Shown here: piece by piece, positions 1-64,000 of the stretch
How the letters are laid out: each line of letters opens with the position of its first letter
Position numbering within the stretch: the first letter of the stretch is position 1
NCBI RefSeq assembly: GCF_021611515.1
Contig: NZ_CP090960.1
Location: 186,001-250,000 of the forward strand
Source of the DNA: Mariluticola halotolerans
GTDB taxonomy: Bacteria > Pseudomonadota > Alphaproteobacteria > Rhizobiales > Devosiaceae
DNA: 64,000 nt
Direction of reading: 5' to 3'
Program-made: the position numbers and the translations under genes
Notes under the pieces: generated by a model
Database searches by the model: none
The model's input: the letters and a program-made list of their open reading frames with translations, nothing else
What the model was told of the DNA's origin: nothing

Positions 1-83
1 AGCGCCAGCCAGAGGTTGCCTAAAAGAGGCTAAAACCAACTTAAAACTTAGCTGAAACTACCCTAAAACTGCCAGACATTAAG

Positions 84-115
84 CCCGCGTTTTGCCCCTG
101 CAAAATGCGGGTTTT
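84..115 (+). terminator. Rho-independent terminator of a gene left of the window
   Basis: A 12-bp stem (positions 84-95 with 100-111, one G/T pair) closes a 4-nt loop and is followed by TTTT at 112-115. It reads on the + strand, so it most likely ends transcription of a gene lying left of the window and insulates the metF operon. No coding region is visible in positions 1-200. Confidence 0.75.
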
Positions 116-165
116 AAGTTTATGCGATGGCATCGCGGAAATGGTCTGGACCGGTCGCGCTCGTT

Positions 166-187
166 CATATAAAGATATCTTTATATG
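166..187. promoter_or_regulatory. Perfect 22-bp palindromic operator upstream of the ArsR/methyltransferase-metF operon
   Basis: Positions 166-187 form a perfect palindrome with half-site CATATAAAGAT. It lies 13 bp before the GTG start of the ArsR-type regulator. Its size, symmetry and placement fit an autoregulatory operator for a dimeric winged-helix repressor. From general knowledge, SahR-type ArsR regulators that sense S-adenosylhomocysteine and control methionine-cycle genes bind AT-rich palindromes of this kind. The assignment to SahR is inference; the palindrome itself is direct. Confidence 0.75.
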
Positions 188-200
188 ATTGGAGTGGTAA

Positions 201-1178
201 GTGGCTGGTCTTGATTCTCTGGTGAATGTGCTGAAAGCGGCGGGTGAGGTGACACGCCTGCGCCTGCTTGCGCTTTTGGCCGCCGGTGAGCTTTCGGTGA
301 AGGACCTTACCGAAATTCTCGATCAAAGTCAGCCGCGGGTATCGCGGCATTTGAAGCTTTTGGCGGAGGCCGGGCTGATTGTGCGGCATGCGGAAGGGGC
401 CTGGGCCTATTTCGGCTTGTCGGATGACAGCGAGCGGGCGGTGCTGGCGCGGCATCTGGTTGATTTGCTGGATCAGGATGACCCGCAGGTGGCCGATGAC
501 ATGTTGCGTTTGCAGCGGGTGCGCGAGGGGCAGCGCGAGCAGGCGGCGGCCTATTTTGCTGAAGTTGCCGGCAGCTGGGATGCGTTGCGCAATCTGCATG
601 TGCCCGAGGCAGCCGTGGAAGCGGCGATCCTTGAAGCTGTGGGCGGGCGCAAACTGGATTTGTTGCTCGATCTGGGCACGGGCACCGGACGGATGCTGGA
701 ACTGCTGGCCGAGAAATATCAGCGGGGCGTCGGGGTTGATTCCAGCCGCGAGATGATTGCCGTGGCGCGGGCCAAGCTGGTGGCGGCGAATATTTCGCAT
801 GCGCATATCCGGCTGGGGGACATTACAGAAATTGATGCCCATGCGGGGCCGGCGGACCTGATCATCATTCATCAGGTGCTGCATTATTTCGACGATCCGG
901 GAAACATATTGCACACGGCACGCCGCGCCCTGAAGCCGGGTGGCGAGATGATTATCGTCGATTTTGCGCCACATGAGCTTGAATTTCTGCGCACCGAGAA
1001 CGCCCATCGGCGGCTGGGGCTGTCGCAGGTGCAGATGGAAACCTGGGCGCGCTCGGCAGGGCTGGACGTGACCGGGTTCAGGGATTTTCCCAACAAGAGC
1101 GGGCGTGAAAACCTCACTGTCTGTCTTTGGACATTGAAGAATACCGGCGATCTGGGCCGGAGGAGTAATAATGAATGA
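201..1178 (+). CDS. ArsR-family regulator fused to SAM-dependent methyltransferase (SahR-like)
   Basis: 325 residues. The N-terminal ~95 residues form an ArsR winged helix, with helix segments around VTRLRLLALLAAGELSV and the recognition helix QSQPRVSRHLKLL. Residues ~110-310 are a class I methyltransferase fold with the SAM motif DLGTGTGRML near residue 156. Proteins of this architecture precede metF or metH in many alphaproteobacteria and are thought to sense SAH or SAM and repress methionine-cycle genes. The GTG start is supported by GGAG at 191-194. Its stop overlaps the metF start by 4 bp (ATGA), so the two are translationally coupled. A perfect palindrome just upstream is the probable operator. 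Whether the methyltransferase half is catalytic cannot be told from sequence. Confidence 0.85.
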   Translation: MAGLDSLVNVLKAAGEVTRLRLLALLAAGELSVKDLTEILDQSQPRVSRHLKLLAEAGLIVRHAEGAWAYFGLSDDSERAVLARHLVDLLDQDDPQVADDMLRLQRVREGQREQAAAYFAEVAGSWDALRNLHVPEAAVEAAILEAVGGRKLDLLLDLGTGTGRMLELLAEKYQRGVGVDSSREMIAVARAKLVAANISHAHIRLGDITEIDAHAGPADLIIIHQVLHYFDDPGNILHTARRALKPGGEMIIVDFAPHELEFLRTENAHRRLGLSQVQMETWARSAGLDVTGFRDFPNKSGRENLTVCLWTLKNTGDLGRRSNNE

Positions 1179-2077
1179 CTGACGCCGTAGCACCGGGCCG
1201 GGTGAGCCGCTTGCCGGGTGAAAGCCGCCCCGCCTTGCAATTGAGCTTTGAGTTCTTCCCGCCGAAAACCGATGACGCAGAAGACCGGTTCTGGGGCAGT
1301 TTGCACCGCCTGGCCCCGCTCAGCCCGCGCTTTGTTTCGGTGACCTATGGGGCCGGTGGCTCGACGCGGGAGCGCACCTTGCGCATGGTTTCCAAGATTT
1401 CATCTGAAACGGGGATTAATGCGGCCGCGCATCTGACCTGTGTTGGCGCGTCGCGCGACGAGGTGGACGAGGTTGTGCGCGGCTACAAGGCGGCAGGTGT
1501 GAAGCGGATTGTGGCGCTGCGCGGCGATCCGGCGGCAGGGGTTGGGCAAAAATTTGAGCCGCACCCGGATGGCTATGCCAATGCGGCTGAACTGGTGGCT
1601 GGAATTCGGCGGATTGGTGATTTTGATATTTCTGTTGCCGCTTATCCTGAAAAGCATCCGGAAAGCCCGGACTGGGATCAGGATATCGATAATCTGAAGC
1701 GCAAGATTGATGCGGGTGCCGACCGGGCGATTACGCAGATGTTTTTTGACAATGACGATTATCTGCGCTTTGTGGACCGGGCCCAAAAGGCGGGTGTGAC
1801 CGCGCCGATTGTGCCGGGTATCCAGCCGATTCACAGTTTCAAGCAGGTGGCGAATTTTGCCACCCGGTGTGGCGCATCGGTGCCCAGCTGGCTTGGTGAC
1901 CGGTTTGAGGGGCTGGAGGATGACCCTGAAACCCATGCGCTGGTTGCCGCGGCCGTGGCTGCCGAACAGGTGACGGAGCTGGTGGATCAAGGGATTACCG
2001 AGTTTCATTTCTATACGATGAACCGGGCAAAACTTGTGCTGGCGCTGGCGCGGGTGCTGGGGCGGCGGGCCGTTTAG
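1175..2077 (+). CDS. metF: 5,10-methylenetetrahydrofolate reductase
   Basis: 300 residues, the normal length for bacterial MetF. It reduces 5,10-methylene-THF to 5-methyl-THF with FAD, feeding methionine synthase. Diagnostic segments are the N-terminal SFEFFPPKT strand near residue 25, the VTYGAGGSTRERT loop, the LRGDP motif and the QMFFDN segment typical of the TIM-barrel FAD-binding family. It is coupled to the preceding ArsR/methyltransferase gene by an ATGA overlap and so presumably shares its palindromic operator. metH, often next in relatives, does not follow here. Confidence 0.96.
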   Translation: MTDAVAPGRVSRLPGESRPALQLSFEFFPPKTDDAEDRFWGSLHRLAPLSPRFVSVTYGAGGSTRERTLRMVSKISSETGINAAAHLTCVGASRDEVDEVVRGYKAAGVKRIVALRGDPAAGVGQKFEPHPDGYANAAELVAGIRRIGDFDISVAAYPEKHPESPDWDQDIDNLKRKIDAGADRAITQMFFDNDDYLRFVDRAQKAGVTAPIVPGIQPIHSFKQVANFATRCGASVPSWLGDRFEGLEDDPETHALVAAAVAAEQVTELVDQGITEFHFYTMNRAKLVLALARVLGRRAV

Positions 2078-2153
2078 CGCCGCTTTTCATAAAACGGCCA
2101 TTTTCAACGGGTTTCATGAATTTTTGGCGGGGGCGCCAACTAAGGGATTTCTG

Positions 2154-3185
2154 ATGAATCGTCGATTGACTGGCTGGTTTGCCTGGGGCGCTTTGGCGCT
2201 TGTCATTGGTGTGCCAAGCGTGGACATGGTGCTTTCGACGCCTGAGAACAGCGTGTCGATGGCCGCAGTTGACGCGGGCAAGGAACCTTTTTTCGGGCCG
2301 ATGCCGGCCAAGAAACCGGTCGTGGAGGACGTATTTGAAGCGCCTGTTGCGAACCGTGCGCCGATTGAGACCCCACCTGCTGTTATGCCTGATATCTCTG
2401 TGCCAACGATTGCAGCGCCTGAGCCTGAAACGGCGGTGGCTGATGCGGTGACGAAAGACACCGAGACAAAGGATGTGGCGCTGGCCGAGCCGGAAAAGCC
2501 GGCGCAGGCGGGTGCGCAAATGACACCGGTTGTGCCTTTGGCAATCCGCGTGGTGGGTGATCAACGGATGGCCCCGGCGCCCGTGAAAATTACCCCTGAT
2601 GCCGCTGACAAGACGGTTACGGCAGAAACGGAAACGGCCAAAACTGATAGGCCTGCCGAGACCACGGCGCTTGCCGCCGTGCCGGTGGTGGCGACGGATA
2701 GTAGCGACACGGCCACACAGGTTGAAGCTGCTGAACCGCTGCAACTGCGCGGCAGTGACAGCGAAACCTTGAGTGTTGCAGTGGCCGACCCGCAGGCTGC
2801 CCCTGTGGCGGTGACCGCACCCAAACCACTGCCTGCATCGATGCGGCCGCCCGCGCCTGTGCGTGCAAGCCGTTCGGTGGCGACATTTGAGGACGAGGTG
2901 CGCGCCAGCGTTGACAATCTGCGGGCGGCTGGACGCCGCGCACCTGCATTTGAGGATTATTCTGACCGCCAGCCCGTTTGGGGCGATGACCCGCGGCTGC
3001 GCCGTGGGCAGCAGCTTGAGACCTTCGAGCCGGGCGGGTTTGTTGCGGATGATTCCTCGGACAGCGAATTTTATGAGTTGTGGCGCGAGGAGCAGCGGCC
3101 TGTCGGCTTTCGCCGTTCGGGGAGTTTTGAGGAGCAGTTGCCTGCGCGGCGGGGCAGCGGTATCCGTATGGATTTGCTGCAATAA
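2154..3185 (+). CDS. Membrane-anchored, largely disordered hypothetical protein
   Basis: 343 residues if read from the ATG at 2154, which has a purine-rich AAGGGA upstream; an upstream in-frame start would overlap metF. Residues ~7-27 are a hydrophobic segment (WFAWGALALVIGVPSV) fitting a signal anchor. The rest is rich in Ala, Pro, Thr, Glu and Val, low in complexity and probably disordered in the periplasm. A more ordered acidic/aromatic C-terminal ~100 residues contains FEDEVRASVDNLRAAGRR and a YELWREEQRP segment. No family recognised. It sits alone between metF and a DjlA-like gene and is followed by a weak hairpin terminator. Function unknown. Confidence 0.7.
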   Translation: MNRRLTGWFAWGALALVIGVPSVDMVLSTPENSVSMAAVDAGKEPFFGPMPAKKPVVEDVFEAPVANRAPIETPPAVMPDISVPTIAAPEPETAVADAVTKDTETKDVALAEPEKPAQAGAQMTPVVPLAIRVVGDQRMAPAPVKITPDAADKTVTAETETAKTDRPAETTALAAVPVVATDSSDTATQVEAAEPLQLRGSDSETLSVAVADPQAAPVAVTAPKPLPASMRPPAPVRASRSVATFEDEVRASVDNLRAAGRRAPAFEDYSDRQPVWGDDPRLRRGQQLETFEPGGFVADDSSDSEFYELWREEQRPVGFRRSGSFEEQLPARRGSGIRMDLLQ

Positions 3186-3199
3186 TCGGCCCAAGGTGA

Positions 3200-3234
3200 C
3201 ACGGGGGTGAAAACAATGTCGCCCGTGCTCTTTT
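3200..3234 (+). terminator. Weak hairpin terminator after the disordered protein gene
   Basis: CACGGG at 3200-3205 can pair with CCCGTG at 3222-3227 across a large loop, followed by a short CTCTTTT tract. It lies 15 bp after the stop at 3185. Confidence 0.4.
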
Positions 3235-3375
3235 CATTTGCCGTACGTACCTTACATTCACCCTTCGGACGCTGCTTTCGATTCTTGTCGAGAACAGCTG
3301 CCGGTTTTTGATTGATCAGCGTCTCCGGGGGGTAGGCGGTGTCTGGTGATGGTCTGATTGAAGCAGGAGCTGGCC

Positions 3376-4101
3376 GTGTCCGTCTGGCAGCGAATAAGCG
3401 ATTTTCTGGGTTCTTTCCCCCAAGGTTCCGACATTGCGCGTTCGCTTACGTCGGTGCTCGATCCTGACAACTGGCTGCCGGGTGGCCGCGATGCCGCGTT
3501 TACGCTGGCGCTGGTGGCCCTGTCGGCCAAGATGGCGGTTGCTGATGGCGTTGTGACCGCCTCGGAAGTGCGAGCGTTTCGCGAGACCGTGCAAATTCCC
3601 GAAGGTTCCGAAGAACCAATTGCCCGGCTGTTCAACCTGGCTCAACAGGACGTGGCTGGCTACGAATCCTATGCCCGCAAGATCGGACGGCTGTTTGCTG
3701 ATAGCCCCGAAACGCTGGAACATGTGCTGGACGGGTTGTTTCACATCGCGTCGGCGGATGGGCTGGTGCATGAAGCGGAGCTGGAATATCTCAAGGATGT
3801 CAGTGACATATTCGGTTTCGATGAATTGCGTTTCGAGCAAATCGCGGCCGGGCACATTGTGCAGAACGAGGGCATGGATCCCTATCTGGTGCTTGGCCTG
3901 ATGCCGGATGCGCCGGATAGCGAGGTGCGCCGGGTTTATCGTTTGCTGGTTGCCGAGCACCATCCCGACCGGCTGGCGGCAAAGGGCGTGCCGCAGGAAA
4001 TGATGACGCTGGCGACGGCGCGCATGGCCGCGATCAACGCCGCCTATGATACCATTGCCAAGGCGCGCGGGCTGCGCGGGGTGTTATCCTCGCCTGCATA
4101 G
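3376..4101 (+). CDS. DjlA-like co-chaperone (TerB-like domain plus C-terminal J domain)
   Basis: 241 residues from the GTG at 3376, chosen because AGGAG lies at 3365-3369 with 6-nt spacing; an in-frame start exists at 3358. Residues ~30-150 form a helical TerB-like domain (AALVALSAKMAVADG-type tellurite-resistance fold). The last ~65 residues are a J domain beginning DPYLVLGL with the HPD tripeptide at about residue 196, which stimulates DnaK ATPase. DjlA of enterics has an N-terminal membrane anchor; none is obvious here, so this is the soluble alphaproteobacterial type. It probably recruits DnaK to unknown clients. It ends ~40 bp before rnpB. Confidence 0.85.
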   Translation: MSVWQRISDFLGSFPQGSDIARSLTSVLDPDNWLPGGRDAAFTLALVALSAKMAVADGVVTASEVRAFRETVQIPEGSEEPIARLFNLAQQDVAGYESYARKIGRLFADSPETLEHVLDGLFHIASADGLVHEAELEYLKDVSDIFGFDELRFEQIAAGHIVQNEGMDPYLVLGLMPDAPDSEVRRVYRLLVAEHHPDRLAAKGVPQEMMTLATARMAAINAAYDTIAKARGLRGVLSSPA

Positions 4102-4142
4102 CGGTGCTTGCGGATATGGGCTGCGGCCTATAGTAGAGATCG

Positions 4143-4520
<378 letters not shown>

Positions 4521-4531
4521 TTTAATTTGAG

Positions 4532-4564
4532 GGCGCATCGCGGCGAAAACCGGGGTGCGCCTTT
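4532..4564 (+). terminator. Probable rnpB terminator
   Basis: GGCGCA at 4532-4537 pairs with TGCGCC at 4556-4561, extended internally by GC pairs, and is followed by TTT. It starts 12 nt after the mature rnpB end. Confidence 0.55.
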
Positions 4565-4606
4565 CCTGCGTCTGGAGCTGTTCGGGCTTTGATGGAAACA
4601 TCCTTT

Positions 4607-4702
4607 GTCATCGCGAGGCGCGCAGCGCCGTGGCGATCCAGAGCCGCAAGTGCCGGTGTTCGCGGCTCTGGATTGCCGCGCGCCTTTGGCGCTCGCAATG
4701 AC
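4607..4702. repeat. Palindromic intergenic repeat: two inverted 35-bp units
   Basis: Positions 4607-4641 and 4668-4702 are inverted, slightly diverged copies of a 35-bp unit beginning CTGGATTGCCGCGCG and ending GCTCGCAATGAC, separated by 26 bp that extend the stem (CCAGAGCCGC with GCGGCTCTGG). Single copies of the same unit occur at 5275-5309 and 34931-34965. The whole can fold into a long hairpin, like the mobile palindromic repeats scattered through alphaproteobacterial intergenic DNA. The 4521-4877 gap otherwise holds only the rnpB terminator and AT-rich DNA. Confidence 0.8.
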
Positions 4703-4877
4703 GGCTCGGCAACTCCGGGAAGGCCGGAAACGCTCTAGGTGTCGCTTTATTGATTGTGACTTATAATTTTTCTTTTGCTGTTCATCAAAATGCCCAAAAT
4801 GTCACTTGATTGATCAGAGATGTGCTGATTCAGTTTTGTATTGAATATATTTTTTGTCCATTTTTTGGGGGGTAGAA

Positions 4878-5261
4878 ATGTCCGCAGATATCAAGCGTAA
4901 CATCGCCGTTGATGGTGATATAGTGCACGTGTCCTTTTCAAATGCCGATCAGAAACTCGACCTAGCGCTCACGCCAGAGGAACTAATGGGTTTGACTTTG
5001 GAGCTAACGGTCGCCATGCAGACAGCGCTCCAGAATGAAGATCGTGACCTTTCGATACCGGAGAACCAAAGACCGTCTATTGCGGGCGGCAGTTGGTCAT
5101 TCGAGGTTAAAGGAGCAGCGGACGGGCGCGCAAGCCTTGTGATTACCCCTCAAAATTACTACAGATTTGAATATGAACTGAGCCGAGATTTTGCCAGACA
5201 TTTGGCGCAAAGCTTGCTTACTGCCGCGGAGCATATGGGAACGAGGGTGAGCAAGCACTGA
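4878..5261 (+). CDS. Orphan hypothetical protein
   Basis: 127 residues. The start is the ATG at 4878 behind GGGGGG at 4866-4871. It begins MSADIKRNIAVDGDIVHVSF. The predicted pattern is a beta-rich N-terminus, a helix (TPEELMGLTLELTVAMQTAL) and a C-terminal helix after NYYRFEYELSRDFARHLAQ. It has no signal peptide, no membrane span and no recognised family. It lies between palindromic repeats and downstream of a strikingly AT-rich 130-bp stretch (4740-4870), unlike the surrounding GC-rich DNA, and its codon use is less GC-biased than its neighbours'. It may be a recent acquisition. Function unknown. Confidence 0.65.
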   Translation: MSADIKRNIAVDGDIVHVSFSNADQKLDLALTPEELMGLTLELTVAMQTALQNEDRDLSIPENQRPSIAGGSWSFEVKGAADGRASLVITPQNYYRFEYELSRDFARHLAQSLLTAAEHMGTRVSKH

Positions 5262-5274
5262 CGTTCTGGCGCTT

Positions 5275-5309
5275 CTGGATTGCCGCGCGCCGTTGGCGCT
5301 CGCAATGAC
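5275..5309. repeat. Single 35-bp intergenic repeat unit
   Basis: Near-identical to the right arm of the 4607-4702 element (CTGGATTGCCGCGCG... CTCGCAATGAC). It begins 13 bp after the stop of the orphan gene. The 5262-5658 gap carries three repeat families and nothing that looks coding. Confidence 0.8.
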
Positions 5310-5367
5310 GGCGGAGAGATTGGAAAAGGGACTGGGTGGGGGCACTTCTTGTCCCTCTCATGCTCAT

Positions 5368-5474
5368 CGTCATTCCCGCGCAGGCGGGAATCCAGTGCAC
5401 CGCGTCGGCGGTGCGAGGAAGCCTTATGCGGGCAGGACTGCCCGCTGCTGGATTCCCGCCTGCGCGGGAATGAC
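5368..5474. repeat. Composite palindromic repeat, copy 1
   Basis: The outer arms are inverted copies: CGTCATTCCCG... GGGAATCCAG on the left and CTGGATTCCCG... CGGGAATGAC on the right. A central inner hairpin GCGGGCAGGACTGCCCGC lies at 5428-5445. A second copy with the same order and the identical central hairpin is at 34994-35097. Each arm is itself palindromic (CCCGCGCAGGCGGG), giving a multi-branched foldable structure. Confidence 0.85.
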
Positions 5475-5489
5475 ACTGTGGCCCTAAAT

Positions 5490-5518
5490 CCTCATGGTGA
5501 GCCTGTCGAGCCACGAGG
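5490..5518. repeat. Short palindromic repeat of a third family
   Basis: CCTCATGG at 5490-5497 and CCACGAGG at 5511-5518 form imperfect inverted arms around GTGAGCCTGTCGAG. From general knowledge, sequences of this form recur widely in alphaproteobacterial intergenic DNA. Only one copy is seen in this window. Confidence 0.5.
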
Positions 5519-5658
5519 TGTGGGGGCCACCGCGTCATTCCCCTTTTTGCCCGGACTTGCAGGTATGCCGTGCGCCCATTATGATGGGGCACGCGAGGAC
5601 GACCTCCCCCATAAGGGCATGATTTCGGGACGACCCGGTGATTTGAATGGGGGCAGTA

Positions 5659-6084
5659 ATGCGTTCAACAGGCGACAGAATCCGTCACGCTATCAGCTTT
5701 GAAATTGTCGGGCTTCTGATTGTGATCCCGCTGGGGACATGGGTTTTTAACCAGCCGATGCACGATATGGGTGTGGTGGCGATTGCCGGTACGCTGCTGG
5801 CGACGGGCTGGAACTATCTTTACAACCTGCTTTTTGATCTCGGGATGCTGAAATGGTTTGGCAGTGTGGCCAAGACATTTGCCATTCGCGTGGTGCATGC
5901 GGTGTTGTTCGAGATCGGGCTGTTATTGGTGATGTTGCCGCTGGTGGCGCTCTATTTAGGGGTGAGCCTTTGGCATGCCTTGCTGATCGATGGCGGTTTT
6001 GCGCTGTTCTATATGCTCTATGCGCTGGCGTTTAACTGGGCATATGACCTGGTGTTTCCCGTGCCGGGGCTGAAGAAAAGCTGA
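5659..6084 (+). CDS. PACE-family multidrug efflux protein (bacterial transmembrane pair domains)
   Basis: 141 residues from the ATG at 5659 (GGGG at 5650-5653 as RBS). Two repeats each contribute a pair of membrane helices, four in total: ~10-30, ~38-60, ~82-102 and ~108-130. The first repeat carries the typical RHAISFE... NYLYN pattern and the second VVHAVLFEIGLLL... FNWAYDLVFP, both hallmarks of the proteobacterial antimicrobial compound efflux (PACE) family. Such proteins export biocides or short-chain diamines using the proton gradient. The substrate here is unknown. It stands alone between a repeat island and the rsmH-led cluster and replaces the position where mraZ often lies. Confidence 0.85.
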   Translation: MRSTGDRIRHAISFEIVGLLIVIPLGTWVFNQPMHDMGVVAIAGTLLATGWNYLYNLLFDLGMLKWFGSVAKTFAIRVVHAVLFEIGLLLVMLPLVALYLGVSLWHALLIDGGFALFYMLYALAFNWAYDLVFPVPGLKKS

Positions 6085-6263
6085 TTTTCCGAATGTTTTG
6101 AGCTGAAAGACCGGGCGCGTGACGGCGCCCAGGTTCCATCGCGATTCGCTATAATTCCGGGTTTGGGAAACAGAATATTAAAAGTCAGCATGCAAAATGC
6201 ATCCAAGGCCCGATGGGCATTGTTAGTACCGGCCCTGTTGGCCGGAGTGGAGTTGCGTTGACT

Positions 6264-7265
6264 ATGGGCCAGGAGCACGGGAACGGACCCGGCTATTCTG
6301 ATGCACCGCATGTGCCGGTGTTGTTGGCCGAAGTGCTGGCAGCGTTGCAGCCATTAGAGGGTGCGCGGATTGTCGATGGCACTTTCGGGGCTGGCGGGTA
6401 TTCGCGCGCGCTGCTGGATGCCGGCGCGTCAGTTATCGGCATTGATCGTGACCCGAACGTTGCGCCGTTTGTGACGGCGCTTGCAGCTGATTTTCCGGGT
6501 CCTTTTAGTTTTGTCGCCGGGCGGTTTTCCGAGCTGGATACGCTGGTTGATGAGCCTGCCGATGGCGTTGTGCTGGATATCGGTGTTTCCTCGATGCAGC
6601 TGGATGAAGCAGAGCGGGGCTTTTCGTTCATGCGCGAGGGGCCGCTCGACATGCGCATGAGCGGGAGCGGAACTTCGGCGGCTGATCTGGTCAATGAGCT
6701 TGATGAGACCGAGTTGGCGAACCTGCTGTTCTCGTTTGGCGAAGAACGCAAATCGCGGCGGATTGCGGCGGCGGTGGCGCGGGTGCGGGCTGAGAAGCCG
6801 ATCACGACAACGCTGGAACTGGCGCAGTTGATCGAGAAAACCATTGGCCGGAAGCCGGGCGATGCGCATCCGGCGACACGCAGTTTTCAGGCGTTGCGCA
6901 TTGCGGTGAATGGCGAGTTCGACCAGCTGGTTGAAGGGTTGTTTGCCGCTGAAAGGCTGTTGCCCGAAGGCGGGCGGCTGGCGGTGGTGACATTTCATTC
7001 GCTGGAAGACCGGATTGTGAAGCGGTTTTTTGCCCCGGAAAAGGGCGGGCCTGCGCAATCCCGGCATTTGCCGCAACAAGTGGCTGAAGATTTGCGCTGG
7101 AAGCCGGTGGCCAAGCCGGTGAAGGCGGGCGACGCGGAAACCGCGCGAAACCCGCGCGCCCGTTCGGCAACGCTGCGCATGGGGGTGCGGACTGCCGCGC
7201 CAGCGCGTGAAGTGAAAACGGCAGGGTTGGGCATGCCTTCGTTTAAAACCCGGGGTGTTGCATGA
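6264..7265 (+). CDS. rsmH: 16S rRNA (cytosine-1402-N4)-methyltransferase
   Basis: 333 residues from the ATG at 6264; a TTG at 6258 and upstream starts are possible, with GGAG at 6249-6252 serving either. It transfers methyl from SAM to N4 of C1402 in 16S rRNA. The N-terminus [10 protein letters not shown], the SAM motif [10 protein letters not shown] and the late segment [16 protein letters not shown] are diagnostic of MraW/RsmH. It opens the division and cell-wall cluster here. The usual preceding mraZ is absent. Its stop overlaps ftsL (ATGA). Confidence 0.95.
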
Positions 7266-7642
7266 TCCGCGGTCTTAATTTTCTGCTGCTCATCACCAGC
7301 GTTCTGGCGCTGGTGGGCGTTTATACGCTCAAATACCATACGGTGGACACGGCGAACGAGAAGTTGGCCCTGCAACGCCAGATTGAAAAGCAGGAAGCCG
7401 ATCTTTCGCTTTTGAAAGCCGACTGGGCCTATCTCAACCAACCGGCCCATATTGCGCCCATCGTGCGCCGCCATGCCGAAGTGCTGGGGGTTGCGGTGAT
7501 CGATCAAGCGCAATTTATCCATATTACAGATATACCTATGCGTACGGCGCAGACGGATGATGATGCCCTGACAGAATTGTTCAAGTCGCTGGATGCAGGT
7601 GTTGATCCGATTGCAGCTTTGATCGAGGCAAGCGTTCAATGA
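7262..7642 (+). CDS. ftsL: Cell division protein FtsL
   Basis: 126 residues. It is a bitopic divisome protein with a very short cytoplasmic end, a membrane span at ~4-22 ([19 protein letters not shown]) and a coiled coil at ~33-58 ([21 protein letters not shown] in overlapping heptads), followed by LNQPAHI, common in FtsL. The position between rsmH and ftsI with 4-bp overlaps on both sides is conserved. FtsL with FtsB and FtsQ activates the FtsWI synthase. Sequence identity in this family is low, so the call rests on topology plus context. Confidence 0.85.
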
Positions 7643-9366
7643 GCATGATGAGCACGGAAGCCCAGGAATTGATCAGCCTTGAGGGTGAGCGCAAGACACA
7701 GCGCAACCTGACCCATAGCCGTATCCGCTGGGTGATGCTGGGCCTGCTGATGTTGTTCGGGCTTGTGGGCGGGCGGCTGGTTCAACTCGGTTATGCCAAT
7801 ACCGATACTGATTTCAGCGGAGAAGAGCGCGACCTGATTACCGCGACGCGCCCGGCTATTCTGGACCGTAACGGGCTGGAGATGGCGCTGGATATAAGGG
7901 TGCCATCGCTTTATGCGGAGCCGCGCCGGATCATCGACGTGGAAGAGGCCGTTGAAAAGCTGACCGGGGTTTTGCCCGAGCTCGATCCGGAATGGCTGCG
8001 CAAGCGGCTGACTGGGGATCAGGGCTTTGTATGGGTGGCGCGCGAACTGACGCCGCTGCAAAAGGAGAAGATTTTCCGCCTGGGCATTCCGGGGCTGGAT
8101 TTTCGCACCGAGAGCAAGCGCTATTACCCGGCCAGCAATGAGGCATCACACCTGCTGGGCACGGTGAACCGCGACAATCAGGGTATTTCCGGGTTTGAAA
8201 TGCATCTGGATAATGAAGATGTGGCGCTGCTGCAGGATCTGGGGCTGGCGCGGGACCGGACGCTGGAACCGGTGCGCATGTCTGTTGATTTGCGGGTGCA
8301 GCATGCGCTGACCGATGAACTGGCGGACTCGCTGGTGCGGTATCAGGCGACGGCGGCGGCCGGGGTGATCATGAATGTGAAGACCGGCGAAGTGGTGGCC
8401 ATGGCCTCGCTGCCCGATTTCAACCCCAATGAACCGGCAACGGCACTGGAGCCTTATGAGGGGCGCAAGGGCGCGCGGATCAACCGGATCACGGCGGGCA
8501 CATTTGAGCTTGGGTCCATTTTCAAGACGATTACGCTGGCGGCGGCAATCGATAGTGGCGTTGTCAAGCTGACAGACAGTTTCGATGCGCGGTTTCCGGT
8601 GCGCTTCGGGCGCTTTTCCATCAATGATTTTCATGGCAAGCACACCATTCTGACGGTGCCGGAAATCTATAAATATTCGTCGAATATCGGCACGATCAAA
8701 ATCATGCAGGCGTTTGGGGCCGAAAATTATCGCTCGTTTCTGACACGGCTTGGCTTTGATGATCCGCTGACAGTGGAACTGCCCGAGACGACGCGCTCCA
8801 ATATTCCGAAGAAATTTTCGGAAGTGGGAGCGGCGACGGCCTCGTTCGGGGCCGGGCTGGCCACGACCCCCATGCATATGGTGGCCGCGCTTGGGGCGCT
8901 GGTGAACGGGGGGCATTATGTGCCGCCGACGCTTTATCCGCGTACCGAGGCCGAGGCGCGGGCATTGTCCCGTCCGGTTGTCTCAGAAGCGACGAGTGCC
9001 AAAACCCGCTATCTGCTGCGGCTCAATGCGCTTGAGGGATCCGGGTCGCGGGCCAACAAGATTGCCAAGGGCTACCGGATGGGCGGCAAGACGGGTACGG
9101 CGGAGAAGGTGATCGACGGGCGCTATTCCAAGGAGAAGAACCTGGCGATCTTTGCCTCGGCCTTTCCGCTGGATGCGCCGCAATATGCGATGGTCATCAT
9201 GGTCGATGAAGCTGTGGCCGAGAATGAGCGTTCGGGACGGACCGCCGGGTGGAATGCCGGCGAGATGTCGGGTCGTGTTGTGCAACGTATTGCACCGATG
9301 TTAGGAATTTTGCCGGATTTTGATACCAATATTGATCTAGCGCTGGTGCCGATGGAACTTCGGTGA
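7639..9366 (+). CDS. ftsI: Septal peptidoglycan transpeptidase (PBP3)
   Basis: 575 residues. It is a class B penicillin-binding protein with an N-terminal span at ~32-50 (VMLGLLMLFGLVGGRLVQLG), a PBP dimer domain at ~65-230 and a transpeptidase domain at ~250-560. Catalytic motifs are SIFK with the nucleophilic serine near residue 293, SSN near 346 and KTGT near 483. It cross-links septal glycan strands with FtsW. The start overlaps the ftsL stop (ATGA); nearby ATGs at 7645 and 7648 would shorten it slightly. Confidence 0.95.
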   Translation: MSMMSTEAQELISLEGERKTQRNLTHSRIRWVMLGLLMLFGLVGGRLVQLGYANTDTDFSGEERDLITATRPAILDRNGLEMALDIRVPSLYAEPRRIIDVEEAVEKLTGVLPELDPEWLRKRLTGDQGFVWVARELTPLQKEKIFRLGIPGLDFRTESKRYYPASNEASHLLGTVNRDNQGISGFEMHLDNEDVALLQDLGLARDRTLEPVRMSVDLRVQHALTDELADSLVRYQATAAAGVIMNVKTGEVVAMASLPDFNPNEPATALEPYEGRKGARINRITAGTFELGSIFKTITLAAAIDSGVVKLTDSFDARFPVRFGRFSINDFHGKHTILTVPEIYKYSSNIGTIKIMQAFGAENYRSFLTRLGFDDPLTVELPETTRSNIPKKFSEVGAATASFGAGLATTPMHMVAALGALVNGGHYVPPTLYPRTEAEARALSRPVVSEATSAKTRYLLRLNALEGSGSRANKIAKGYRMGGKTGTAEKVIDGRYSKEKNLAIFASAFPLDAPQYAMVIMVDEAVAENERSGRTAGWNAGEMSGRVVQRIAPMLGILPDFDTNIDLALVPMELR

Positions 9367-9384
9367 GGGCTCGGGGGATGCAGT

Positions 9385-10830
9385 TTGTCTTTTTCACTAC
9401 CAGAATTACTTGAAGGATTTGTCGATGCGGGCGCGGTTGAAGCGGTCAGCATCGCCGGTGTGACGTCGGATAGCCGTCAGATTACCACAGGCGATGCGTT
9501 TTTCGCTCTGCCTGGATCGCATGCGCATGGCGATGCCTATTGCGCCCAGGCGGTTGAAAACGGCGCGGTGGCCATTGTCACCGACCGCCAGCCCATACCC
9601 GACCCGGGTGTGGCAGTGATCATTGTATCGGATGTGCGGGCGGCCTATGCCCGCGCGGCGGCCATGACATCCGGCGCTCAGCCGCGGGTGATGGTTGGTG
9701 TGACCGGGACAAGCGGCAAGACCAGTGTTGCTTCTTTTGTGCGCCAGATCTGGCAGGCCTGCGGCATCAAGGGCGCAAGTATTGGTACGCTTGGTGTGGA
9801 TACGGGTGGCAAGCTGGCGGCGGCCGGATCGCTGACAACCCCGGATTCGCTGACCTTGCACAAGAGCCTCGCCGTGCTGAAATCAGGTGGCTATGATCAT
9901 GTGGTTATTGAAGCATCAAGCCATGGACTGGACCAGCGTCGTCTCGATGGACTGCGGTTCCGGGCGGTGGGGTTTACCAATCTGAGCCGTGACCATCTCG
10001 ATTATCACGCGGACATGGATGACTATCGCGAAGCCAAGCTGCGCCTGTTCCGCAATCTGCTGGCGGATAATGGCTCGGCAGTGGTCAATAGCGATGACGT
10101 TGAGCACATGCCGTTCATGTTTGCAGCGCTCGACCGGGGCGTGACCTTGCTCACTGTCGGTGAAGAAGGCGCGCATATTGAAATTTCCAGCGTTGCGCCG
10201 GAGGGGTTCGGCCAGCGGGTCAAGGGCAAGCTTGTGGGCGAGCCGCTTGATTTTCTGCTGCCGCTGGTGGGGCGGTTTCAGGTCGATAATGCGGTCATGG
10301 CGGCCGCGTTGGCGATTGAAAGCGGCGCCAAGCCCGAGGATGTCGTTCTCGCGCTGAACGCACTGACCGGCGCACGCGGACGGCTGGAACATGTTGGCAG
10401 CCAGAATGGCGCGGACATTTTTGTCGACTATGCCCACAAGCCTGCAGCACTGGAGAAGGCGCTTGAAGCTTTGCGTCCTTATGCGAAGGGCAAGCTGATT
10501 GTGCTGTTCGGGTGCGGCGGCGACCGGGATCAGGGCAAGCGGGCGATTATGGGCAAGATTGCGGTCGATCTGGCGGACAAGGTGATTATTACCGACGATA
10601 ACCCGCGCACGGAAGATGCCAGCGCCATTCGTCATGAGATCATGGCTGCAGCACCCGGCGCGACCGAAATTGGCGATCGGGGCAAGGCTATTCTGACCGC
10701 GATGGAAGAACTGGCCGCAGGCGATGTGCTGCTGATTGCGGGCAAGGGGCACGAGGATTACCAGATCATTGGTGACGAGAAGATCGCGTTTTCCGATCAC
10801 GCTGTCGTCAAAGCGGCGATAAGGGCCTGA
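9385..10830 (+). CDS. murE: UDP-MurNAc-L-Ala-D-Glu: meso-diaminopimelate ligase
   Basis: 481 residues from a TTG start at 9385 with GGGGGA at 9373-9378. It adds the third stem-peptide residue in the cytoplasm. The ATP-binding loop GVTGTSGKTS lies at ~108-117. A DNPR motif near residue 405 marks meso-diaminopimelate rather than lysine as the substrate. Mur ligase central and C-terminal domains are complete. It follows ftsI by 18 bp and is followed 2 bp later by murF. Its substrate-maker MurD is not in this cluster. Confidence 0.96.
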   Translation: MSFSLPELLEGFVDAGAVEAVSIAGVTSDSRQITTGDAFFALPGSHAHGDAYCAQAVENGAVAIVTDRQPIPDPGVAVIIVSDVRAAYARAAAMTSGAQPRVMVGVTGTSGKTSVASFVRQIWQACGIKGASIGTLGVDTGGKLAAAGSLTTPDSLTLHKSLAVLKSGGYDHVVIEASSHGLDQRRLDGLRFRAVGFTNLSRDHLDYHADMDDYREAKLRLFRNLLADNGSAVVNSDDVEHMPFMFAALDRGVTLLTVGEEGAHIEISSVAPEGFGQRVKGKLVGEPLDFLLPLVGRFQVDNAVMAAALAIESGAKPEDVVLALNALTGARGRLEHVGSQNGADIFVDYAHKPAALEKALEALRPYAKGKLIVLFGCGGDRDQGKRAIMGKIAVDLADKVIITDDNPRTEDASAIRHEIMAAAPGATEIGDRGKAILTAMEELAAGDVLLIAGKGHEDYQIIGDEKIAFSDHAVVKAAIRA

Positions 10831-10832
10831 GC

Positions 10833-12248
10833 ATGACAGCCCTTTATTCTGTTGCCGAAGTTTTGGCGGCAACGGGCGGCCGGGCTGAAGGCGTTGCGGC
10901 CGAGAGCTTTTCCAGCATTTCCATAGATTCCCGGGAGATCATTCCGGGGGCCTTGTTTGTGGCGATCAAAGGCGACCGGTTTGACGGGCATGATTTTGTG
11001 GAGACAGCGATTGCCAATGGCGCGGCAGCGGCCTTGGTGACAGAAGCCCGTGCAGGGGCGCTGGCGGGGCAAAAGCTGATCGTTGTGCCGGATGCATTGG
11101 CGGGGCTGGTGGATCTGGCGCGTGCGGCGCGGGCGCGCAGCAATGCGCGAATTGTTGCGGTCACCGGCAGTGTGGGCAAGACCACGACGAAGGAAGCCTT
11201 GCGGGCTGTGTTTGCGGCGGCGGGGAAAACCCATGCGTCAATCCGGAGTTTCAACAATCACTGGGGCGTGCCCCTGATGCTGGCCCGCATGCCAAAAGAC
11301 ACAGAGTTTGGTGTGTTCGAGATTGGCATGAGTGCTGCAGGCGAGATTTCGCCGCTGAGCCAATTGGTGAAACCCCATATTGCGTTGATTACCAGCATTG
11401 CGCCGGCGCACCTGGAGAATTTCGATTCACTGGCCGGGATTGCTGAGGCCAAGGCGGAGATTTTTGACGGTTTGCTGCCGGGCGGTCATGTGATTGTGAA
11501 TGTGGATCACGATTATACGCGGGTGCTGACAGAAGCGGCGGAACGCGCCGGGGCGGGCGAAATTGTGACTTATGGGTTGTCGGGTGATGCGGATGTGCGC
11601 ATCAGCGCGGCCCAATCGACCGGGCGCGGCATGCAGGCGCGCATTGTGATGCCGACAGGTAATGTGCCGCTTGAAATCGCTTCTTTGGGGCGTCACAGGC
11701 TGGCCAATGCGGTGGCGGCGTTTTGCGCGGCGGAAGCGGCGGGTATCTCGCGCGCGCTTATTTTGCAGGTTCTGGCCGATCTGGCTGAGCCTGAGGGGCG
11801 CGGGGCGATATCCCGGCTGGGGCCTATAAACAATCCGTTGACCATTATCGATGAAAGCTACAATGCCAATCCCGCCTCCATGGCGGCAGCTTTGGCGGTT
11901 TTTGCGGATGTGACGGTGGGTGGCGGGCGCAAGATTGTGGTTTTGGGAGACATGCTGGAACTGGGTACGGCGAGCGCTGAATTGCATGCAGCGCTGAAAG
12001 ATGCGGTGCTAAACACTGTCCCTGACGCGGTGTTTCTGGTCGGGGCGCAGATGAAATCGCTGGCCGATGCGCTGGGGGATGAGGTGGCTGTCATCCATTG
12101 TCAAAGCGTGGAAGATATTCACGACCGGGTACTCAAGAACCTTGATTATGGCGATGCAGTTATGGTCAAAGGGTCGAACAGTGTGCGGTTGAACAGCCTT
12201 GTCTCGCGGATAGGCGACCAGTTTGGAACGGCAGTCACTGCCGGATAG
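10833..12248 (+). CDS. murF: UDP-MurNAc-tripeptide: D-Ala-D-Ala ligase
   Basis: 471 residues. It joins D-Ala-D-Ala, made by Ddl in the same cluster, to the UDP-MurNAc tripeptide. The P-loop [11 protein letters not shown] is at ~110-120. [13 protein letters not shown] and the [11 protein letters not shown] motif near 341 are MurF signatures. The start is 2 bp after the murE stop; mraY follows after 20 bp. Confidence 0.96.
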
Positions 12249-12268
12249 GCCACAAAGGCGCAGATCGA

Positions 12269-13354
12269 ATGCTCTATTTTCTTCAACAGTTCAGTGACAC
12301 TTTCGGCGCGCTGAATGTTTTCAGGTTTTTGACGTTTCGCACCGCTGGTGCGGTGGTAACGGCCCTGTTTTTTGTGTTCCTGTTCGGGCCGGGCATGATC
12401 AACCGGTTGCGTATTCGACAAGGGCAGGGGCAGCCCATCCGCGAAGATGGCCCGGTGGGGCACTTGCTGACCAAAAAGGGCACGCCGACCATGGGCGGGC
12501 TGATGATCCTGTCGAGTGCCGTGTCTGCGACCTTGCTTTGGGCGGATCTTGCCAATGTCTATGTCTGGGTTGTTCTTCTGGTGACCGTCGGCTTTGGGGC
12601 TATCGGGCTTTACGACGATTATCTGAAGGTCAAACGGACATCGCATGCCGGCTTTGGCGGGCGTCAGCGGTTGGCGCTTGAGGCGCTGATTGCGGGTATT
12701 GCCTGTTATGTGCTGGCGCATATGGGCGAAGCGCCGTTTTCCACCTCATTGCTGTTTCCGTTCTTCAAGGGCTGGGCGCTTGATCTGGGCTGGTTCTTTA
12801 TCGCCTTTGGCGCGTTTGTTGTCGTTGCCGCGGGCAATTCGGTCAATCTGACAGACGGGCTCGACGGATTGGCGATTGTGCCGGTGATGATTGCGGCAGC
12901 CTGTTTCGGGTTGATCGCCTATCTGGTGGGTAACCAGATTTTCTCCGATTATCTGCTGATCAATTTTGTGCCCGGCACCGGTGAACTGTCGGTGGTTTGC
13001 GGGGCGCTGATTGGCGCGGGGCTTGGTTTCCTGTGGTTCAACGCGCCGCCGGCCCAGATTTTCATGGGTGATACCGGCTCTTTGGCGCTGGGCGGGGCCT
13101 TGGGTTCCATTGCGGTGGCGACCAAGCACGAGATTGTTCTGGCGATTGTTGGCGGCTTGTTTGTGCTCGAAACCGTGTCGGTGATTGTGCAGGTTGTCTC
13201 GTTCCGTCTGACGGGCAAGCGTGTTTTCAAAATGGCACCGATCCATCATCATTTCGAGCATCTGGGGTGGACCGAAAGCCAGATTGTGATCCGTTTCTGG
13301 ATTATTGCCTTTGTGCTAGCGCTGGTCGGCTTGTCTTCTTTGAAGCTTAGATAG
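12269..13354 (+). CDS. mraY: Phospho-N-acetylmuramoyl-pentapeptide transferase
   Basis: 361 residues and about ten membrane helices. It transfers phospho-MurNAc-pentapeptide to undecaprenyl phosphate, giving lipid I at the inner membrane. Signature segments are KKGTPTMGG, the Mg-binding DDYLK near residue 116, [10 protein letters not shown] near 193 and the C-terminal APIHHHFE. In most Hyphomicrobiales murD would follow; here the next gene is ftsW. Confidence 0.97.
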
Positions 13355-13439
13355 CGATCTGGTAACCATCACGGGTGTAGGCTCGGATTAGTTGTTTCCG
13401 AGTTTTGGGAGACTGCCGGCCCAGGGCAGTCTGTGTTCA

Positions 13440-14600
13440 ATGTTTTCACGCGCGCGTAAAACGCCTTTGGCCGAGTGGTGGTGGACGGTTGACCGTCAGC
13501 TGCTCGCAGGGTTTGTATTGTTGCTGATGAGCGGCATGTTGCTGTCGTTCGCCGCCAGCCCGCCGGTGGCGGAACGGCTGGGGCTGTCGCAATGGTATTT
13601 TATCACCCGGCACATGGTGTTCATGCCGCTGGCGCTGGTGGTGCTGATCGGTACTTCGTTCATGACGCTGCGCCAGGTGCGGTTGAGCGCGCTTTTGGTG
13701 CTGGTGGCCAGCATGTCGCTATTGGCAATGACGCTGGTGGTTGGTGTCGAGGTGAAGGGGGCAACGCGCTGGGTGTCCTTCTTCGGGCAATCAATTCAGC
13801 CCTCTGAATTCGTCAAACCTGCGTTTGCGGTGATGGCGGCATGGCTGTTTTCGGAAAAGGCGCGGCATGGCGACATGCCGACCGGGTCAATTGTTTTCGG
13901 CATTCTGGCGACAATCGTTGCCATGCTGTTGATGCAGCCTGATATCGGACAGACGGCGCTGATCGTTGGTACGTGGTCCGCGCTTTTGTTTTTGTCGGGC
14001 ATTTCCTGGTGGATGATTTCGTGCCTGATCGGGCTGGCAAGCCTTGGCGGGGTTGCGGCCTATTTATTCTTTCCCCATGTGGCGCGCCGTATCGATGCGT
14101 TTCTCAATCCTGATGCAGCCAATGGCTATCAGGTGGAGAAGGCTTTGCAATCCCTGCTTGAAGGTGGCTGGTTTGGCCGTGGGCCGGGTGAGGCTGTGGC
14201 CAAGCGGTATTTGCCCGACGCCCATGCCGATTTTGTCTTTTCTGCTGCCGCCGGTGAATTCGGCATCCTTTTCTGCATGGTGCTGGTGGGGCTGATTGCC
14301 TTCATCGTTATCCGGGCATTGAGCGATGCGCAGGCGCAATCGAGCTATTATGCGCGGCTGGCGGCCAGCGCGCTGGCGATCCAGTTCGGTTTGCAATCGG
14401 GCATTAATCTGGCTGTGAACTTGAATCTAATGCCGCCCAAGGGCATGACACTGCCTTTCGTTTCCTATGGTGGCACATCGATGCTGGCAGTGGCCTATGG
14501 CATGGGTATGATGCTGGCACTGATCCGCAAGAAACCCGAGGAACGTCTGGCGACCGGCCTGCCGGTTTATCGTCAGCCTTCGCATGTAGAGCACGCATGA
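13440..14600 (+). CDS. ftsW: SEDS-family septal peptidoglycan polymerase
   Basis: 386 residues from the ATG at 13440, whose product begins MFSRARKTPLAEWWWTVDRQ, a typical alphaproteobacterial FtsW N-terminus; a TTG at 13392 would add 16 residues without family support. Ten membrane helices are expected. PDIGQT near 172 and GMTLPFVSYGG near 341 are SEDS signatures. It polymerises glycan from lipid II together with FtsI. It lies directly after mraY, leaving no room for murD, and overlaps murG by 4 bp. Confidence 0.95.
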   Translation: MFSRARKTPLAEWWWTVDRQLLAGFVLLLMSGMLLSFAASPPVAERLGLSQWYFITRHMVFMPLALVVLIGTSFMTLRQVRLSALLVLVASMSLLAMTLVVGVEVKGATRWVSFFGQSIQPSEFVKPAFAVMAAWLFSEKARHGDMPTGSIVFGILATIVAMLLMQPDIGQTALIVGTWSALLFLSGISWWMISCLIGLASLGGVAAYLFFPHVARRIDAFLNPDAANGYQVEKALQSLLEGGWFGRGPGEAVAKRYLPDAHADFVFSAAAGEFGILFCMVLVGLIAFIVIRALSDAQAQSSYYARLAASALAIQFGLQSGINLAVNLNLMPPKGMTLPFVSYGGTSMLAVAYGMGMMLALIRKKPEERLATGLPVYRQPSHVEHA

Positions 14601-15691
14601 GTATATTTGTATTAATGGCCGGCGGCACGGGCGGGCATCTGTTTCCCGCCATGGCGCTGGCCCAGGAACTGCGCCGTCGCGGGCATCAGGTTCAGCTGAT
14701 GACCGATGAGCGGGTGACCCATTATGGCGACCGGTTTCCGGCGCGTGAGGTTTATGTCATTCCCTCCGCGACCCCCTCGATCCGCAATCCGGTCAAGCTG
14801 GTGCAGGCCGGGATCAAGATCTGTTTCGGGATATTCATTGCCTTCAAGCAATTGCGCAAAAGCAATGCGGATGCGGCAATCGGGTTTGGCGGCTATCCCG
14901 TGTTTCCACCTTTTGTGGCGGCAAAGCTGGCCGGGGTGCCGGGGATTTTGCATGAACAGAACGCGGTATTGGGCCGGGCCAACAAGGCGCTGGCGCGGTT
15001 TGCTGATGTGCTGGCGCTGAGCTTTGAGCAGACGCGGTTTGCGAATGATTTTTCCATCGAGAAGGTTGTAACCGGTAATCCGGTGCGTGACCGGGTGCGC
15101 GATACGGCCAAGGGTATTGTCTATCAACCGGTGAAGGCGGGGCAGCCTTTTCGCCTGCTGGTGTTTGGCGGCAGCCAGGGCGCGCGGGCTTTCGGCGATC
15201 TGGTGCCGCCGGCGCTGGCGGCTTTGCCCGAAACCCTGCGCCGGCAATTGCGGGTGACCCAGCAATGCCGCCCGGAAGATCTGGAACGGGTGACTGAGGC
15301 GTATCGGGCGGCAAAGATCAGCGTTGAGCTATCGACGTTTTTTGATGATCTGCCGGAACGCATGGCGGATTCGCATCTGGTGCTCTGCCGATCCGGCGCG
15401 TCGACAGTTGCGGAACTGGCGGTGCTGGGCCGGCCGGCCATTCTTGTGCCTTTGCCCGGCGCGCTGGATGCGGACCAGAAGAATAATGCCGCTTTTCTGG
15501 AAGAAGCGGGGGGTGGCTGGCTGGTGGAGCAAGCCACGGTTTCACCGCAATCTCTTGCCAAACGGCTTGAAGAGCTTATCGAAAATCCGCAGGCTTTGAG
15601 TGCTGCCGCTGACAAGGCAAAGGCGCTGGGGCAACCGCAGGCTGTTGAACGGCTGGCGGATTTGGCGGAAAAGGTCGCTGCGAAAAAGTGA
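14597..15691 (+). CDS. murG: Undecaprenyldiphospho-muramoylpentapeptide GlcNAc transferase
   Basis: 364 residues, GT-B glycosyltransferase that converts lipid I to lipid II on the inner leaflet. The N-terminal [12 protein letters not shown] loop is the classic MurG G-loop, and [12 protein letters not shown] and the late [11 protein letters not shown] segment bind UDP-GlcNAc. It overlaps ftsW (ATGA). Confidence 0.97.
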
Positions 15692-15719
15692 CCATCAAAA
15701 TCAAAGGGGACTGTCAGTC

Positions 15720-17141
15720 ATGAAAATGCCGCGCGATATCGGGCCGGTGCACTTTGTCGGCATTGGCGGCATAGGCATGAGCGGGATTGCCGAAATCCTG
15801 CACGGGCAGGGCTATACAGTGCGCGGGTCGGACATGACCGCCAATCCCAATGTGCAGCGTTTGCAGGCCATGGGGATCGCCGTCGAAATCGGTCAGAAGG
15901 GCGAAAACTTGAAAGACGCCGCCGTTGTGGTGATTTCCTCGGCGATCAAGAAGAATAATCCCGAACTGATTGCGGCCCGGGCTGCCGGTTTGCCCGTGGT
16001 GCGGCGGGCGGAAATGCTGGCTGAGATCATGCGGTTCAAGAACGCCATCGCCATTGGCGGCACCCACGGCAAGACGACGACGACCTCTTTGGTCTCGGCG
16101 CTGCTGGATGCCGGCGGGCTTGACCCCACGGTGATCAATGGCGGGATCATCAATGCCTATGGCACCAATGCGCGCGAGGGCAAGGGTGAATGGATGGTGG
16201 TTGAGGCGGATGAAAGCGATGGCACTTTCGTCAAGCTGCCAGCCGATGTGGCGGTGGTGACCAATGTCGATCCCGAACATCTGGACCATTATGGCGGCTT
16301 TGACGCGGTGAAGAAGGCGTTTTTGAATTTCGTCGAGAATGTGCCGTTTTACGGCTTTGCGGTGATGTGCCTCGATCATCCTGAAGTGCAGTCGCTTGTG
16401 GGTGAAATCGAGGATCGCCGGGTGGTGACCTATGGGCAAAACCCGCAGGCGGATGTGCGCCTGGTGGGGTTGACCAATGACAACGGGATCAGCCGGTTCT
16501 CGGTGGAGATACGTGACCGGATTACCAAGGTGGAACGACAGATCGCTGATATCGAATTGCCGATGCCGGGTCTGCATAACGCGATGAATGCGACAGCGGC
16601 GATTGCGGTGGCGGACCAGTTGAAGGTGTCGGCTGAGGATATCCGCCGGGGATTGGCGAATTTCACCGGCGTGAAGCGGCGCTTTACCCGCACGGGTGAG
16701 GTCAACGGCATTACCATTATCGATGATTACGGCCACCATCCGGTGGAGATTACCTCGGTCTTGCGCGCCGCGCGGCAATCGGCCAAGCGCGACGTGATTG
16801 CCGTGGTGCAGCCGCACCGCTATTCGCGGCTAAAAGACCTGTTTGACGATTTCTCCGCCTGTTTCAACGATGCGGATACGGTGATCATCGCCCCGGTTTA
16901 TGCGGCGGGCGAAGCCCCGATTGAAGGGGTGAGCCATGAAGAACTGGCCAATCGCCTGCGGGCGCGCGGACACCGCGATGCGCGGATTATTGACCGGCCC
17001 GAAGCACTGGCACCACTGATCGCCTCGCGGGCAGCAGCGGGCGATTATGTCGTCTGTCTGGGCGCGGGGAATATCACCCAATGGGCGGCGAGCCTGCCGG
17101 GCGAATTACAGGTTTTGCTGGATGCGGCGGTGAAATCATGA
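15720..17141 (+). CDS. murC: UDP-MurNAc: L-alanine ligase
   Basis: 473 residues from the ATG at 15720 (AAAGGGGA RBS at 15703-15710); a longer frame running back into murG is not credible. It starts the stem peptide by adding L-Ala. Motifs are the N-terminal [17 protein letters not shown] Rossmann loop, the P-loop [10 protein letters not shown] at ~111-120 and [10 protein letters not shown] near 335. Its stop overlaps the murB start. Confidence 0.97.
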
Positions 17142-18115
17142 GTTTTCCTGATCTGCTACCGACGCTTGGAGACTGGATCGGCGATGTGCGCGGACGACTG
17201 GTGCCGAACCAGCCGCTATCGGAAATCAGCTGGTTTCGCGTGGGCGGGCCGGCGCAATTGTTTTTCCAGCCGGCCGATGAAGCCGATTTGCAGTTTTTTC
17301 TCAAAAACCTCGACCCATCGATCAAGGTGACGGTGATCGGGCTGGCGTCGAACCTGTTGATCCGCGATGGCGGGCTTGATGGTGTGGTCATCCGGCTGTC
17401 GGCCAAGGGCTTTGGTGCTGTTGAAGTGCTCGGCGATCATCGTTTGCGGGTCGGCACGGCGCTGCCGGATGTGAAGGTGGCGACGGCGGCGGCGGATGCG
17501 GGCATTGACGGGTTGACGTTTTATCGCGGCATTCCGGGCGGTATTGGTGGTGCGCTTTATATGAATGCGGGCTGCTATGGCACTGAGACGCGCGACCGGA
17601 TGGTCGAATTGCGCGGGGTGACCCGTACGGGTGAGATCATTACCCTGAGCAATGCCGATATGGGCTACCGCTACCGCAAGTCGAACGGGCCGCGCGGGGT
17701 GGTGTTTACCTCGGCTGTCTATCAGGGCATGGCGGGGGATTCCGATGCGATCAAGGCGCGGATGCGCGAGATTACCGAAACACGCGAAAGTTCGCAGCCG
17801 ACCAAGGCGCGCACGGGCGGATCGACTTTCAAGAACCCCGAGGGGCATTCAAGCTGGAAGCTGGTGGATGATGCCGGCTGCCGGGGGCTGACCATTGGCA
17901 CGGCACAGGTTTCGGAAAAGCACTGCAATTTCCTCCTCAATCTCGGGGATGCCAGTGCCCATGATATCGAGACACTGGGCGAGACTGTGCGTAATCGTGT
18001 GCGGGCCAAATCGGGTATTGAGTTGCGCTGGGAAATCCGGCGGATGGGGCATTTCGCGCCGGGTGCGGAAGTGCGGGAATTTCTGGATGGCGACGTCTTT
18101 ACGGGAGCGGTTTGA
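17138..18115 (+). CDS. murB: UDP-N-acetylenolpyruvoylglucosamine reductase
   Basis: 325 residues from the ATG at 17138, which overlaps the murC stop (ATGA). The FAD/NADPH enzyme makes UDP-MurNAc. FRVGGPA near the N-terminus, [21 protein letters not shown] and the GSTFKNPEG loop near residue 228, which carries the catalytic serine in type IIa MurB, are all present. It overlaps ddl by 4 bp. Confidence 0.96.
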
Positions 18116-19035
18116 TGACCAAGCATGTAGCCGTTCTGATGGGCGGATGGTCGGTTGAGCGCGATGTGTCGCTCTCGAGCGGCCGCGAATGTGCCCAGGC
18201 CCTGCGCAATGCGGGATACAAGGTGACGGAAGTTGATGTCGACCGCGATATTTCGGCGACGCTGAAGGCGCTCAATCCCGATGTGGCATTCAACGCGCTG
18301 CATGGGCGGGTGGGCGAAGACGGCACAATTCAGGGCATTCTGGAAGTCTTGCAGATCCCTTATAGCCATTCCGGCGTGCTGGCTTCCGCACTGGCCATGG
18401 ACAAGCACCAGGCCAAGACAATGTTCAAGGCGTCGGGCATTCCGGTGACCGATCATGTGGTGGCCAATCGCGCCGAGGTGGCGCGTCAGCACGTGATGAA
18501 GCCGCCCTATGTCGTCAAGCCGATTGCCGAGGGCTCAAGTTTCGGGATTTTTCTGGTCAAGGCAGAGACCAGCCACCCGCCGCAGGAAATTCTGGGATCG
18601 GACTGGCTTGGCGGCGAAGAGCTGATGGTTGAGCGCTATATTCCAGGCCGGGAGCTGACTTGCGCAGTGATGGGCGATGTGGCGCTGGGCGTGATCGAGA
18701 TCACCACGGACCTCGTTTTCTACAATTACGAGGCGAAATATCAAAAAGGTGGGTCCGCACACCTGATTCCGGCGCCGGTTTCACCGAAAATTTACGAAAA
18801 AGTACAGAAAATGGCGCTTAAGGCACATGATGTGCTCGGCTGCCGGGGCGTTACCAGAACGGACTTCCGTTTCAACGATCAGGTGGGCGAAGATGGTGAG
18901 CTTGTGTGCCTGGAAATCAATACACAACCAGGCATGACGCCGACCTCTCTCGTCCCTGAACTGGCGGCCCATGCAGGGCATTCTTTTGAAGAGCTGGTGA
19001 GTTGGATGGTGGAGGATGCGAGTTGCGGCAGGTAG
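18112..19035 (+). CDS. ddl: D-alanine: D-alanine ligase
   Basis: 307 residues, ATP-grasp fold. The N-terminus [20 protein letters not shown], the HGRVGEDG loop, the ATP-lid EGSSFGI and the C-terminal LEINTQPGMTPTSL Mg-binding motif are conserved. It supplies D-Ala-D-Ala for MurF. It overlaps murB, and its 3' end is close to ftsQ. This is the DdlB type typical of the dcw cluster. Confidence 0.96.
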   Translation: MMTKHVAVLMGGWSVERDVSLSSGRECAQALRNAGYKVTEVDVDRDISATLKALNPDVAFNALHGRVGEDGTIQGILEVLQIPYSHSGVLASALAMDKHQAKTMFKASGIPVTDHVVANRAEVARQHVMKPPYVVKPIAEGSSFGIFLVKAETSHPPQEILGSDWLGGEELMVERYIPGRELTCAVMGDVALGVIEITTDLVFYNYEAKYQKGGSAHLIPAPVSPKIYEKVQKMALKAHDVLGCRGVTRTDFRFNDQVGEDGELVCLEINTQPGMTPTSLVPELAAHAGHSFEELVSWMVEDASCGR

Positions 19036-19088
19036 GCGCTAGGGCCGTTGCGTCCCCCATTATTATCGATCCGCGCCGGGGTGGCCCG

Positions 19089-19913
19089 ATGGCAAAGCCG
19101 CGGCGTAATCCGGGACCGCTGGCGACGCTTAACCGTGTCTGGGTGTTGCATCGGCCGCTGTTTATTCGCGGGTTTGCCGGTGTCGCCTGCGCGGCGTTGA
19201 TCGCCTTATCGTTTCAGGCGCGGGGCGGGATCAGTCAGGCTGTTGTGACCATGAGCGAGGTCATGCAGGGTGAGTTTGCCGCGGCCGGTCTTGGTATTGG
19301 CGAAATCTCGATTACCGGACAGGCCGTGACCCGCGAGGCGGATATTGTCAAAGCGTTGGCAATTGAGCCGGATACATCGATCCTGAGTTTTGATGTGGAA
19401 GCGGCGCGGCAACGACTGACGGCATTGCCGGCGGTGACAGATGCGACAGTGCGCAAGGTTTATCCCGATCAGCTGACGGTGACGTTGGCGGAAAAGGAGC
19501 CGGTGGCCCGGTGGCGGACTGGCGATGGCCAGACTTTTATTATTGATGCTGCCGGATCACGGATTGGCACGGCTTTGCCGCTTGATGACAAGCTGCCTTT
19601 GGTGATCGGTGACGGGGCGGCGGACGATGCGTCGGTTATCATTCGCGCCTTGCAGCGTTACCCCGATATTTATGTGGGCCTCGCGGCGGTCAGCCGGCTG
19701 GCCGACAGGCGTTGGGACCTGATCTATAAAAGCGGGCTGCGTGTGCAATTGCCGGAGACGGGTATTGCGCAGGCGCTGGCGACCCTTGATGGCTATCAAA
19801 GAGATTATCGCTTGCTGGATCGTGACCTGTCACAGGTTGATCTGCGTGTGAGCGGCATGCTGGTTGTGCGCCCGGTTGAAACGGCACCGGAAGACGATAA
19901 AGCCGCGAGTTGA
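19089..19913 (+). CDS. ftsQ: Cell division protein FtsQ
   Basis: 274 residues if started at the ATG at 19089; an in-frame start at 19002, inside ddl, would add 29 residues, so the start is uncertain. A membrane span (~23-43) is followed by a POTRA domain at ~65-140 (ISITGQAVTREADIVKALAI) and the FtsQ beta domain (KVYPDQLTVTLAEKEPVARW). It bridges early and late divisome proteins in the periplasm. Position before ftsA is conserved. Confidence 0.93.
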   Translation: MAKPRRNPGPLATLNRVWVLHRPLFIRGFAGVACAALIALSFQARGGISQAVVTMSEVMQGEFAAAGLGIGEISITGQAVTREADIVKALAIEPDTSILSFDVEAARQRLTALPAVTDATVRKVYPDQLTVTLAEKEPVARWRTGDGQTFIIDAAGSRIGTALPLDDKLPLVIGDGAADDASVIIRALQRYPDIYVGLAAVSRLADRRWDLIYKSGLRVQLPETGIAQALATLDGYQRDYRLLDRDLSQVDLRVSGMLVVRPVETAPEDDKAAS

Positions 19914-19932
19914 GTTCGGAATTGAGTAAACC

Positions 19933-21243
19933 ATGATTACCAGCGCGATGACAGCGAGACTGAGGCCGGCACAGACCGGGCGGACCACATTGGTGACCGT
20001 GCTCGATATCGGTTCGACCAAAATGTGCTGTGTGATCGCGCGCCTTGCGCCTCGCGCTGAGGGCCGCGCGCTCAAGGGACGTACACATGCGCCTGAAGTG
20101 ATCGGCTTTGGCTATGGACCGTCATCGGGTGTGAAAAGCGGTGTGGTGACCGATCTGGAGAAGGCGGAGCAGGCTATTCGTTCGGTCGTGGGCATGGCTG
20201 AGCGCGGCGCCGGGATGACCGTTGAGTCGGTGATCGTCAATGTGACGGCGGGACGGCTTGGTTCGGAGACTTTCAGTGCTTCTGTGTCTCTGGGCGGGCA
20301 GGAAGTGGACAAGGCAGATCTGGCGCGGGTGCTGCGCGCGGTCAATGAACGCAGTGTGCGTTCGGAGCGCTCGATTATTCATGCGCTGCCGATTGGTTAT
20401 TCCCTTGATGGGCAGACGGGTATCCGGGCACCGCGCGGGATGGTGGGGGAAACCCTTGGCGTTGATGTGGCAGTGGTAAGCGCCGAGACGCTTGCCATGC
20501 GCAATCTGGAGCTGGCGCTCAATCGCTGCCATTTGCAGGTGGAAGCGCTGATTGCGACCCCTTATGCCAGCGGGCTTGCCGCGCTGGTGGATGATGAGGC
20601 GCAACTGGGCGTGGCCTGTATCGATTTTGGTGGGGCAACCACGACGGTTTCGGTATTCAATGACGGCCAGCTTGTTTATGCCGACGCGCTGGCGATTGGC
20701 GGGCATCACATCACCCTTGATATCGCGCGCCAGCTATCGGTGAGTGTGGCCGATGCCGAACGGATCAAGACATTTTATGCCAGCGTGTTGCCTGGACAGG
20801 ACGAGCGCGACCTGATTCCGATTGTGCCGGTTGGTTCGGCCAGTGATGAAGCGCCGAGCGCTGTCACCCGTGCGTCACTCACCCGGATTGTGCGGCCAAG
20901 GGTTGAGGAAATACTGACCGCTGTGCGGGACCGGATGCACGCGACCGGCATGATGGATGTGTGCGGGCACCGGTTTGTTTTAACCGGCGGGGCCAGTGAT
21001 TTGACCGGTTTGCCGGAAGTGGCGCGCCGGGTGTTGGCGCGCAATGTGCGGGCTGGCCGCCCGATGGGGATTGCCGGCCTGCCAGAGATGGCAAAGAGCC
21101 CGGCGTTTTCCACAGTCGCCGGTATGCTGATTTATCCGCAGGTTTGCCATCACGAATTTATCGAGCCGCGGGTTTTGCCCAAGCTTACTGGCACTGACGG
21201 GTATTTTTCCCGCGTGGGCAACTGGTTACGCTCAAGCTTTTAA
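19933..21243 (+). CDS. ftsA: Cell division protein FtsA
   Basis: 436 residues, actin-fold ATPase that anchors FtsZ to the membrane. DIGSTKMCCVIARL is the phosphate-1 loop; the SHS2 1C domain occupies ~95-170; DFGGATTTVSVF is phosphate 2; LTGGASDLTGL is the adenosine motif. The C-terminus GNWLRSSF is a short amphipathic membrane-targeting helix. The gene follows ftsQ by 19 bp. A 170-bp gap with regulatory signals separates it from ftsZ. Confidence 0.96.
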   Translation: MITSAMTARLRPAQTGRTTLVTVLDIGSTKMCCVIARLAPRAEGRALKGRTHAPEVIGFGYGPSSGVKSGVVTDLEKAEQAIRSVVGMAERGAGMTVESVIVNVTAGRLGSETFSASVSLGGQEVDKADLARVLRAVNERSVRSERSIIHALPIGYSLDGQTGIRAPRGMVGETLGVDVAVVSAETLAMRNLELALNRCHLQVEALIATPYASGLAALVDDEAQLGVACIDFGGATTTVSVFNDGQLVYADALAIGGHHITLDIARQLSVSVADAERIKTFYASVLPGQDERDLIPIVPVGSASDEAPSAVTRASLTRIVRPRVEEILTAVRDRMHATGMMDVCGHRFVLTGGASDLTGLPEVARRVLARNVRAGRPMGIAGLPEMAKSPAFSTVAGMLIYPQVCHHEFIEPRVLPKLTGTDGYFSRVGNWLRSSF

Positions 21244-21283
21244 GTGATGCTGCTGTTCTGGGGCGGCGTTCTATGGCTAACAG

Positions 21284-21299
21284 GGGGTAAATTTACCCC
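21284..21299. promoter_or_regulatory. Perfect 16-bp palindrome between ftsA and ftsZ
   Basis: GGGGTAAATTTACCCC is perfectly self-complementary and sits 41 bp after the ftsA stop. There is no T tract, so it does not look like a terminator. It may be a regulator site in the ftsZ promoter region. No known motif is matched with certainty. Confidence 0.5.
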
Positions 21300-21347
21300 A
21301 TATTCGATTTCCAAAATGCGGCTCTATTAACGATTTCCTGCAAATTG

Positions 21348-21363
21348 TTAGCTTTGGATTAAC
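21348..21363 (+). promoter_or_regulatory. Candidate CtrA-binding site upstream of ftsZ
   Basis: TTAG-N7-TTAAC at 21348-21363 matches the alphaproteobacterial CtrA consensus TTAA-N7-TTAA with one mismatch. It lies 51 bp before the ftsZ ATG in a 170-bp gap with several further TTAA half-sites (21327, 21382). CtrA control of ftsZ is established in Caulobacter; application here is inference. Confidence 0.45.
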
Positions 21364-21413
21364 GAATTGGCGCGTAAATCTTAACCAAACGTGCCACCCA
21401 GAAAGGGTCAGTA

Positions 21414-23021
21414 ATGACTATCAATTTAACGATTCCGGACATCCAGGAGCTCAAGCCGCGCATCACCGTGTTTGGTGTTGGGGGTGCTGGCGGCAACGCG
21501 GTCAACAATATGATCAATTCCGGGCTCGACGGGGTGGATTTTGTTTGTGCGAATACCGACGCGCAGGCGCTGGCGCTTAGCAAGGCGCAGCGCGTTGTGC
21601 AGCTTGGTGTTGCGGTGACCGAAGGCCTTGGTGCCGGTTCCCATCCCGAAGTTGGCCGTGCGGCCGCCGAGGAAAGCTATGACGAGCTCAACGATCACCT
21701 GAGCGGTTCGCATATGGTGTTTATCACGGCCGGCATGGGTGGCGGTACGGGTACAGGCGCGGCGCCGGTTGTGGCGCGGGCAGCACGTGAGCAGGGCATA
21801 TTGACGGTTGGCGTTGTGACCAAGCCATTCCAGTTTGAAGGCAATCGCCGCATGCGGCTGGCCGATGACGGGATCGATGAGCTGCATCGCCATGTCGATA
21901 CGCTGATTGTTATCCCGAACCAGAACCTGTTTCGGGTTGCCAATGAGAAGACCACATTTGCCGACGCATTCGCGATGGCTGATGAAGTGCTCTATTCGGG
22001 TGTGGCCTGCATTACCGATTTGATGGTCAAGGAAGGCCTGATCAATCTCGATTTTGCCGACGTTCGGGCAGTGATGCGCGGCATGGGCAAGGCGATGATG
22101 GGTACCGGTGAAGCCACCGGCGAGGATCGTGCCCGCCATGCGGCAGAAGCCGCCATCGCCAATCCGCTGCTCGACGATGTGTCGATGCGCGGTGCGCGTG
22201 GTCTGCTGATTTCCATCACCGGTGGTCGTGACCTGACGCTTTACGAAGTTGATGAAGCCGCCAGCCGTATCCGTGAAGAAGTTGATGGCGACGCCAATAT
22301 CATTCTGGGCGCAACCTTTGACGATACGCTTGAAGGCACAATCCGCGTGTCGGTTGTGGCCACGGGTACCGAGGCTGCCATGGTGCAGGCGATGGATCCG
22401 GTTGAGCCCAATGCGGCCCGGGCGATTTCGATCAGCAAACCTGAAGCCAATGTGCAGATGCAGGAATCACGGGTTGCCGAACTTGAAGATCAGGTTGAAG
22501 CGGCGATCTCCGAAGCGATCAAGGCGACCGGCCTCAAGGGTGGCGATGCGCAGGCTGATGACGGTGTGACGGTTGAGCCTTATGTGCCTTCCGCCAAGTC
22601 ACCGCAGCCGTTTGACGACATGCCGCAGATGAAGGAAGCGCCGATGCCGAAAGTGCATGTGCCTTCCCAGGCCGCTCGTCCCGATGTAAACCGCCGCATG
22701 CCGCGGGCTGAAGACCTGCCGCCGATTGGCCGCCAGGCAATCGAGCCGCGTGTTGAAGAGCCCCGGAACGCCCGGGCGCTGTTCAAGCGGCTTGGTTCGA
22801 AGGTTGGTTTGCACGTTGGTGCGGATGACGGCCATGATGCGCCGCGTGCCTCGAGCGATGATGCGGCAGCGCGCAGCGCGATTGAGGCTGGCGGTGCCCG
22901 CCCGACTCGCTCGCAGACGGAAGGCGCTGCCGGGCAGACCGACGCGCAGGGACGTGCAAATCCGCAACAGTCCCAGAAAGATCACCTCGAAATACCGTCG
23001 TTTTTGCGCAAACACGGTTAG
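21414..23021 (+). CDS. ftsZ: Tubulin-like cell division GTPase FtsZ
   Basis: 535 residues. The GTPase core is at ~10-325 with the tubulin signature [10 protein letters not shown] at ~109-118. The T7 loop and C-terminal subdomain follow. Residues ~330-520 are a long, low-complexity, charged linker, longer than in enterics but usual in alphaproteobacteria. The chain ends [10 protein letters not shown], the conserved C-terminal peptide that docks to FtsA. AAAGGG precedes the ATG. The preceding 170-bp gap suggests its own promoter. A strong terminator follows. Confidence 0.97.
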
Positions 23022-23049
23022 TTTGCGAACGATTTTGGTTAAAGACATG

Positions 23050-23078
23050 CCGGCGCGACTTTCGCGCCGGTTTTTTTT
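23050..23078 (+). terminator. Strong rho-independent terminator after ftsZ
   Basis: A perfect 9-bp stem CCGGCGCGA/TCGCGCCGG with loop CTT is followed by eight T (23071-23078). It ends the long cell-wall operon 28 bp after the ftsZ stop. Confidence 0.92.
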
Positions 23079-23126
23079 ACGTTATCAGGACTCGGACGTA
23101 CAACCCGGGGGCGGAGTTGAGTAAGT

Positions 23127-24089
23127 ATGCATAAGCTTTCGGCGCGGCAGTGCACCTTGGCAGGTGATTTGGAATTCAGCGGGTTCGGGGTCCATAGTGG
23201 TGTACCGGTAACGCTCACTATCACCCCCGCGCCACCTGATACCGGATACCAGATCTCCCGCAAGATGGACGACGGCTCCATTGTTGGGCCCGTGGCTGTG
23301 CACTTTACCCGTGTGACACGCACGACGCTTTGCACCACGCTTGATCTGGGTGAATCGACCAGTATTGCTACAATCGAACATATTGTTTCTGCGTTGAGCG
23401 GCATGGGCATTGATAATGCCTATATCACGCTGAATGGCCTCGAATGCCCCATTCTTGATGGCAGCGCGATGCCCTATACAGCCGGAATCATGCGCGTTGG
23501 CATCCAGATCCAGCCAGCAGCACGCCGGTATATCAAGGTGAAGCGCGCGGTGACTGTGCGCAATAACGACGCCTTTGCTGCGCTTGAGCCGTATAATGGC
23601 CGCGTGCTTGATCTGGAAATCGAGTTTGACAGTGAAGTGATTGGCCGCCAGCGGATGATCTTTGACTGGACGCCGCGGCTTTATGCCGAAAAAATTGCGG
23701 CGGCACGGACCTTCGGGTTTGCGCGCGATCGCAAGGCGTTGCAACAGGCTGGCTATGCGCTGGGGTCGTCGCTGGAAAATTCGATTCTGGTGGAAGAGAA
23801 CCAGATTCTCAATCCCGACGGATTGCGGTTTGAAGACGAATTTGTGCGCCACAAGATGCTTGATGCGATCGGTGATCTGTCTCTGGCCCATGGTGGTCTG
23901 GCGATTTATGGCCGGTTCCGCTCCTACAAGGGCGGGCATGCGCTGAACGCCCTGGTGCTGAACAGCCTGTTTGCCAGTGAAGCCAATTATGAGATTGTGG
24001 CGGCGGAAGATCTGCCGCTGTCATTTGACGCGCTCGACGATTTGCCCGATGGTCTTGAGGTGAACTCGTATTTGCGGTCTGTGGGCTAA
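23127..24089 (+). CDS. lpxC: UDP-3-O-acyl-N-acetylglucosamine deacetylase
   Basis: 320 residues. Zn-dependent enzyme for the committed step of lipid A synthesis in the cytoplasm. Zinc ligands are seen in TIEHIVSALSGMGIDN (first His) and in the HKMLDAIGDL motif (His and Asp), with the catalytic KGGHALN late in the chain. It comes after the ftsZ terminator and so likely has its own promoter. The presence of lpxC confirms a Gram-negative, LPS-making cell. Confidence 0.96.
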   Translation: MHKLSARQCTLAGDLEFSGFGVHSGVPVTLTITPAPPDTGYQISRKMDDGSIVGPVAVHFTRVTRTTLCTTLDLGESTSIATIEHIVSALSGMGIDNAYITLNGLECPILDGSAMPYTAGIMRVGIQIQPAARRYIKVKRAVTVRNNDAFAALEPYNGRVLDLEIEFDSEVIGRQRMIFDWTPRLYAEKIAAARTFGFARDRKALQQAGYALGSSLENSILVEENQILNPDGLRFEDEFVRHKMLDAIGDLSLAHGGLAIYGRFRSYKGGHALNALVLNSLFASEANYEIVAAEDLPLSFDALDDLPDGLEVNSYLRSVG

Positions 24090-24171
24090 GCGCGCGATTT
24101 TACGCCACAGTTTTGATCTAATTTGTGTCTAGGCCGCATGCATTGTGGCGCGTAACAGGACAGGACATTTC

Positions 24172-25020
24172 GTGATTTTTGAGGCAAGAGCGGGATTGGT
24201 CGGACGTGCGGCACGCATGTTTGTCGTCGGTGCGATGATTGTAACGCTGAGCGCGTGTTCAGGGTTCAATCTGTTTGGCCCCAAGAAAATTGTTGAAGAA
24301 GAGGTGATTCCGCCCGAGATCCTTTATCAAAAGGCGCTCGACAATATGGATCGCCAGTATTTCTCGACCGCGCTTGAAGACCTCAAGAAGCTGGAACGGC
24401 AGCATCCTTATTCGGAATATGCCGAAAAATCCAAGCTGATGACAGTTTATGCCAATTTCCGTACCGGCAAGTATCCGGCGGCGATTCTGGCGGCTGACCG
24501 CTATCTGGCGCTGTATCCGTCTTCGCCGGAAGTGCCCTATGTGCTTTATCTCAAGGGCACGTCTTATTACGGGCAGATCAAGGATATTACCCGCGACCAG
24601 CAATTGGCGCAGGATGCGATTGATACGCTGCAATTGCTGATCTCGACCTATCCGAATTCGAAATATGTTGATGATGCGCGCGAAAGCATGCGGGTTGCCT
24701 ATGACCAGCTGGCGGGCAAGGAAATGTCGGTTGGCCGGTATTATCAGGGCAATGGGCAATACGGCGCGGCGATCAACCGGTTCCGGATTGTCACCGAGAA
24801 GTACCAGACCTCGACGCATATCGAAGAGGCCTTGTTCCGGCTGGCCGAATCTTATCTGACTCTTGGACTTGTCAATGAGGCGCGTACGGCTGCTGCTGTG
24901 TTGGGGCACAATTACCCCTCTAGCACTTGGTACGAAAGAGCCTATAAACTATTGCAGGAACAAGGGCTCAACCCGGAAGTCGTCGACGCGAAATTGTTCA
25001 GTCAGATGAAATCCGGTTAA
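24172..25020 (+). CDS. bamD: Outer-membrane assembly lipoprotein BamD
   Basis: 282 residues from the GTG at 24172, chosen for AGGAC at 24162-24166; an in-frame GTG at 24145 is an alternative. The signal peptide ends in a lipobox VTLSAC with the lipidated Cys at residue 29. The mature part is five TPR-like repeats (PPEILYQKALDNMDRQYFSTALEDL, HPYSEYAEKS...). It is a core subunit of the BAM complex that inserts beta-barrel proteins. The order lpxC-bamD-recN-ligA is common in Hyphomicrobiales. Confidence 0.94.
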   Translation: MIFEARAGLVGRAARMFVVGAMIVTLSACSGFNLFGPKKIVEEEVIPPEILYQKALDNMDRQYFSTALEDLKKLERQHPYSEYAEKSKLMTVYANFRTGKYPAAILAADRYLALYPSSPEVPYVLYLKGTSYYGQIKDITRDQQLAQDAIDTLQLLISTYPNSKYVDDARESMRVAYDQLAGKEMSVGRYYQGNGQYGAAINRFRIVTEKYQTSTHIEEALFRLAESYLTLGLVNEARTAAAVLGHNYPSSTWYERAYKLLQEQGLNPEVVDAKLFSQMKSG

Positions 25021-25044
25021 ACCCTTCTGGGGATTAACACCGGC

Positions 25045-28820
<3,776 letters not shown>

Positions 28821-28900
28821 CGGTTAAGCTTTTCGCCGCAAATGCGCCAATATCCGATGCGTAATTTCCGGGGCCGCGCCGTGCGGTTTTGGAGTCGGGA

Positions 28901-29362
28901 ATGAAACAAATCAAATTTGTTGTGGGGCTGTTTTTTCTGGTGGTGACGACCGGCGGGGCGTTTGCTGCGCCTACGTTCGAGAAGCCGGAGGCGCTACTCG
29001 ATTATGCCTACAAGCCTTATTCTACTGAGGATTTTCCCGATGATCCGTTTGAATTATTCTCAAGCGGGCTGCATGCGCTGGTAGAGGCGGATGCGGCGCG
29101 GACGCCTGTGGGCGAGATGGGGACGATTGATTTTGACCCGTTTATCAATGCCCAGGATTATGCCGGAATTGCCATGCGGATCGACCATATCCAGACCGAA
29201 GGTGACCAGGCGCTTGTTGATGTGTCGGTGGAGAATTTTGGCCAGCGGCAGGCGCTGGTTTTCAGTCTGGTGAATGAGGCGGGCAGCTGGCGGATAGACG
29301 ATATCGAGTCGCGGACGCCGGAATTTGCCTGGCGGTTATCGACGCTTTTGACGGAGAACTGA
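28901..29362 (+). CDS. Exported DUF3828-like protein
   Basis: 153 residues from the ATG at 28901. A signal peptide MKQIKFVVGLFFLVVTTGGAFA precedes APTFEKPEALL. The mature domain (~130 residues) has a helix with DYAYKPYSTEDF and a beta-sheet ending LVNEAGSWRIDDIE, the pattern of DUF3828/NTF2-like lipoprotein domains. No lipobox Cys. It acts in the periplasm with unknown function. It lies 80 bp after ligA and is closed by a terminator. Confidence 0.75.
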   Translation: MKQIKFVVGLFFLVVTTGGAFAAPTFEKPEALLDYAYKPYSTEDFPDDPFELFSSGLHALVEADAARTPVGEMGTIDFDPFINAQDYAGIAMRIDHIQTEGDQALVDVSVENFGQRQALVFSLVNEAGSWRIDDIESRTPEFAWRLSTLLTEN

Positions 29363-29372
29363 GGGGCTTTTC

Positions 29373-29394
29373 AAAGGCTGATGTAAGCCTTTTT
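29373..29394 (+). terminator. Terminator after the DUF3828-like gene
   Basis: AAAGGCT (29373-29379), a 6-nt loop and AGCCTTT (29386-29392) form a 7-bp stem running into T residues. It lies 11 bp after the stop codon. The remaining gap to 29486 holds a further inverted repeat (CCTGAAAC... GTTTCAGG) that may end the opposing pepP transcript. Confidence 0.7.
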
Positions 29395-29486
29395 GTCAGG
29401 CATGATTCAGCCTGAAACGCCCCGAATTTCAGCGCGGTTTCAGGGCTTAGCCAAGTGCCAAGGGCGCAAGCCCGCCTTTTTTGCGA

Positions 29487-31310
29487 TCAAAGGGGTGCTG
29501 TTGCCTGTTCCAGCCATGCCTTTACATCGCCGGTTACCCGGGACCCGATCTCGTTGAAGACGCGGGCGTGATAGGCGTTGAGCCAGTCGATTTCTGCGTC
29601 GGTCATCAGGTCTGCCTCGATGAGGCGGGTATCGATGGGGGCGAGGGTGAGGGTTTCGAACTCGAGATAGCCCTCGGCGATTTCGCTTTTGATGACGTGG
29701 ACCAGATTTTCGATGCGGATGCCAAAGGCACCGGCTTTGTAATAGCCCGGTTCGTTGGAGACGATGTGGCCGGCCTCGAGCGGTGACGCATAGCGCGGGG
29801 AAATGCCGATCGGCCCTTCATGCACACCAAGATAGGCGCCGACGCCGTGGCCGGTGCCGTGATTGTAGGTGACGCCAGCCTGCCAGAGGAACTGGCGGGC
29901 GAGGATATCGATTTGTGCGCCGCTGGTGCCTTTGGGGAAGCGGGCCATGGAAATGGCGATCATGCCCTTGAGGACACGGGTGTAGCGGTCTTTTTGCTCG
30001 GCGGTGGCGCTGCCGGTGAACAGGGTGCGGGTGATGTCGGTGGTGCCGGAGAGATATTGGCCGCCGCTATCGACCAGCATCAGCTCGCCGGGCTTGAGGG
30101 TGCGGTTGGTGTTTTCTGTAACCCGGTAGTGGACAATGGCACCATGGGCGCCTGCGCCTGAAATTGTGTCAAAGCTGATATCCACAAGGGTCTCGTCTTC
30201 GCGCCGGAAAGCTTCGAGCCTTGCAACGATGTCGATTTCGCTGAGTTTGCCGGCCGGGGCTTCCGCATCGAACCAGGCGAGGAATTTGGCCAGTGCGACG
30301 CCATCTCTATGATGGGCTTCGCGCATGCCGGACAATTCGGCGTCGTTTTTGATGGCTTTGGGCGCGAGGACCGGATCCGGCTTTTTGATCAGCTCGGCCC
30401 CGGCCTTTGTGAGCAGGTCGGCGACGGCCGCCGGGGCGGTGGCGGGATCGATCCAGATGTTCCTGTTCTTGTCAGCGAGGGTTTTCAGTGCGTCGGTGAA
30501 GCCATCTTTCGGGAAGAGGTCGGCAATGGCTTCGAGGGCGTTGTTGGCGTCGGGTGTCAGCTTGTCCGGGCTGAGGAAGAGTTTTGGTTCGCCGATGGCG
30601 GGGACGATGGCGAAGCCGAGCACGACGGGCGTGTTGGGCACATCATGGCCGCGCATGTTGAACAGCCAGCAAATGCTCTCTGGCAGGGTGAGGACCACCG
30701 CATCTGCCTTGGCGGCGACGAGGGTTTGCTGCAAATCGGCCAGCTTTTCGCTGGCGGTTTTGCCGGCGCGGTTGGCACCGAGAAATTCGATTTCGCCCGG
30801 CGGGGGTGCGGGACGGTCTGTCCAGACGCTATCGATGAAATTGTCGCCCGGGTGCAGGCTGGCGTGGCCTTCCAGCTTTTCGGTGAGACTGGCGATTTCG
30901 CCGGGTGTGTGCAGCCATGGATCGAAGGCGATTTTGGCGCCTTTGGCAAGATTGTCGCGAATCCAGCCTGCCGCCGAGGCGGGGGGGACTTCGACGATGT
31001 CGAACAGGCCGGTGTCGGTCTGGGCGGGAGCTTGCAGGGTATAGCGGCTATCGACGCAGAGCGCGGCTTTGTGCAGACCCGCAATGGCCATGCCGGCGGA
31101 GCCTGTGAAACCTGTGAGCCAGGCCAGCCGCTCTTCGCCCGGCGGGACCGTTTCGCCGCGATGGGCATCGTCCCGGGGCACAAGGAACGCGTCCATGCCT
31201 GCCTGTTGCAATGCCGCGCGCAAAGCCTTGAGCCTTGGGGCGACTTTGGCGGGGTCGGCCCGCTCGGTGAAGGACTGGAAGCGGGGGGCGGGGGCTATCT
31301 GGCTGGGCAT
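29487..31310 (-). CDS. pepP: Aminopeptidase P family metallopeptidase (M24B)
   Basis: 607 residues from the ATG at 31310; upstream in-frame ATGs at 31331, 31340 and 31349 are possible. It has two creatinase-like N-terminal domains, a pita-bread catalytic domain at ~300-540 and the C-terminal extension of the long, ~600-residue eukaryote-like form. Metal ligands appear in LVDSGGQYLSGTTDITRT (two Asp), GHGVGAYLGVHEGP (His), NEPGYY (Glu) and the later RIENLVH (Glu). It cleaves Xaa-Pro N-terminal bonds in peptides in the cytoplasm. The gene symbol is by family. Divergent from the 44-residue gene. Confidence 0.93.
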   Translation of the reverse strand: MPSQIAPAPRFQSFTERADPAKVAPRLKALRAALQQAGMDAFLVPRDDAHRGETVPPGEERLAWLTGFTGSAGMAIAGLHKAALCVDSRYTLQAPAQTDTGLFDIVEVPPASAAGWIRDNLAKGAKIAFDPWLHTPGEIASLTEKLEGHASLHPGDNFIDSVWTDRPAPPPGEIEFLGANRAGKTASEKLADLQQTLVAAKADAVVLTLPESICWLFNMRGHDVPNTPVVLGFAIVPAIGEPKLFLSPDKLTPDANNALEAIADLFPKDGFTDALKTLADKNRNIWIDPATAPAAVADLLTKAGAELIKKPDPVLAPKAIKNDAELSGMREAHHRDGVALAKFLAWFDAEAPAGKLSEIDIVARLEAFRREDETLVDISFDTISGAGAHGAIVHYRVTENTNRTLKPGELMLVDSGGQYLSGTTDITRTLFTGSATAEQKDRYTRVLKGMIAISMARFPKGTSGAQIDILARQFLWQAGVTYNHGTGHGVGAYLGVHEGPIGISPRYASPLEAGHIVSNEPGYYKAGAFGIRIENLVHVIKSEIAEGYLEFETLTLAPIDTRLIEADLMTDAEIDWLNAYHARVFNEIGSRVTGDVKAWLEQATAPL

Positions 31311-31452
31311 GGGACTGTTTCCGTTTCGCATGCCATGCATATTCGACATGGCTCATGTGCGTGTGCAAGGCTAACTAACTGAATCTTGTGCGCCTATATT
31401 CGTTTTCAGCAAGGGATGTTGATGTCCCTCTGTTTGAAGATGGAGACTGAAT

Positions 31453-31587
31453 ATGACCGAGAGCAAGAATTTTTTCCGTAACGTTTTTGACGCCATGATC
31501 GAAAGCCGGAGCCGTCAGGCTGCGCGCGAACTGGCCCAGCACCGCGAGCTGTTCAAGCTCAACAACGGTACTGACGACAAGCGCTAA
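31453..31587 (+). CDS. 44-residue basic small protein
   Basis: ATG at 31453 behind GGAG at 31442-31445, stop TAA at 31585-31587. The product begins MTESKNFFRNVFDAMIESRS and continues with RQAARELAQHRELF, almost all predicted helix with alternating basic residues. The FDAMIExRxRQA segment resembles the N-terminal part of DUF1127-like small proteins of Hyphomicrobiales, but the usual C-terminal part is absent; this likeness is inference. Its stop codon overlaps the stop of the convergent prmA (CTAA shared). Function unknown. Confidence 0.65.
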   Translation: MTESKNFFRNVFDAMIESRSRQAARELAQHRELFKLNNGTDDKR

Positions 31588-32450
31588 GGCTTTTCAAGGA
31601 TCAGGGTTGCCCATTCCTTCCGGGTTATCCGCTCCTTCAGGATCATGCCTTGCTGACCGTAGGCGGCGATTACACGCGCCGCCTGATGGGTTAGAATTCC
31701 TGACAGAATGATGGTTGCGCCGGGCATTGCCGCCCGGCCTATTGCCGGTGCGAGCTGGGCCAGCGGGCCCGCCAGTATGTTGGCGACAATCAGGTCGTAA
31801 GGGCTATTGTCGCTGATCAGCCGGTTTTCCAGACCCGTTGCTTCCACTGCTATAATATCGTTGGCGACACCGTTCAGCTGTGCGTTTTCTTTTGTGATGT
31901 GCACCGAGACCGGATCAATATCGCTGGCGATGACCGGCCGCCGCAGCCGCTTGGCGAGCGCTATGGCCAGAACACCTGTGCCTGTGCCCACATCGATCAG
32001 GTAGCGCGGCTTTTTCCGTTTCAGAATGCGATCTATCGCGATGAGGCAACCGGTGGTTGTTTCATGATGGCCGGTGCCAAAGGCCTGGGCTGCATCAATG
32101 TGCAGGGGTGTGACGCCCGGGGGCACCGTATCCTTGTCGTGGCTGCCGAACACATAAAACCCGCCTGCGGCGACCGGCTTCAGCCCTTCGAGCGATTTGG
32201 AGACCCAGTCGAAATCCGGGTCGATCTTTTCGACAGCGAAGCTGACCTTGCCGCCCAGCACTGTTCTGGCCAGGGCGTTGAACGCCTCTATGTCCGGCTC
32301 ATCCGTGCAGGTGGCCTCGAATACCCATTCCTCATTTTCATCCTCATGCGCTGATGCGGTGAGCGCCAGATCGTCGCGCTCCATGACCGCATCGACGAGC
32401 GCATAGGCCTGTTCCTTGGTCAGGGGGACGGAAATTTGCGATTGGGACAT
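31584..32450 (-). CDS. prmA: Ribosomal protein L11 methyltransferase
   Basis: 288 residues. It trimethylates lysines and the N-terminus of L11. The N-terminal L11-recognition domain (~1-105) is followed by a class I methyltransferase domain with GTGHHETT near 125 and the SAM motif DVGTGTGVLAI near 151, then NILAGPL near 220, the NPPY-equivalent motif. The stop overlaps that of the convergent 44-residue gene. Confidence 0.95.
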   Translation of the reverse strand: MSQSQISVPLTKEQAYALVDAVMERDDLALTASAHEDENEEWVFEATCTDEPDIEAFNALARTVLGGKVSFAVEKIDPDFDWVSKSLEGLKPVAAGGFYVFGSHDKDTVPPGVTPLHIDAAQAFGTGHHETTTGCLIAIDRILKRKKPRYLIDVGTGTGVLAIALAKRLRRPVIASDIDPVSVHITKENAQLNGVANDIIAVEATGLENRLISDNSPYDLIVANILAGPLAQLAPAIGRAAMPGATIILSGILTHQAARVIAAYGQQGMILKERITRKEWATLILEKP

Positions 32451-32583
32451 GGAATTTCAGGCCTTTTGGAGAAGTCACGCCTCTTTTCGCGTTACGGGGC
32501 GCTTTAGTCAATTGGGGATATTTCAAACGCCTAATTGACTCTTTAACAATCTCAGTTCACCTTTTGTTCTTTTTGAGGATATT

Positions 32584-33045
32584 ATGCGTGATATTGATTT
32601 GGAGCATTTTATTGTTGCGGCCAAAGCTGCCAGCTATGTCGGTGATGGCCAGAAGGCGATGGCGAGCCGCCCCGGTTCGCACGACCTGACTTTTGCTGAC
32701 GGGATATGGCTTTATCGCGACAGCTATCTGGGTGGCCGTAATTTTCTGGGCCAGGAAGTGGTGTGGCAGCGCGGGGTGCCGGTGTGGGCGATGAATTATT
32801 ATGGCTACATCATCAACCCCGCGCTGATTGACGCGGCACGGGCCGGCGAGACGATCAAGGCGGCGTTGGCTGCGCTTTATGCCGAGGGGCGGTTTCTGGG
32901 TGGTTTTGAATGGCGTGGGCCGCACGGGATCTATCGGGACCGCTCGGAAGGTGCGTTTGAGCATTTTCAGGGGCGTGAGGCGATTGAGGTCGACGGGGCT
33001 GAGGCCTATGCGCTCGAATATCATGGTGGACTTGTGGTGAGCTGA
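32584..33045 (+). CDS. DUF5680 family protein
   Basis: 153 residues, start ATG 32584 after GAGG at 32573-32576. Single-domain protein with the family pattern ASYVGDG near the N-terminus, the central FADGIWLYRDSYLGGRNFLGQEVV split by turns and PVWAMNYYGYI. In other bacteria DUF5680 is often joined to a Cro/C1 helix-turn-helix, absent here. It is cytosolic, with function unknown. The 133-bp gap from prmA holds the divergent promoters. Confidence 0.8.
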   Translation: MRDIDLEHFIVAAKAASYVGDGQKAMASRPGSHDLTFADGIWLYRDSYLGGRNFLGQEVVWQRGVPVWAMNYYGYIINPALIDAARAGETIKAALAALYAEGRFLGGFEWRGPHGIYRDRSEGAFEHFQGREAIEVDGAEAYALEYHGGLVVS

Positions 33046-33140
33046 GGGGCGGGGCGATCACCCTTGAAAGCTTGCGGCGCGGCGATTGACATTGGCGCGC
33101 CGGCATGGCGATGGTCAAAAGAGTTCAGGCGGAGGCCCGC

Positions 33141-34142
33141 ATGCGGCAAACAGAAGACGAGCAGGCGGGGCGGCAACGGCCACGCTATGCATTGGTGGAT
33201 GTGGTGCGCGGCATCGCCATTATCGGCGTGGTGTTCTACCATCTTGCCTGGGATTTGCGCTTTTTCAACATTATCACCACGGCTGTGGATGTGGCGCCGG
33301 GGTGGTTTTTCTTTGCGCGGACGCTGCTGGCGACATTCCTGTTTCTGACCGGGGTGAGCCTGGTGCTGGCGCATGGAGTCGGCATCCGCTGGCGGCCGTT
33401 CTGGAAACGGTTTGCCATTCTGGCGGCGGCGGCGCTGCTGGTGAGCCTTGGTACCTATATTTTTGCGCCCGATGCATTTGTCTATTTCGGCGTGTTGCAC
33501 GCCATAGCGCTGTTCAGCCTGATGGGGCTGGTGTTTTTGCGCGCGCCATTGTGGCTGGTTGGCGGGCTGGCGATTGTGATGTTTGCCGCCTATTTCAGCT
33601 TTCAGTCGCCGGTGTTCAACAGCCGGGCCTTGTCGTGGATCGGTTTTTGGACCGTGCCGCCGCTGACCGAGGATCTGGTGCCGGTTTTCCCCGGTTTCGG
33701 GTTTACGCTATTGGGGATTTTGCTGACACGGCTGGCCTTGTTGAGCGGGTTTGCGGCGCGCATTGCGGCGGTATCTGCCAATGGGCGCTTATTGGGGGCA
33801 CTCAAACAGGCCGGGCGCTGGAGCCTGATCATTTATCTGGTGCACCAGCCAATCCTTTTGGGCATTCTGACGCCATTGGCGCCTTATCTGGCGCGGGAGG
33901 ACCCGGCAGAGCGGGCGACGGAATTTTTTGGCGCGTGTTTTTCCTCCTGTCTGGAAACCGAGGGCAATGCCACCCAGTGCCGGGCCTATTGCAATTGTGC
34001 GCTGGAGCAGGTGGAGGCCGGCGATTTGTGGGGGGCGCTGAACGCGCAGGGCGTGTCGCAAAATCCCGAAATCGGGGCGGTGATCAATCTGTGCCGGGCG
34101 ATGTCGTTTGAGCTGGATAAGCCGCTCGAGCTTTTGGAGTGA
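33141..34142 (+). CDS. DUF1624 / HGSNAT-like integral membrane acyltransferase with Cys-rich tail
   Basis: 333 residues from the ATG at 33141, chosen for GGAGG at 33131-33135; ATGs at 33105 and 33111 are weaker. About seven membrane helices start with DVVRGIAIIGVVFYHLAWDLRFF, the heparan-alpha-glucosaminide N-acetyltransferase-like catalytic signature. The last ~75 residues are soluble and carry a cysteine cluster (ACFSSCLE... CRAYCNCALEQ). It may transfer an acyl group across the inner membrane to a periplasmic glycan. The substrate is unknown. The +1-shifted frame at 33086-34111 is a shadow. Confidence 0.82.
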   Translation: MRQTEDEQAGRQRPRYALVDVVRGIAIIGVVFYHLAWDLRFFNIITTAVDVAPGWFFFARTLLATFLFLTGVSLVLAHGVGIRWRPFWKRFAILAAAALLVSLGTYIFAPDAFVYFGVLHAIALFSLMGLVFLRAPLWLVGGLAIVMFAAYFSFQSPVFNSRALSWIGFWTVPPLTEDLVPVFPGFGFTLLGILLTRLALLSGFAARIAAVSANGRLLGALKQAGRWSLIIYLVHQPILLGILTPLAPYLAREDPAERATEFFGACFSSCLETEGNATQCRAYCNCALEQVEAGDLWGALNAQGVSQNPEIGAVINLCRAMSFELDKPLELLE

Positions 34143-34205
34143 AAGCTGCTGACGGATTTTGTCAGGCGATGACGGATATATGGGGATTTTGGACGGGAGA
34201 GAAAT

Positions 34206-34496
34206 ATGTACGGTTTGATCGGACGTATGCTGGCGGTGCCGGGGCAGCGCGATGCGCTGGCGCAATTGATGACTGAAGGCATGGGCACGATGCCGGGCTG
34301 CCGCGTTTATGTGGTGGCGCTGGATGCGGCCAATGCCGATGCCATCTGGATCAGTGAAGTGTGGGACAATGCCGAGGCGCACAAGGCCTCGCTGGAATTA
34401 CCGGCTGTGCAGGCGCTGATCGGGCAGGCGCGACCGCTGATCGCGGGGATGGACAAAAGGGTGGAAACCGTGCCGCTGGGGGGCGTCGGGCTTTAA
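34206..34496 (+). CDS. Antibiotic biosynthesis monooxygenase (ABM) domain protein
   Basis: 96 residues. A dimeric alpha/beta-barrel ferredoxin-like fold, beginning MYGLIGRMLAVPGQRDALAQ and containing SEVWDNAEAHKASLE, as in YgiN-type quinol monooxygenases. It acts in the cytoplasm with an unassigned small-molecule substrate. GGGAGAG lies upstream of the ATG. Its TAA overlaps the stop of the convergent cytochrome gene. Confidence 0.85.
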   Translation: MYGLIGRMLAVPGQRDALAQLMTEGMGTMPGCRVYVVALDAANADAIWISEVWDNAEAHKASLELPAVQALIGQARPLIAGMDKRVETVPLGGVGL

Positions 34497-34816
34497 TCCG
34501 CTGCCGGTTCCAGGGTTTTGAGATATTGAATAATGGCTTCGGCCTGATCGGGATCGAACTCGAATTCGGGCATTTCGGGATGGGCGGTGACAATACCCTC
34601 GACCAGGGCCTCGCTGAGCAATTCGACATCGTAACGGGCATGCAGATCGCGAAATGGCGGGGCCGGGGGAAAAGGGCTGTCGCCGGTTTTGCCGATGGCG
34701 TGGCAATCGGTGCAATAAATGGTGACCATATGCAGCCCGAGGGCCACCTGCGCCTCATCGGCATGGGCGGGGGCGAGAGCGGCGATGAGGGCGCAGGCGC
34801 TGAGCAATGGTTTCAT
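34493..34816 (-). CDS. Small periplasmic c-type cytochrome
   Basis: 107 residues from the ATG at 34816, which has GGAGG 7 nt upstream on the minus strand. A signal peptide ends APAHA. The heme-binding CTDCH has Cys35, Cys38 and His39. A probable distal Met lies in PEMPEFEF. The C-terminal helix ADQAEAIIQYLKTL-type is typical of class I cytochromes. It probably carries single electrons in the periplasm; partner unknown. It converges on the ABM gene with overlapping stop codons. Confidence 0.88.
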   Translation of the reverse strand: MKPLLSACALIAALAPAHADEAQVALGLHMVTIYCTDCHAIGKTGDSPFPPAPPFRDLHARYDVELLSEALVEGIVTAHPEMPEFEFDPDQAEAIIQYLKTLEPAAD

Positions 34817-34930
34817 GAAATCCTCCGGTTTTTGGGAGGGTAGCGCAGATTTTGCGGGACATGCCTTGATCGGGGTCAATCGGGGGTGCGGTTAGGTTTG
34901 GGTGCAATGGCTGGTGCTGTGCCAGCCGCT

Positions 34931-34965
34931 CTGGATTGCCGCGCGGCGGGGCCGCTCGCAATGAC
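34931..34965. repeat. Single 35-bp intergenic repeat unit
   Basis: CTGGATTGCCGCGCGGCGGG... CTCGCAATGAC, the same unit as at 4668-4702 and 5275-5309. The 34817-35207 gap holds this, the composite repeat and a short palindrome, with no coding evidence. Confidence 0.8.
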
Positions 34966-34993
34966 GGGGGCTGGCGTGCGATTCGTCGTTGCT

Positions 34994-35097
34994 CGTCATT
35001 CCCGTGAAAACGGGAATCCAGCGCGCCATGTCCATGGCGCAGAGGTTTTGCGCGGGCAGGACTGCCCGCACTGGATTCCCGCCTGCGCGGGAATGAC
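34994..35097. repeat. Composite palindromic repeat, copy 2
   Basis: Same architecture as 5368-5474: inverted arms CGTCATTCCCG... and ...CGGGAATGAC, with the identical central hairpin GCGGGCAGGACTGCCCGC at 35052-35069. It also lies ~30 bp after a 35-bp unit, as copy 1 does. Confidence 0.85.
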
Positions 35098-35159
35098 ATT
35101 GTGCGTGTGGTGAAGAAGCGGTGAGGCTGTCCCTTCGGGCCGCGCCACCCCCACCTTTT

Positions 35160-35180
35160 CCCTCGGGCTTGACCCGAGGG
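35160..35180. terminator. GC-rich hairpin downstream of the pcrA-type helicase gene
   Basis: CCCTCGGG (35160-35167) and CCCGAGGG (35173-35180) form a perfect 8-bp stem around CTTGA. It lies 28 bp past the stop of the minus-strand helicase gene. The minus strand then shows AAAAGG rather than T residues, so it may be an intergenic repeat rather than a true terminator. Confidence 0.4.
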
Positions 35181-35207
35181 CCCATGCCGGCATTCAGCCT
35201 TGAGTGC

Positions 35208-37529
35208 CTAGCCTCGCTTTACGAAACTATCCAGCACCTTTTTCCGGCCGGCCTTGTCGAATTCGATGGTGAGTTTGTTGCCCTCGACGCTGGAGACTTT
35301 GCCGGGGCCGAATTTCAGGTGGAAGACGCGGTCGCCGTAGGTGTAGGCGGAGCCGGTGTCTATGGAGCGGGCGACGAGGTCGCCTTCGATGGTTTTGGGG
35401 CCGGGGTCGCGGCGGGAGGCCTGTTGGGCGCGGGCGCGTTTCCAGCCGGGGGTTTCGTAGACGGCTTCGAACGGGTCGGCATTGTCGAAGCGCGAGGCGG
35501 TGTTGCGGCCGCCGTAATTATAGCCGCCATAGGCGGAGCCGGTATCGGTGGCCTCGACCACGCCGGCGGGGAGTTCATCGAGAAAGCGCGAGGGAATGCA
35601 TGATTGCCAGAGGCCATGAATGCGCCGGTTCTGGGCCATCGAGATTTTGGCGCGCTTTTTGGCGCGGGTAATGCCGACGTAAGCCAAGCGCCGCTCTTCC
35701 TCGAGGCCCACCTTGCCGCTTTCATCCAAAGAGCGCTGGTGGGGGAAAAGGCCTTCCTCCCAGCCGGGGAGAAAGACGGTGTCGAATTCCAGACCTTTGG
35801 CAGAATGCAGGGTCATGATCGAGATGGCATCTTCGGCGTCGCCGCTGTCGCGATCCATGACGAGGGAAATGTGTTCGAGGAAACCGGCGAGATTTTGGAA
35901 TTCCTCCATGGAGCGGACCAGTTCCTTGAGGTTTTCCAAGCGCCCCGGCGCATCGGCGGATTTGTCGTTCTGCCACATGGCGGTGTAGCCGGATTCATCG
36001 AGAATTTGTTCGGCCAGCTCGTGATGGGAAATGGTGCGGGACCGGTCGGCCCAGTCGTCGAACTGGGCGACGAGGGCGCGCAGGGTTGTGCGTTGCTTGG
36101 GTTTGAGCTCTTCGGTTTCAATGAGCATGCGGGTGGCCTGCATCATCGGGATTTCCTGCGCGCGGGCGACATCGTGCAAGACCTTGATTGTGGTGTCACC
36201 GAGGCCGCGCTTGGGCACGTTGATGATGCGCTCGAAGGCGAGGTCATCGGCATGCTGGGCGGTGAGGCGCAGATAGGCGAGGGCATCGCGGATTTCGCGG
36301 CGCTCGTAAAAGCGCGGGCCGCCGATGACGCGGTAATTCAGCCCGAGGGTAATAAAGCGTTCTTCAAACTCGCGCATCTGGAACGAGGCGCGGACCAGAA
36401 TGGCCATGTCGTTGAGGGCGTGATTGTTGCGCTGCAGCTGTTCGATGGTCTCGCCGATCTGACGGGCTTCTTCCTCGCTATCCCAGACAGAGATGACAGC
36501 TACTTTTTCGCCATCCTCGCCGACATCGGTTTGCAAGGTCTTGCCGAGCCGGCCTTCGTTATGGGCGATCAGGTGGGAGGCGGCGGCGAGGATGTTGGAG
36601 GTCGAGCGGTAATTGCGCTCCAGCTTGATGACCTTGGCGCCGGGAAAGTCCTTTTCGAAGCGTAGGATGTTATCCACCTCGGCACCGCGCCAGCCATAGA
36701 TGGACTGGTCGTCGTCGCCCACAACGCAGATATTGGCTTTTGCCGGATCAGAGCCGGAGGCGAGGAGGCGCAGCCAGATATATTGGGCGGTGTTGGAATC
36801 CTGATATTCGTCGACCAGCATGTATTTGAAGCGGCGGTGGTACTCGGCCAGCACGTCGGGATTTTCGCGGAACAGGCGAATGCCCTCGAGCAGGAGATCG
36901 CCAAAATCGGCGGCGTTGAGGGTTTTCAGGCGGGCCTGATAATCGGCGTAGATTTTTTGCGCCTTGCCGTCGGCGAAGGTGCCAGCCTCGACGAGATCAA
37001 TATTGGATGGAAACTGGGCCCGGTTTTTCCAACCATCCATCATGTTGGCGAACTGGCGAGCGGACCAGCGTTTCTCATTAATGTTTTCGGCGGCAAATAA
37101 TTGCTTGATCAGACGGATTTGGTCATCGGTGTCAAGAATGGTGAAATCGGATTTGAGACCGACTAACGCTGCGTGTTGGCGCAGGATGCGCGCGCCGATG
37201 GAGTGGAAAGTGCCAAGCCAAGGCATGCCCTCGAAGGCCCGGCCAACCAATTTGGCGATCCGCTCTTTCATTTCGCGGGCGGCCTTGTTGGTGAAGGTTA
37301 CCGAAAGCACCTCATGCCCACGTGCTTTGTGGGAGGCGAGAATGTGGGCAATCCGGGTGGTGAGCACGCGGGTTTTGCCGGTGCCGGCACCCGCCAGAAC
37401 CAGCAGCGGGCCATCGATGGACAACACGGCGTCGCGCTGTTCCTCGTTGAGGCCGGACAGGTAATCGGGCACCCGCTGGCCGAATTGCGAGGTGATGGGG
37501 CCGGGGGCGCGCTGGGGTTCTGTGGTCAT
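35208..37529 (-). CDS. UvrD/PcrA-type superfamily 1A DNA helicase
   Basis: 773 residues from the ATG at 37529, giving MTTEPQRAPG; the longer frame adds an implausible leader. Motif I AGAGTGKTR is near residue 50, motif II VDEYQDSN near 242, then GDDDQSIYGWRGA and the late LEFDTVFLPGWEEG motif V region. The C-terminal ~45 residues (GDRVFHLKFGPGKVSSVEGNK) are the tudor-like domain that contacts RNA polymerase in UvrD and PcrA. It unwinds 3'-5' in excision and mismatch repair. Confidence 0.94.
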   Translation of the reverse strand: MTTEPQRAPGPITSQFGQRVPDYLSGLNEEQRDAVLSIDGPLLVLAGAGTGKTRVLTTRIAHILASHKARGHEVLSVTFTNKAAREMKERIAKLVGRAFEGMPWLGTFHSIGARILRQHAALVGLKSDFTILDTDDQIRLIKQLFAAENINEKRWSARQFANMMDGWKNRAQFPSNIDLVEAGTFADGKAQKIYADYQARLKTLNAADFGDLLLEGIRLFRENPDVLAEYHRRFKYMLVDEYQDSNTAQYIWLRLLASGSDPAKANICVVGDDDQSIYGWRGAEVDNILRFEKDFPGAKVIKLERNYRSTSNILAAASHLIAHNEGRLGKTLQTDVGEDGEKVAVISVWDSEEEARQIGETIEQLQRNNHALNDMAILVRASFQMREFEERFITLGLNYRVIGGPRFYERREIRDALAYLRLTAQHADDLAFERIINVPKRGLGDTTIKVLHDVARAQEIPMMQATRMLIETEELKPKQRTTLRALVAQFDDWADRSRTISHHELAEQILDESGYTAMWQNDKSADAPGRLENLKELVRSMEEFQNLAGFLEHISLVMDRDSGDAEDAISIMTLHSAKGLEFDTVFLPGWEEGLFPHQRSLDESGKVGLEEERRLAYVGITRAKKRAKISMAQNRRIHGLWQSCIPSRFLDELPAGVVEATDTGSAYGGYNYGGRNTASRFDNADPFEAVYETPGWKRARAQQASRRDPGPKTIEGDLVARSIDTGSAYTYGDRVFHLKFGPGKVSSVEGNKLTIEFDKAGRKKVLDSFVKRG

Positions 37530-37618
37530 CTTTGGGATAAAGAATCTCTTTTTGTTCTTGTTTTGGCAATATAGGGGCACAAGTGAATAACGTCCATGCG
37601 GGGGACAGGAAAACATCA

Positions 37619-37636
37619 TGCAACCTTATTGTTGCA
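37619..37636. promoter_or_regulatory. Inverted-repeat operator upstream of the ArsR-VOC operon
   Basis: TGCAAC-N6-GTTGCA is a perfect 18-bp inverted repeat ending 24 bp before the ATG at 37661, next to a TATAGC that may be a -10 box. Its form fits the operator of the winged-helix regulator encoded immediately downstream. Confidence 0.6.
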
Positions 37637-37660
37637 CTATAGCTTTTGTGGTGATAATGG

Positions 37661-38002
37661 ATGGGTATGGAACTCGATGATTTATTCCGGGCGCTGGCGG
37701 ATAGTGTGCGGCGCCAAATTCTTGATGAGCTTGACGAGCGTGACGGACAAACGCTGTTCGAAATCCACAATCGCCTTGTGATGTATCATGGTGTGTCGCT
37801 GACGCGGCAGGGGCTGTCGAAACATTTGGGCGTGCTGGAGAAGGCGGGGCTTGTCCGGTGCGAATGGCAGTGGCGCAGCAAGCATCATTTTATCGATCGG
37901 AGCCCCATGCGCGCCGGTATGCGCATGTGGCTGGACCGGCACTTGCGGGCGGAAAAGGGACAGGAAGATGAAAATCGTGATTACGAGCGTTCTGGTCGAT
38001 GA
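37661..38002 (+). CDS. ArsR-family winged-helix transcriptional regulator
   Basis: 113 residues; the ATG at 37667 is an alternative start. Helix-turn-helix region LADSVRRQILDELDERDGQTLFEIHNRL is split around residues 10-40, and the recognition helix is SLTRQGLSKHLGVLEKAGLV. No metal-binding CxC motif, so it is a non-metal ArsR (HTH_20 type). It overlaps the VOC gene by 35 bp, forming an operon; the inverted repeat upstream is its probable autoregulatory site. Confidence 0.88.
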   Translation: MGMELDDLFRALADSVRRQILDELDERDGQTLFEIHNRLVMYHGVSLTRQGLSKHLGVLEKAGLVRCEWQWRSKHHFIDRSPMRAGMRMWLDRHLRAEKGQEDENRDYERSGR

Positions 38003-38354
38003 CCAGGAAAAGGCGTTGCAATTTTATACTGGAAAACTCGGTTTCCTGCCGAAACTGGATGTGCCGATGGGCGCGCATCGCTGGCTGACAATTGTGTCGC
38101 CCGGCGCAGAGGACGGTGTGCAATTGTTGCTGGAGCCGGATGAGCACCCGGCGGCGAAGAAATTCAAGGCGGCGCTGAAGCGGGATGGCATTCCGGCAAC
38201 CCAGTTTGGGGTGGACGATATCCATAAGGAATACGCGCGTCTGCAGGGGCTTGGCGTGAGCTTTACGCAACCGCCGGTGCCAATGGGGCCAGTGACGACA
38301 GCGGTGCTGGACGATGAATGCGGCAACCTGATCCAGATTGCGCAAATGCACTGA
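37968..38354 (+). CDS. VOC-superfamily (glyoxalase/bleomycin-resistance-like) protein
   Basis: 128 residues from the ATG at 37968, preceded by GGA at 37961-37963. Two beta-alpha-beta-beta-beta modules: VDDQEKALQFYTGKLGF in the first and GVDDIHKEYARLQGLGVSF in the second, ending DECGNLIQI with the usual metal-ligand Glu replaced within that stretch. The substrate is unknown; ArsR-paired VOC proteins often detoxify or sequester a small electrophile. Encoded inside the 3' end of the arsR gene, hence co-expressed. Confidence 0.85.
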   Translation: MKIVITSVLVDDQEKALQFYTGKLGFLPKLDVPMGAHRWLTIVSPGAEDGVQLLLEPDEHPAAKKFKAALKRDGIPATQFGVDDIHKEYARLQGLGVSFTQPPVPMGPVTTAVLDDECGNLIQIAQMH

Positions 38355-38371
38355 ACGGGCAGGGGGCGGAT

Positions 38372-38932
38372 TTGACACAAATACCCGAAGCCATTGCCCT
38401 TGAGATCGCGGCACTCGCAAACGGTGACCGTGCGCGCAAAGGGCTGGCCTATGACCGGTTGCTGGCTGCGACGGCTGAAAAGGTGGATTGGGGGGCTGAG
38501 GCGTGGCCAGCCCTTCTGCCTTTTTTGACAGACGCGGATAATCACGCCCGTTCAATTGCCGGGCAGATGTTGTCGCGGCTTGCTGTCAGCGTTCCGATCG
38601 GCGTTTTGTTAGGTGATTTCGAGAAAATCATCGCGGTGACGCGTGACGAAAAATTTGTCACGGCACGGCATGTGCTGCAATCGTCCTGGCGGATCGGCCT
38701 TGCTGGACCAAAAGCGCGGGCGCTTTTGATCGATACCTATAACAAGCGGTTTGCAGCGGCGGCGGCCGAGAAGAACGGGTCGCTGGTGCGGTTCGACATT
38801 ATTGTGGCGATCAGGCATTTGCGCGCGGCGACAGATGACGCGGGGCTTGATGCGGTCGCCGAAGGGCTGATTGCGACCGAGACCGATTTGAAATACCGCA
38901 AGAAGTTTGCGGCGGCCTTGAAGGGGGGCTAG
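38372..38932 (+). CDS. HEAT-repeat-like hypothetical protein
   Basis: 186 residues from the TTG at 38372, preceded by AGGGGGCGGA at 38361-38370; an in-frame start at 38318 inside the VOC gene is less likely. It is all helical, with paired helices such as AWPALLPFLTDADNHARSIAGQML and VTARHVLQSSWRIGLAGPKAR resembling HEAT repeats. No catalytic motif. It follows VOC by 17 bp and probably belongs to the ArsR operon. Function unknown. Confidence 0.7.
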   Translation: MTQIPEAIALEIAALANGDRARKGLAYDRLLAATAEKVDWGAEAWPALLPFLTDADNHARSIAGQMLSRLAVSVPIGVLLGDFEKIIAVTRDEKFVTARHVLQSSWRIGLAGPKARALLIDTYNKRFAAAAAEKNGSLVRFDIIVAIRHLRAATDDAGLDAVAEGLIATETDLKYRKKFAAALKGG

Positions 38933-38956
38933 ACGCGGCAATGCATTGCAGGCGGA

Positions 38957-38984
38957 TTGTCACAATCTGTCATGTTAGCGTCAT
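38957..38984 (+). promoter_or_regulatory. PhoB-box-like direct repeats upstream of the phytase-like gene
   Basis: CTGTCAT-GTTA-GCGTCAT at 38967-38984 matches the 18-bp Pho box (two 7-bp CTGTCAT repeats spaced by 4) with two mismatches in the second repeat. A further TTGTCAC sits at 38957-38963, one base off the 11-bp phase. It ends 59 bp before the ATG at 39044. PhoB control fits a phosphate-scavenging exported protein. Confidence 0.6.
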
Positions 38985-39043
38985 CTGATTGTTGTGCGGG
39001 CCACATAGGTAACTGGCATTTGAAAATGTCCGGGGACTAAACA

Positions 39044-41221
39044 ATGCGCAATCACTCCATTCTCGCCGCTTCTGTTTGCGGCTTGTTGCTTGGCACGGCG
39101 TTGCCAGCGCAAGCAGCGATGGTTTTCAATCGTATCGCCAGCTTTGAAGTGGCGCTGAACAGCCCGGACGCTGAGGAAACATCCTCGGAAATCATCTCGG
39201 CGACTGACGACGGCATGATGCTGATTTATTCCGACAGCCCGGCTGGCGGGATTGGGTTTGTGGACATTGCGGATGCGCACAAGCCGCAGCCCAAGGGCTT
39301 TCTGGCGCTGGATGGCGAGCCGACTTCTGTCACAATTATTGGTGCCAAGGCGTTTGTGGGCGTCAATACCTCCGAGAGCTATACGCAGCCATCGGGCCAT
39401 CTGGCCGTGGTGGATATTGCCAGCCAGAGTGTTGAGGCAAGCTGTGATGTTGGCGGGCAGCCCGATTCCATTGCCAAGTCCAAAGACGGGGCGATGATTG
39501 CTGTTGCGATTGAAAACGAGCGCGACGAAGACCTGAATGACGGCGCGCTGCCGCAGCTGCCCGCCGGGCAGGTTGTGATTTTTGATGTGGCGGATGGTGC
39601 CGTTGATTGCGCGACGATGAAGGTTGTCGATGTGACCGGGCTGGCCGAAATCGGTGGTGATGACCCCGAGCCGGAATTTGTTGATTTCAATGCGGCTGGC
39701 CAGATTGTGCTGACCATGCAGGAAAACAACCATCTGGTGATTATCGATGGGGCATCGGGCGAGGTGGTGACCCATTTCCCCGCCGGCTCTGTTGATCTTG
39801 AGCAGATCGATGCGCTGGATAATGGCGAGTTGAAATTCACCGATGCGCAGCCGGGCCGTTTGCGCGAACCGGATGCGGTGAAATGGCTGGATGACGAGCG
39901 GTTCGTGATTGCCAATGAAGGCGATTATAATGGCGGTTCGCGCGGCTTCTCGATTTTTAACAAGGACGGCACGCTGCTGTTTGATTCCGGCAATGCGCTG
40001 GACCATATGGCGGCGCGGCTGGGGCATTATCCCGACAAGCGCTCCGACGCCAAGGGCGTCGAGCCTGAAGGGCTGGAAGTGGCCACGTTTGGCGATACGA
40101 CCTATATCTTTGTGCTTGAAGAGCGTTCTTCGCTGATCGCTGTTTACAAGGACACGGGCGGTGAGCCTGAATATGTGCAGACATTGCCATCGGGCGTGGC
40201 CCCTGAAGGTGCTGTGGCCATTCCCTCACGCAACCTTCTGGTTTCGGCCAATGAAGCCGATTTGCGCGGTGACGGGCTCAATGGTTCGCATGTGATGATT
40301 TATGAACTGGCAGATGGCGAAGCCCAGTATCCCCAGATCATGTCGGACATGAATGAAGATGGCACGCCGATTGGCTGGGTTGCGCTTTCGGGCCTTGTGG
40401 CTGATGCGACAAAGCCGGGCATGCTCTATGCGGTTTCTGACAGCTTTTTGGGAATGCAGCCCTCGATCTATACGATTGATGCGACGCAAAAGCCGGCGAT
40501 GATCACAAGCCAGACTGTTGTGACCCGTGGTGGTGTTGCAGGGCAGAAAATCGACCTTGAAGGCATTGCGCTTGATGGCAAGGGCGGGTTCTGGCTGGCC
40601 TCGGAAGGCCGCACGGACCGCGTGACGCCGCATGCGCTTTACAATGTGAATGCCAAGGGCGAGATCAAACGGGAAGTCGGTCTGCCTGACGCGCTGATGG
40701 GGTCTGAAATCCGCTTCGGCATGGAAGGCGTGACATCTGTTGGCACCGGCGACGACATGGTGTTGTGGATCGTCATCCAGCGCGAATGGCGCGATGACGA
40801 GAAGGGCATGGTGAAACTGGTTTCCTACAAACCGGCATCGGGCGAATGGGGTGCCGTGCACTACCCGCTCGACAAGGGTGAAAAGGGCTGGGTTGGCCTT
40901 TCGGAAATCACCGCACATGGCGATTACATCTATATCGTTGAGCGCGATAACCAGATTGCCCAGGCGGCAAAGATCAAAAAGCTTTATCGGGTTGCGATGA
41001 GCGAAATGGTGCCGGGCGAACTGGGCGGCGAACTGCCGGTTGTCGCCAAGGAGGAAGTGCATGATTTCATGACTGACCTGGCCAAAGGCAATGGCTATAT
41101 TGTCGACAAGGTGGAAGGTTTCACCATTGATGCGGCGGGCGAAGGTTTTGCCGTGACTGACAATGATGGTGTGGATGACAGTTCGGGCGAGACCTATTTC
41201 TTCTCGCTGGGGCAGATGTAA
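39044..41221 (+). CDS. Exported phytase-like/esterase-like beta-propeller protein
   Basis: 725 residues. The signal peptide ends LPAQA-AMVF (~25 residues). An N-terminal half of WD-like repeats (~30-400; VDIADAHKPQPKGFLAL, VEPEGLEVATF) is followed by a phytase-like (PF13449-type) half at ~420-720 (DLEGIALDGKGGFWLASEG, FGMEGVTSVG, VGLSEITAHGDYIYIVERDN, KVEGFTIDAAGEGFAVTDNDG). Such proteins are periplasmic or secreted and are thought to act on organic phosphates or esters; activity is not certain. A PhoB-box-like site upstream supports a phosphate role. A strong terminator follows. Confidence 0.85.
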   Translation: MRNHSILAASVCGLLLGTALPAQAAMVFNRIASFEVALNSPDAEETSSEIISATDDGMMLIYSDSPAGGIGFVDIADAHKPQPKGFLALDGEPTSVTIIGAKAFVGVNTSESYTQPSGHLAVVDIASQSVEASCDVGGQPDSIAKSKDGAMIAVAIENERDEDLNDGALPQLPAGQVVIFDVADGAVDCATMKVVDVTGLAEIGGDDPEPEFVDFNAAGQIVLTMQENNHLVIIDGASGEVVTHFPAGSVDLEQIDALDNGELKFTDAQPGRLREPDAVKWLDDERFVIANEGDYNGGSRGFSIFNKDGTLLFDSGNALDHMAARLGHYPDKRSDAKGVEPEGLEVATFGDTTYIFVLEERSSLIAVYKDTGGEPEYVQTLPSGVAPEGAVAIPSRNLLVSANEADLRGDGLNGSHVMIYELADGEAQYPQIMSDMNEDGTPIGWVALSGLVADATKPGMLYAVSDSFLGMQPSIYTIDATQKPAMITSQTVVTRGGVAGQKIDLEGIALDGKGGFWLASEGRTDRVTPHALYNVNAKGEIKREVGLPDALMGSEIRFGMEGVTSVGTGDDMVLWIVIQREWRDDEKGMVKLVSYKPASGEWGAVHYPLDKGEKGWVGLSEITAHGDYIYIVERDNQIAQAAKIKKLYRVAMSEMVPGELGGELPVVAKEEVHDFMTDLAKGNGYIVDKVEGFTIDAAGEGFAVTDNDGVDDSSGETYFFSLGQM

Positions 41222-41262
41222 CCGGACACTATTCTGAAATTTAAGTACCTGATGATTGCGAT

Positions 41263-41291
41263 TGGCCGGGCCTCGATGCCCGGCCATTTTT
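41263..41291 (+). terminator. Strong terminator after the phytase-like gene
   Basis: The 9-bp stem TGGCCGGGC/GCCCGGCCA closes a 6-nt loop and is followed by TTTTT (41287-41291). Confidence 0.9.
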
Positions 41292-41423
41292 CTGTCTGAT
41301 GGTGGCAAGAGGCAATGGTTTCTGGCGAAATTTTGGGTTTCTGGCGAAATTTTGCCACTATCCTTGACCTCGGCCGGCGACGGGTGCAGACACAAAGCCC
41401 CGTCCTTTTTGTTATTTGAAGTC

Positions 41424-43223
41424 ATGACCGACACACAGACTGCCGCCAGCCCGCAAGCGCAAGCCAACGACGAGGCTCGTACGCTTGGTATTTTCATGCT
41501 TTGCCTGCTGGCTGTGGCGATTGGCGTGGTGGCAGCGCTTGGGGCGGCGGTGTTCCGCTACATGATCAATGTCGTGCACAACCTGTTTTTTCTGGGCACA
41601 TTCTCGCTGGAATATGACGCGAACCTGCATGATCCGGCATCGCCCTGGGGGCCGCTGATCATCTTTGCGCCGGTTATCGGCGGGGCGATTGTGGTTTGGC
41701 TGGTGCGGACTTTTGCGCCAGAGGCCAAGGGGCACGGGGTGCCTGAGGTCATGTATGCGATCTATCACAATAACGGCAATGTGCGCGGGGTTGTGGCGGT
41801 GGTGAAATCCATTGCCTCGGCCATCTCCATTGGCAGTGGTGCCTCGGTGGGGCGCGAGGGACCGATTATCCAGATCGGGGCGTCGTTCGGTTCGACCCTG
41901 GCGCGCTGGATCAACCTGGCGCGCTGGCAACGCATTACGCTGTTGTCGGCGGGTGCGGGGGCGGGGATTGCCGCCACATTCAACACGCCGCTGGGCGGGG
42001 TGATGTTTGCCGTGGAACTGCTGTTGCCCGAGGTGAGCAACCGGACGTTTTTGCCGGTGGTGATTGCCACGGCCACGGCAACCTCTATCGGCCGGTTCAT
42101 GTTCGGGCTGGACCCGGCTTTTCTGGTGGTGTTCTCGGACCTGCCGGACCGGGCGATGTTCAACCTGCTGGATCTGGGGGCGTTTGCGCTGCTGGGTGTC
42201 TTGGCGGGTGTTGTGGCCTGGGGCTTTATCCGGGCGCTGGCCTGGTGCGAGGATTTTTTCCCCACGCTGCCGGGCAATGCCTATGTGCAAAATGCCATTG
42301 GCATGCTGATTGTGGGCATCATGGCCTATGCGTTTTTTCTCACTGTGGGGCAGATGCACACGGCGGGTGTTGGCTATGCGACGGTGCAGAGCGTGCTCAA
42401 TGGCGGGATTGGGACTTTCGCGCTTTTGGCCGGGCTGATGGTGGGCAAGATCATTGCGACATCGGTGAGCCTTGGTTCAGGCGCTTCGGGCGGGGTGTTC
42501 TCGCCTTCATTGTTTATTGGCGCGACCATGGGCGCGGCGCTGGCTGCGCTGGGCAATATGCTCATTCCGCTGGCGGGCTTTTCGCTGGTGGAATTTGCCG
42601 TTGTGGGCATGGGCGCGATGGTGGGCGGCGCCACCGGCGCCTCGATGACCGCGATTGTGATGATTTTCGAGATGACGCGGGATTACAATGTCATTGTGCC
42701 GCTGGTGCTGGCGGTGGCCGTGGCGACGGGTATTCGCCGGGCGTTGATTGTGGAGAATATCTATACGATCAAGCTGCGCAATCGCGGGCGGCCGATCCCC
42801 ACGATCCGGCATACCAATATGTATCTTGTGCGGCAGGTGGCGGACTTTATGAGCCCCGCCTTTCTGGTGTTGCCGGTTGAAACACCGATCCGTGCGGCGC
42901 TGGACCAGATGGTGGGCGCTGAGGCGCGGCACATTATCGTGTCGGATGATGGCCGCATTGCCGGGTTTGCGCGGTTGCAGCCGGGCTATGCGCCTGACCG
43001 GTATGCCCATGAAACCCTTGGCGATATTGTGGCCGATGATTTTGTGATCATGCCAAAGGCGGGTATTTTGAACACGGTGATTACCCGGATGAACCAGCGC
43101 GGGCGGAGTCTCGCGATTGTGGTCGATAACCCTGATGGCGGTGTGCCGCGGCCTGATGATGTGTGCGGCGTGATCGATTCGCGCGAAATTGCCGATGCTG
43201 TGGTTTCCAACCATTATGCGTGA
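41424..43223 (+). CDS. ClC-family chloride channel/antiporter with CBS domains
   Basis: 599 residues from the ATG at 41424; upstream in-frame codons would run into the terminator. The membrane domain at ~25-465 has the anion-path motifs KGHGVPEV (~97), GREGPI (~144, with the gating Glu) and SGASGGVFSPSLFIGA (~355). Two CBS domains occupy ~480-599 (VADFMSPAFLVLP... and VADDFVIMPKAG...), probably nucleotide-sensing. It moves Cl- in exchange for H+ or by conduction; the internal proton-Glu cannot be settled by eye. Confidence 0.93.
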   Translation: MTDTQTAASPQAQANDEARTLGIFMLCLLAVAIGVVAALGAAVFRYMINVVHNLFFLGTFSLEYDANLHDPASPWGPLIIFAPVIGGAIVVWLVRTFAPEAKGHGVPEVMYAIYHNNGNVRGVVAVVKSIASAISIGSGASVGREGPIIQIGASFGSTLARWINLARWQRITLLSAGAGAGIAATFNTPLGGVMFAVELLLPEVSNRTFLPVVIATATATSIGRFMFGLDPAFLVVFSDLPDRAMFNLLDLGAFALLGVLAGVVAWGFIRALAWCEDFFPTLPGNAYVQNAIGMLIVGIMAYAFFLTVGQMHTAGVGYATVQSVLNGGIGTFALLAGLMVGKIIATSVSLGSGASGGVFSPSLFIGATMGAALAALGNMLIPLAGFSLVEFAVVGMGAMVGGATGASMTAIVMIFEMTRDYNVIVPLVLAVAVATGIRRALIVENIYTIKLRNRGRPIPTIRHTNMYLVRQVADFMSPAFLVLPVETPIRAALDQMVGAEARHIIVSDDGRIAGFARLQPGYAPDRYAHETLGDIVADDFVIMPKAGILNTVITRMNQRGRSLAIVVDNPDGGVPRPDDVCGVIDSREIADAVVSNHYA

Positions 43224-43419
43224 CGGTGATGGCGGGGTTTGAACCCCGGAATGGGCCGGCTAGCGCCTAAAGCTGTCGGTTGGGGCAAAGTTGTGCCGCA
43301 TTCCCTTGACTTCATGGGGTTACGCCGTGAAATTCCCCCTTTGGGGATGTCGCGTTCCCGGGTGACGCACTGTGCCGGGATGCTTCTAGTCGCTTTCCGG
43401 CCCAAATGGACTGTCTGAC

Positions 43420-46400
43420 GTGCTCAATCGCCTTTTTATCGTTGTTGGCGTACTTGCCATTATTGCAATCGTTTCAGCGTTTGTGGCCCCGTTTTTTGTG
43501 GACTGGACGCAATATCGCGGGCGCATGGAAATGCTTGCGCGCGACGCACTGGGCACGGAAGTGCATATTGGCGGTGACATCCGGGTGACGCTGTTGCCCC
43601 AGCCGAAGCTGCGGCTTGAAGATGTGCTTGTGGGCAGCGCGGCGCAACCGGCTGTGAAAATCGCCTCGGTTGATGCGCAATTCTCGCTGATGGATTTCAT
43701 GCGGGACCGTTATGCGATCACCAGCCTTTTGCTTTCCGGCCCTGAAATCAATCTGGTTGTGGATGCCGACGGGCGCTTTGCAACGCCTGTGCATTTGCCC
43801 CAGACGGTAAACGCCTCGAATGTTTCGGTGGCGGATGCGGCCATTGAAGGCGGTGTGCTGCGGCTGACAGACCAGCGGGTGGACACGACACTGGCGGTGA
43901 CCGATTTTGCCGGCACATTGCAGATTGCGGGCCTGCGGGGACCGTTCTCCTTGCAGGGCGCGGGTGAATATGCCGGCGGGCGCTATGACGGGCGGATCAA
44001 TACCTCGACGATGAATGCCGAGGGGGCGCTGCAGGTGGCCGCGTTTGCACGGCGGGTGGGGAGCACGTCCTCGTTCGGGATTGACGGGTTGCTGGAGACC
44101 AGTGAGCGGCTGAATTTTACCGGGAACGCGGTTTATCGGCAGGGCCCGCCAAGGGCTGCGAATGCCAATGAGGTGCGCGGTGATCTGGTTTTGACCTCCA
44201 AGGTTGCGGCCAATCCGGCGCAAATCCTGTTGTCGGATTATCTTATTGTGCCTGACGAAAACCGCCCGGCGACGCGATTGACCGGATCGGCGACGGTGGA
44301 ACTGGGCGCTGAGAGCCGGTTTGATGCGGTGATTTCGGGCGGTGTGGTGGCGCTTAATCCGCGCGATGCGCTGGGGGATGAGGCTGCCGGGCCTTATGAA
44401 CTTGTGCGGCTGATGACCGAATTGCCGGCGCCGATTATTCCCGGCATGGCGGGCCGGATCAATATCGATGTGTCGGAACTGGACTTGCGGGCGGTGGCGC
44501 TGCGCGATCTCAGAATTGATGCGCGCAGTGACGGGACACGCTGGACCATTGCCAGCATGACCGGGCGGCTGCCGGGCAGCACCCAGTTGTCGCTGGTGGG
44601 GACCTTGCGTGCCGATGAAGGACGACCGGGTTTTGAGGGGGCGGTGACGCTGGATAGTGCGCGGCTGGACACGCTGGCGCTGCAGTGGCGCAAGGCGGCG
44701 ACCGATAATCCGCTGTTCAACATTCCCGGCTCGCTGGCCGGACGGGTGACGCTGAGCGGCGATGAACTGGCGCTGACAGACGGGCAGTTTGTGTTTGACG
44801 GGGTGACGAGCGCGGTTGCGGTGACGGTGCAGGCGGGCGCGGAAAAGCGGTTGGACGTTTCGGCGCAAATGGGGGCGTTTGATACCGCGCAAAGCACGGC
44901 GCTGCGGGCACTGTTGCCGGATATTGCGGCGGACCGGGCCGTGATGGCGTCTTTCCCTGAAGGGGATTTTGATATCGCGGCGGAGACGATGACGCTGTTC
45001 GGGCTTGAGGCGACGACGCTGGCGGCCAACGGAAGCTGGGCCGGGGATGCGCTGGTGTTTGACCGGCTGGCGGTGGCGGATATGGGCGGGGCGCGGTTTG
45101 ATATTTCGGGCCGGCTTGAGGGTGGGCTGGTGGCCCCGGCGCTTGCGGCCAAGGGACAATTGAGCCTGACGGCGAATGCGGACAGGGCGGCGCTGGTGAC
45201 GGTGCTGGATGCGCTGCAAGCCCCGGCGGCGATGCGCGGCATAGCTGAGGCGCTGGTGCCGGCGGAAGTGTCGTTTGCGCTTTCGGGGCCGGGCGAATCC
45301 AATGGCCAGGAGCTGGAATTGCGCGGGCGCGTTGGGGTGACCGATGTCGATGCCAATTTCCAGTTCAGTGACGGGATATTCCGCATGGCGACAACGCCGG
45401 TGCGGGCTTCTGTGACGCTGGAATCGGGGCAGGTGCTGGCCTTTGCCGACCAGTTGGGGCTGGGGCCTGTGGCGCTGGTGCCCGAGGCTGAGCCGATCAT
45501 TGTGACGCTGGTGGCGGATGGCACGCCCTCGAACAGTCTGGAAATGGACCTGAGAATTGAGGGCAGTGGCGATGAACTGCGTTTTGCGGGCAATGCGGTG
45601 GTCAATGACCTGACGCGGCTGCGCGGCAAGGGCAAGCTGGAATTTGCCGTGTCGGACATGGCACCGCTGGCGCAGGCGCTGGGGGCAGAGGCGATCGGCT
45701 ATGGCGCGGCGGCGGGGACGGCGGATATCAGCTTTTCCGGCGGGCAGACGCTGGCGCTGACCAATCTCAATGCCGAGGCCGACGGGATATTGCTCAGCGG
45801 TGATCTGAGCCGGAGCCTTGAGGCCGGGAACATGCTTTATACCGGCAATCTCAGGGCGAGCGCTCTGGAGGTGGGTATGCTGGCGGGGCTGGCCGGGGGA
45901 CCGGCGTCGCTGGTCTCTTTGGGGGCGTTCTGGCCGGATGGGCCGTTTGCCTTTGTCGATAGTGGCCGTCAATCGCGGGGGCGGGTGCGGGTGGAGACGC
46001 CGTTTGTGCGCCTTGACGGACGGGATGTGGCCACCAATGCCGGGTTTGACCTGACATGGGACGAGACCAATGTGCGCGTGCGCGGGTTGAAGGCCGAAAC
46101 GGGCGGCGGCACGCTGGGGCTTGATGTGGGGTTGTGCTGTTCGAGCGCTGTCTCTGACCGACAGATGACCGGCAGGTTGACGCTGAACGGGGTGGACGTG
46201 GATGCGGTGATGCCGGCGAAGGTGGGCGCGGCGCTGGGCGGCAAGCTGGATGGCGGGCTGACCTTTTCAGCGACCGGCGACAGTTATGCGGCCATGCTGG
46301 CCAATATGGCCGGGGAGGGCAGTTTCAGCCTTGCTGATTTTGCCATTGCCGGATTTGACCCCGGCGCGTTTGAAACTGTCGCCTCGACCGAGAATATTCT

Positions 46401-47079
46401 GGAACTGGAACCGGCGGCACTGACGCAAATCGTGCGGGAAGCACTGGCCGAGGGGGCGTTCAGGTCATCCCGGGTGGGCGGTGTGTTTTCGGTGGCCGGG
46501 GGCATTGTGCGCCTTGCCAATCTGGCGGCGGAAGGCGATGTGGCGCGGCTGTTTGGCGGGGGCAGTGTCGATCTGAGTGATCTGGGGCTTGAAGGCAGCT
46601 GGACGCTGACACCGACAGCTGCCGGGGCTTCGAACAGTGCGCAGGTTACCGCCCTTTTGTCGGGCACATTGCTGGCGCCTGAATATCAGCTGGATCTGGG
46701 GCCGATGATCGATGCGATCAAGGTGCAGGCCTATGAACTGGAAGTGGACCGGCTGGAGGCGCTGCGGGCCGAGCAGGAAAAGCGGGCGCGGGAAGCGGCA
46801 GAAGCGCGCGCGCGGCTCATGGAAGAGCAGGCGCGCCAACAGGCACTGGAAGCGGCGGCGAAGGCGGAAGCGGAGGCTGAAGCATTGCGGCAGGAAAACC
46901 GGCAAAAGGCGTTTCGCGAACTGATGGATGAACTGGGGGAATCGCAGGACCCGCTGGTGGCGCCGGATAATGGTGAAACCGTCGACGCGCCGATTGACCT
47001 GTTCGAGAATGATACGCCAACGAACGATCCGTTTGCGTTGCCCATCCCCAGCTTTGAAAGCGGTGGCAATCGTTTCTGA
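43420..47079 (+). CDS. Giant AsmA-family envelope protein
   Basis: 1219 residues from a GTG start. An N-terminal membrane anchor (~5-25; LFIVVGVLAIIAIVSAFVAPFF) is followed by DWTQYRGRMEMLARDALGTEV, the AsmA N-terminal signature, and a very long beta-rich periplasmic region. AsmA_2-like segment lies at ~900-1090. The end (~1105-1175) is a charged Glu/Ala/Arg coiled coil, then a low-complexity tail. AsmA proteins (TamB/YhdP relatives) form hydrophobic-groove bridges for phospholipid transport between membranes. A long antisense frame (43474-45972) is a coding shadow. Confidence 0.88.
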   Translation: MLNRLFIVVGVLAIIAIVSAFVAPFFVDWTQYRGRMEMLARDALGTEVHIGGDIRVTLLPQPKLRLEDVLVGSAAQPAVKIASVDAQFSLMDFMRDRYAITSLLLSGPEINLVVDADGRFATPVHLPQTVNASNVSVADAAIEGGVLRLTDQRVDTTLAVTDFAGTLQIAGLRGPFSLQGAGEYAGGRYDGRINTSTMNAEGALQVAAFARRVGSTSSFGIDGLLETSERLNFTGNAVYRQGPPRAANANEVRGDLVLTSKVAANPAQILLSDYLIVPDENRPATRLTGSATVELGAESRFDAVISGGVVALNPRDALGDEAAGPYELVRLMTELPAPIIPGMAGRINIDVSELDLRAVALRDLRIDARSDGTRWTIASMTGRLPGSTQLSLVGTLRADEGRPGFEGAVTLDSARLDTLALQWRKAATDNPLFNIPGSLAGRVTLSGDELALTDGQFVFDGVTSAVAVTVQAGAEKRLDVSAQMGAFDTAQSTALRALLPDIAADRAVMASFPEGDFDIAAETMTLFGLEATTLAANGSWAGDALVFDRLAVADMGGARFDISGRLEGGLVAPALAAKGQLSLTANADRAALVTVLDALQAPAAMRGIAEALVPAEVSFALSGPGESNGQELELRGRVGVTDVDANFQFSDGIFRMATTPVRASVTLESGQVLAFADQLGLGPVALVPEAEPIIVTLVADGTPSNSLEMDLRIEGSGDELRFAGNAVVNDLTRLRGKGKLEFAVSDMAPLAQALGAEAIGYGAAAGTADISFSGGQTLALTNLNAEADGILLSGDLSRSLEAGNMLYTGNLRASALEVGMLAGLAGGPASLVSLGAFWPDGPFAFVDSGRQSRGRVRVETPFVRLDGRDVATNAGFDLTWDETNVRVRGLKAETGGGTLGLDVGLCCSSAVSDRQMTGRLTLNGVDVDAVMPAKVGAALGGKLDGGLTFSATGDSYAAMLANMAGEGSFSLADFAIAGFDPGAFETVASTENILELEPAALTQIVREALAEGAFRSSRVGGVFSVAGGIVRLANLAAEGDVARLFGGGSVDLSDLGLEGSWTLTPTAAGASNSAQVTALLSGTLLAPEYQLDLGPMIDAIKVQAYELEVDRLEALRAEQEKRAREAAEARARLMEEQARQQALEAAAKAEAEAEALRQENRQKAFRELMDELGESQDPLVAPDNGETVDAPIDLFENDTPTNDPFALPIPSFESGGNRF

Positions 47080-47112
47080 AGCGCGACAGGGGGTGACTTG
47101 CCCGGTGCAGCC

Positions 47113-47325
47113 TTAGCGGTTGCCGAGGGCCTGATAATGCTGCAGCACGGCGACGCGGAGGGCGGATGACAGGTTGTCGGTTTCGCGGGTTTCGTCGATG
47201 CTGGCGATCAGTTCGGCAAGGCTGAGATTGCGGGTTTCGGCCAGCGCCTCAAGCCCTGCCCAGAATTCCGGTTCAAGCGCGATGGAGGTGCGGTGGCCAG
47301 CAATGGTCAGGGAGCGTTTTTGCAC
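47113..47325 (-). CDS. Ribbon-helix-helix domain protein
   Basis: 70 residues: MQKRSLTIAGHRTSIALEPE followed by helices FWAGLEALAETRNLSLAELIASI and NLSSALRVAVLQHYQ. This is the RHH_4 type found beside sspB in many Hyphomicrobiales. The N-terminal beta strand could insert into DNA as a dimer. It follows sspB by 14 bp on the same strand and so is probably co-transcribed. Target unknown. Confidence 0.85.
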   Translation of the reverse strand: MQKRSLTIAGHRTSIALEPEFWAGLEALAETRNLSLAELIASIDETRETDNLSSALRVAVLQHYQALGNR

Positions 47326-47339
47326 CGGCAGGGCTGGGA

Positions 47340-47852
47340 TCAGGTCTTTTTGCGGAAACTGTCGAGGCTGACGACTTTTTCGCCGTTATCCTTGGCGTCT
47401 TCTTCGCCATCGGCTTCGGCGGCAGGTGCATCGGTTTCAGCGTCATTGTCGCTGCCGATTTCGCTGTCGTCTTCTTCGCCTTCTTCGACGCCTTCGCCAC
47501 CAACGTCAAATTGCAGACCGAACTGCACGGAGGGATCGAAAAAGCCCTTGATGGCGGAGAAGGGAATGTCGAGCAGTTCTGAATGGCCGTCAAACGAGAG
47601 GCCGACGGTGAAACCGGTATCGGTGACCTTGAGGTCCCAGAACTGGTTCTGCAGAACGATGGTCATTTCCTTTTCATACTGGGCAAGCAGACGCTCGCTC
47701 AGGCGCACGCCGGGGGCGCGGGTGACAAAGGAAATGAAAAAGTGGTGTTCGCCAGGCAGGCCGGTCTTGGCCACTTCGGTCAACACTTTGCGCACTACGC
47801 CGCGTAGCGCTTCTTGCGCAAGAATGTCATAACGAATGTGGTCTTCGGCCAT
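47340..47852 (-). CDS. sspB: ClpXP adaptor SspB, alphaproteobacterial type
   Basis: 170 residues. The N-terminal ~125 residues are the substrate-binding fold (IRYDILAQEALRGVVRKVL, HHFFISFVTRAPGV, FWDLKVTDTGFTVGLSF). An acidic, disordered linker (EEGEEDDSEIGSDNDAETD in the middle) leads to the C-terminal ClpX-docking tail GEKVVSLDSFRKK. It captures ssrA-tagged proteins and hands them to ClpXP. It lies right next to the tmRNA gene, which makes those tags. Confidence 0.94.
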   Translation of the reverse strand: MAEDHIRYDILAQEALRGVVRKVLTEVAKTGLPGEHHFFISFVTRAPGVRLSERLLAQYEKEMTIVLQNQFWDLKVTDTGFTVGLSFDGHSELLDIPFSAIKGFFDPSVQFGLQFDVGGEGVEEGEEDDSEIGSDNDAETDAPAAEADGEEDAKDNGEKVVSLDSFRKKT

Positions 47853-47955
47853 TTGGGCCCTTCCTAGCTGCTCGAATCCTGATCAAGTTCCCGCAATAGA
47901 CGCCAAAAGCGCCATAGAGTTCAAGGCTTTTCGATACGGTTTCTTGAGATTAAGT

Positions 47956-48270
47956 GCAGGCTTCTGTTGCCAGGTGCCTGCGAACCCCGCCTAACCCCTG
48001 CGAGGAGGTTAGGGCTTTAATTCGAGACTATCGAACCGCTTACGCAGCCAGACGTGCCTCAGCATAGTTGTTATCATTTGCAACTATAAAAATGGTCCGA
48101 TGCGGTGGTACCATGCCGAGCAAAAACTTACCCTTTACACCCTCGTCGATCCTATTTCGCCCCCATAACAAACTTCCCGCAAAGGAAGGTTTTGGTGGAG
48201 GCGCCGGGTACCGCCCCCGGGTCCGAATGGTTTATTACGATAGCCATTTATTGCCATAGCTGTTGCCAGC
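47956..48270 (-). ncRNA. ssrA: Circularly permuted two-piece tmRNA
   Basis: Minus strand. The acceptor piece comes first: ~48270 to 48193, ending CGCCTCCACCA with an encoded CCA. A ~28-nt intervening loop (48192-48165) is removed, then the coding piece starts at 48164 with GGGGGCGAAAT. The two ends pair as the acceptor stem (GGGGGCG with CGCCTCC, one G-U). The tag reading frame starts with GCA at 48081-48079 and ends TAA at 48042-48040, encoding ANDNNYAEARLAA. A pseudoknot-like hairpin and a GCAGGC/GCCTGC stem close near 47956. Both cleavage-side hairpins carry CTGGCAACAG. The outer limits are approximate. It rescues stalled ribosomes. Confidence 0.95.
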
Positions 48271-48276
48271 ACGCCC

Positions 48277-48304
48277 AATATAGGGGTTCACGCGGCGATT
48301 GCAA
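48277..48304 (-). promoter_or_regulatory. Sigma70-like promoter of ssrA
   Basis: On the minus strand TTGCAA (48304-48299) and TATATT (48282-48277) are spaced by 16 bp. This places the transcript start a few bases downstream, at the expected start of the acceptor piece near 48270. Confidence 0.6.
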
Positions 48305-48354
48305 AGGCGCGCTGCCGGCAATTTATAAAAATGACGAAAAATTGCGTCATCATG

Positions 48355-48381
48355 TGTCGATCGGCAGCTTGCCCGTTCGTC
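48355..48381 (+). promoter_or_regulatory. ECF42-type promoter of the MAPEG gene
   Basis: TGTCGA at 48355-48360, then 17 bp, then CGTC at 48378-48381. The same pair with the same spacing, and with a shared CCGTTCGTC, precedes the YCII/sigma operon at 48821-48847. This matches the bipartite motif described for ECF42 sigma factors (TGTCGA at -35, CG[A/T]C at -10), as I recall it. The ATG follows 35 bp later. Confidence 0.65.
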
Positions 48382-48416
48382 CTCTTGCATCACCAAGATA
48401 TTCAAGAGGAAACGAC

Positions 48417-48818
48417 ATGACGGCTCATATTACCGCGCTTTATGCGTGCTTGCTGACGATCGGGGCAATTGTTCTCACCAATATGGTGAGCGCCCGGCGC
48501 GGAAAGCTGAATATCTCAATACTTTATGGGGATGACGACATGTTGCCAGTGCTGGTGCGGCGACACGGGAATTTTGTGGAGAATGTGCCACTGGCGCTAT
48601 TGCTTTTGTTGCTGAGTGAACTGGGCGGCATGGCGGGTGTTTATCTGCATGCGATGGGAATTGTGCTGATTGTGTCGCGCCTGCTGCATGCGATTGGCCT
48701 TAGCGCCACCCAAACGTCTGCGCCGCTGCGTATTGCAGGGGGCGTGGGGACCCAATTGGTGATGCTGTCGGCTGTTATCTTCCTGTTGTTTCAACAATTT
48801 TTGATTTTTTCAAACTAA
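48417..48818 (+). CDS. MAPEG-family membrane protein
   Basis: 133 residues from the ATG at 48417 (AAGAGGAAA upstream). Four membrane helices: ~5-25, ~55-75, ~78-98 and ~110-130. RHGNFVENVPLALLLLLL and RLLHAIGL are typical MAPEG (membrane-associated eicosanoid/glutathione metabolism) patterns; YecN-like bacterial members may detoxify with glutathione. A longer frame from 48105 crosses the tmRNA and is false. It has the same promoter motif as the neighbouring YCII/sigma operon, suggesting it is part of that regulon. Confidence 0.88.
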   Translation: MTAHITALYACLLTIGAIVLTNMVSARRGKLNISILYGDDDMLPVLVRRHGNFVENVPLALLLLLLSELGGMAGVYLHAMGIVLIVSRLLHAIGLSATQTSAPLRIAGGVGTQLVMLSAVIFLLFQQFLIFSN

Positions 48819-48820
48819 CG

Positions 48821-48847
48821 TGTCGATTAGGCGGTTTACCGTTCGTC
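48821..48847 (+). promoter_or_regulatory. ECF42-type promoter of the YCII/sigma operon
   Basis: TGTCGA at 48821-48826, 17-bp spacer, CGTC at 48844-48847. It has the same sequence elements and spacing as the MAPEG promoter. Autoregulation by the sigma factor encoded in the operon is expected. Confidence 0.7.
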
Positions 48848-48892
48848 TTGAAGTGTTGCCTCGTGTGAGGCGTTTCATCCAGGAGATTTAAA

Positions 48893-49252
48893 ATGAAGTA
48901 TATGGCCTTGATCTATGGTGCTCCCGAGGATTCACCGACACCCGAATCCGAAGAGTTTGGGCCTTTTATGGAAGCCTATGCCGCTGCGAGCGAACGCTTT
49001 GAAAAAGATGGCGTGCTGGTTGCAGGAGAAGGGCTGGAAGACGATTCTACCGCGACGACGCTGCGGGTGCGCAATGGCAAGGTGGAAACGATGGATGGCC
49101 CGTTTGCTGAAAGCAAGGAACAGCTTGGGGGTTTCTATATTTTCGAATGCGCCAATCTTGATGAGGCCTTGCGGTATGCTGCGATGATCCCGTCTGCCAC
49201 TTATGGGGCAGTCGAGGTGCGTCCCGTGTCGGATTACAGCGATTTGGAGTGA
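48893..49252 (+). CDS. YCII-domain (DGPF-type) protein paired with ECF sigma
   Basis: 119 residues. Begins MKYMALIYGAPEDSPTPESE; the family hallmark MDGPFAESKEQLGGFYIFE occupies ~65-84. YCII/DGPF proteins have a ferredoxin-like fold and nearly always stand next to ECF42-class sigma factors, whose activity they may influence; their biochemical role is unsettled. AGGAG lies at 48880-48884. The sigma gene begins 10 bp after its stop. Confidence 0.9.
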   Translation: MKYMALIYGAPEDSPTPESEEFGPFMEAYAAASERFEKDGVLVAGEGLEDDSTATTLRVRNGKVETMDGPFAESKEQLGGFYIFECANLDEALRYAAMIPSATYGAVEVRPVSDYSDLE

Positions 49253-49262
49253 CAAGAGGTCT

Positions 49263-50510
49263 GTGACAACATCTGTGGGGCCAGAAATTGATGCACTGGT
49301 TCGCCGTGATGGCGGGCGGATGTTGTCACGCCTTGTTGCGGATATTCGCGACTTTCAGCTTGCCGAGGACAGCCTTCAGGACGCCCTGGAGGCTGCCCTT
49401 GTGCATTGGGACCGTTCCGGCCTGCCGCGCTCGCCGGTGGGGTGGCTTTTGCAAACGGCCCGGCGCAAGGCGATTGACCGCATTCGGCGCAGCGCCAATT
49501 TCCGGTCCAAATCCGCTGAACTGACAGCCTTGATTGAACTCGACCGTGATTTTGAACCGGTAATCGATGCCGACCCGATTGCCGATGAGCGGTTGAAGCT
49601 GATTTTTACCTGTTGTCACCCGGCGCTGGCGCCCCGGATTTCGGTGGCGCTGACCTTGCGCTCGGTATGCGGGCTGAAGACGGAGGAAATAGCCCGTGCC
49701 TTTGTGATGAGCCCGGAGGCGATGGCGCAAAGACTGGTGCGGGCCCGGCACAAGATTGCCAAGGCCGGGATTGCCTATGAGGTGCCTGAGGCTGACGGAT
49801 GGGGGGAGCGGCTGCAAAGTGTGCTGGCGGTGATCTATCTGGTTTTCAACGAGGGCTATGCTGCCTCGTCAGGCGAACTGGTGCGTGGGGAGCTTTGCGA
49901 CGAAGCCATACGTTTGGGCCGGCTGGTGCACCAGTTGTGCCCCGGCGAGCCGGAGGTTGAGGGATTGCTGGCCCTGATGTTGTTGCACCATGCGCGCAGC
50001 AACACGCGGCTGGGGCTGGCGGGAGAGCTGGTGACGCTGGAGGGGCAGGACCGGACGCAGTGGGACCGGGAGATGATTGGCGAGGCGCGGGAGATATTGC
50101 AGGGCGCGTTGCGCCGGGGGCGAGCCGGGCTTTATCAATTGCAGGCAGTGATCGCCATGATCCATGCGGATGCGCCCAGCTTTGCAGAGACTGACTGGAC
50201 CGAGATTGCGCTGATCTATGACAGTTTGATTGCTGTTGAGCCCAATCCTGTGTTTGAACTGAACCGGGTTGTCGCCTTGTCCTATGCGGTATCTGCCGAG
50301 ATGGCGTTGAAACGCCTCGAGAGGGTTGGGGCGGCGCTTGAGAGCTATCAGCCCTATCATGCGGTGCGGGCGGACCTGCTGGTGCGGTTGGGGGACATGA
50401 CGGCGGCAGGGGCGGCATTTGAGCGGGCAATCGCGCTTTCAGGCTCGGCGGCGGAGCGGCGATTTCTGGAGAACAAGTTGCGGGCCTTTTGCGGCCAAGG
50501 CTGCACCTGA
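49263..50510 (+). CDS. ECF42-class RNA polymerase sigma factor with C-terminal extension
   Basis: 415 residues from the GTG at 49263. Sigma2 region at ~15-85 (DFQLAEDSLQDALEAALVHW, GWLLQTARRKAIDRIRR) and sigma4 at ~115-170 (ALTLRSVCGLKTEEIARAFVMSPEAMAQRLVRARHKI, in overlapping parts). The remaining ~240 residues are a helical TPR-like domain (DUF6596-like, GYAASSGELVRGELCDEAIRL) characteristic of ECF42 and thought to control activity in place of an anti-sigma factor. Co-operonic with the YCII gene. Its likely promoter motif occurs at least twice nearby. Confidence 0.9.
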   Translation: MTTSVGPEIDALVRRDGGRMLSRLVADIRDFQLAEDSLQDALEAALVHWDRSGLPRSPVGWLLQTARRKAIDRIRRSANFRSKSAELTALIELDRDFEPVIDADPIADERLKLIFTCCHPALAPRISVALTLRSVCGLKTEEIARAFVMSPEAMAQRLVRARHKIAKAGIAYEVPEADGWGERLQSVLAVIYLVFNEGYAASSGELVRGELCDEAIRLGRLVHQLCPGEPEVEGLLALMLLHHARSNTRLGLAGELVTLEGQDRTQWDREMIGEAREILQGALRRGRAGLYQLQAVIAMIHADAPSFAETDWTEIALIYDSLIAVEPNPVFELNRVVALSYAVSAEMALKRLERVGAALESYQPYHAVRADLLVRLGDMTAAGAAFERAIALSGSAAERRFLENKLRAFCGQGCT

Positions 50511-50587
50511 ATGCGCCAGTGAGCTGGTGTCTTTTAAGGGATCGGTTGTGTGGATGCGGCGGGTGTCGGCAGTGGGCGCATTGCTGG

Positions 50588-50624
50588 TGTGCGTCTGCGT
50601 ACTGTACAATCGGTCCGACGCACA
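50588..50624. promoter_or_regulatory. Inverted repeat in the leader of the DEAD-box helicase gene
   Basis: TGTGCGTC (50588-50595) and GACGCACA (50617-50624) form a perfect 8-bp stem around a 21-nt loop containing TGTACA. The 50511-50734 gap has no convincing gene; it may be a structured 5' leader, as is common for cold-induced RNA helicases. Role inferred only. Confidence 0.35.
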
Positions 50625-50734
50625 GTAAGAACGGCGTCTTGAGCTTCCTTTAGCGCGTTTGATCGTGGCGCTGCAGGTGAATTTAGACGATCCGCTGCCG
50701 GGCGCGACAGGCCCCCGCATTCCGAAAGACAAAT

Positions 50735-52507
50735 ATGACAGAGTTTGAAGGCGTCGTGCCGGCACTTAGCCAGGCGTTGACCAATCGCGGTTACACTGAC
50801 CTGACCCCGGTACAAAAGGCCATGCTGGCCCCCGAGTTGCGCGATGCGGATGCGCTGGTTTCCGCGCAGACCGGCTCGGGCAAGACCGTGGCATTCGGCA
50901 TGGCGATGGCCCCGACGCTGCTGGATGCGGATGACCGCTTCACCCGTCCGGATTCGCCTTTGGCGCTGGTGATCGCGCCGACGCGCGAACTAGCCTTGCA
51001 GGTGAAAAAAGAGCTTGAGTGGCTTTATGCGCTGACCGGTGCCTTTGTGGCCTCGTGTGTTGGCGGCATGGACATGCGCACCGAGCGGCGGGCGCTGGAG
51101 CGTGGCGCGCATATTGTTGTGGGCACGCCGGGCCGTTTGCGTGACCATATCACGCGCCGGTCGCTGGATATGTCTGGCTTGCGCGCTGTGGTGCTGGATG
51201 AAGCTGACGAAATGCTTGATCTGGGCTTTCGGGAAGATCTGGAATTCATTCTGGAATCTGCGCCTGAAGAGCGGCGGACGCTGTTGTTTTCCGCTACCGT
51301 GCCGAAGTCGATTGCCAATCTGGCGAAAAGCTATCAGCGCAATGCTGTGCGGGTGGCGACCGGATCTGAACAAAAGCAGCATCTGGATATTGAATACAAG
51401 GCACTGCCGGTGCCGACGGCTGACCGCGAGAACGCCATTATCAACGTATTGCGCTTTTATGAAGCGCAGAATGCGCTGGTTTTTTGTGCGACACGGGCAA
51501 CCGTCAATCACATGACGGCGCGGTTCAACAATCGCGGCTTTTCTGTTGTGGCGCTGTCGGGCGAATTGAGCCAGAGCGAGCGCACCCATGCGCTGCAAGC
51601 CATGCGCGACGGGCGGGCACGGGTGTGTATCGCCACCGATGTTGCGGCACGCGGCATTGACTTGCCGGGGCTGGAACTGGTGGTGCATGCCGATTTGCCG
51701 ACCAATCCGGAAACCCTGTTGCACCGCAGTGGCCGCACGGGCCGGGCCGGGCGCAAGGGCGTGAGTGTTTTGATTGTGCCGCAGAACGGGCGCAAGCGGG
51801 CCGAGCGCCTGTTGGGTGCGGCCAAGATTACCGCTGTTTGGGACAAGCCGCCCTCGATTGATGACGTGCTGAAGCGGGATGACGAGCGCTTGCTCTCCGA
51901 CCCGGATCTCAACACGCCGATTGCGGATGAGGAACGGGCGTTTCTGGCTGAATTGCTGGAAAAGCACGGGCCGGAGCAGATTGCGGCGGCCTTTGTGCGG
52001 CGCTATCGCGCGGGACGTTCGGCACCTGAAGAACTGATGGATGTGCCCGCTGGCCCCGACAGGGGTGCGCCGCGTGGCGAGAAGAAAGAGCGCCGCGAGG
52101 GCTTTGAGAAAAGCGTTTGGTATTCGATCTCGGTGGGGCGCAAGCAGAATGCGGAGCCGCGCTGGCTGCTGCCGATGCTGTGTGGCGCGGGGCAATTGTC
52201 CAAGCGTGACATTGGCGCGATCAAGATGCAGCAGGACGAGACCTTTGTGGAACTCGATGCGCGCTGTGATGACCGGTTCAAGGCCGCGATTGGCCCCAAC
52301 AAGACGCTGGAAAAGAATATCACGGTGAAGGCGCTGGATGGCGTGCCGAGCTTTTCCAATGATGGTGGCGGCAGCCGCCAGCCCTATGCGGGCAAAAAGA
52401 CCGGCGGCAAGCCGAACTTTGAAAAGGCGGGTTTCAAGGGCCGTAAATCCGGCGCTGCGACCGCAATGAAAAAGAAAAAGCCGAAGAAAAAGCCGCGTCC
52501 AGAGTAG
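50735..52507 (+). CDS. DEAD-box RNA helicase with DbpA-like RNA-binding domain
   Basis: 590 residues. Q motif near the start (LTNRGYTDLTPVQKAML), motif I AQTGSGKT at ~45-52, PTREL near 80, DEAD at ~156-159, SAT near 189, and helicase C motifs ARGIDLPG and HRSGRTGRAGRKG. After ~450 comes a DbpA/CsdA-type RRM-like domain (ISVGRKQNAEPRWLLPMLC... FVELDARCDDRFK). The tail is Lys/Gly-rich and basic. It likely remodels ribosomal RNA during ribosome assembly. Close to DeaD/DbpA; no symbol assigned. Confidence 0.92.
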   Translation: MTEFEGVVPALSQALTNRGYTDLTPVQKAMLAPELRDADALVSAQTGSGKTVAFGMAMAPTLLDADDRFTRPDSPLALVIAPTRELALQVKKELEWLYALTGAFVASCVGGMDMRTERRALERGAHIVVGTPGRLRDHITRRSLDMSGLRAVVLDEADEMLDLGFREDLEFILESAPEERRTLLFSATVPKSIANLAKSYQRNAVRVATGSEQKQHLDIEYKALPVPTADRENAIINVLRFYEAQNALVFCATRATVNHMTARFNNRGFSVVALSGELSQSERTHALQAMRDGRARVCIATDVAARGIDLPGLELVVHADLPTNPETLLHRSGRTGRAGRKGVSVLIVPQNGRKRAERLLGAAKITAVWDKPPSIDDVLKRDDERLLSDPDLNTPIADEERAFLAELLEKHGPEQIAAAFVRRYRAGRSAPEELMDVPAGPDRGAPRGEKKERREGFEKSVWYSISVGRKQNAEPRWLLPMLCGAGQLSKRDIGAIKMQQDETFVELDARCDDRFKAAIGPNKTLEKNITVKALDGVPSFSNDGGGSRQPYAGKKTGGKPNFEKAGFKGRKSGAATAMKKKKPKKKPRPE

Positions 52508-52515
52508 GGCTTTAG

Positions 52516-52545
52516 GCTCAGCTTTTGATAGATCAAGAGCTGGGC
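52516..52545. terminator. Hairpin between convergent helicase and clpS genes
   Basis: A 14-bp stem (52516-52529 with 52532-52545, two G-T pairs) closes a 2-nt loop. There is no long T tract on either side. It may end both converging transcripts. Confidence 0.45.
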
Positions 52546-52610
52546 TCTAATTGCCTGATTTGTCGTCTTTCTGAACCGAATAAGTGGTGTTCGCTTGTTC
52601 TGGAAAGGCT

Positions 52611-52916
52611 TTATTGATCGGGCTCAGTGGTGAAGGTGAGCGGATAGCCGGCCTGACGGCCGGCATCCGTTGCCGCATTGGCGCGGGTTTCGGCGATTTC
52701 ACTGGTATAGACAGCCACGACACATGTGCCTTTTTGATGGGCGGTGACCATGATGCGCTGGGCCTGATCGGCATTGATGCGGAACACGGATTTGAGCACC
52801 GTGACGACGAATTCGCGCGGGGTGTAATCGTCGTTGAGCAGAATAACCTTGTGCAGGCGCGGCCGCCGGGTGGCGGGGCGGACCCTGTTTGTCAGCTTGA
52901 TTGCATTATCGGTCAT
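52611..52916 (-). CDS. clpS: Clp protease adaptor ClpS
   Basis: 101 residues from the ATG at 52916, which has AGGAG 8 nt upstream; the in-frame GTG at 52925 is too close to that site. LHKVILLNDDYTPREFVVTVL carries the N-degron pocket Asn-Asp, and MVTAHQKG supplies the pocket His. It brings proteins with destabilising N-terminal residues to ClpAP. clpA is not adjacent. It is a relative of the second ClpS found in many alphaproteobacteria. Confidence 0.94.
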   Translation of the reverse strand: MTDNAIKLTNRVRPATRRPRLHKVILLNDDYTPREFVVTVLKSVFRINADQAQRIMVTAHQKGTCVVAVYTSEIAETRANAATDAGRQAGYPLTFTTEPDQ

Positions 52917-53086
52917 GACGGACACTCCTGCCGGGACAGGTTTCGATCACCAATGCCTATGGATAACAGTATGACGCAGCGGGGCTGTGTCCCGCAAGGT
53001 GATCTGTTGGGCGGGTTGTTCAAATCTTGCGTTGGGGGACACGGAAGTGGCGACTTGGCGGGGCAGAATCGTCTAGACTGACGCCC

Positions 53087-53881
53087 ATGAAACAATATCT
53101 CGACCTGTTGCAGCATGTGATGGACCATGGCACCGACCGGGGCGACCGGACTGGTACCGGTACGCGTTCCGTATTCGGCTATCAGATGCGGTATGATCTG
53201 GGCGCGGGGTTTCCGCTGCTGACGACCAAGAAGCTGCATATCAGGTCGATCTTTTATGAGCTTTTGTGGTTTTTGCGCGGGGAAACCAATGTGCGCTGGC
53301 TGCAGGAGCGCGGTGTTTCCATCTGGGATGAATGGGCCGACGAAAACGGCGATCTCGGGCCGGTTTATGGCTCGCAATGGCGTTCCTGGCCGACAGCGAA
53401 TGGCGAGCAGATTGACCAGATCGCCAATCTGGTTGCCTCGATCAAAACCAGTCCGGAATCGCGGCGGCATATCGTGACGGCCTGGAACCCGGCGGAAATC
53501 GAGCATATGGCGCTGCCACCCTGCCATTGCCTGTTCCAGTTTTATGTGGCGGACGGCAAGTTGAGTTGTCAGCTTTACCAGCGCTCGGCCGATATTTTTC
53601 TCGGGGTGCCGTTCAATATCGCCTCTTACGCATTGATGACGCATATGGTGGCCGAGGTATGTGGGCTTGAAGTGGGTGATTTTGTGCACACACTGGGTGA
53701 TGCGCATTTGTACAAAAATCATTTTGAGCAGGCGAAGCTGCAATTGAGCCGGGCGCCGGGGGCGTTGCCGCGCCTCAAGATCAAGACAGAACGGACCTCG
53801 ATCTTTGATTTCGAATATGAAGATTTCGAGATTGTGGACTATGTTGCAGCGCCGGGCATCAAGGCGCCGATTGCCGTATAA
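53087..53881 (+). CDS. thyA: Thymidylate synthase
   Basis: 264 residues from the ATG at 53087, the same length as E. coli ThyA; the frame's earlier start at 53027 is not needed. Catalytic Cys146 lies in [13 protein letters not shown], with [17 protein letters not shown] downstream. It methylates dUMP to dTMP using methylene-THF and yields dihydrofolate, which FolA (1 kb downstream) recycles. thyA, a GNAT gene and folA form a cluster. Confidence 0.97.
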
Positions 53882-53950
53882 ATGCGCAGGTTTTGAGTCT
53901 GTGCATTGGTGCAGGTATTTGAATTTGCGGAATAAAGCGGGAGCAGACCG

Positions 53951-54430
53951 ATGAGTTTGACAATCCGCCGGGCCGTTGATGGCGATGAAGGGCTGGTGCT
54001 GGGTTTTATCCGCGATCTGGCCGAATATGAGCAGCTTTTACATGAAGTTGTGGCGAACGAGGCTGATCTGGCGCGGGATTTGTTTGGGCCAAGCCCCCGT
54101 GTTTATTGCGAAATTGCGGAATGGGAGGGTGAGCCCGCCGGTTTCGCGCTTTGGCATTATACCTATTCGACATTTCGCGGTGCCCATGGCATCTGGCTGG
54201 AAGACCTGTTTGTGACCCCGGCGTTTCGGGGCAAGCGGATTGGCAAGGCGTTGATTGCCAGTCTGGCGCGCCGTTGTGCCGATGAGGGGTTGGCGCGGCT
54301 GGCCTGGTGGGTGCTGGACTGGAACGCGCCGGCCATTGCGTTTTATAAATCGCTGGGAGCGGCAATGCAGGACGAGTGGACGGTGTGCCGGGTTGATGGA
54401 GCAGCGCTTGATGCGCTGGCGGCGCGATGA
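53951..54430 (+). CDS. GNAT N-acetyltransferase (diamine/thialysine type)
   Basis: 159 residues. Begins MSLTIRRAVDGDEGLVLGFI; acetyl-CoA loop FRGKRIGKALIASLAR (Q/RxxGxG/A variant) near 95-110; YSTFRGAHGIWLEDLFV is the pattern of spermidine/spermine-type acetyltransferases (SSAT2-like). Substrate not certain. Overlaps folA by 4 bp, so it is coupled to it. Confidence 0.9.
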   Translation: MSLTIRRAVDGDEGLVLGFIRDLAEYEQLLHEVVANEADLARDLFGPSPRVYCEIAEWEGEPAGFALWHYTYSTFRGAHGIWLEDLFVTPAFRGKRIGKALIASLARRCADEGLARLAWWVLDWNAPAIAFYKSLGAAMQDEWTVCRVDGAALDALAAR

Positions 54431-54936
54431 GCGTTGCGATTGCCATGATTGCCGCGGTGGCAGAGAACGGGGTGATTGGCGCGGGAAATGACATTCCCTG
54501 GCGCATTCCCTCGGATTTTGCCCATTTCAAGCGCACGACCATGGGCAAGCCCATGGTGATGGGGCGCAAACAGTTTGAAAGTGTTGGCAGGCCGTTGCCG
54601 GGGCGGACAAATATCGTTGTGACGCGGCAGGCGGGATATCAGCCAGATGGCGTGATTGTGATCAATGATCTCACTGCGGCGATTGCGCACGCCCGCACCA
54701 TTGCCGAAGCCGATGGTGCTGATGAAGTGATGGTGATTGGCGGGGGCGAAATATACAGGCAGGCCATGCCGTTAGCTGACCGTCTTTATATCAGTCATGT
54801 GGCGCTTTCGCCTAAGGGTGAGGTGTTTTTTCCCGAAATTGATCCGGCGATCTGGCAGGTGTCGGACAGGCTCGAAGTTTTGCCCTCGGAAAAGGACGCA
54901 GCTGCCTATAAAATATGCGTTTACACACGCCGTTGA
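54427..54936 (+). CDS. folA: Dihydrofolate reductase
   Basis: 169 residues. MIAAVAENGVIGAGNDIPWRIPSDFAHFK is split by conserved turns, with the active-site acidic Asp at about residue 34. TMGKPMVMGRKQFESVGRPLPGR binds NADPH and VIGGGEIYRQAMPLADRLYIS is the C-terminal signature. It regenerates THF after ThyA. The ATG overlaps the GNAT stop (ATGA). Confidence 0.96.
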   Translation: MSVAIAMIAAVAENGVIGAGNDIPWRIPSDFAHFKRTTMGKPMVMGRKQFESVGRPLPGRTNIVVTRQAGYQPDGVIVINDLTAAIAHARTIAEADGADEVMVIGGGEIYRQAMPLADRLYISHVALSPKGEVFFPEIDPAIWQVSDRLEVLPSEKDAAAYKICVYTRR

Positions 54937-55015
54937 CGGCCGATGCATTGATCGAGCCGGTCGGCTTGCCTATATAGGCATACGACGTAACATCGATTTC
55001 ACCGGAAGGTAACAT

Positions 55016-56125
55016 ATGCCCTGGGATAACAATAATGGCGGGGGTGGCCGCAACAACAGTGGCGGGCCTTGGGGCCAGGCACCTGGAGGGGGCGGCGGAC
55101 CACGCCGTACCGGCGGCGGTAATACGCCCAATTTGGAAGATTTGCTCAATCGCGGCCGCGACCAGTTTCAAGGTGGCATGCCCGGTGGCAGCCGCTGGTT
55201 GATTGTCGGTGGTATTGTGGCACTGGCGGCGCTTTGGGTGTCGCAGTCCGTTTATACGGTTGCGCCGCAGGAAGTTGGTGTGGAACTGCTGTTCGGCAAG
55301 CCGAAGCAGGAACTGAGCCAGCCGGGCCTGCATTTCCACCTCTGGCCCGTCGAGCGGGTCGAGACGGTGACGATCACTGAAAACCAGAGCCGTATTGCCT
55401 CGGTGCTTTCTGGCCGGTCTCAGGACACTGAAGGTCTGATGCTGACTGGTGACCAGAACATTGTTGATGTGGCATTCTCGGTTCTGTGGCGTGTGTCCGA
55501 CCCCGAGAAATACCTGTTCAATGTGCGCGAACCAGACGAGATGCTGCGCAAGGCTGCTGAAAGCGCCATGCGTGAAGTGGTTGGCCGCCGGCCGGCACAG
55601 GATGTTTTCCGTGATGATCGTGCGGGTATCGCCGTGGAAGTTCAATCGATCACCCAGGAAATCCTCTCCAGCTATGACGCTGGTGTGGCCGTGAGCAATA
55701 TATCGATCGAAAACGTGTCACCGCCTGCTGAAGTGGCTGATGCGTTCGACGAGGTGCAGCGCGCCGAGCAGGACGAAGACCGTTTCCAGGAAGAAGCCCG
55801 GCAATATGCCAATACCAAGCTGGGTGCCGCACGTGGTGAAGCCGCGCAGGTTCGTGAAGAAGCTGCCGCTTACAAAAACCGCGTCGTGCAAGAAGCAACA
55901 GGTGAGGCTGCACGCTTCGTTTCTGTTTATGAAGAATATGCCAAGGCCCCTGAAGTGACCCGTAAACGCTTGTTCCTTGAGACCATGGAAGAAGTGCTTG
56001 GCGGATCGCAGAAGGTTTTGATCGAGGACGGTGCGAGCGGTTCGGGCGTGGTGCCTTATCTGCCGCTTAACGAACTTGGTGGCAATGCGGCGCGTAGCAG
56101 CCAGGCTTCGGGAGAACGTCAATGA
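55016..56125 (+). CDS. hflK: FtsH protease modulator HflK
   Basis: 369 residues, SPFH/band-7 protein of the inner membrane facing the periplasm. N-terminal ~50 residues are Gly/Asn-rich (DNNNGGGGRNNSGG), then a span at ~61-80 (WLIVGGIVALAALWVSQSVY), the SPFH domain to ~270 and a coiled coil. It forms a ring with HflC around FtsH and restrains its degradation of membrane proteins. GGAAGG precedes the ATG. Overlaps hflC. Confidence 0.96.
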   Translation: MPWDNNNGGGGRNNSGGPWGQAPGGGGGPRRTGGGNTPNLEDLLNRGRDQFQGGMPGGSRWLIVGGIVALAALWVSQSVYTVAPQEVGVELLFGKPKQELSQPGLHFHLWPVERVETVTITENQSRIASVLSGRSQDTEGLMLTGDQNIVDVAFSVLWRVSDPEKYLFNVREPDEMLRKAAESAMREVVGRRPAQDVFRDDRAGIAVEVQSITQEILSSYDAGVAVSNISIENVSPPAEVADAFDEVQRAEQDEDRFQEEARQYANTKLGAARGEAAQVREEAAAYKNRVVQEATGEAARFVSVYEEYAKAPEVTRKRLFLETMEEVLGGSQKVLIEDGASGSGVVPYLPLNELGGNAARSSQASGERQ

Positions 56126-57021
56126 ACAGACTAGTTATCGTCGTTGTCGTCGCTCTGGCGGCGCTTTATGTGCTGTTTTCCTCGGTGTTTATCGTCAACG
56201 AGCGTGAACAGGCTATCGTCACCCGCTTTGGTGAAATCACCCAGGTGCATACTGAGCCGGGTCTTTATTTCAAAGTGCCCACAACCATTGTGGACAATGT
56301 GCAGATCATTGAAGATCGTTTGCTGCGCTATGACCTTGAAGATATCACGCTGCAGGTTTCAGGCGGCAAGTTCTACAATGTGGATGCTTTCCTGACCTAT
56401 CGTATTGCGAACCCGACCAAGTTCCGCCAGTCGGTTCTGGGTAGCCTTACCCTGGCTGACCAGCGGATTGCGACCCGGTTTGAATCAGCCTTGCGTAATG
56501 TTTACGGCCTGCGTGACTTTAACGCGGCGCTTAGTGAGCAGCGGCCCGAGATGATGCGTGAAGCGCGTGATCTGGTGCGGGAAGACCTGGCGGAAATTGG
56601 CGTCAGCGTTATCGATGTGCGGATTTTACGTACGGATCTTACCGACCAGGTTTCGGCCCAGACCTTTGACCGCATGAAGGCCGAACGTCTGGCTGAAGCT
56701 GCATTGTTGCGGGCACGTGGCCAGGAACAGGCGCAGACCTTGCGGGCTATTGCTGACCGTCAGGCTGTTGAAATCGTTGCTTCGGCGCAAAAGGATTCTG
56801 AAATCCTGCGCGGTGAAGGCGATGCCGAGCGGAACAAGGTGTTTGCAGAAGCCTATGGGCAGGACGTTGAATTCTTCGAATTCTACCGTTCCATGCAGTC
56901 CTATCGCACCGCGCTTGGCGATGCGGGCACCACCATGTTGCTGTCACCGGATTCCGAATTCTTCAAGTATTTCGGTGTCCAGGCAGGCACGGCGGCGCCT
57001 GTTGGCCTTAGCGGTCAGTGA
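56122..57021 (+). CDS. hflC: FtsH protease modulator HflC
   Basis: 299 residues. Span at ~4-22 (VIVVVVALAALYVLFSSVF), SPFH domain with NEREQAIVTRFGEI, and coiled-coil helix KAERLAEAALLRARGQEQAQ. Partner of HflK. ATGA overlap on the 5' side and GTGA overlap with the next gene. Confidence 0.96.
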   Translation: MNRLVIVVVVALAALYVLFSSVFIVNEREQAIVTRFGEITQVHTEPGLYFKVPTTIVDNVQIIEDRLLRYDLEDITLQVSGGKFYNVDAFLTYRIANPTKFRQSVLGSLTLADQRIATRFESALRNVYGLRDFNAALSEQRPEMMREARDLVREDLAEIGVSVIDVRILRTDLTDQVSAQTFDRMKAERLAEAALLRARGQEQAQTLRAIADRQAVEIVASAQKDSEILRGEGDAERNKVFAEAYGQDVEFFEFYRSMQSYRTALGDAGTTMLLSPDSEFFKYFGVQAGTAAPVGLSGQ

Positions 57022-57203
57022 GTGACTTTTTCGCAGCCCTAGCGCTTGCGGTTGTGCTGGAGGGGATCGCCTATGCGGCGTTCCCCGACCATATGAAACG
57101 TGCATTGGCGGCGCTTCTCGAAACGCCGTCATCCACGATAAGAGCCGTGGCACTGGTTTGCGCGGCGGCGGGTCTTTTCGCTTTGTGGATGATCCGCGGA
57201 TAA
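57018..57203 (+). CDS. DUF2065 (YjeT-like) small membrane protein
   Basis: 61 residues from a GTG overlapping the hflC stop. Two membrane helices: ~5-22 (FAALALAVVLEGIAYAAF) and ~42-58. The motif EGxxYAAFPxxMKR is typical. YjeT also follows hflC in E. coli, so the linkage is ancient and suggests a role with the HflKC complex; no function is established. Confidence 0.9.
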   Translation: MSDFFAALALAVVLEGIAYAAFPDHMKRALAALLETPSSTIRAVALVCAAAGLFALWMIRG

Positions 57204-57207
57204 AACA

Positions 57208-57265
57208 AAATAGCCCGGCCACATGTGAGGTTCTGATTGAACCGGGGCATGTGGCCGGGCTATTT
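57208..57265. terminator. Long bidirectional-looking hairpin between the hfl operon and degP
   Basis: A perfect 18-bp stem (57208-57225 with 57248-57265) closes a 22-nt loop. The stem itself starts AAATAG and ends CTATTT, giving U-rich ends in either direction. It begins 4 bp after the DUF2065 stop and probably ends the hflKC transcript. Confidence 0.8.
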
Positions 57266-57323
57266 GTATCAGGGTGCAGCCCGTCATGATGGCTGTCGTC
57301 TGAATTGCCCGGGGAGGGTTTGC

Positions 57324-58799
57324 ATGGTCCGTCTGGTTTCATGTGCACGATTGCTGCGTGCCGCTTTGCTGGCATGGGGGCTGTCGTTTGGCATGGTGGC
57401 GGGTGCGCTGGCGCAACAGGGGCCGGCCTCTGTGGCGCATCTGGCCCGCGAACTCTCTGATGCGGTGGTCAATATCGGCACGTCGCGGCATGTGGGGCAT
57501 GGCGCGCCATTTCCCGAGGTGCCCGAAGGCTCGCCGCTGGAAGAATTTTTTGACGACCTGAACCCCAATCAGGGGCTGGGCGAAGACATGATGCGCGAGG
57601 CGCGCAGTCTTGGTTCAGGGTTTGTGATTTCGGCTGAAGGGTTGATCGTCACCAATAATCATGTGGTGGATGAAGCCGACGAAATTCTGGTGTTTCTGCC
57701 GGACGGGAAACGGCATGTGGCCAAAATTGTTGGCGCGGATGAAAAGACCGATCTGGCGGTGTTGAAGATCGATGCCGGTTATCCGCTGCCTTTTGTGGAA
57801 TTCGGGGATAGTGACACCGCGCAGGTGGGCGACTGGGTTATGGCCATTGGCAACCCGTTTGGCCTTGGCGGGTCGGTGACGCTCGGCATTGTTTCGGCGC
57901 GGAACCGCAATATCAATAGCGGACCTTATGACAATTTTATCCAGACCGATGCTGCCATCAATCAGGGTAATTCCGGTGGACCGCTATTTGACATGTTTGG
58001 CAAGGTTGTGGGGGTGAACACGGCCATTATTTCGCGCAGTGGCGGCGGGCTGGGCATTGGATTTGCGGTGCCGGGCAATCTGGCCAAGCCGGTTGTGGAC
58101 CAGCTGGTGGCGTTTGGGGAGACGCGGCGCGGCTGGCTGGGTGTGGGCATTCAGGAAGTCAGTGAAGACATTGCCATTACCCTGGGGCGTGAGGACACGC
58201 AGGGTGCACTGGTGGTTGAGGTGATCGAGGCAAGCCCTTCTGTGGGCGTGATGCGCGATGGCGACCTTATTCTGGTATTTGATGGTCGACCGATTGTGAC
58301 GACCCATGACCTGCCGCGCTTTGTGGCGGAAACGGAAGTGGGCAAGCAGGTGATTGTGCGTGTGTTGCGCGATGGGACAGAGCAGGACCTTGAGGTGACG
58401 ATTGGCCGGCTGGAAGCCAGTGAGCCGACGCTGCTATCTGATTTTGAAGCTCCGGAATTGCAGGGTAATCCCGATGCGGAGGTAACAGAGAAGGCAGGGC
58501 TTGCAGCGCTGGTGGGGCTGGAAGTGGAAGTGCTCGATGCGGTGCAGCGGCGCGAGCTGGAGATTGCCGGCGACGTGGAGGGGCTGCTGATTACCAATGT
58601 GGTTGAAGGCTCGCATGCGGAACGCGAGGGGCTTTTGAGCGGTCTGGTGATCGAGGAAGTGAACCAGCGGGCGGTGAGCGATGTGGAGACGCTGACGGCG
58701 ATTGTGGGGACAGCGCGGGAAGAGGGGCGTCCGGCGGTGCTGTTCAAGGTGGCTGACCCGACCGGTTCCCGCCGTTATGTGGCGATCCGTCTGCAATAG
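57324..58799 (+). CDS. degP: Periplasmic Do-type serine protease (DegP/HtrA family)
   Basis: 491 residues from the ATG at 57324 (GGGGAGGG upstream). A signal peptide ends GALA-QQGP (~31 residues). The trypsin-like domain has His113 (TNNHVVD), Asp143 (EKTDLAVLK) and Ser217 (QGNSGGPLFD). PDZ1 lies at ~300-395 and PDZ2 at ~410-490. It degrades or chaperones misfolded periplasmic proteins. Coming after hflK/hflC, it completes an envelope quality-control group; a strong hairpin separates it from hflC, so it may use its own promoter. Confidence 0.94.
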   Translation: MVRLVSCARLLRAALLAWGLSFGMVAGALAQQGPASVAHLARELSDAVVNIGTSRHVGHGAPFPEVPEGSPLEEFFDDLNPNQGLGEDMMREARSLGSGFVISAEGLIVTNNHVVDEADEILVFLPDGKRHVAKIVGADEKTDLAVLKIDAGYPLPFVEFGDSDTAQVGDWVMAIGNPFGLGGSVTLGIVSARNRNINSGPYDNFIQTDAAINQGNSGGPLFDMFGKVVGVNTAIISRSGGGLGIGFAVPGNLAKPVVDQLVAFGETRRGWLGVGIQEVSEDIAITLGREDTQGALVVEVIEASPSVGVMRDGDLILVFDGRPIVTTHDLPRFVAETEVGKQVIVRVLRDGTEQDLEVTIGRLEASEPTLLSDFEAPELQGNPDAEVTEKAGLAALVGLEVEVLDAVQRRELEIAGDVEGLLITNVVEGSHAEREGLLSGLVIEEVNQRAVSDVETLTAIVGTAREEGRPAVLFKVADPTGSRRYVAIRLQ

Positions 58800-58811
58800 C
58801 CGACCGGCGCT

Positions 58812-59363
58812 TTAACGCGCCGGATTTGCCATGCGATAGGTGACGTGTGTTTTGACCGGACTGTCGGCCGGGACTTTTGGATGATCGAAGCTGGCTTGAG
58901 GATCATGCCGCATGCCGATTTTTTCCATTACCCGGCGTGAAGGCAGGTTGCCCTCAAAGGTGATGGCGACAATTTCCGGCAGGTTGAGGGTTTCAAAGCC
59001 ATATTTGAGACAGGCCTGTGCCGCTTCCGGCGCGTAATCGTGGCCCCAGGCCTTGGGGCTGATGCGCCAGCCGATTTCGACCTCCGGATTGCCGGGGATG
59101 CAGGCACTGACCGGCGCCTCCAGCCGGGAGATGCCAACGATGCCGATCAGCTGGCGTTCCGGCTTTAGTTCAGTTGCGAGAAAGCTGAAGCCATTATCCG
59201 CCATGCCTTGTTGATAGCGCTTGACGGCGGCGTTTGAATCGGCCTGTGTCATCGGGGCGGGGAAATAACGGGTGCTGGCCGGATTGGTGTTGATTGCAGC
59301 CAGTGCTTCTGCGTCGTCATCGATAAAAGGGCGCATCAGCAAACGCGCCGTTTCGATGATCAT
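58812..59363 (-). CDS. RimJ/RimL-type GNAT acetyltransferase
   Basis: 183 residues. MIIETARLLMRPFIDDDAEAL is the usual start of the Acetyltransf_3 family, followed by EVEIGWRISPKAWGHDYAPEAA with the acetyl-CoA contact and a C-terminal SRRVMEKIGM motif. Substrate unknown (protein N-terminus or small molecule). Its start overlaps the serB stop by 4 bp, so it is co-transcribed with serB. Confidence 0.9.
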   Translation of the reverse strand: MIIETARLLMRPFIDDDAEALAAINTNPASTRYFPAPMTQADSNAAVKRYQQGMADNGFSFLATELKPERQLIGIVGISRLEAPVSACIPGNPEVEIGWRISPKAWGHDYAPEAAQACLKYGFETLNLPEIVAITFEGNLPSRRVMEKIGMRHDPQASFDHPKVPADSPVKTHVTYRMANPAR

Positions 59364-60232
59364 CTGACGAAATCCTCGTCGCCATAGCCTTGCAGATAGA
59401 GCAGGGCCGTGAGATCGCCGTGATCAATGCGGACGCGCGCCTGTTCGGCGACAGCGGGCTTGGCGTGCAGGGCGACGCCAAGGCCTGCGCCCCGGAGCAT
59501 GGGCAGATCATTGGCGCCATCGCCGACGGCGAGCGATTGGGCTGTGGGGATCTGTTTTTCGGCCAGCAGGGTTTCGAGGCGCACCAGTTTGGTGGCCTTG
59601 TCGACAATCGGCTTGGTGACTGTGCCGGTGAGCACGTCGCCGTCGGTTTCAAGGACATTGGCGACGGCTTCATCAAAGCCGATGCGCTTGGCGAAATGAT
59701 CTGCAAAATAGGTGAAGCCGCCGGAAATGAGCGCGGTATAAGCGCCATAGGCCTTCATGGTGTGGACGAGGACGCGGCCGCCGGGGGCGAGGGTGATACG
59801 CTCGCGGCGCACTTCTTCCATTGCTTTCAGGCTGAGGCCCTTGAGCAGGGCGACCCGGGTCTCGAGCGCTTCGCCAAAATCCAGTTCACCATTCATGGCG
59901 CGGGCGGTAATGTCGGCAACCTGGTCCTTGAGGCCGAGGGCGTCTGCCAGTTCGTCAATGCATTCCTCGTTGATCATGGTGGAATCCATATCGGCAATGA
60001 GGAGCTTTTTGCGGCGGTTGGCCAGCGGCACAAGAGCTGCGTCGATGGGCTGGCCGGCCAGCAATTCGCGCGCGTCGGCTGCCGGATCGGTTGACTTTGG
60101 CTTGATGATCTCGCAGGCAGTGCCCTGGGTCAGCCAGTTCAGTTCACCGCCGACTTCACGGTGGACTTTATCGACCAGTGTTTTGGTGAGGGCAGGATCG
60201 GCAGGATTGGTGATGAGGCAGAGAACGGACAT
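59360..60232 (-). CDS. serB: Phosphoserine phosphatase
   Basis: 290 residues. Catalytic HAD motif DMDST at residues 81-85 (nucleophile Asp81, acid Asp83), motif III with Lys in the KPIVDKA region, and motif IV VGDGANDLPML. The N-terminal ~75 residues are an ACT-like regulatory segment. It makes L-serine from phosphoserine. Only 12 bp separate its start codon from that of divergent miaA. Confidence 0.95.
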   Translation of the reverse strand: MSVLCLITNPADPALTKTLVDKVHREVGGELNWLTQGTACEIIKPKSTDPAADARELLAGQPIDAALVPLANRRKKLLIADMDSTMINEECIDELADALGLKDQVADITARAMNGELDFGEALETRVALLKGLSLKAMEEVRRERITLAPGGRVLVHTMKAYGAYTALISGGFTYFADHFAKRIGFDEAVANVLETDGDVLTGTVTKPIVDKATKLVRLETLLAEKQIPTAQSLAVGDGANDLPMLRGAGLGVALHAKPAVAEQARVRIDHGDLTALLYLQGYGDEDFVR

Positions 60233-60244
60233 TGGTGCGGCCTA

Positions 60245-61123
60245 ATGGGTGTTGCAAGGCGAGCAGTGTTGATAGCGGGTCCGACTGCCAGCGGCAAGTC
60301 GGCTTTGGCGCTGGAGAAAGCACGTGCGCTGGACGGGATCGTGGTCAACGCGGATTCCATGCAGGTTTATGACAGTCTGAGCATTGTCACGGCACGGCCG
60401 CAACCCGATGAACTGGCGCAGGCAATGCACAAACTCTATGGCTTCGTGCCGGCTGCGACGCGGTTTTCGACCGGCGGGTGGCTTGCGGCTGTGAGCGAGG
60501 TTATCGCTGATCCGGGGCTGGGTGATCGCCCGCTGATTTTCACTGGTGGGACCGGACTTTACTTCGATGCCTTGATAAACGGGGTGGCGGTGGTGCCGCC
60601 TGTGCCGCAGGCCGTGGTTGAGCGGATTGAGCATGAGGTTGGCGCGCTTGATCGTGAGGGCCGCAGAGCCATGCTGGCGGCGCGGGACCCCGCAATGGTG
60701 GACCGGTTGCCGGAACCGGACCGGCAGCGGCTGGTGCGGGCGCTGGCGGTGCTGGAGGCCACAGGCAAGTCGCTGGCGGCATGGCAGGATGAGACGCAAG
60801 CCGGGTTGCTGGACGGCTTTGAGGTGGAGCGGCTGGTGTTGAACCCGGACCGTGACGTCTTGCGCGACCGGATTGCCCGGCGGTTTGCCGCGATGGTTGA
60901 TCAGGGTGCGGTGGAAGAAGTGGCTGGATTGATGGCGCAGAACCTTGATGCGCGCCTGCCGGTGATGAAAGCGATCGGCGTGCGTGAGATTGCGGCCTGG
61001 CAGGCGGGTGAGATGAGCCGTGAGGCTGCAATTGAGCGGGCGATTATCGGCACGCATCAATATGCCAAACGGCAACGCACCTGGTTTCGGAACCGGATGG
61101 GCGACTGGGACTGGATCGAGTAG
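60245..61123 (+). CDS. miaA: tRNA dimethylallyltransferase
   Basis: 292 residues from the ATG at 60245. P-loop GPTASGKSALA at ~11-21; NADSMQVYDSL carries the catalytic Asp; GGTGLYFDAL and the C-terminal TRQYAKRQRTWFR-type segment (HQYAKRQRTWFRN here) bind tRNA. It adds the prenyl group to A37 of tRNAs reading UNN codons. Divergent from serB with almost no spacer; promoters must lie in the coding regions of one or both genes. Confidence 0.95.
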   Translation: MGVARRAVLIAGPTASGKSALALEKARALDGIVVNADSMQVYDSLSIVTARPQPDELAQAMHKLYGFVPAATRFSTGGWLAAVSEVIADPGLGDRPLIFTGGTGLYFDALINGVAVVPPVPQAVVERIEHEVGALDREGRRAMLAARDPAMVDRLPEPDRQRLVRALAVLEATGKSLAAWQDETQAGLLDGFEVERLVLNPDRDVLRDRIARRFAAMVDQGAVEEVAGLMAQNLDARLPVMKAIGVREIAAWQAGEMSREAAIERAIIGTHQYAKRQRTWFRNRMGDWDWIE

Positions 61124-61158
61124 AGCCGGTCGTCACGGCTTTCGGGGGGCTGAAAACA

Positions 61159-61187
61159 AACACGGCGACCCTGAGGGTCGCCGTGTT
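61159..61187. terminator. Bidirectional terminator between miaA and the glycine-zipper gene
   Basis: AACACGGCGACCC (61159-61171) and GGGTCGCCGTGTT (61175-61187) form a perfect 13-bp stem with a 3-nt loop between converging genes. Confidence 0.85.
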
Positions 61188-61211
61188 CATTATGCAATCT
61201 GCGTGATGCAC

Positions 61212-61472
61212 TTAGCCTTTGGGGCAAGCCGCGCGATAAAGCTCACCACGACGGTCGCGGTAGTAGCACTCGCTGGGGTTGTCTGCGACACGGCCGATAA
61301 CCGCACCGGCAACACCGCCAACAGCAGCGCCAACAGCTGCACCAGCAACGGAATTGGTGGCAACGCCGCCAATGATCGCACCGGCACCCGCACCCACGGC
61401 TGCACCTTTTTCAGTGGTTGAACAGGCGCTGAGCGACATAAGTGCTGCGGCCAGAATGAATAGCTTCTTCAT
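61212..61472 (-). CDS. Glycine-zipper outer-membrane lipoprotein
   Basis: 86 residues from the ATG at 61472, with AAGGAG 8 nt upstream on the minus strand. The signal peptide ends with a lipobox LSAC (Cys17). A glycine-zipper membrane segment follows (GAAVGAGAGAIIGGVATN, then AGAAVGAAVGGVAGAVIGR), and the short C-terminus CYYRDRRGELYRAACPKG has two Cys. It is like the Rickettsia 17-kDa antigen/OmpA-like zipper domains. Such proteins insert in the outer membrane; specific role unknown. Confidence 0.88.
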   Translation of the reverse strand: MKKLFILAAALMSLSACSTTEKGAAVGAGAGAIIGGVATNSVAGAAVGAAVGGVAGAVIGRVADNPSECYYRDRRGELYRAACPKG

Positions 61473-61727
61473 ATTGCGTCTCCTTGTAATGGTCGTAGAA
61501 CGTTTGCGCTCGCGTTTGGTTCCATCGGAGCGAAAAACAATCAGAGCGTCAAGCCACGCCCCAATTGCAGCGAGATTACGATGATTGGGCTGTAATCCCC
61601 ACCTTGTTAGCAAGTATTCGGTTAAATTTCGGTTCTTATTCTGCCGCGCGGCAAAATGATCGCCATAATCCGGCCTGAATCGCGACGAAGAGGAAAACGT
61701 TCGATATTTGCCTTGCTTCCAAGGCGT

Positions 61728-63335
61728 CTAGTGCAAGAGCAGTGCTTCGTCCTTGCTGCCTGACGATATCGAAAGCCCTGCAATTTCCAGTGCTTCAAAT
61801 ATATTGTCCAGATCGGCCTTTTGGAGGCCCAATGTGCTGAGAAACGGCCTTAACCTGCTCTCTGCATCTGGCATGAACTTGCGCAGCCGCGCCAGCGCGT
61901 CCTCTGCCTCTTCCTGCCGGCCCTGCCGCGCATAGATCATGGTTTCGAAAAGGGACGGGTAAATATAGGAATCCATGCGCATGCGCGGGATGCGCTGCAG
62001 CGCGGCTTCGAAATTGCCATCCAGATATTTGCGGAATACCAGCGGCAGGTGATACCAGCCCGGTGGGAAATTGGTGATGGCAATGGACTTGCGCACCAGA
62101 GCCAGCCCCCGGTCCCATTCGCCACTATAGGCAAGCGGGCCGCCATAGAGCCGCAAGGTCATGGAGTGATTTGGGTTAAGGCGGAGGGCGGTTTCGCCGG
62201 ATTCCCTGAACTCGTCAAAACTGCCATTGGCATGATGCGCCAGCCCCAGAACCAGATGGGCCAGTGAATTGCGCGGGTCCAGGTCGACGGCGGTGAGGGC
62301 TTCGCGCATCATTTTTGCGACTGCGGTTGCCCGATCGTCGAAATGACCATGTATGTGCAGGTAACGGTACATGGCAAGCGTCGCCCATGCGCTCGCATAT
62401 TTCGGGTGATCGGTCACCGCTTGCAGAAGATTCTTTTCGATGGTGGCCGAGAGGTCCGGGCTTGGGCTGCGAAAATAGGCGTAAGCTGCCAGCACAGCCT
62501 CGTAGGCGGATGTGCTGGCGAGGGGCTGGGCATGTTCTGCGGGAACCGGCAGATGGGGCAGGGGGCCAAACGGGTCGGCGATTTCTACCGCGATGGCACC
62601 GGCGACTTCTTCCTGAACATGTATCATGCCGGCCGCGGAGAATTCGGCGTCATAGGTTTCAGACAGCAGCAGTTCCTCGGTGACGGCGTTGCGCAACTGA
62701 ATGCCGACACGGAGTGTGTCGCCTGCGCGACGAATTGTGCCCTGAAGCAGGAAGTCTGGCGCTCGCTTGCCTGGATCGGGCAGGGTGTCGTCCGGCCCGG
62801 TATCAGGTTGCACGAGAATTTCGCGAAACCGGGACAGGGCGTTGAGAATTTCCTCGGAAAAACCGAGGGCGAGATTGCCCAGCGTTTCGCCCTCACTCAG
62901 ATCGCGCAGCGGTTTTACCCGGACAAGCGGGCCGGTTGGCATGCGCGTGGCGTAATCGCGAACTTCGCCGCTTGTTTCTGGATTGAGTTCTTCAAAGGGA
63001 ACATTGCGCTCGAACCGGGGAATGTAATTGCCCTTGGGCACACGGATGCGCACGGGCTCTGTCTGACCTGCCTGGCGGTAATAGAGTTCAAGCTTGTCCC
63101 GCAGACGGGCGGCGTGAACCCGGACGCTGGAATCCACCTGGGCGTCAAAGCTCTCCTGGCGGCCGAGCACGTCGAGGGCGATTGTGTATTCCTTGATATT
63201 CTCGGCGCGGCCTGTGAGGGTTTCCTCAACGATGTAGGACAGAAAATTCTGAAGGATGGTTGAGTTCTCGAACAAGTTGGAATGCACAACTTTTTCCAGA
63301 TGCGCGCGGATGCGTGTTTCGTCGAATTGTTCCAT
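61728..63335 (-). CDS. Winged-helix-like / TolB-like / TPR regulatory protein
   Basis: 535 residues from the ATG at 63335 (a GTG at 63344 and another at 63377 are alternatives). The N-terminal ~110 residues (QNFLSYIVEETLTGR, IKEYTIALDVLGR, DSSVRVHAARLRDKLELYY, RIRVPKGNYIPRF) match a DNA-binding-like module often found fused to TolB-N or cyclase parts. A TolB-like segment (~160-270; GFSEEILNALSRF, FLLQGTIRRAGDTLRVGIQL) and TPR-type helices (~290-500) follow. No catalytic cyclase domain and no membrane span. It is probably a regulator; target unknown. Confidence 0.75.
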   Translation of the reverse strand: MEQFDETRIRAHLEKVVHSNLFENSTILQNFLSYIVEETLTGRAENIKEYTIALDVLGRQESFDAQVDSSVRVHAARLRDKLELYYRQAGQTEPVRIRVPKGNYIPRFERNVPFEELNPETSGEVRDYATRMPTGPLVRVKPLRDLSEGETLGNLALGFSEEILNALSRFREILVQPDTGPDDTLPDPGKRAPDFLLQGTIRRAGDTLRVGIQLRNAVTEELLLSETYDAEFSAAGMIHVQEEVAGAIAVEIADPFGPLPHLPVPAEHAQPLASTSAYEAVLAAYAYFRSPSPDLSATIEKNLLQAVTDHPKYASAWATLAMYRYLHIHGHFDDRATAVAKMMREALTAVDLDPRNSLAHLVLGLAHHANGSFDEFRESGETALRLNPNHSMTLRLYGGPLAYSGEWDRGLALVRKSIAITNFPPGWYHLPLVFRKYLDGNFEAALQRIPRMRMDSYIYPSLFETMIYARQGRQEEAEDALARLRKFMPDAESRLRPFLSTLGLQKADLDNIFEALEIAGLSISSGSKDEALLLH

Positions 63336-63532
63336 TGTGCACACGTCAGAAGGGGTTCGAGTCCTCCTGCCTCCCACGCACAGTGTTACGTTAAACGCAC
63401 GTTAAGTCCATGTTAAATTGCAAACAGACGCGTTTGGAAGCTTTGTGCCGGGGGTGTTTGGGCGGCGCTGATTTTGTTTAAGGGGCTGTTTTTGTTGTTG
63501 ATTTCATGCGAGGCGTCAAGGCGCATGCATGC

Positions 63533-63976
63533 TTATATATGTTTTTTAGTGACGGTGACTGTACCTGCATCTGCGTCGACGACGACCCAGTCGCCTGTTT
63601 GAATAACGGTCAGAGGATCAGGTTCGCAGGCGGTCATGGCCGGGGCGCGGGTGACGACGGCACCAAGAGCGATCTTGGTGGTCATGCGGGTGAAGATCAT
63701 GGCGGCGGGGGCGACCTTGTTCAGCCGGGTCATGTGAAAGAAGGCCGACCAGCCTGACGAGCCCTTGGCACCGGGAAAGACGAGGATCTTGCCGGCAAAG
63801 CTCTGGCCAACCAGTTCGTGACGGCGTTCGATGATGGAGCCGTCGCGTTCATTGATGCCGCCCCAGCCGGAAATGGTTTCGTCAGTGACGAGGGCTTCGC
63901 CCTCGGCGCGGCCGCCAACGACCTTGCGGCCCTTGAGGATCAGCGTGGTGTCGGGCATTTTGGGTTTCGTGCTCAC
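63533..63976 (-). CDS. Aconitase X swivel-domain subunit (DUF126)
   Basis: 147 residues from the GTG at 63976, chosen for GGAGG 6 nt upstream; the ATG at 63958 is an alternative. The fold is the swivelling beta/beta/alpha domain: LKGRKVVGGRAEGEALVTDE, FSGWGGINERDG-like loop (here ISGWGGINERDGSI), the FPGAKGSSGW motif with the catalytic-region Ser, and the C-terminal GDWVVVDADAGTV. In AcnX enzymes this small subunit pairs with a DUF521 catalytic subunit to dehydrate cis-3-hydroxyproline or a related acid. The partner would lie just beyond the right edge, upstream on the minus strand. 63378-63532 shows no gene. Confidence 0.9.
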   Translation of the reverse strand: MSTKPKMPDTTLILKGRKVVGGRAEGEALVTDETISGWGGINERDGSIIERRHELVGQSFAGKILVFPGAKGSSGWSAFFHMTRLNKVAPAAMIFTRMTTKIALGAVVTRAPAMTACEPDPLTVIQTGDWVVVDADAGTVTVTKKHI

Positions 63977-64000
63977 TGGATGCCTCCATTCCACTGACCG

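Follow-up and report, generated by a model that had tools for sequence, protein, structure and literature searches.

Promoter motif conservation suggests that a MAPEG membrane protein gene belongs to the regulon of an adjacent ECF42-type sigma factor

ECF42 sigma factors form a group for which we know of no anti-sigma factor and for which, to our knowledge, the signals and most of the targets are not known. RpoE10 from S. meliloti, whose gene has YCII beside it, belongs to this group, and Table 1 of PMC6180224 gives three promoters for it, all of which read TGTCGG-N17-CGTC by our own count of the spacing; the promoter of SMc01149 carries CTTGG after CGTC as well. According to that paper, overexpression of RpoE10 in S. 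meliloti raised six genes and left its own YCII gene unraised, which suggests that autoregulation by ECF42 factors may not be universal. The mapped start of that YCII gene overlaps the motif, the RpoE10 targets reported there are glyoxalase-like and hypothetical genes, and the term MAPEG is absent from the main text. PMC8999054 proposes that ECF42 factors are gated by their C-terminal extension, possibly together with YCII.

In the window, i.e. the whole 64-kb stretch of DNA analysed here, genes for a MAPEG membrane protein, a YCII protein and an ECF42-type sigma factor follow each other (Table 1), and all three identities named in the original prediction were confirmed by Pfam profiles (PF01124 for MAPEG, PF03795 for YCII, and sigma regions 2 and 4 together with DUF6596 for the sigma factor). 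The sigma2 and sigma4 domains lie above the cut-off and sigma3 is lacking; a Pfam profile search of the window sigma factor at E 0.001 returned no further sigma domains. DUF6596, which we take to be the mark of ECF42, matches residues 183-282 of the 415-residue protein with 122.8 bits and makes up a long C-terminal extension, in which no tetratricopeptide repeat was matched at E 0.001; the second ECF42 factor of this genome has a single such match, below the cut-off. The sigma gene is read here from GTG, the open reading frame listing beginning at ATG 49203, and its start follows the end of the YCII gene after a gap of 10 nt. The adjacent YCII gene is itself consistent with membership in ECF42, and no anti-sigma factor was identified among the neighbours of the window cluster.

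Table 1. Genes and candidate promoter sites of the MAPEG-YCII-ECF42 cluster in the window.
Feature	Position	Strand	Details
ECF42-type promoter of MAPEG	48355..48381	+	-35 TGTCGA 48355-48360, N17, -10 CGTC 48378-48381
MAPEG membrane protein, 133 aa	48417..48818	+	PF01124; SD-like AGAGG 48405-48409
ECF42-type promoter of YCII-ECF42 operon	48821..48847	+	-35 TGTCGA 48821-48826, N17, -10 CGTC 48844-48847
YCII (DGPF-type) protein, 119 aa	48893..49252	+	PF03795, E 3.8e-20, 72.6 bits
ECF42-type sigma factor, 415 aa when read from GTG, with a DUF6596 extension at the C-terminus	49263..50510	+	PF04542, PF08281, PF20239

Other features of the window were recorded as well. A divergent alphaproteobacterial tmRNA gene (47953-48309, minus strand) flanks the MAPEG promoter on the side away from MAPEG. 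It is directly upstream of, and on the same strand as, sspB (47340-47852, minus strand), whose product is an adaptor for the delivery of tmRNA-tagged proteins to ClpXP. Positions 5591-5638 match the Guanidine-II (mini-ykkC) riboswitch above the Rfam gathering score.

The pair of TGTCGA-N17-CGTC sites that had been predicted, one before MAPEG and one before the presumed YCII-ECF42 operon, is present at the positions given in Table 1 with identical spacing, and the stretch CCGTTCGTC that both were said to share forms the 3' end of each. No further match to TGTCGA-N17-CG[AT]C occurs on either strand of the window, and dinucleotide shuffles of the window give a mean of 0.14, with two or more matches in one of 100. 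The distance from site to ATG is 35 nt for MAPEG and 45 nt for YCII-ECF42, with an SD-like sequence at each ATG. The site before YCII places a TGTCGR-N17-CG[AT]C promoter before the operon of the sigma factor itself, and its motif likewise precedes YCII in relatives that lack MAPEG and in some that have it. The original prediction had pointed to an ECF42 promoter motif that these sites would fit, and the three RpoE10 promoters of PMC6180224 (Table 1 therein) bear this out; by analogy with SMc01149 in that table, transcription of MAPEG would be expected to start near 48390.

We scanned the whole genome for TGTCGA-N17-CG[AT]C, as had been proposed for defining the regulon, and obtained 27 matches against 12 for the reversed control, which indicates that many of them are due to chance. 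Open reading frames of at least 150 aa enclose 22 of the 25 matches outside the window, and two (L016 and L025) have no SD-like start within 20-200 nt. The remaining one, a site before hipA (L027), falls within a 140-aa open reading frame. Searching for TGTCGR-N17-CGTC gave 22 matches against 12 in the control, among them a TGTCGG-N17-CGTC site 49 nt before a LysR-type regulator gene that has no SD-like sequence (L033). L027 and L033 resemble promoters most closely after the two sites of the window, and neither was convincing. Since only the two matches in the window are convincingly placed, the predicted regulon for the exact motif is the cluster itself. Allowing two mismatches was uninformative (113 matches, 130 in the control), and regulon members with weaker motifs are indistinguishable from chance in that search.

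A survey of 136 genomes of the same family at E 0.001 identified an ECF42 relative in 123 genomes and a MAPEG relative in 14. MAPEG, YCII and ECF42 are encoded side by side in ten of them, our own included, and in an eleventh (G009, L062) a partial MAPEG gene is located at a contig end. By eye, ECF42-type sites can be recognised ahead of MAPEG as well as ahead of YCII in our own genome (G000) and in G021, G007 and G132; both sites of G021 begin with AGTCGA and the first has a spacer of 16, as does the second site of G132. Devosia geojensis BD-c194 (L109) likewise encodes MAPEG, YCII and ECF42, and sites of the AGTCGA type precede both its MAPEG and its YCII gene. The other six genomes with the cluster have a site before MAPEG only, also by eye: CGTC at N17 in G094 and at N18 in G085, CGTT in G027, G040 and G057, and TGTAGG as -35 element in G114, which is outside the relaxed pattern defined below. 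One close MAPEG relative (L041) has neither an adjacent ECF42 gene nor the motif.

For a broader view of motif conservation, contigs of named genomes were scanned with 12 MAPEG sequences and the best 80 of 156 loci were kept, a pattern that favours MAPEG proteins like that of the window. We counted a locus as linked when the same strand carried an ECF42 gene at most 1.5 kb downstream. The motif was sought up to 110 nt upstream of MAPEG, whose start codon we estimated by means of the profile match. The strict form of the motif was TGTCGA-N17-CG[AT]C; the relaxed form allowed at most one mismatch in TGTCGA, spacers of 16-18, and CGTC, CGAC or CGTT. ECF42 linkage was found for 65 loci among the best 80 of 156. 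The strict motif precedes MAPEG in 42 of these 65 and in none over 100 rounds of shuffling, and the relaxed motif in 63 of the 65 (all but L117 and L132), compared with 1.24 on average and 5 at most over 100 shuffled rounds; the strict count is the cleaner, as the relaxed form was fixed after the sequences had been inspected. Neither form was found at any of the 15 unlinked loci among the best 80 of 156. In a wider set of 109 proteins, the relaxed motif accompanies 68 linked loci and is missing from three (L117, L132 and L051, out of 71), while two unlinked loci have it (L043 and L202, out of 38) and 36 do not.

Linkage requires 5 changes on the MAPEG tree, a quick tree built from few columns, compared with 31.6 on shuffling, where none of 500 shuffles was as low. 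The linked loci share ancestry. Most of them are from Alphaproteobacteria, five are from Betaproteobacteria, and Spirochaetota, Myxococcota and Gammaproteobacteria are the labels of one locus each; several come from metagenome bins. An independent-pairs test on the 109 proteins yielded only one independent contrast on well-supported (starred) branches, too few to be informative, and a single inheritance may therefore account for both linkage and motif.

Of the 71 distinct linked loci, 58 have a tight motif, [TA]GTCGA-N17-CGT[CT], ahead of MAPEG at a distance of 28-65 nt to the start codon, and the consensus of these 58 promoters, gccaTGTCGAAAtc...gCGTcCTTggg, includes the CTTGG extension seen at SMc01149. 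In 54 of the 71 the tight motif stands before MAPEG and not before YCII, in four before both (L040, L045, L108, L143), in three before YCII only (L042, L117, L195), and in ten before neither; with a spacer of 16 allowed, L042, L044 and L195 carry both sites. The window genome falls into the less common group, in which MAPEG and YCII each have their own promoter. Where MAPEG alone has a site and YCII follows after a short gap, MAPEG seems to be the first gene of the sigma factor operon, and this arrangement is the strongest argument for MAPEG as a regulon member. In four loci from the Ensifer/Sinorhizobium group (L128, L129, L134, L146) the MAPEG-YCII gap is 193-342 nt and, by eye, may hold an extra small reading frame.

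The same gene order, with the promoter before MAPEG in those 54 loci, would also suit a MAPEG protein that acts at the membrane as a signalling input, making or sensing a ligand that controls YCII and ECF42, rather than as a mere output; according to PMC8999054, the interaction partner is still to be identified for most of the ECF42 extension, which would leave room for such a role. We regard this as unlikely, as 20 of the 30 ECF42 loci examined in the family have no MAPEG gene within the stretch examined.

A second ECF42 gene, accompanied by two YCII genes, is present in the same genome (G000:C1:2335311, locus L038), and it could in principle drive the sites of the window alone or through cross-talk. 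A site of its own, TGTCGT-N17-CGAC, precedes the first of the two YCII genes (L038:3786-3812, at about 2333785 of G000:C1) in the same layout and with equal spacing, but with another -10 element. We counted -10 classes in clusters with a recognised promoter, dropping duplicates and clusters without one and ignoring relatedness: of 67 MAPEG-bearing clusters, 55 have CGTC, 11 CGTT and one both, and none has CGAC or CGAT, whereas the 19 clusters without MAPEG comprise 12 with CGAC, three with CGAT and four with CGTC. Given this split, and with the ECF42 factor of the window being the adjacent one, control by the second factor is quite improbable. The difference between CGTC and CGAC may insulate ECF42 paralogues within one cell. 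Covariation of the -10 class with sigma factor residues was discarded, being confounded by relatedness (71 versus 12 rows). In a genome of the same family (G084), TGTCGA-N17-CGAC is found 36 nt before the start of a MAPEG gene without adjacent ECF42 (L043:1438-1464), and this gene may have joined the regulon of an ECF42 factor of the CGAC type.

It is very improbable that the site before MAPEG has arisen by chance or survives as a relic, with MAPEG using another promoter and merely neighbouring the sigma operon: many of the genomic matches are indeed chance and L117 keeps the gene order without the motif before MAPEG, but the frequency of the relaxed motif at linked loci far exceeds that in shuffled sequence, the distance from site to start codon spans a narrow range, and a consensus scan of the plus strand from 47900 to 50800, in itself weak evidence, revealed no sigma-70-like site.

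The MAPEG protein matches PF01124 with 59.3 bits (cut-off 23.4) and E 5.4e-16, and an NCBIfam profile search with it gave no match at E 0.01. AlphaFold, supplied with 57 linked sequences, predicts a four-helix MAPEG protein with a pLDDT of 94.6. We relied on fold comparison, as sequence-profile searches of PDB chains with MAPEG alignments returned no match at E up to 1 and then up to 10. Human mPGES-1, MGST2 and LTC4 synthase rank first in VIA-align against the predicted structure, with Z from 15.5 to 13.1 (15.4, 14.6 and 13.8, respectively, by entry name), followed by FLAP and MGST1 (Z 12.5 to 10.7), and the best helical protein from outside the family scores 9.6; Foldseek agrees, with a best E of 6e-4. 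Among the 57 ECF42-linked MAPEG proteins, R48, N52, R88 and R105 are invariant and E55 and H91 are conserved in at least 90%. These residues may correspond to those that bind glutathione in mPGES-1 and LTC4 synthase. The protein was originally described as possibly being of a glutathione/eicosanoid detoxification type. The predicted fold and the partial conservation of this putative site make glutathione chemistry likely; the eicosanoid label is unwarranted, as we know of no use of eicosanoids by bacteria.

Taken together, these comparisons indicate that MAPEG is very probably one of the genes switched on by the adjacent ECF42 factor. The claim that it shares a regulon with the YCII/sigma pair is supported by genomic evidence, namely the match to the RpoE10 promoters, the motif at 63/65 linked versus 0/15 unlinked loci among the best 80 of 156, and the 54/71 layout. 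We consider it highly probable that MAPEG, YCII and ECF42 constitute one autoregulated stress module, in which the active sigma factor would drive both promoters and raise a membrane MAPEG protein that probably uses glutathione. The C-terminal extension of the sigma factor, possibly with YCII, would gate ECF42 activity; the active holoenzyme would then bind TGTCGA-N17-CGTC before YCII-ECF42, creating a positive loop, and also the site before MAPEG, giving an output at the membrane, where the raised four-helix protein would most likely conjugate or reduce reactive lipophilic compounds with glutathione. Use of both promoters by ECF42, co-induction of the genes and enzymatic activity of MAPEG are what we infer from these data. 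That a conserved target is predicted to have the fold of an enzyme suggests a stress caused at the membrane by lipophilic electrophiles or peroxides, and the MAPEG promoter offers a reporter for screening ECF42 inducers. One may speculate further, as a rather doubtful extension, that MAPEG is the membrane arm of an ECF42 subclass and that YCII and the sigma C-terminal extension would read the glutathione product that it makes from a membrane electrophile or a lipid hydroperoxide. Sensing and detoxification would then be joined in one complete circuit that has no anti-sigma factor and is insulated from CGAC-type paralogues in the same cell by its CGTC -10 element.

Judged from gene content and motif, the MAPEG-bearing cluster is a conserved variant of the already known ECF42-YCII module with its promoter. 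Our literature search found nothing linking MAPEG to this module; it did not reach the main ECF42 papers, and an earlier mention is possible. With mPGES-1, MGST2, LTC4 synthase and FLAP, the window protein shares the Pfam MAPEG match and the predicted fold; it differs from them in its 11-23% identity in structural alignments without a PDB profile match, and in being a bacterial protein encoded beside a sigma factor operon. With S. meliloti RpoE10, P. putida ECF-10 and S. venezuelae Sven_0747, Sven_4377 and Sven_7131, as described in PMC6180224 and PMC8999054, the window system has in common a sigma factor of sigma2-sigma4 composition with a long C-terminal extension and an adjacent YCII gene, and with RpoE10 also the promoter TGTCGR-N17-CGTC (PMC6180224). 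It differs from these known ECF42-YCII systems in having a MAPEG gene as a conserved member of the cluster.
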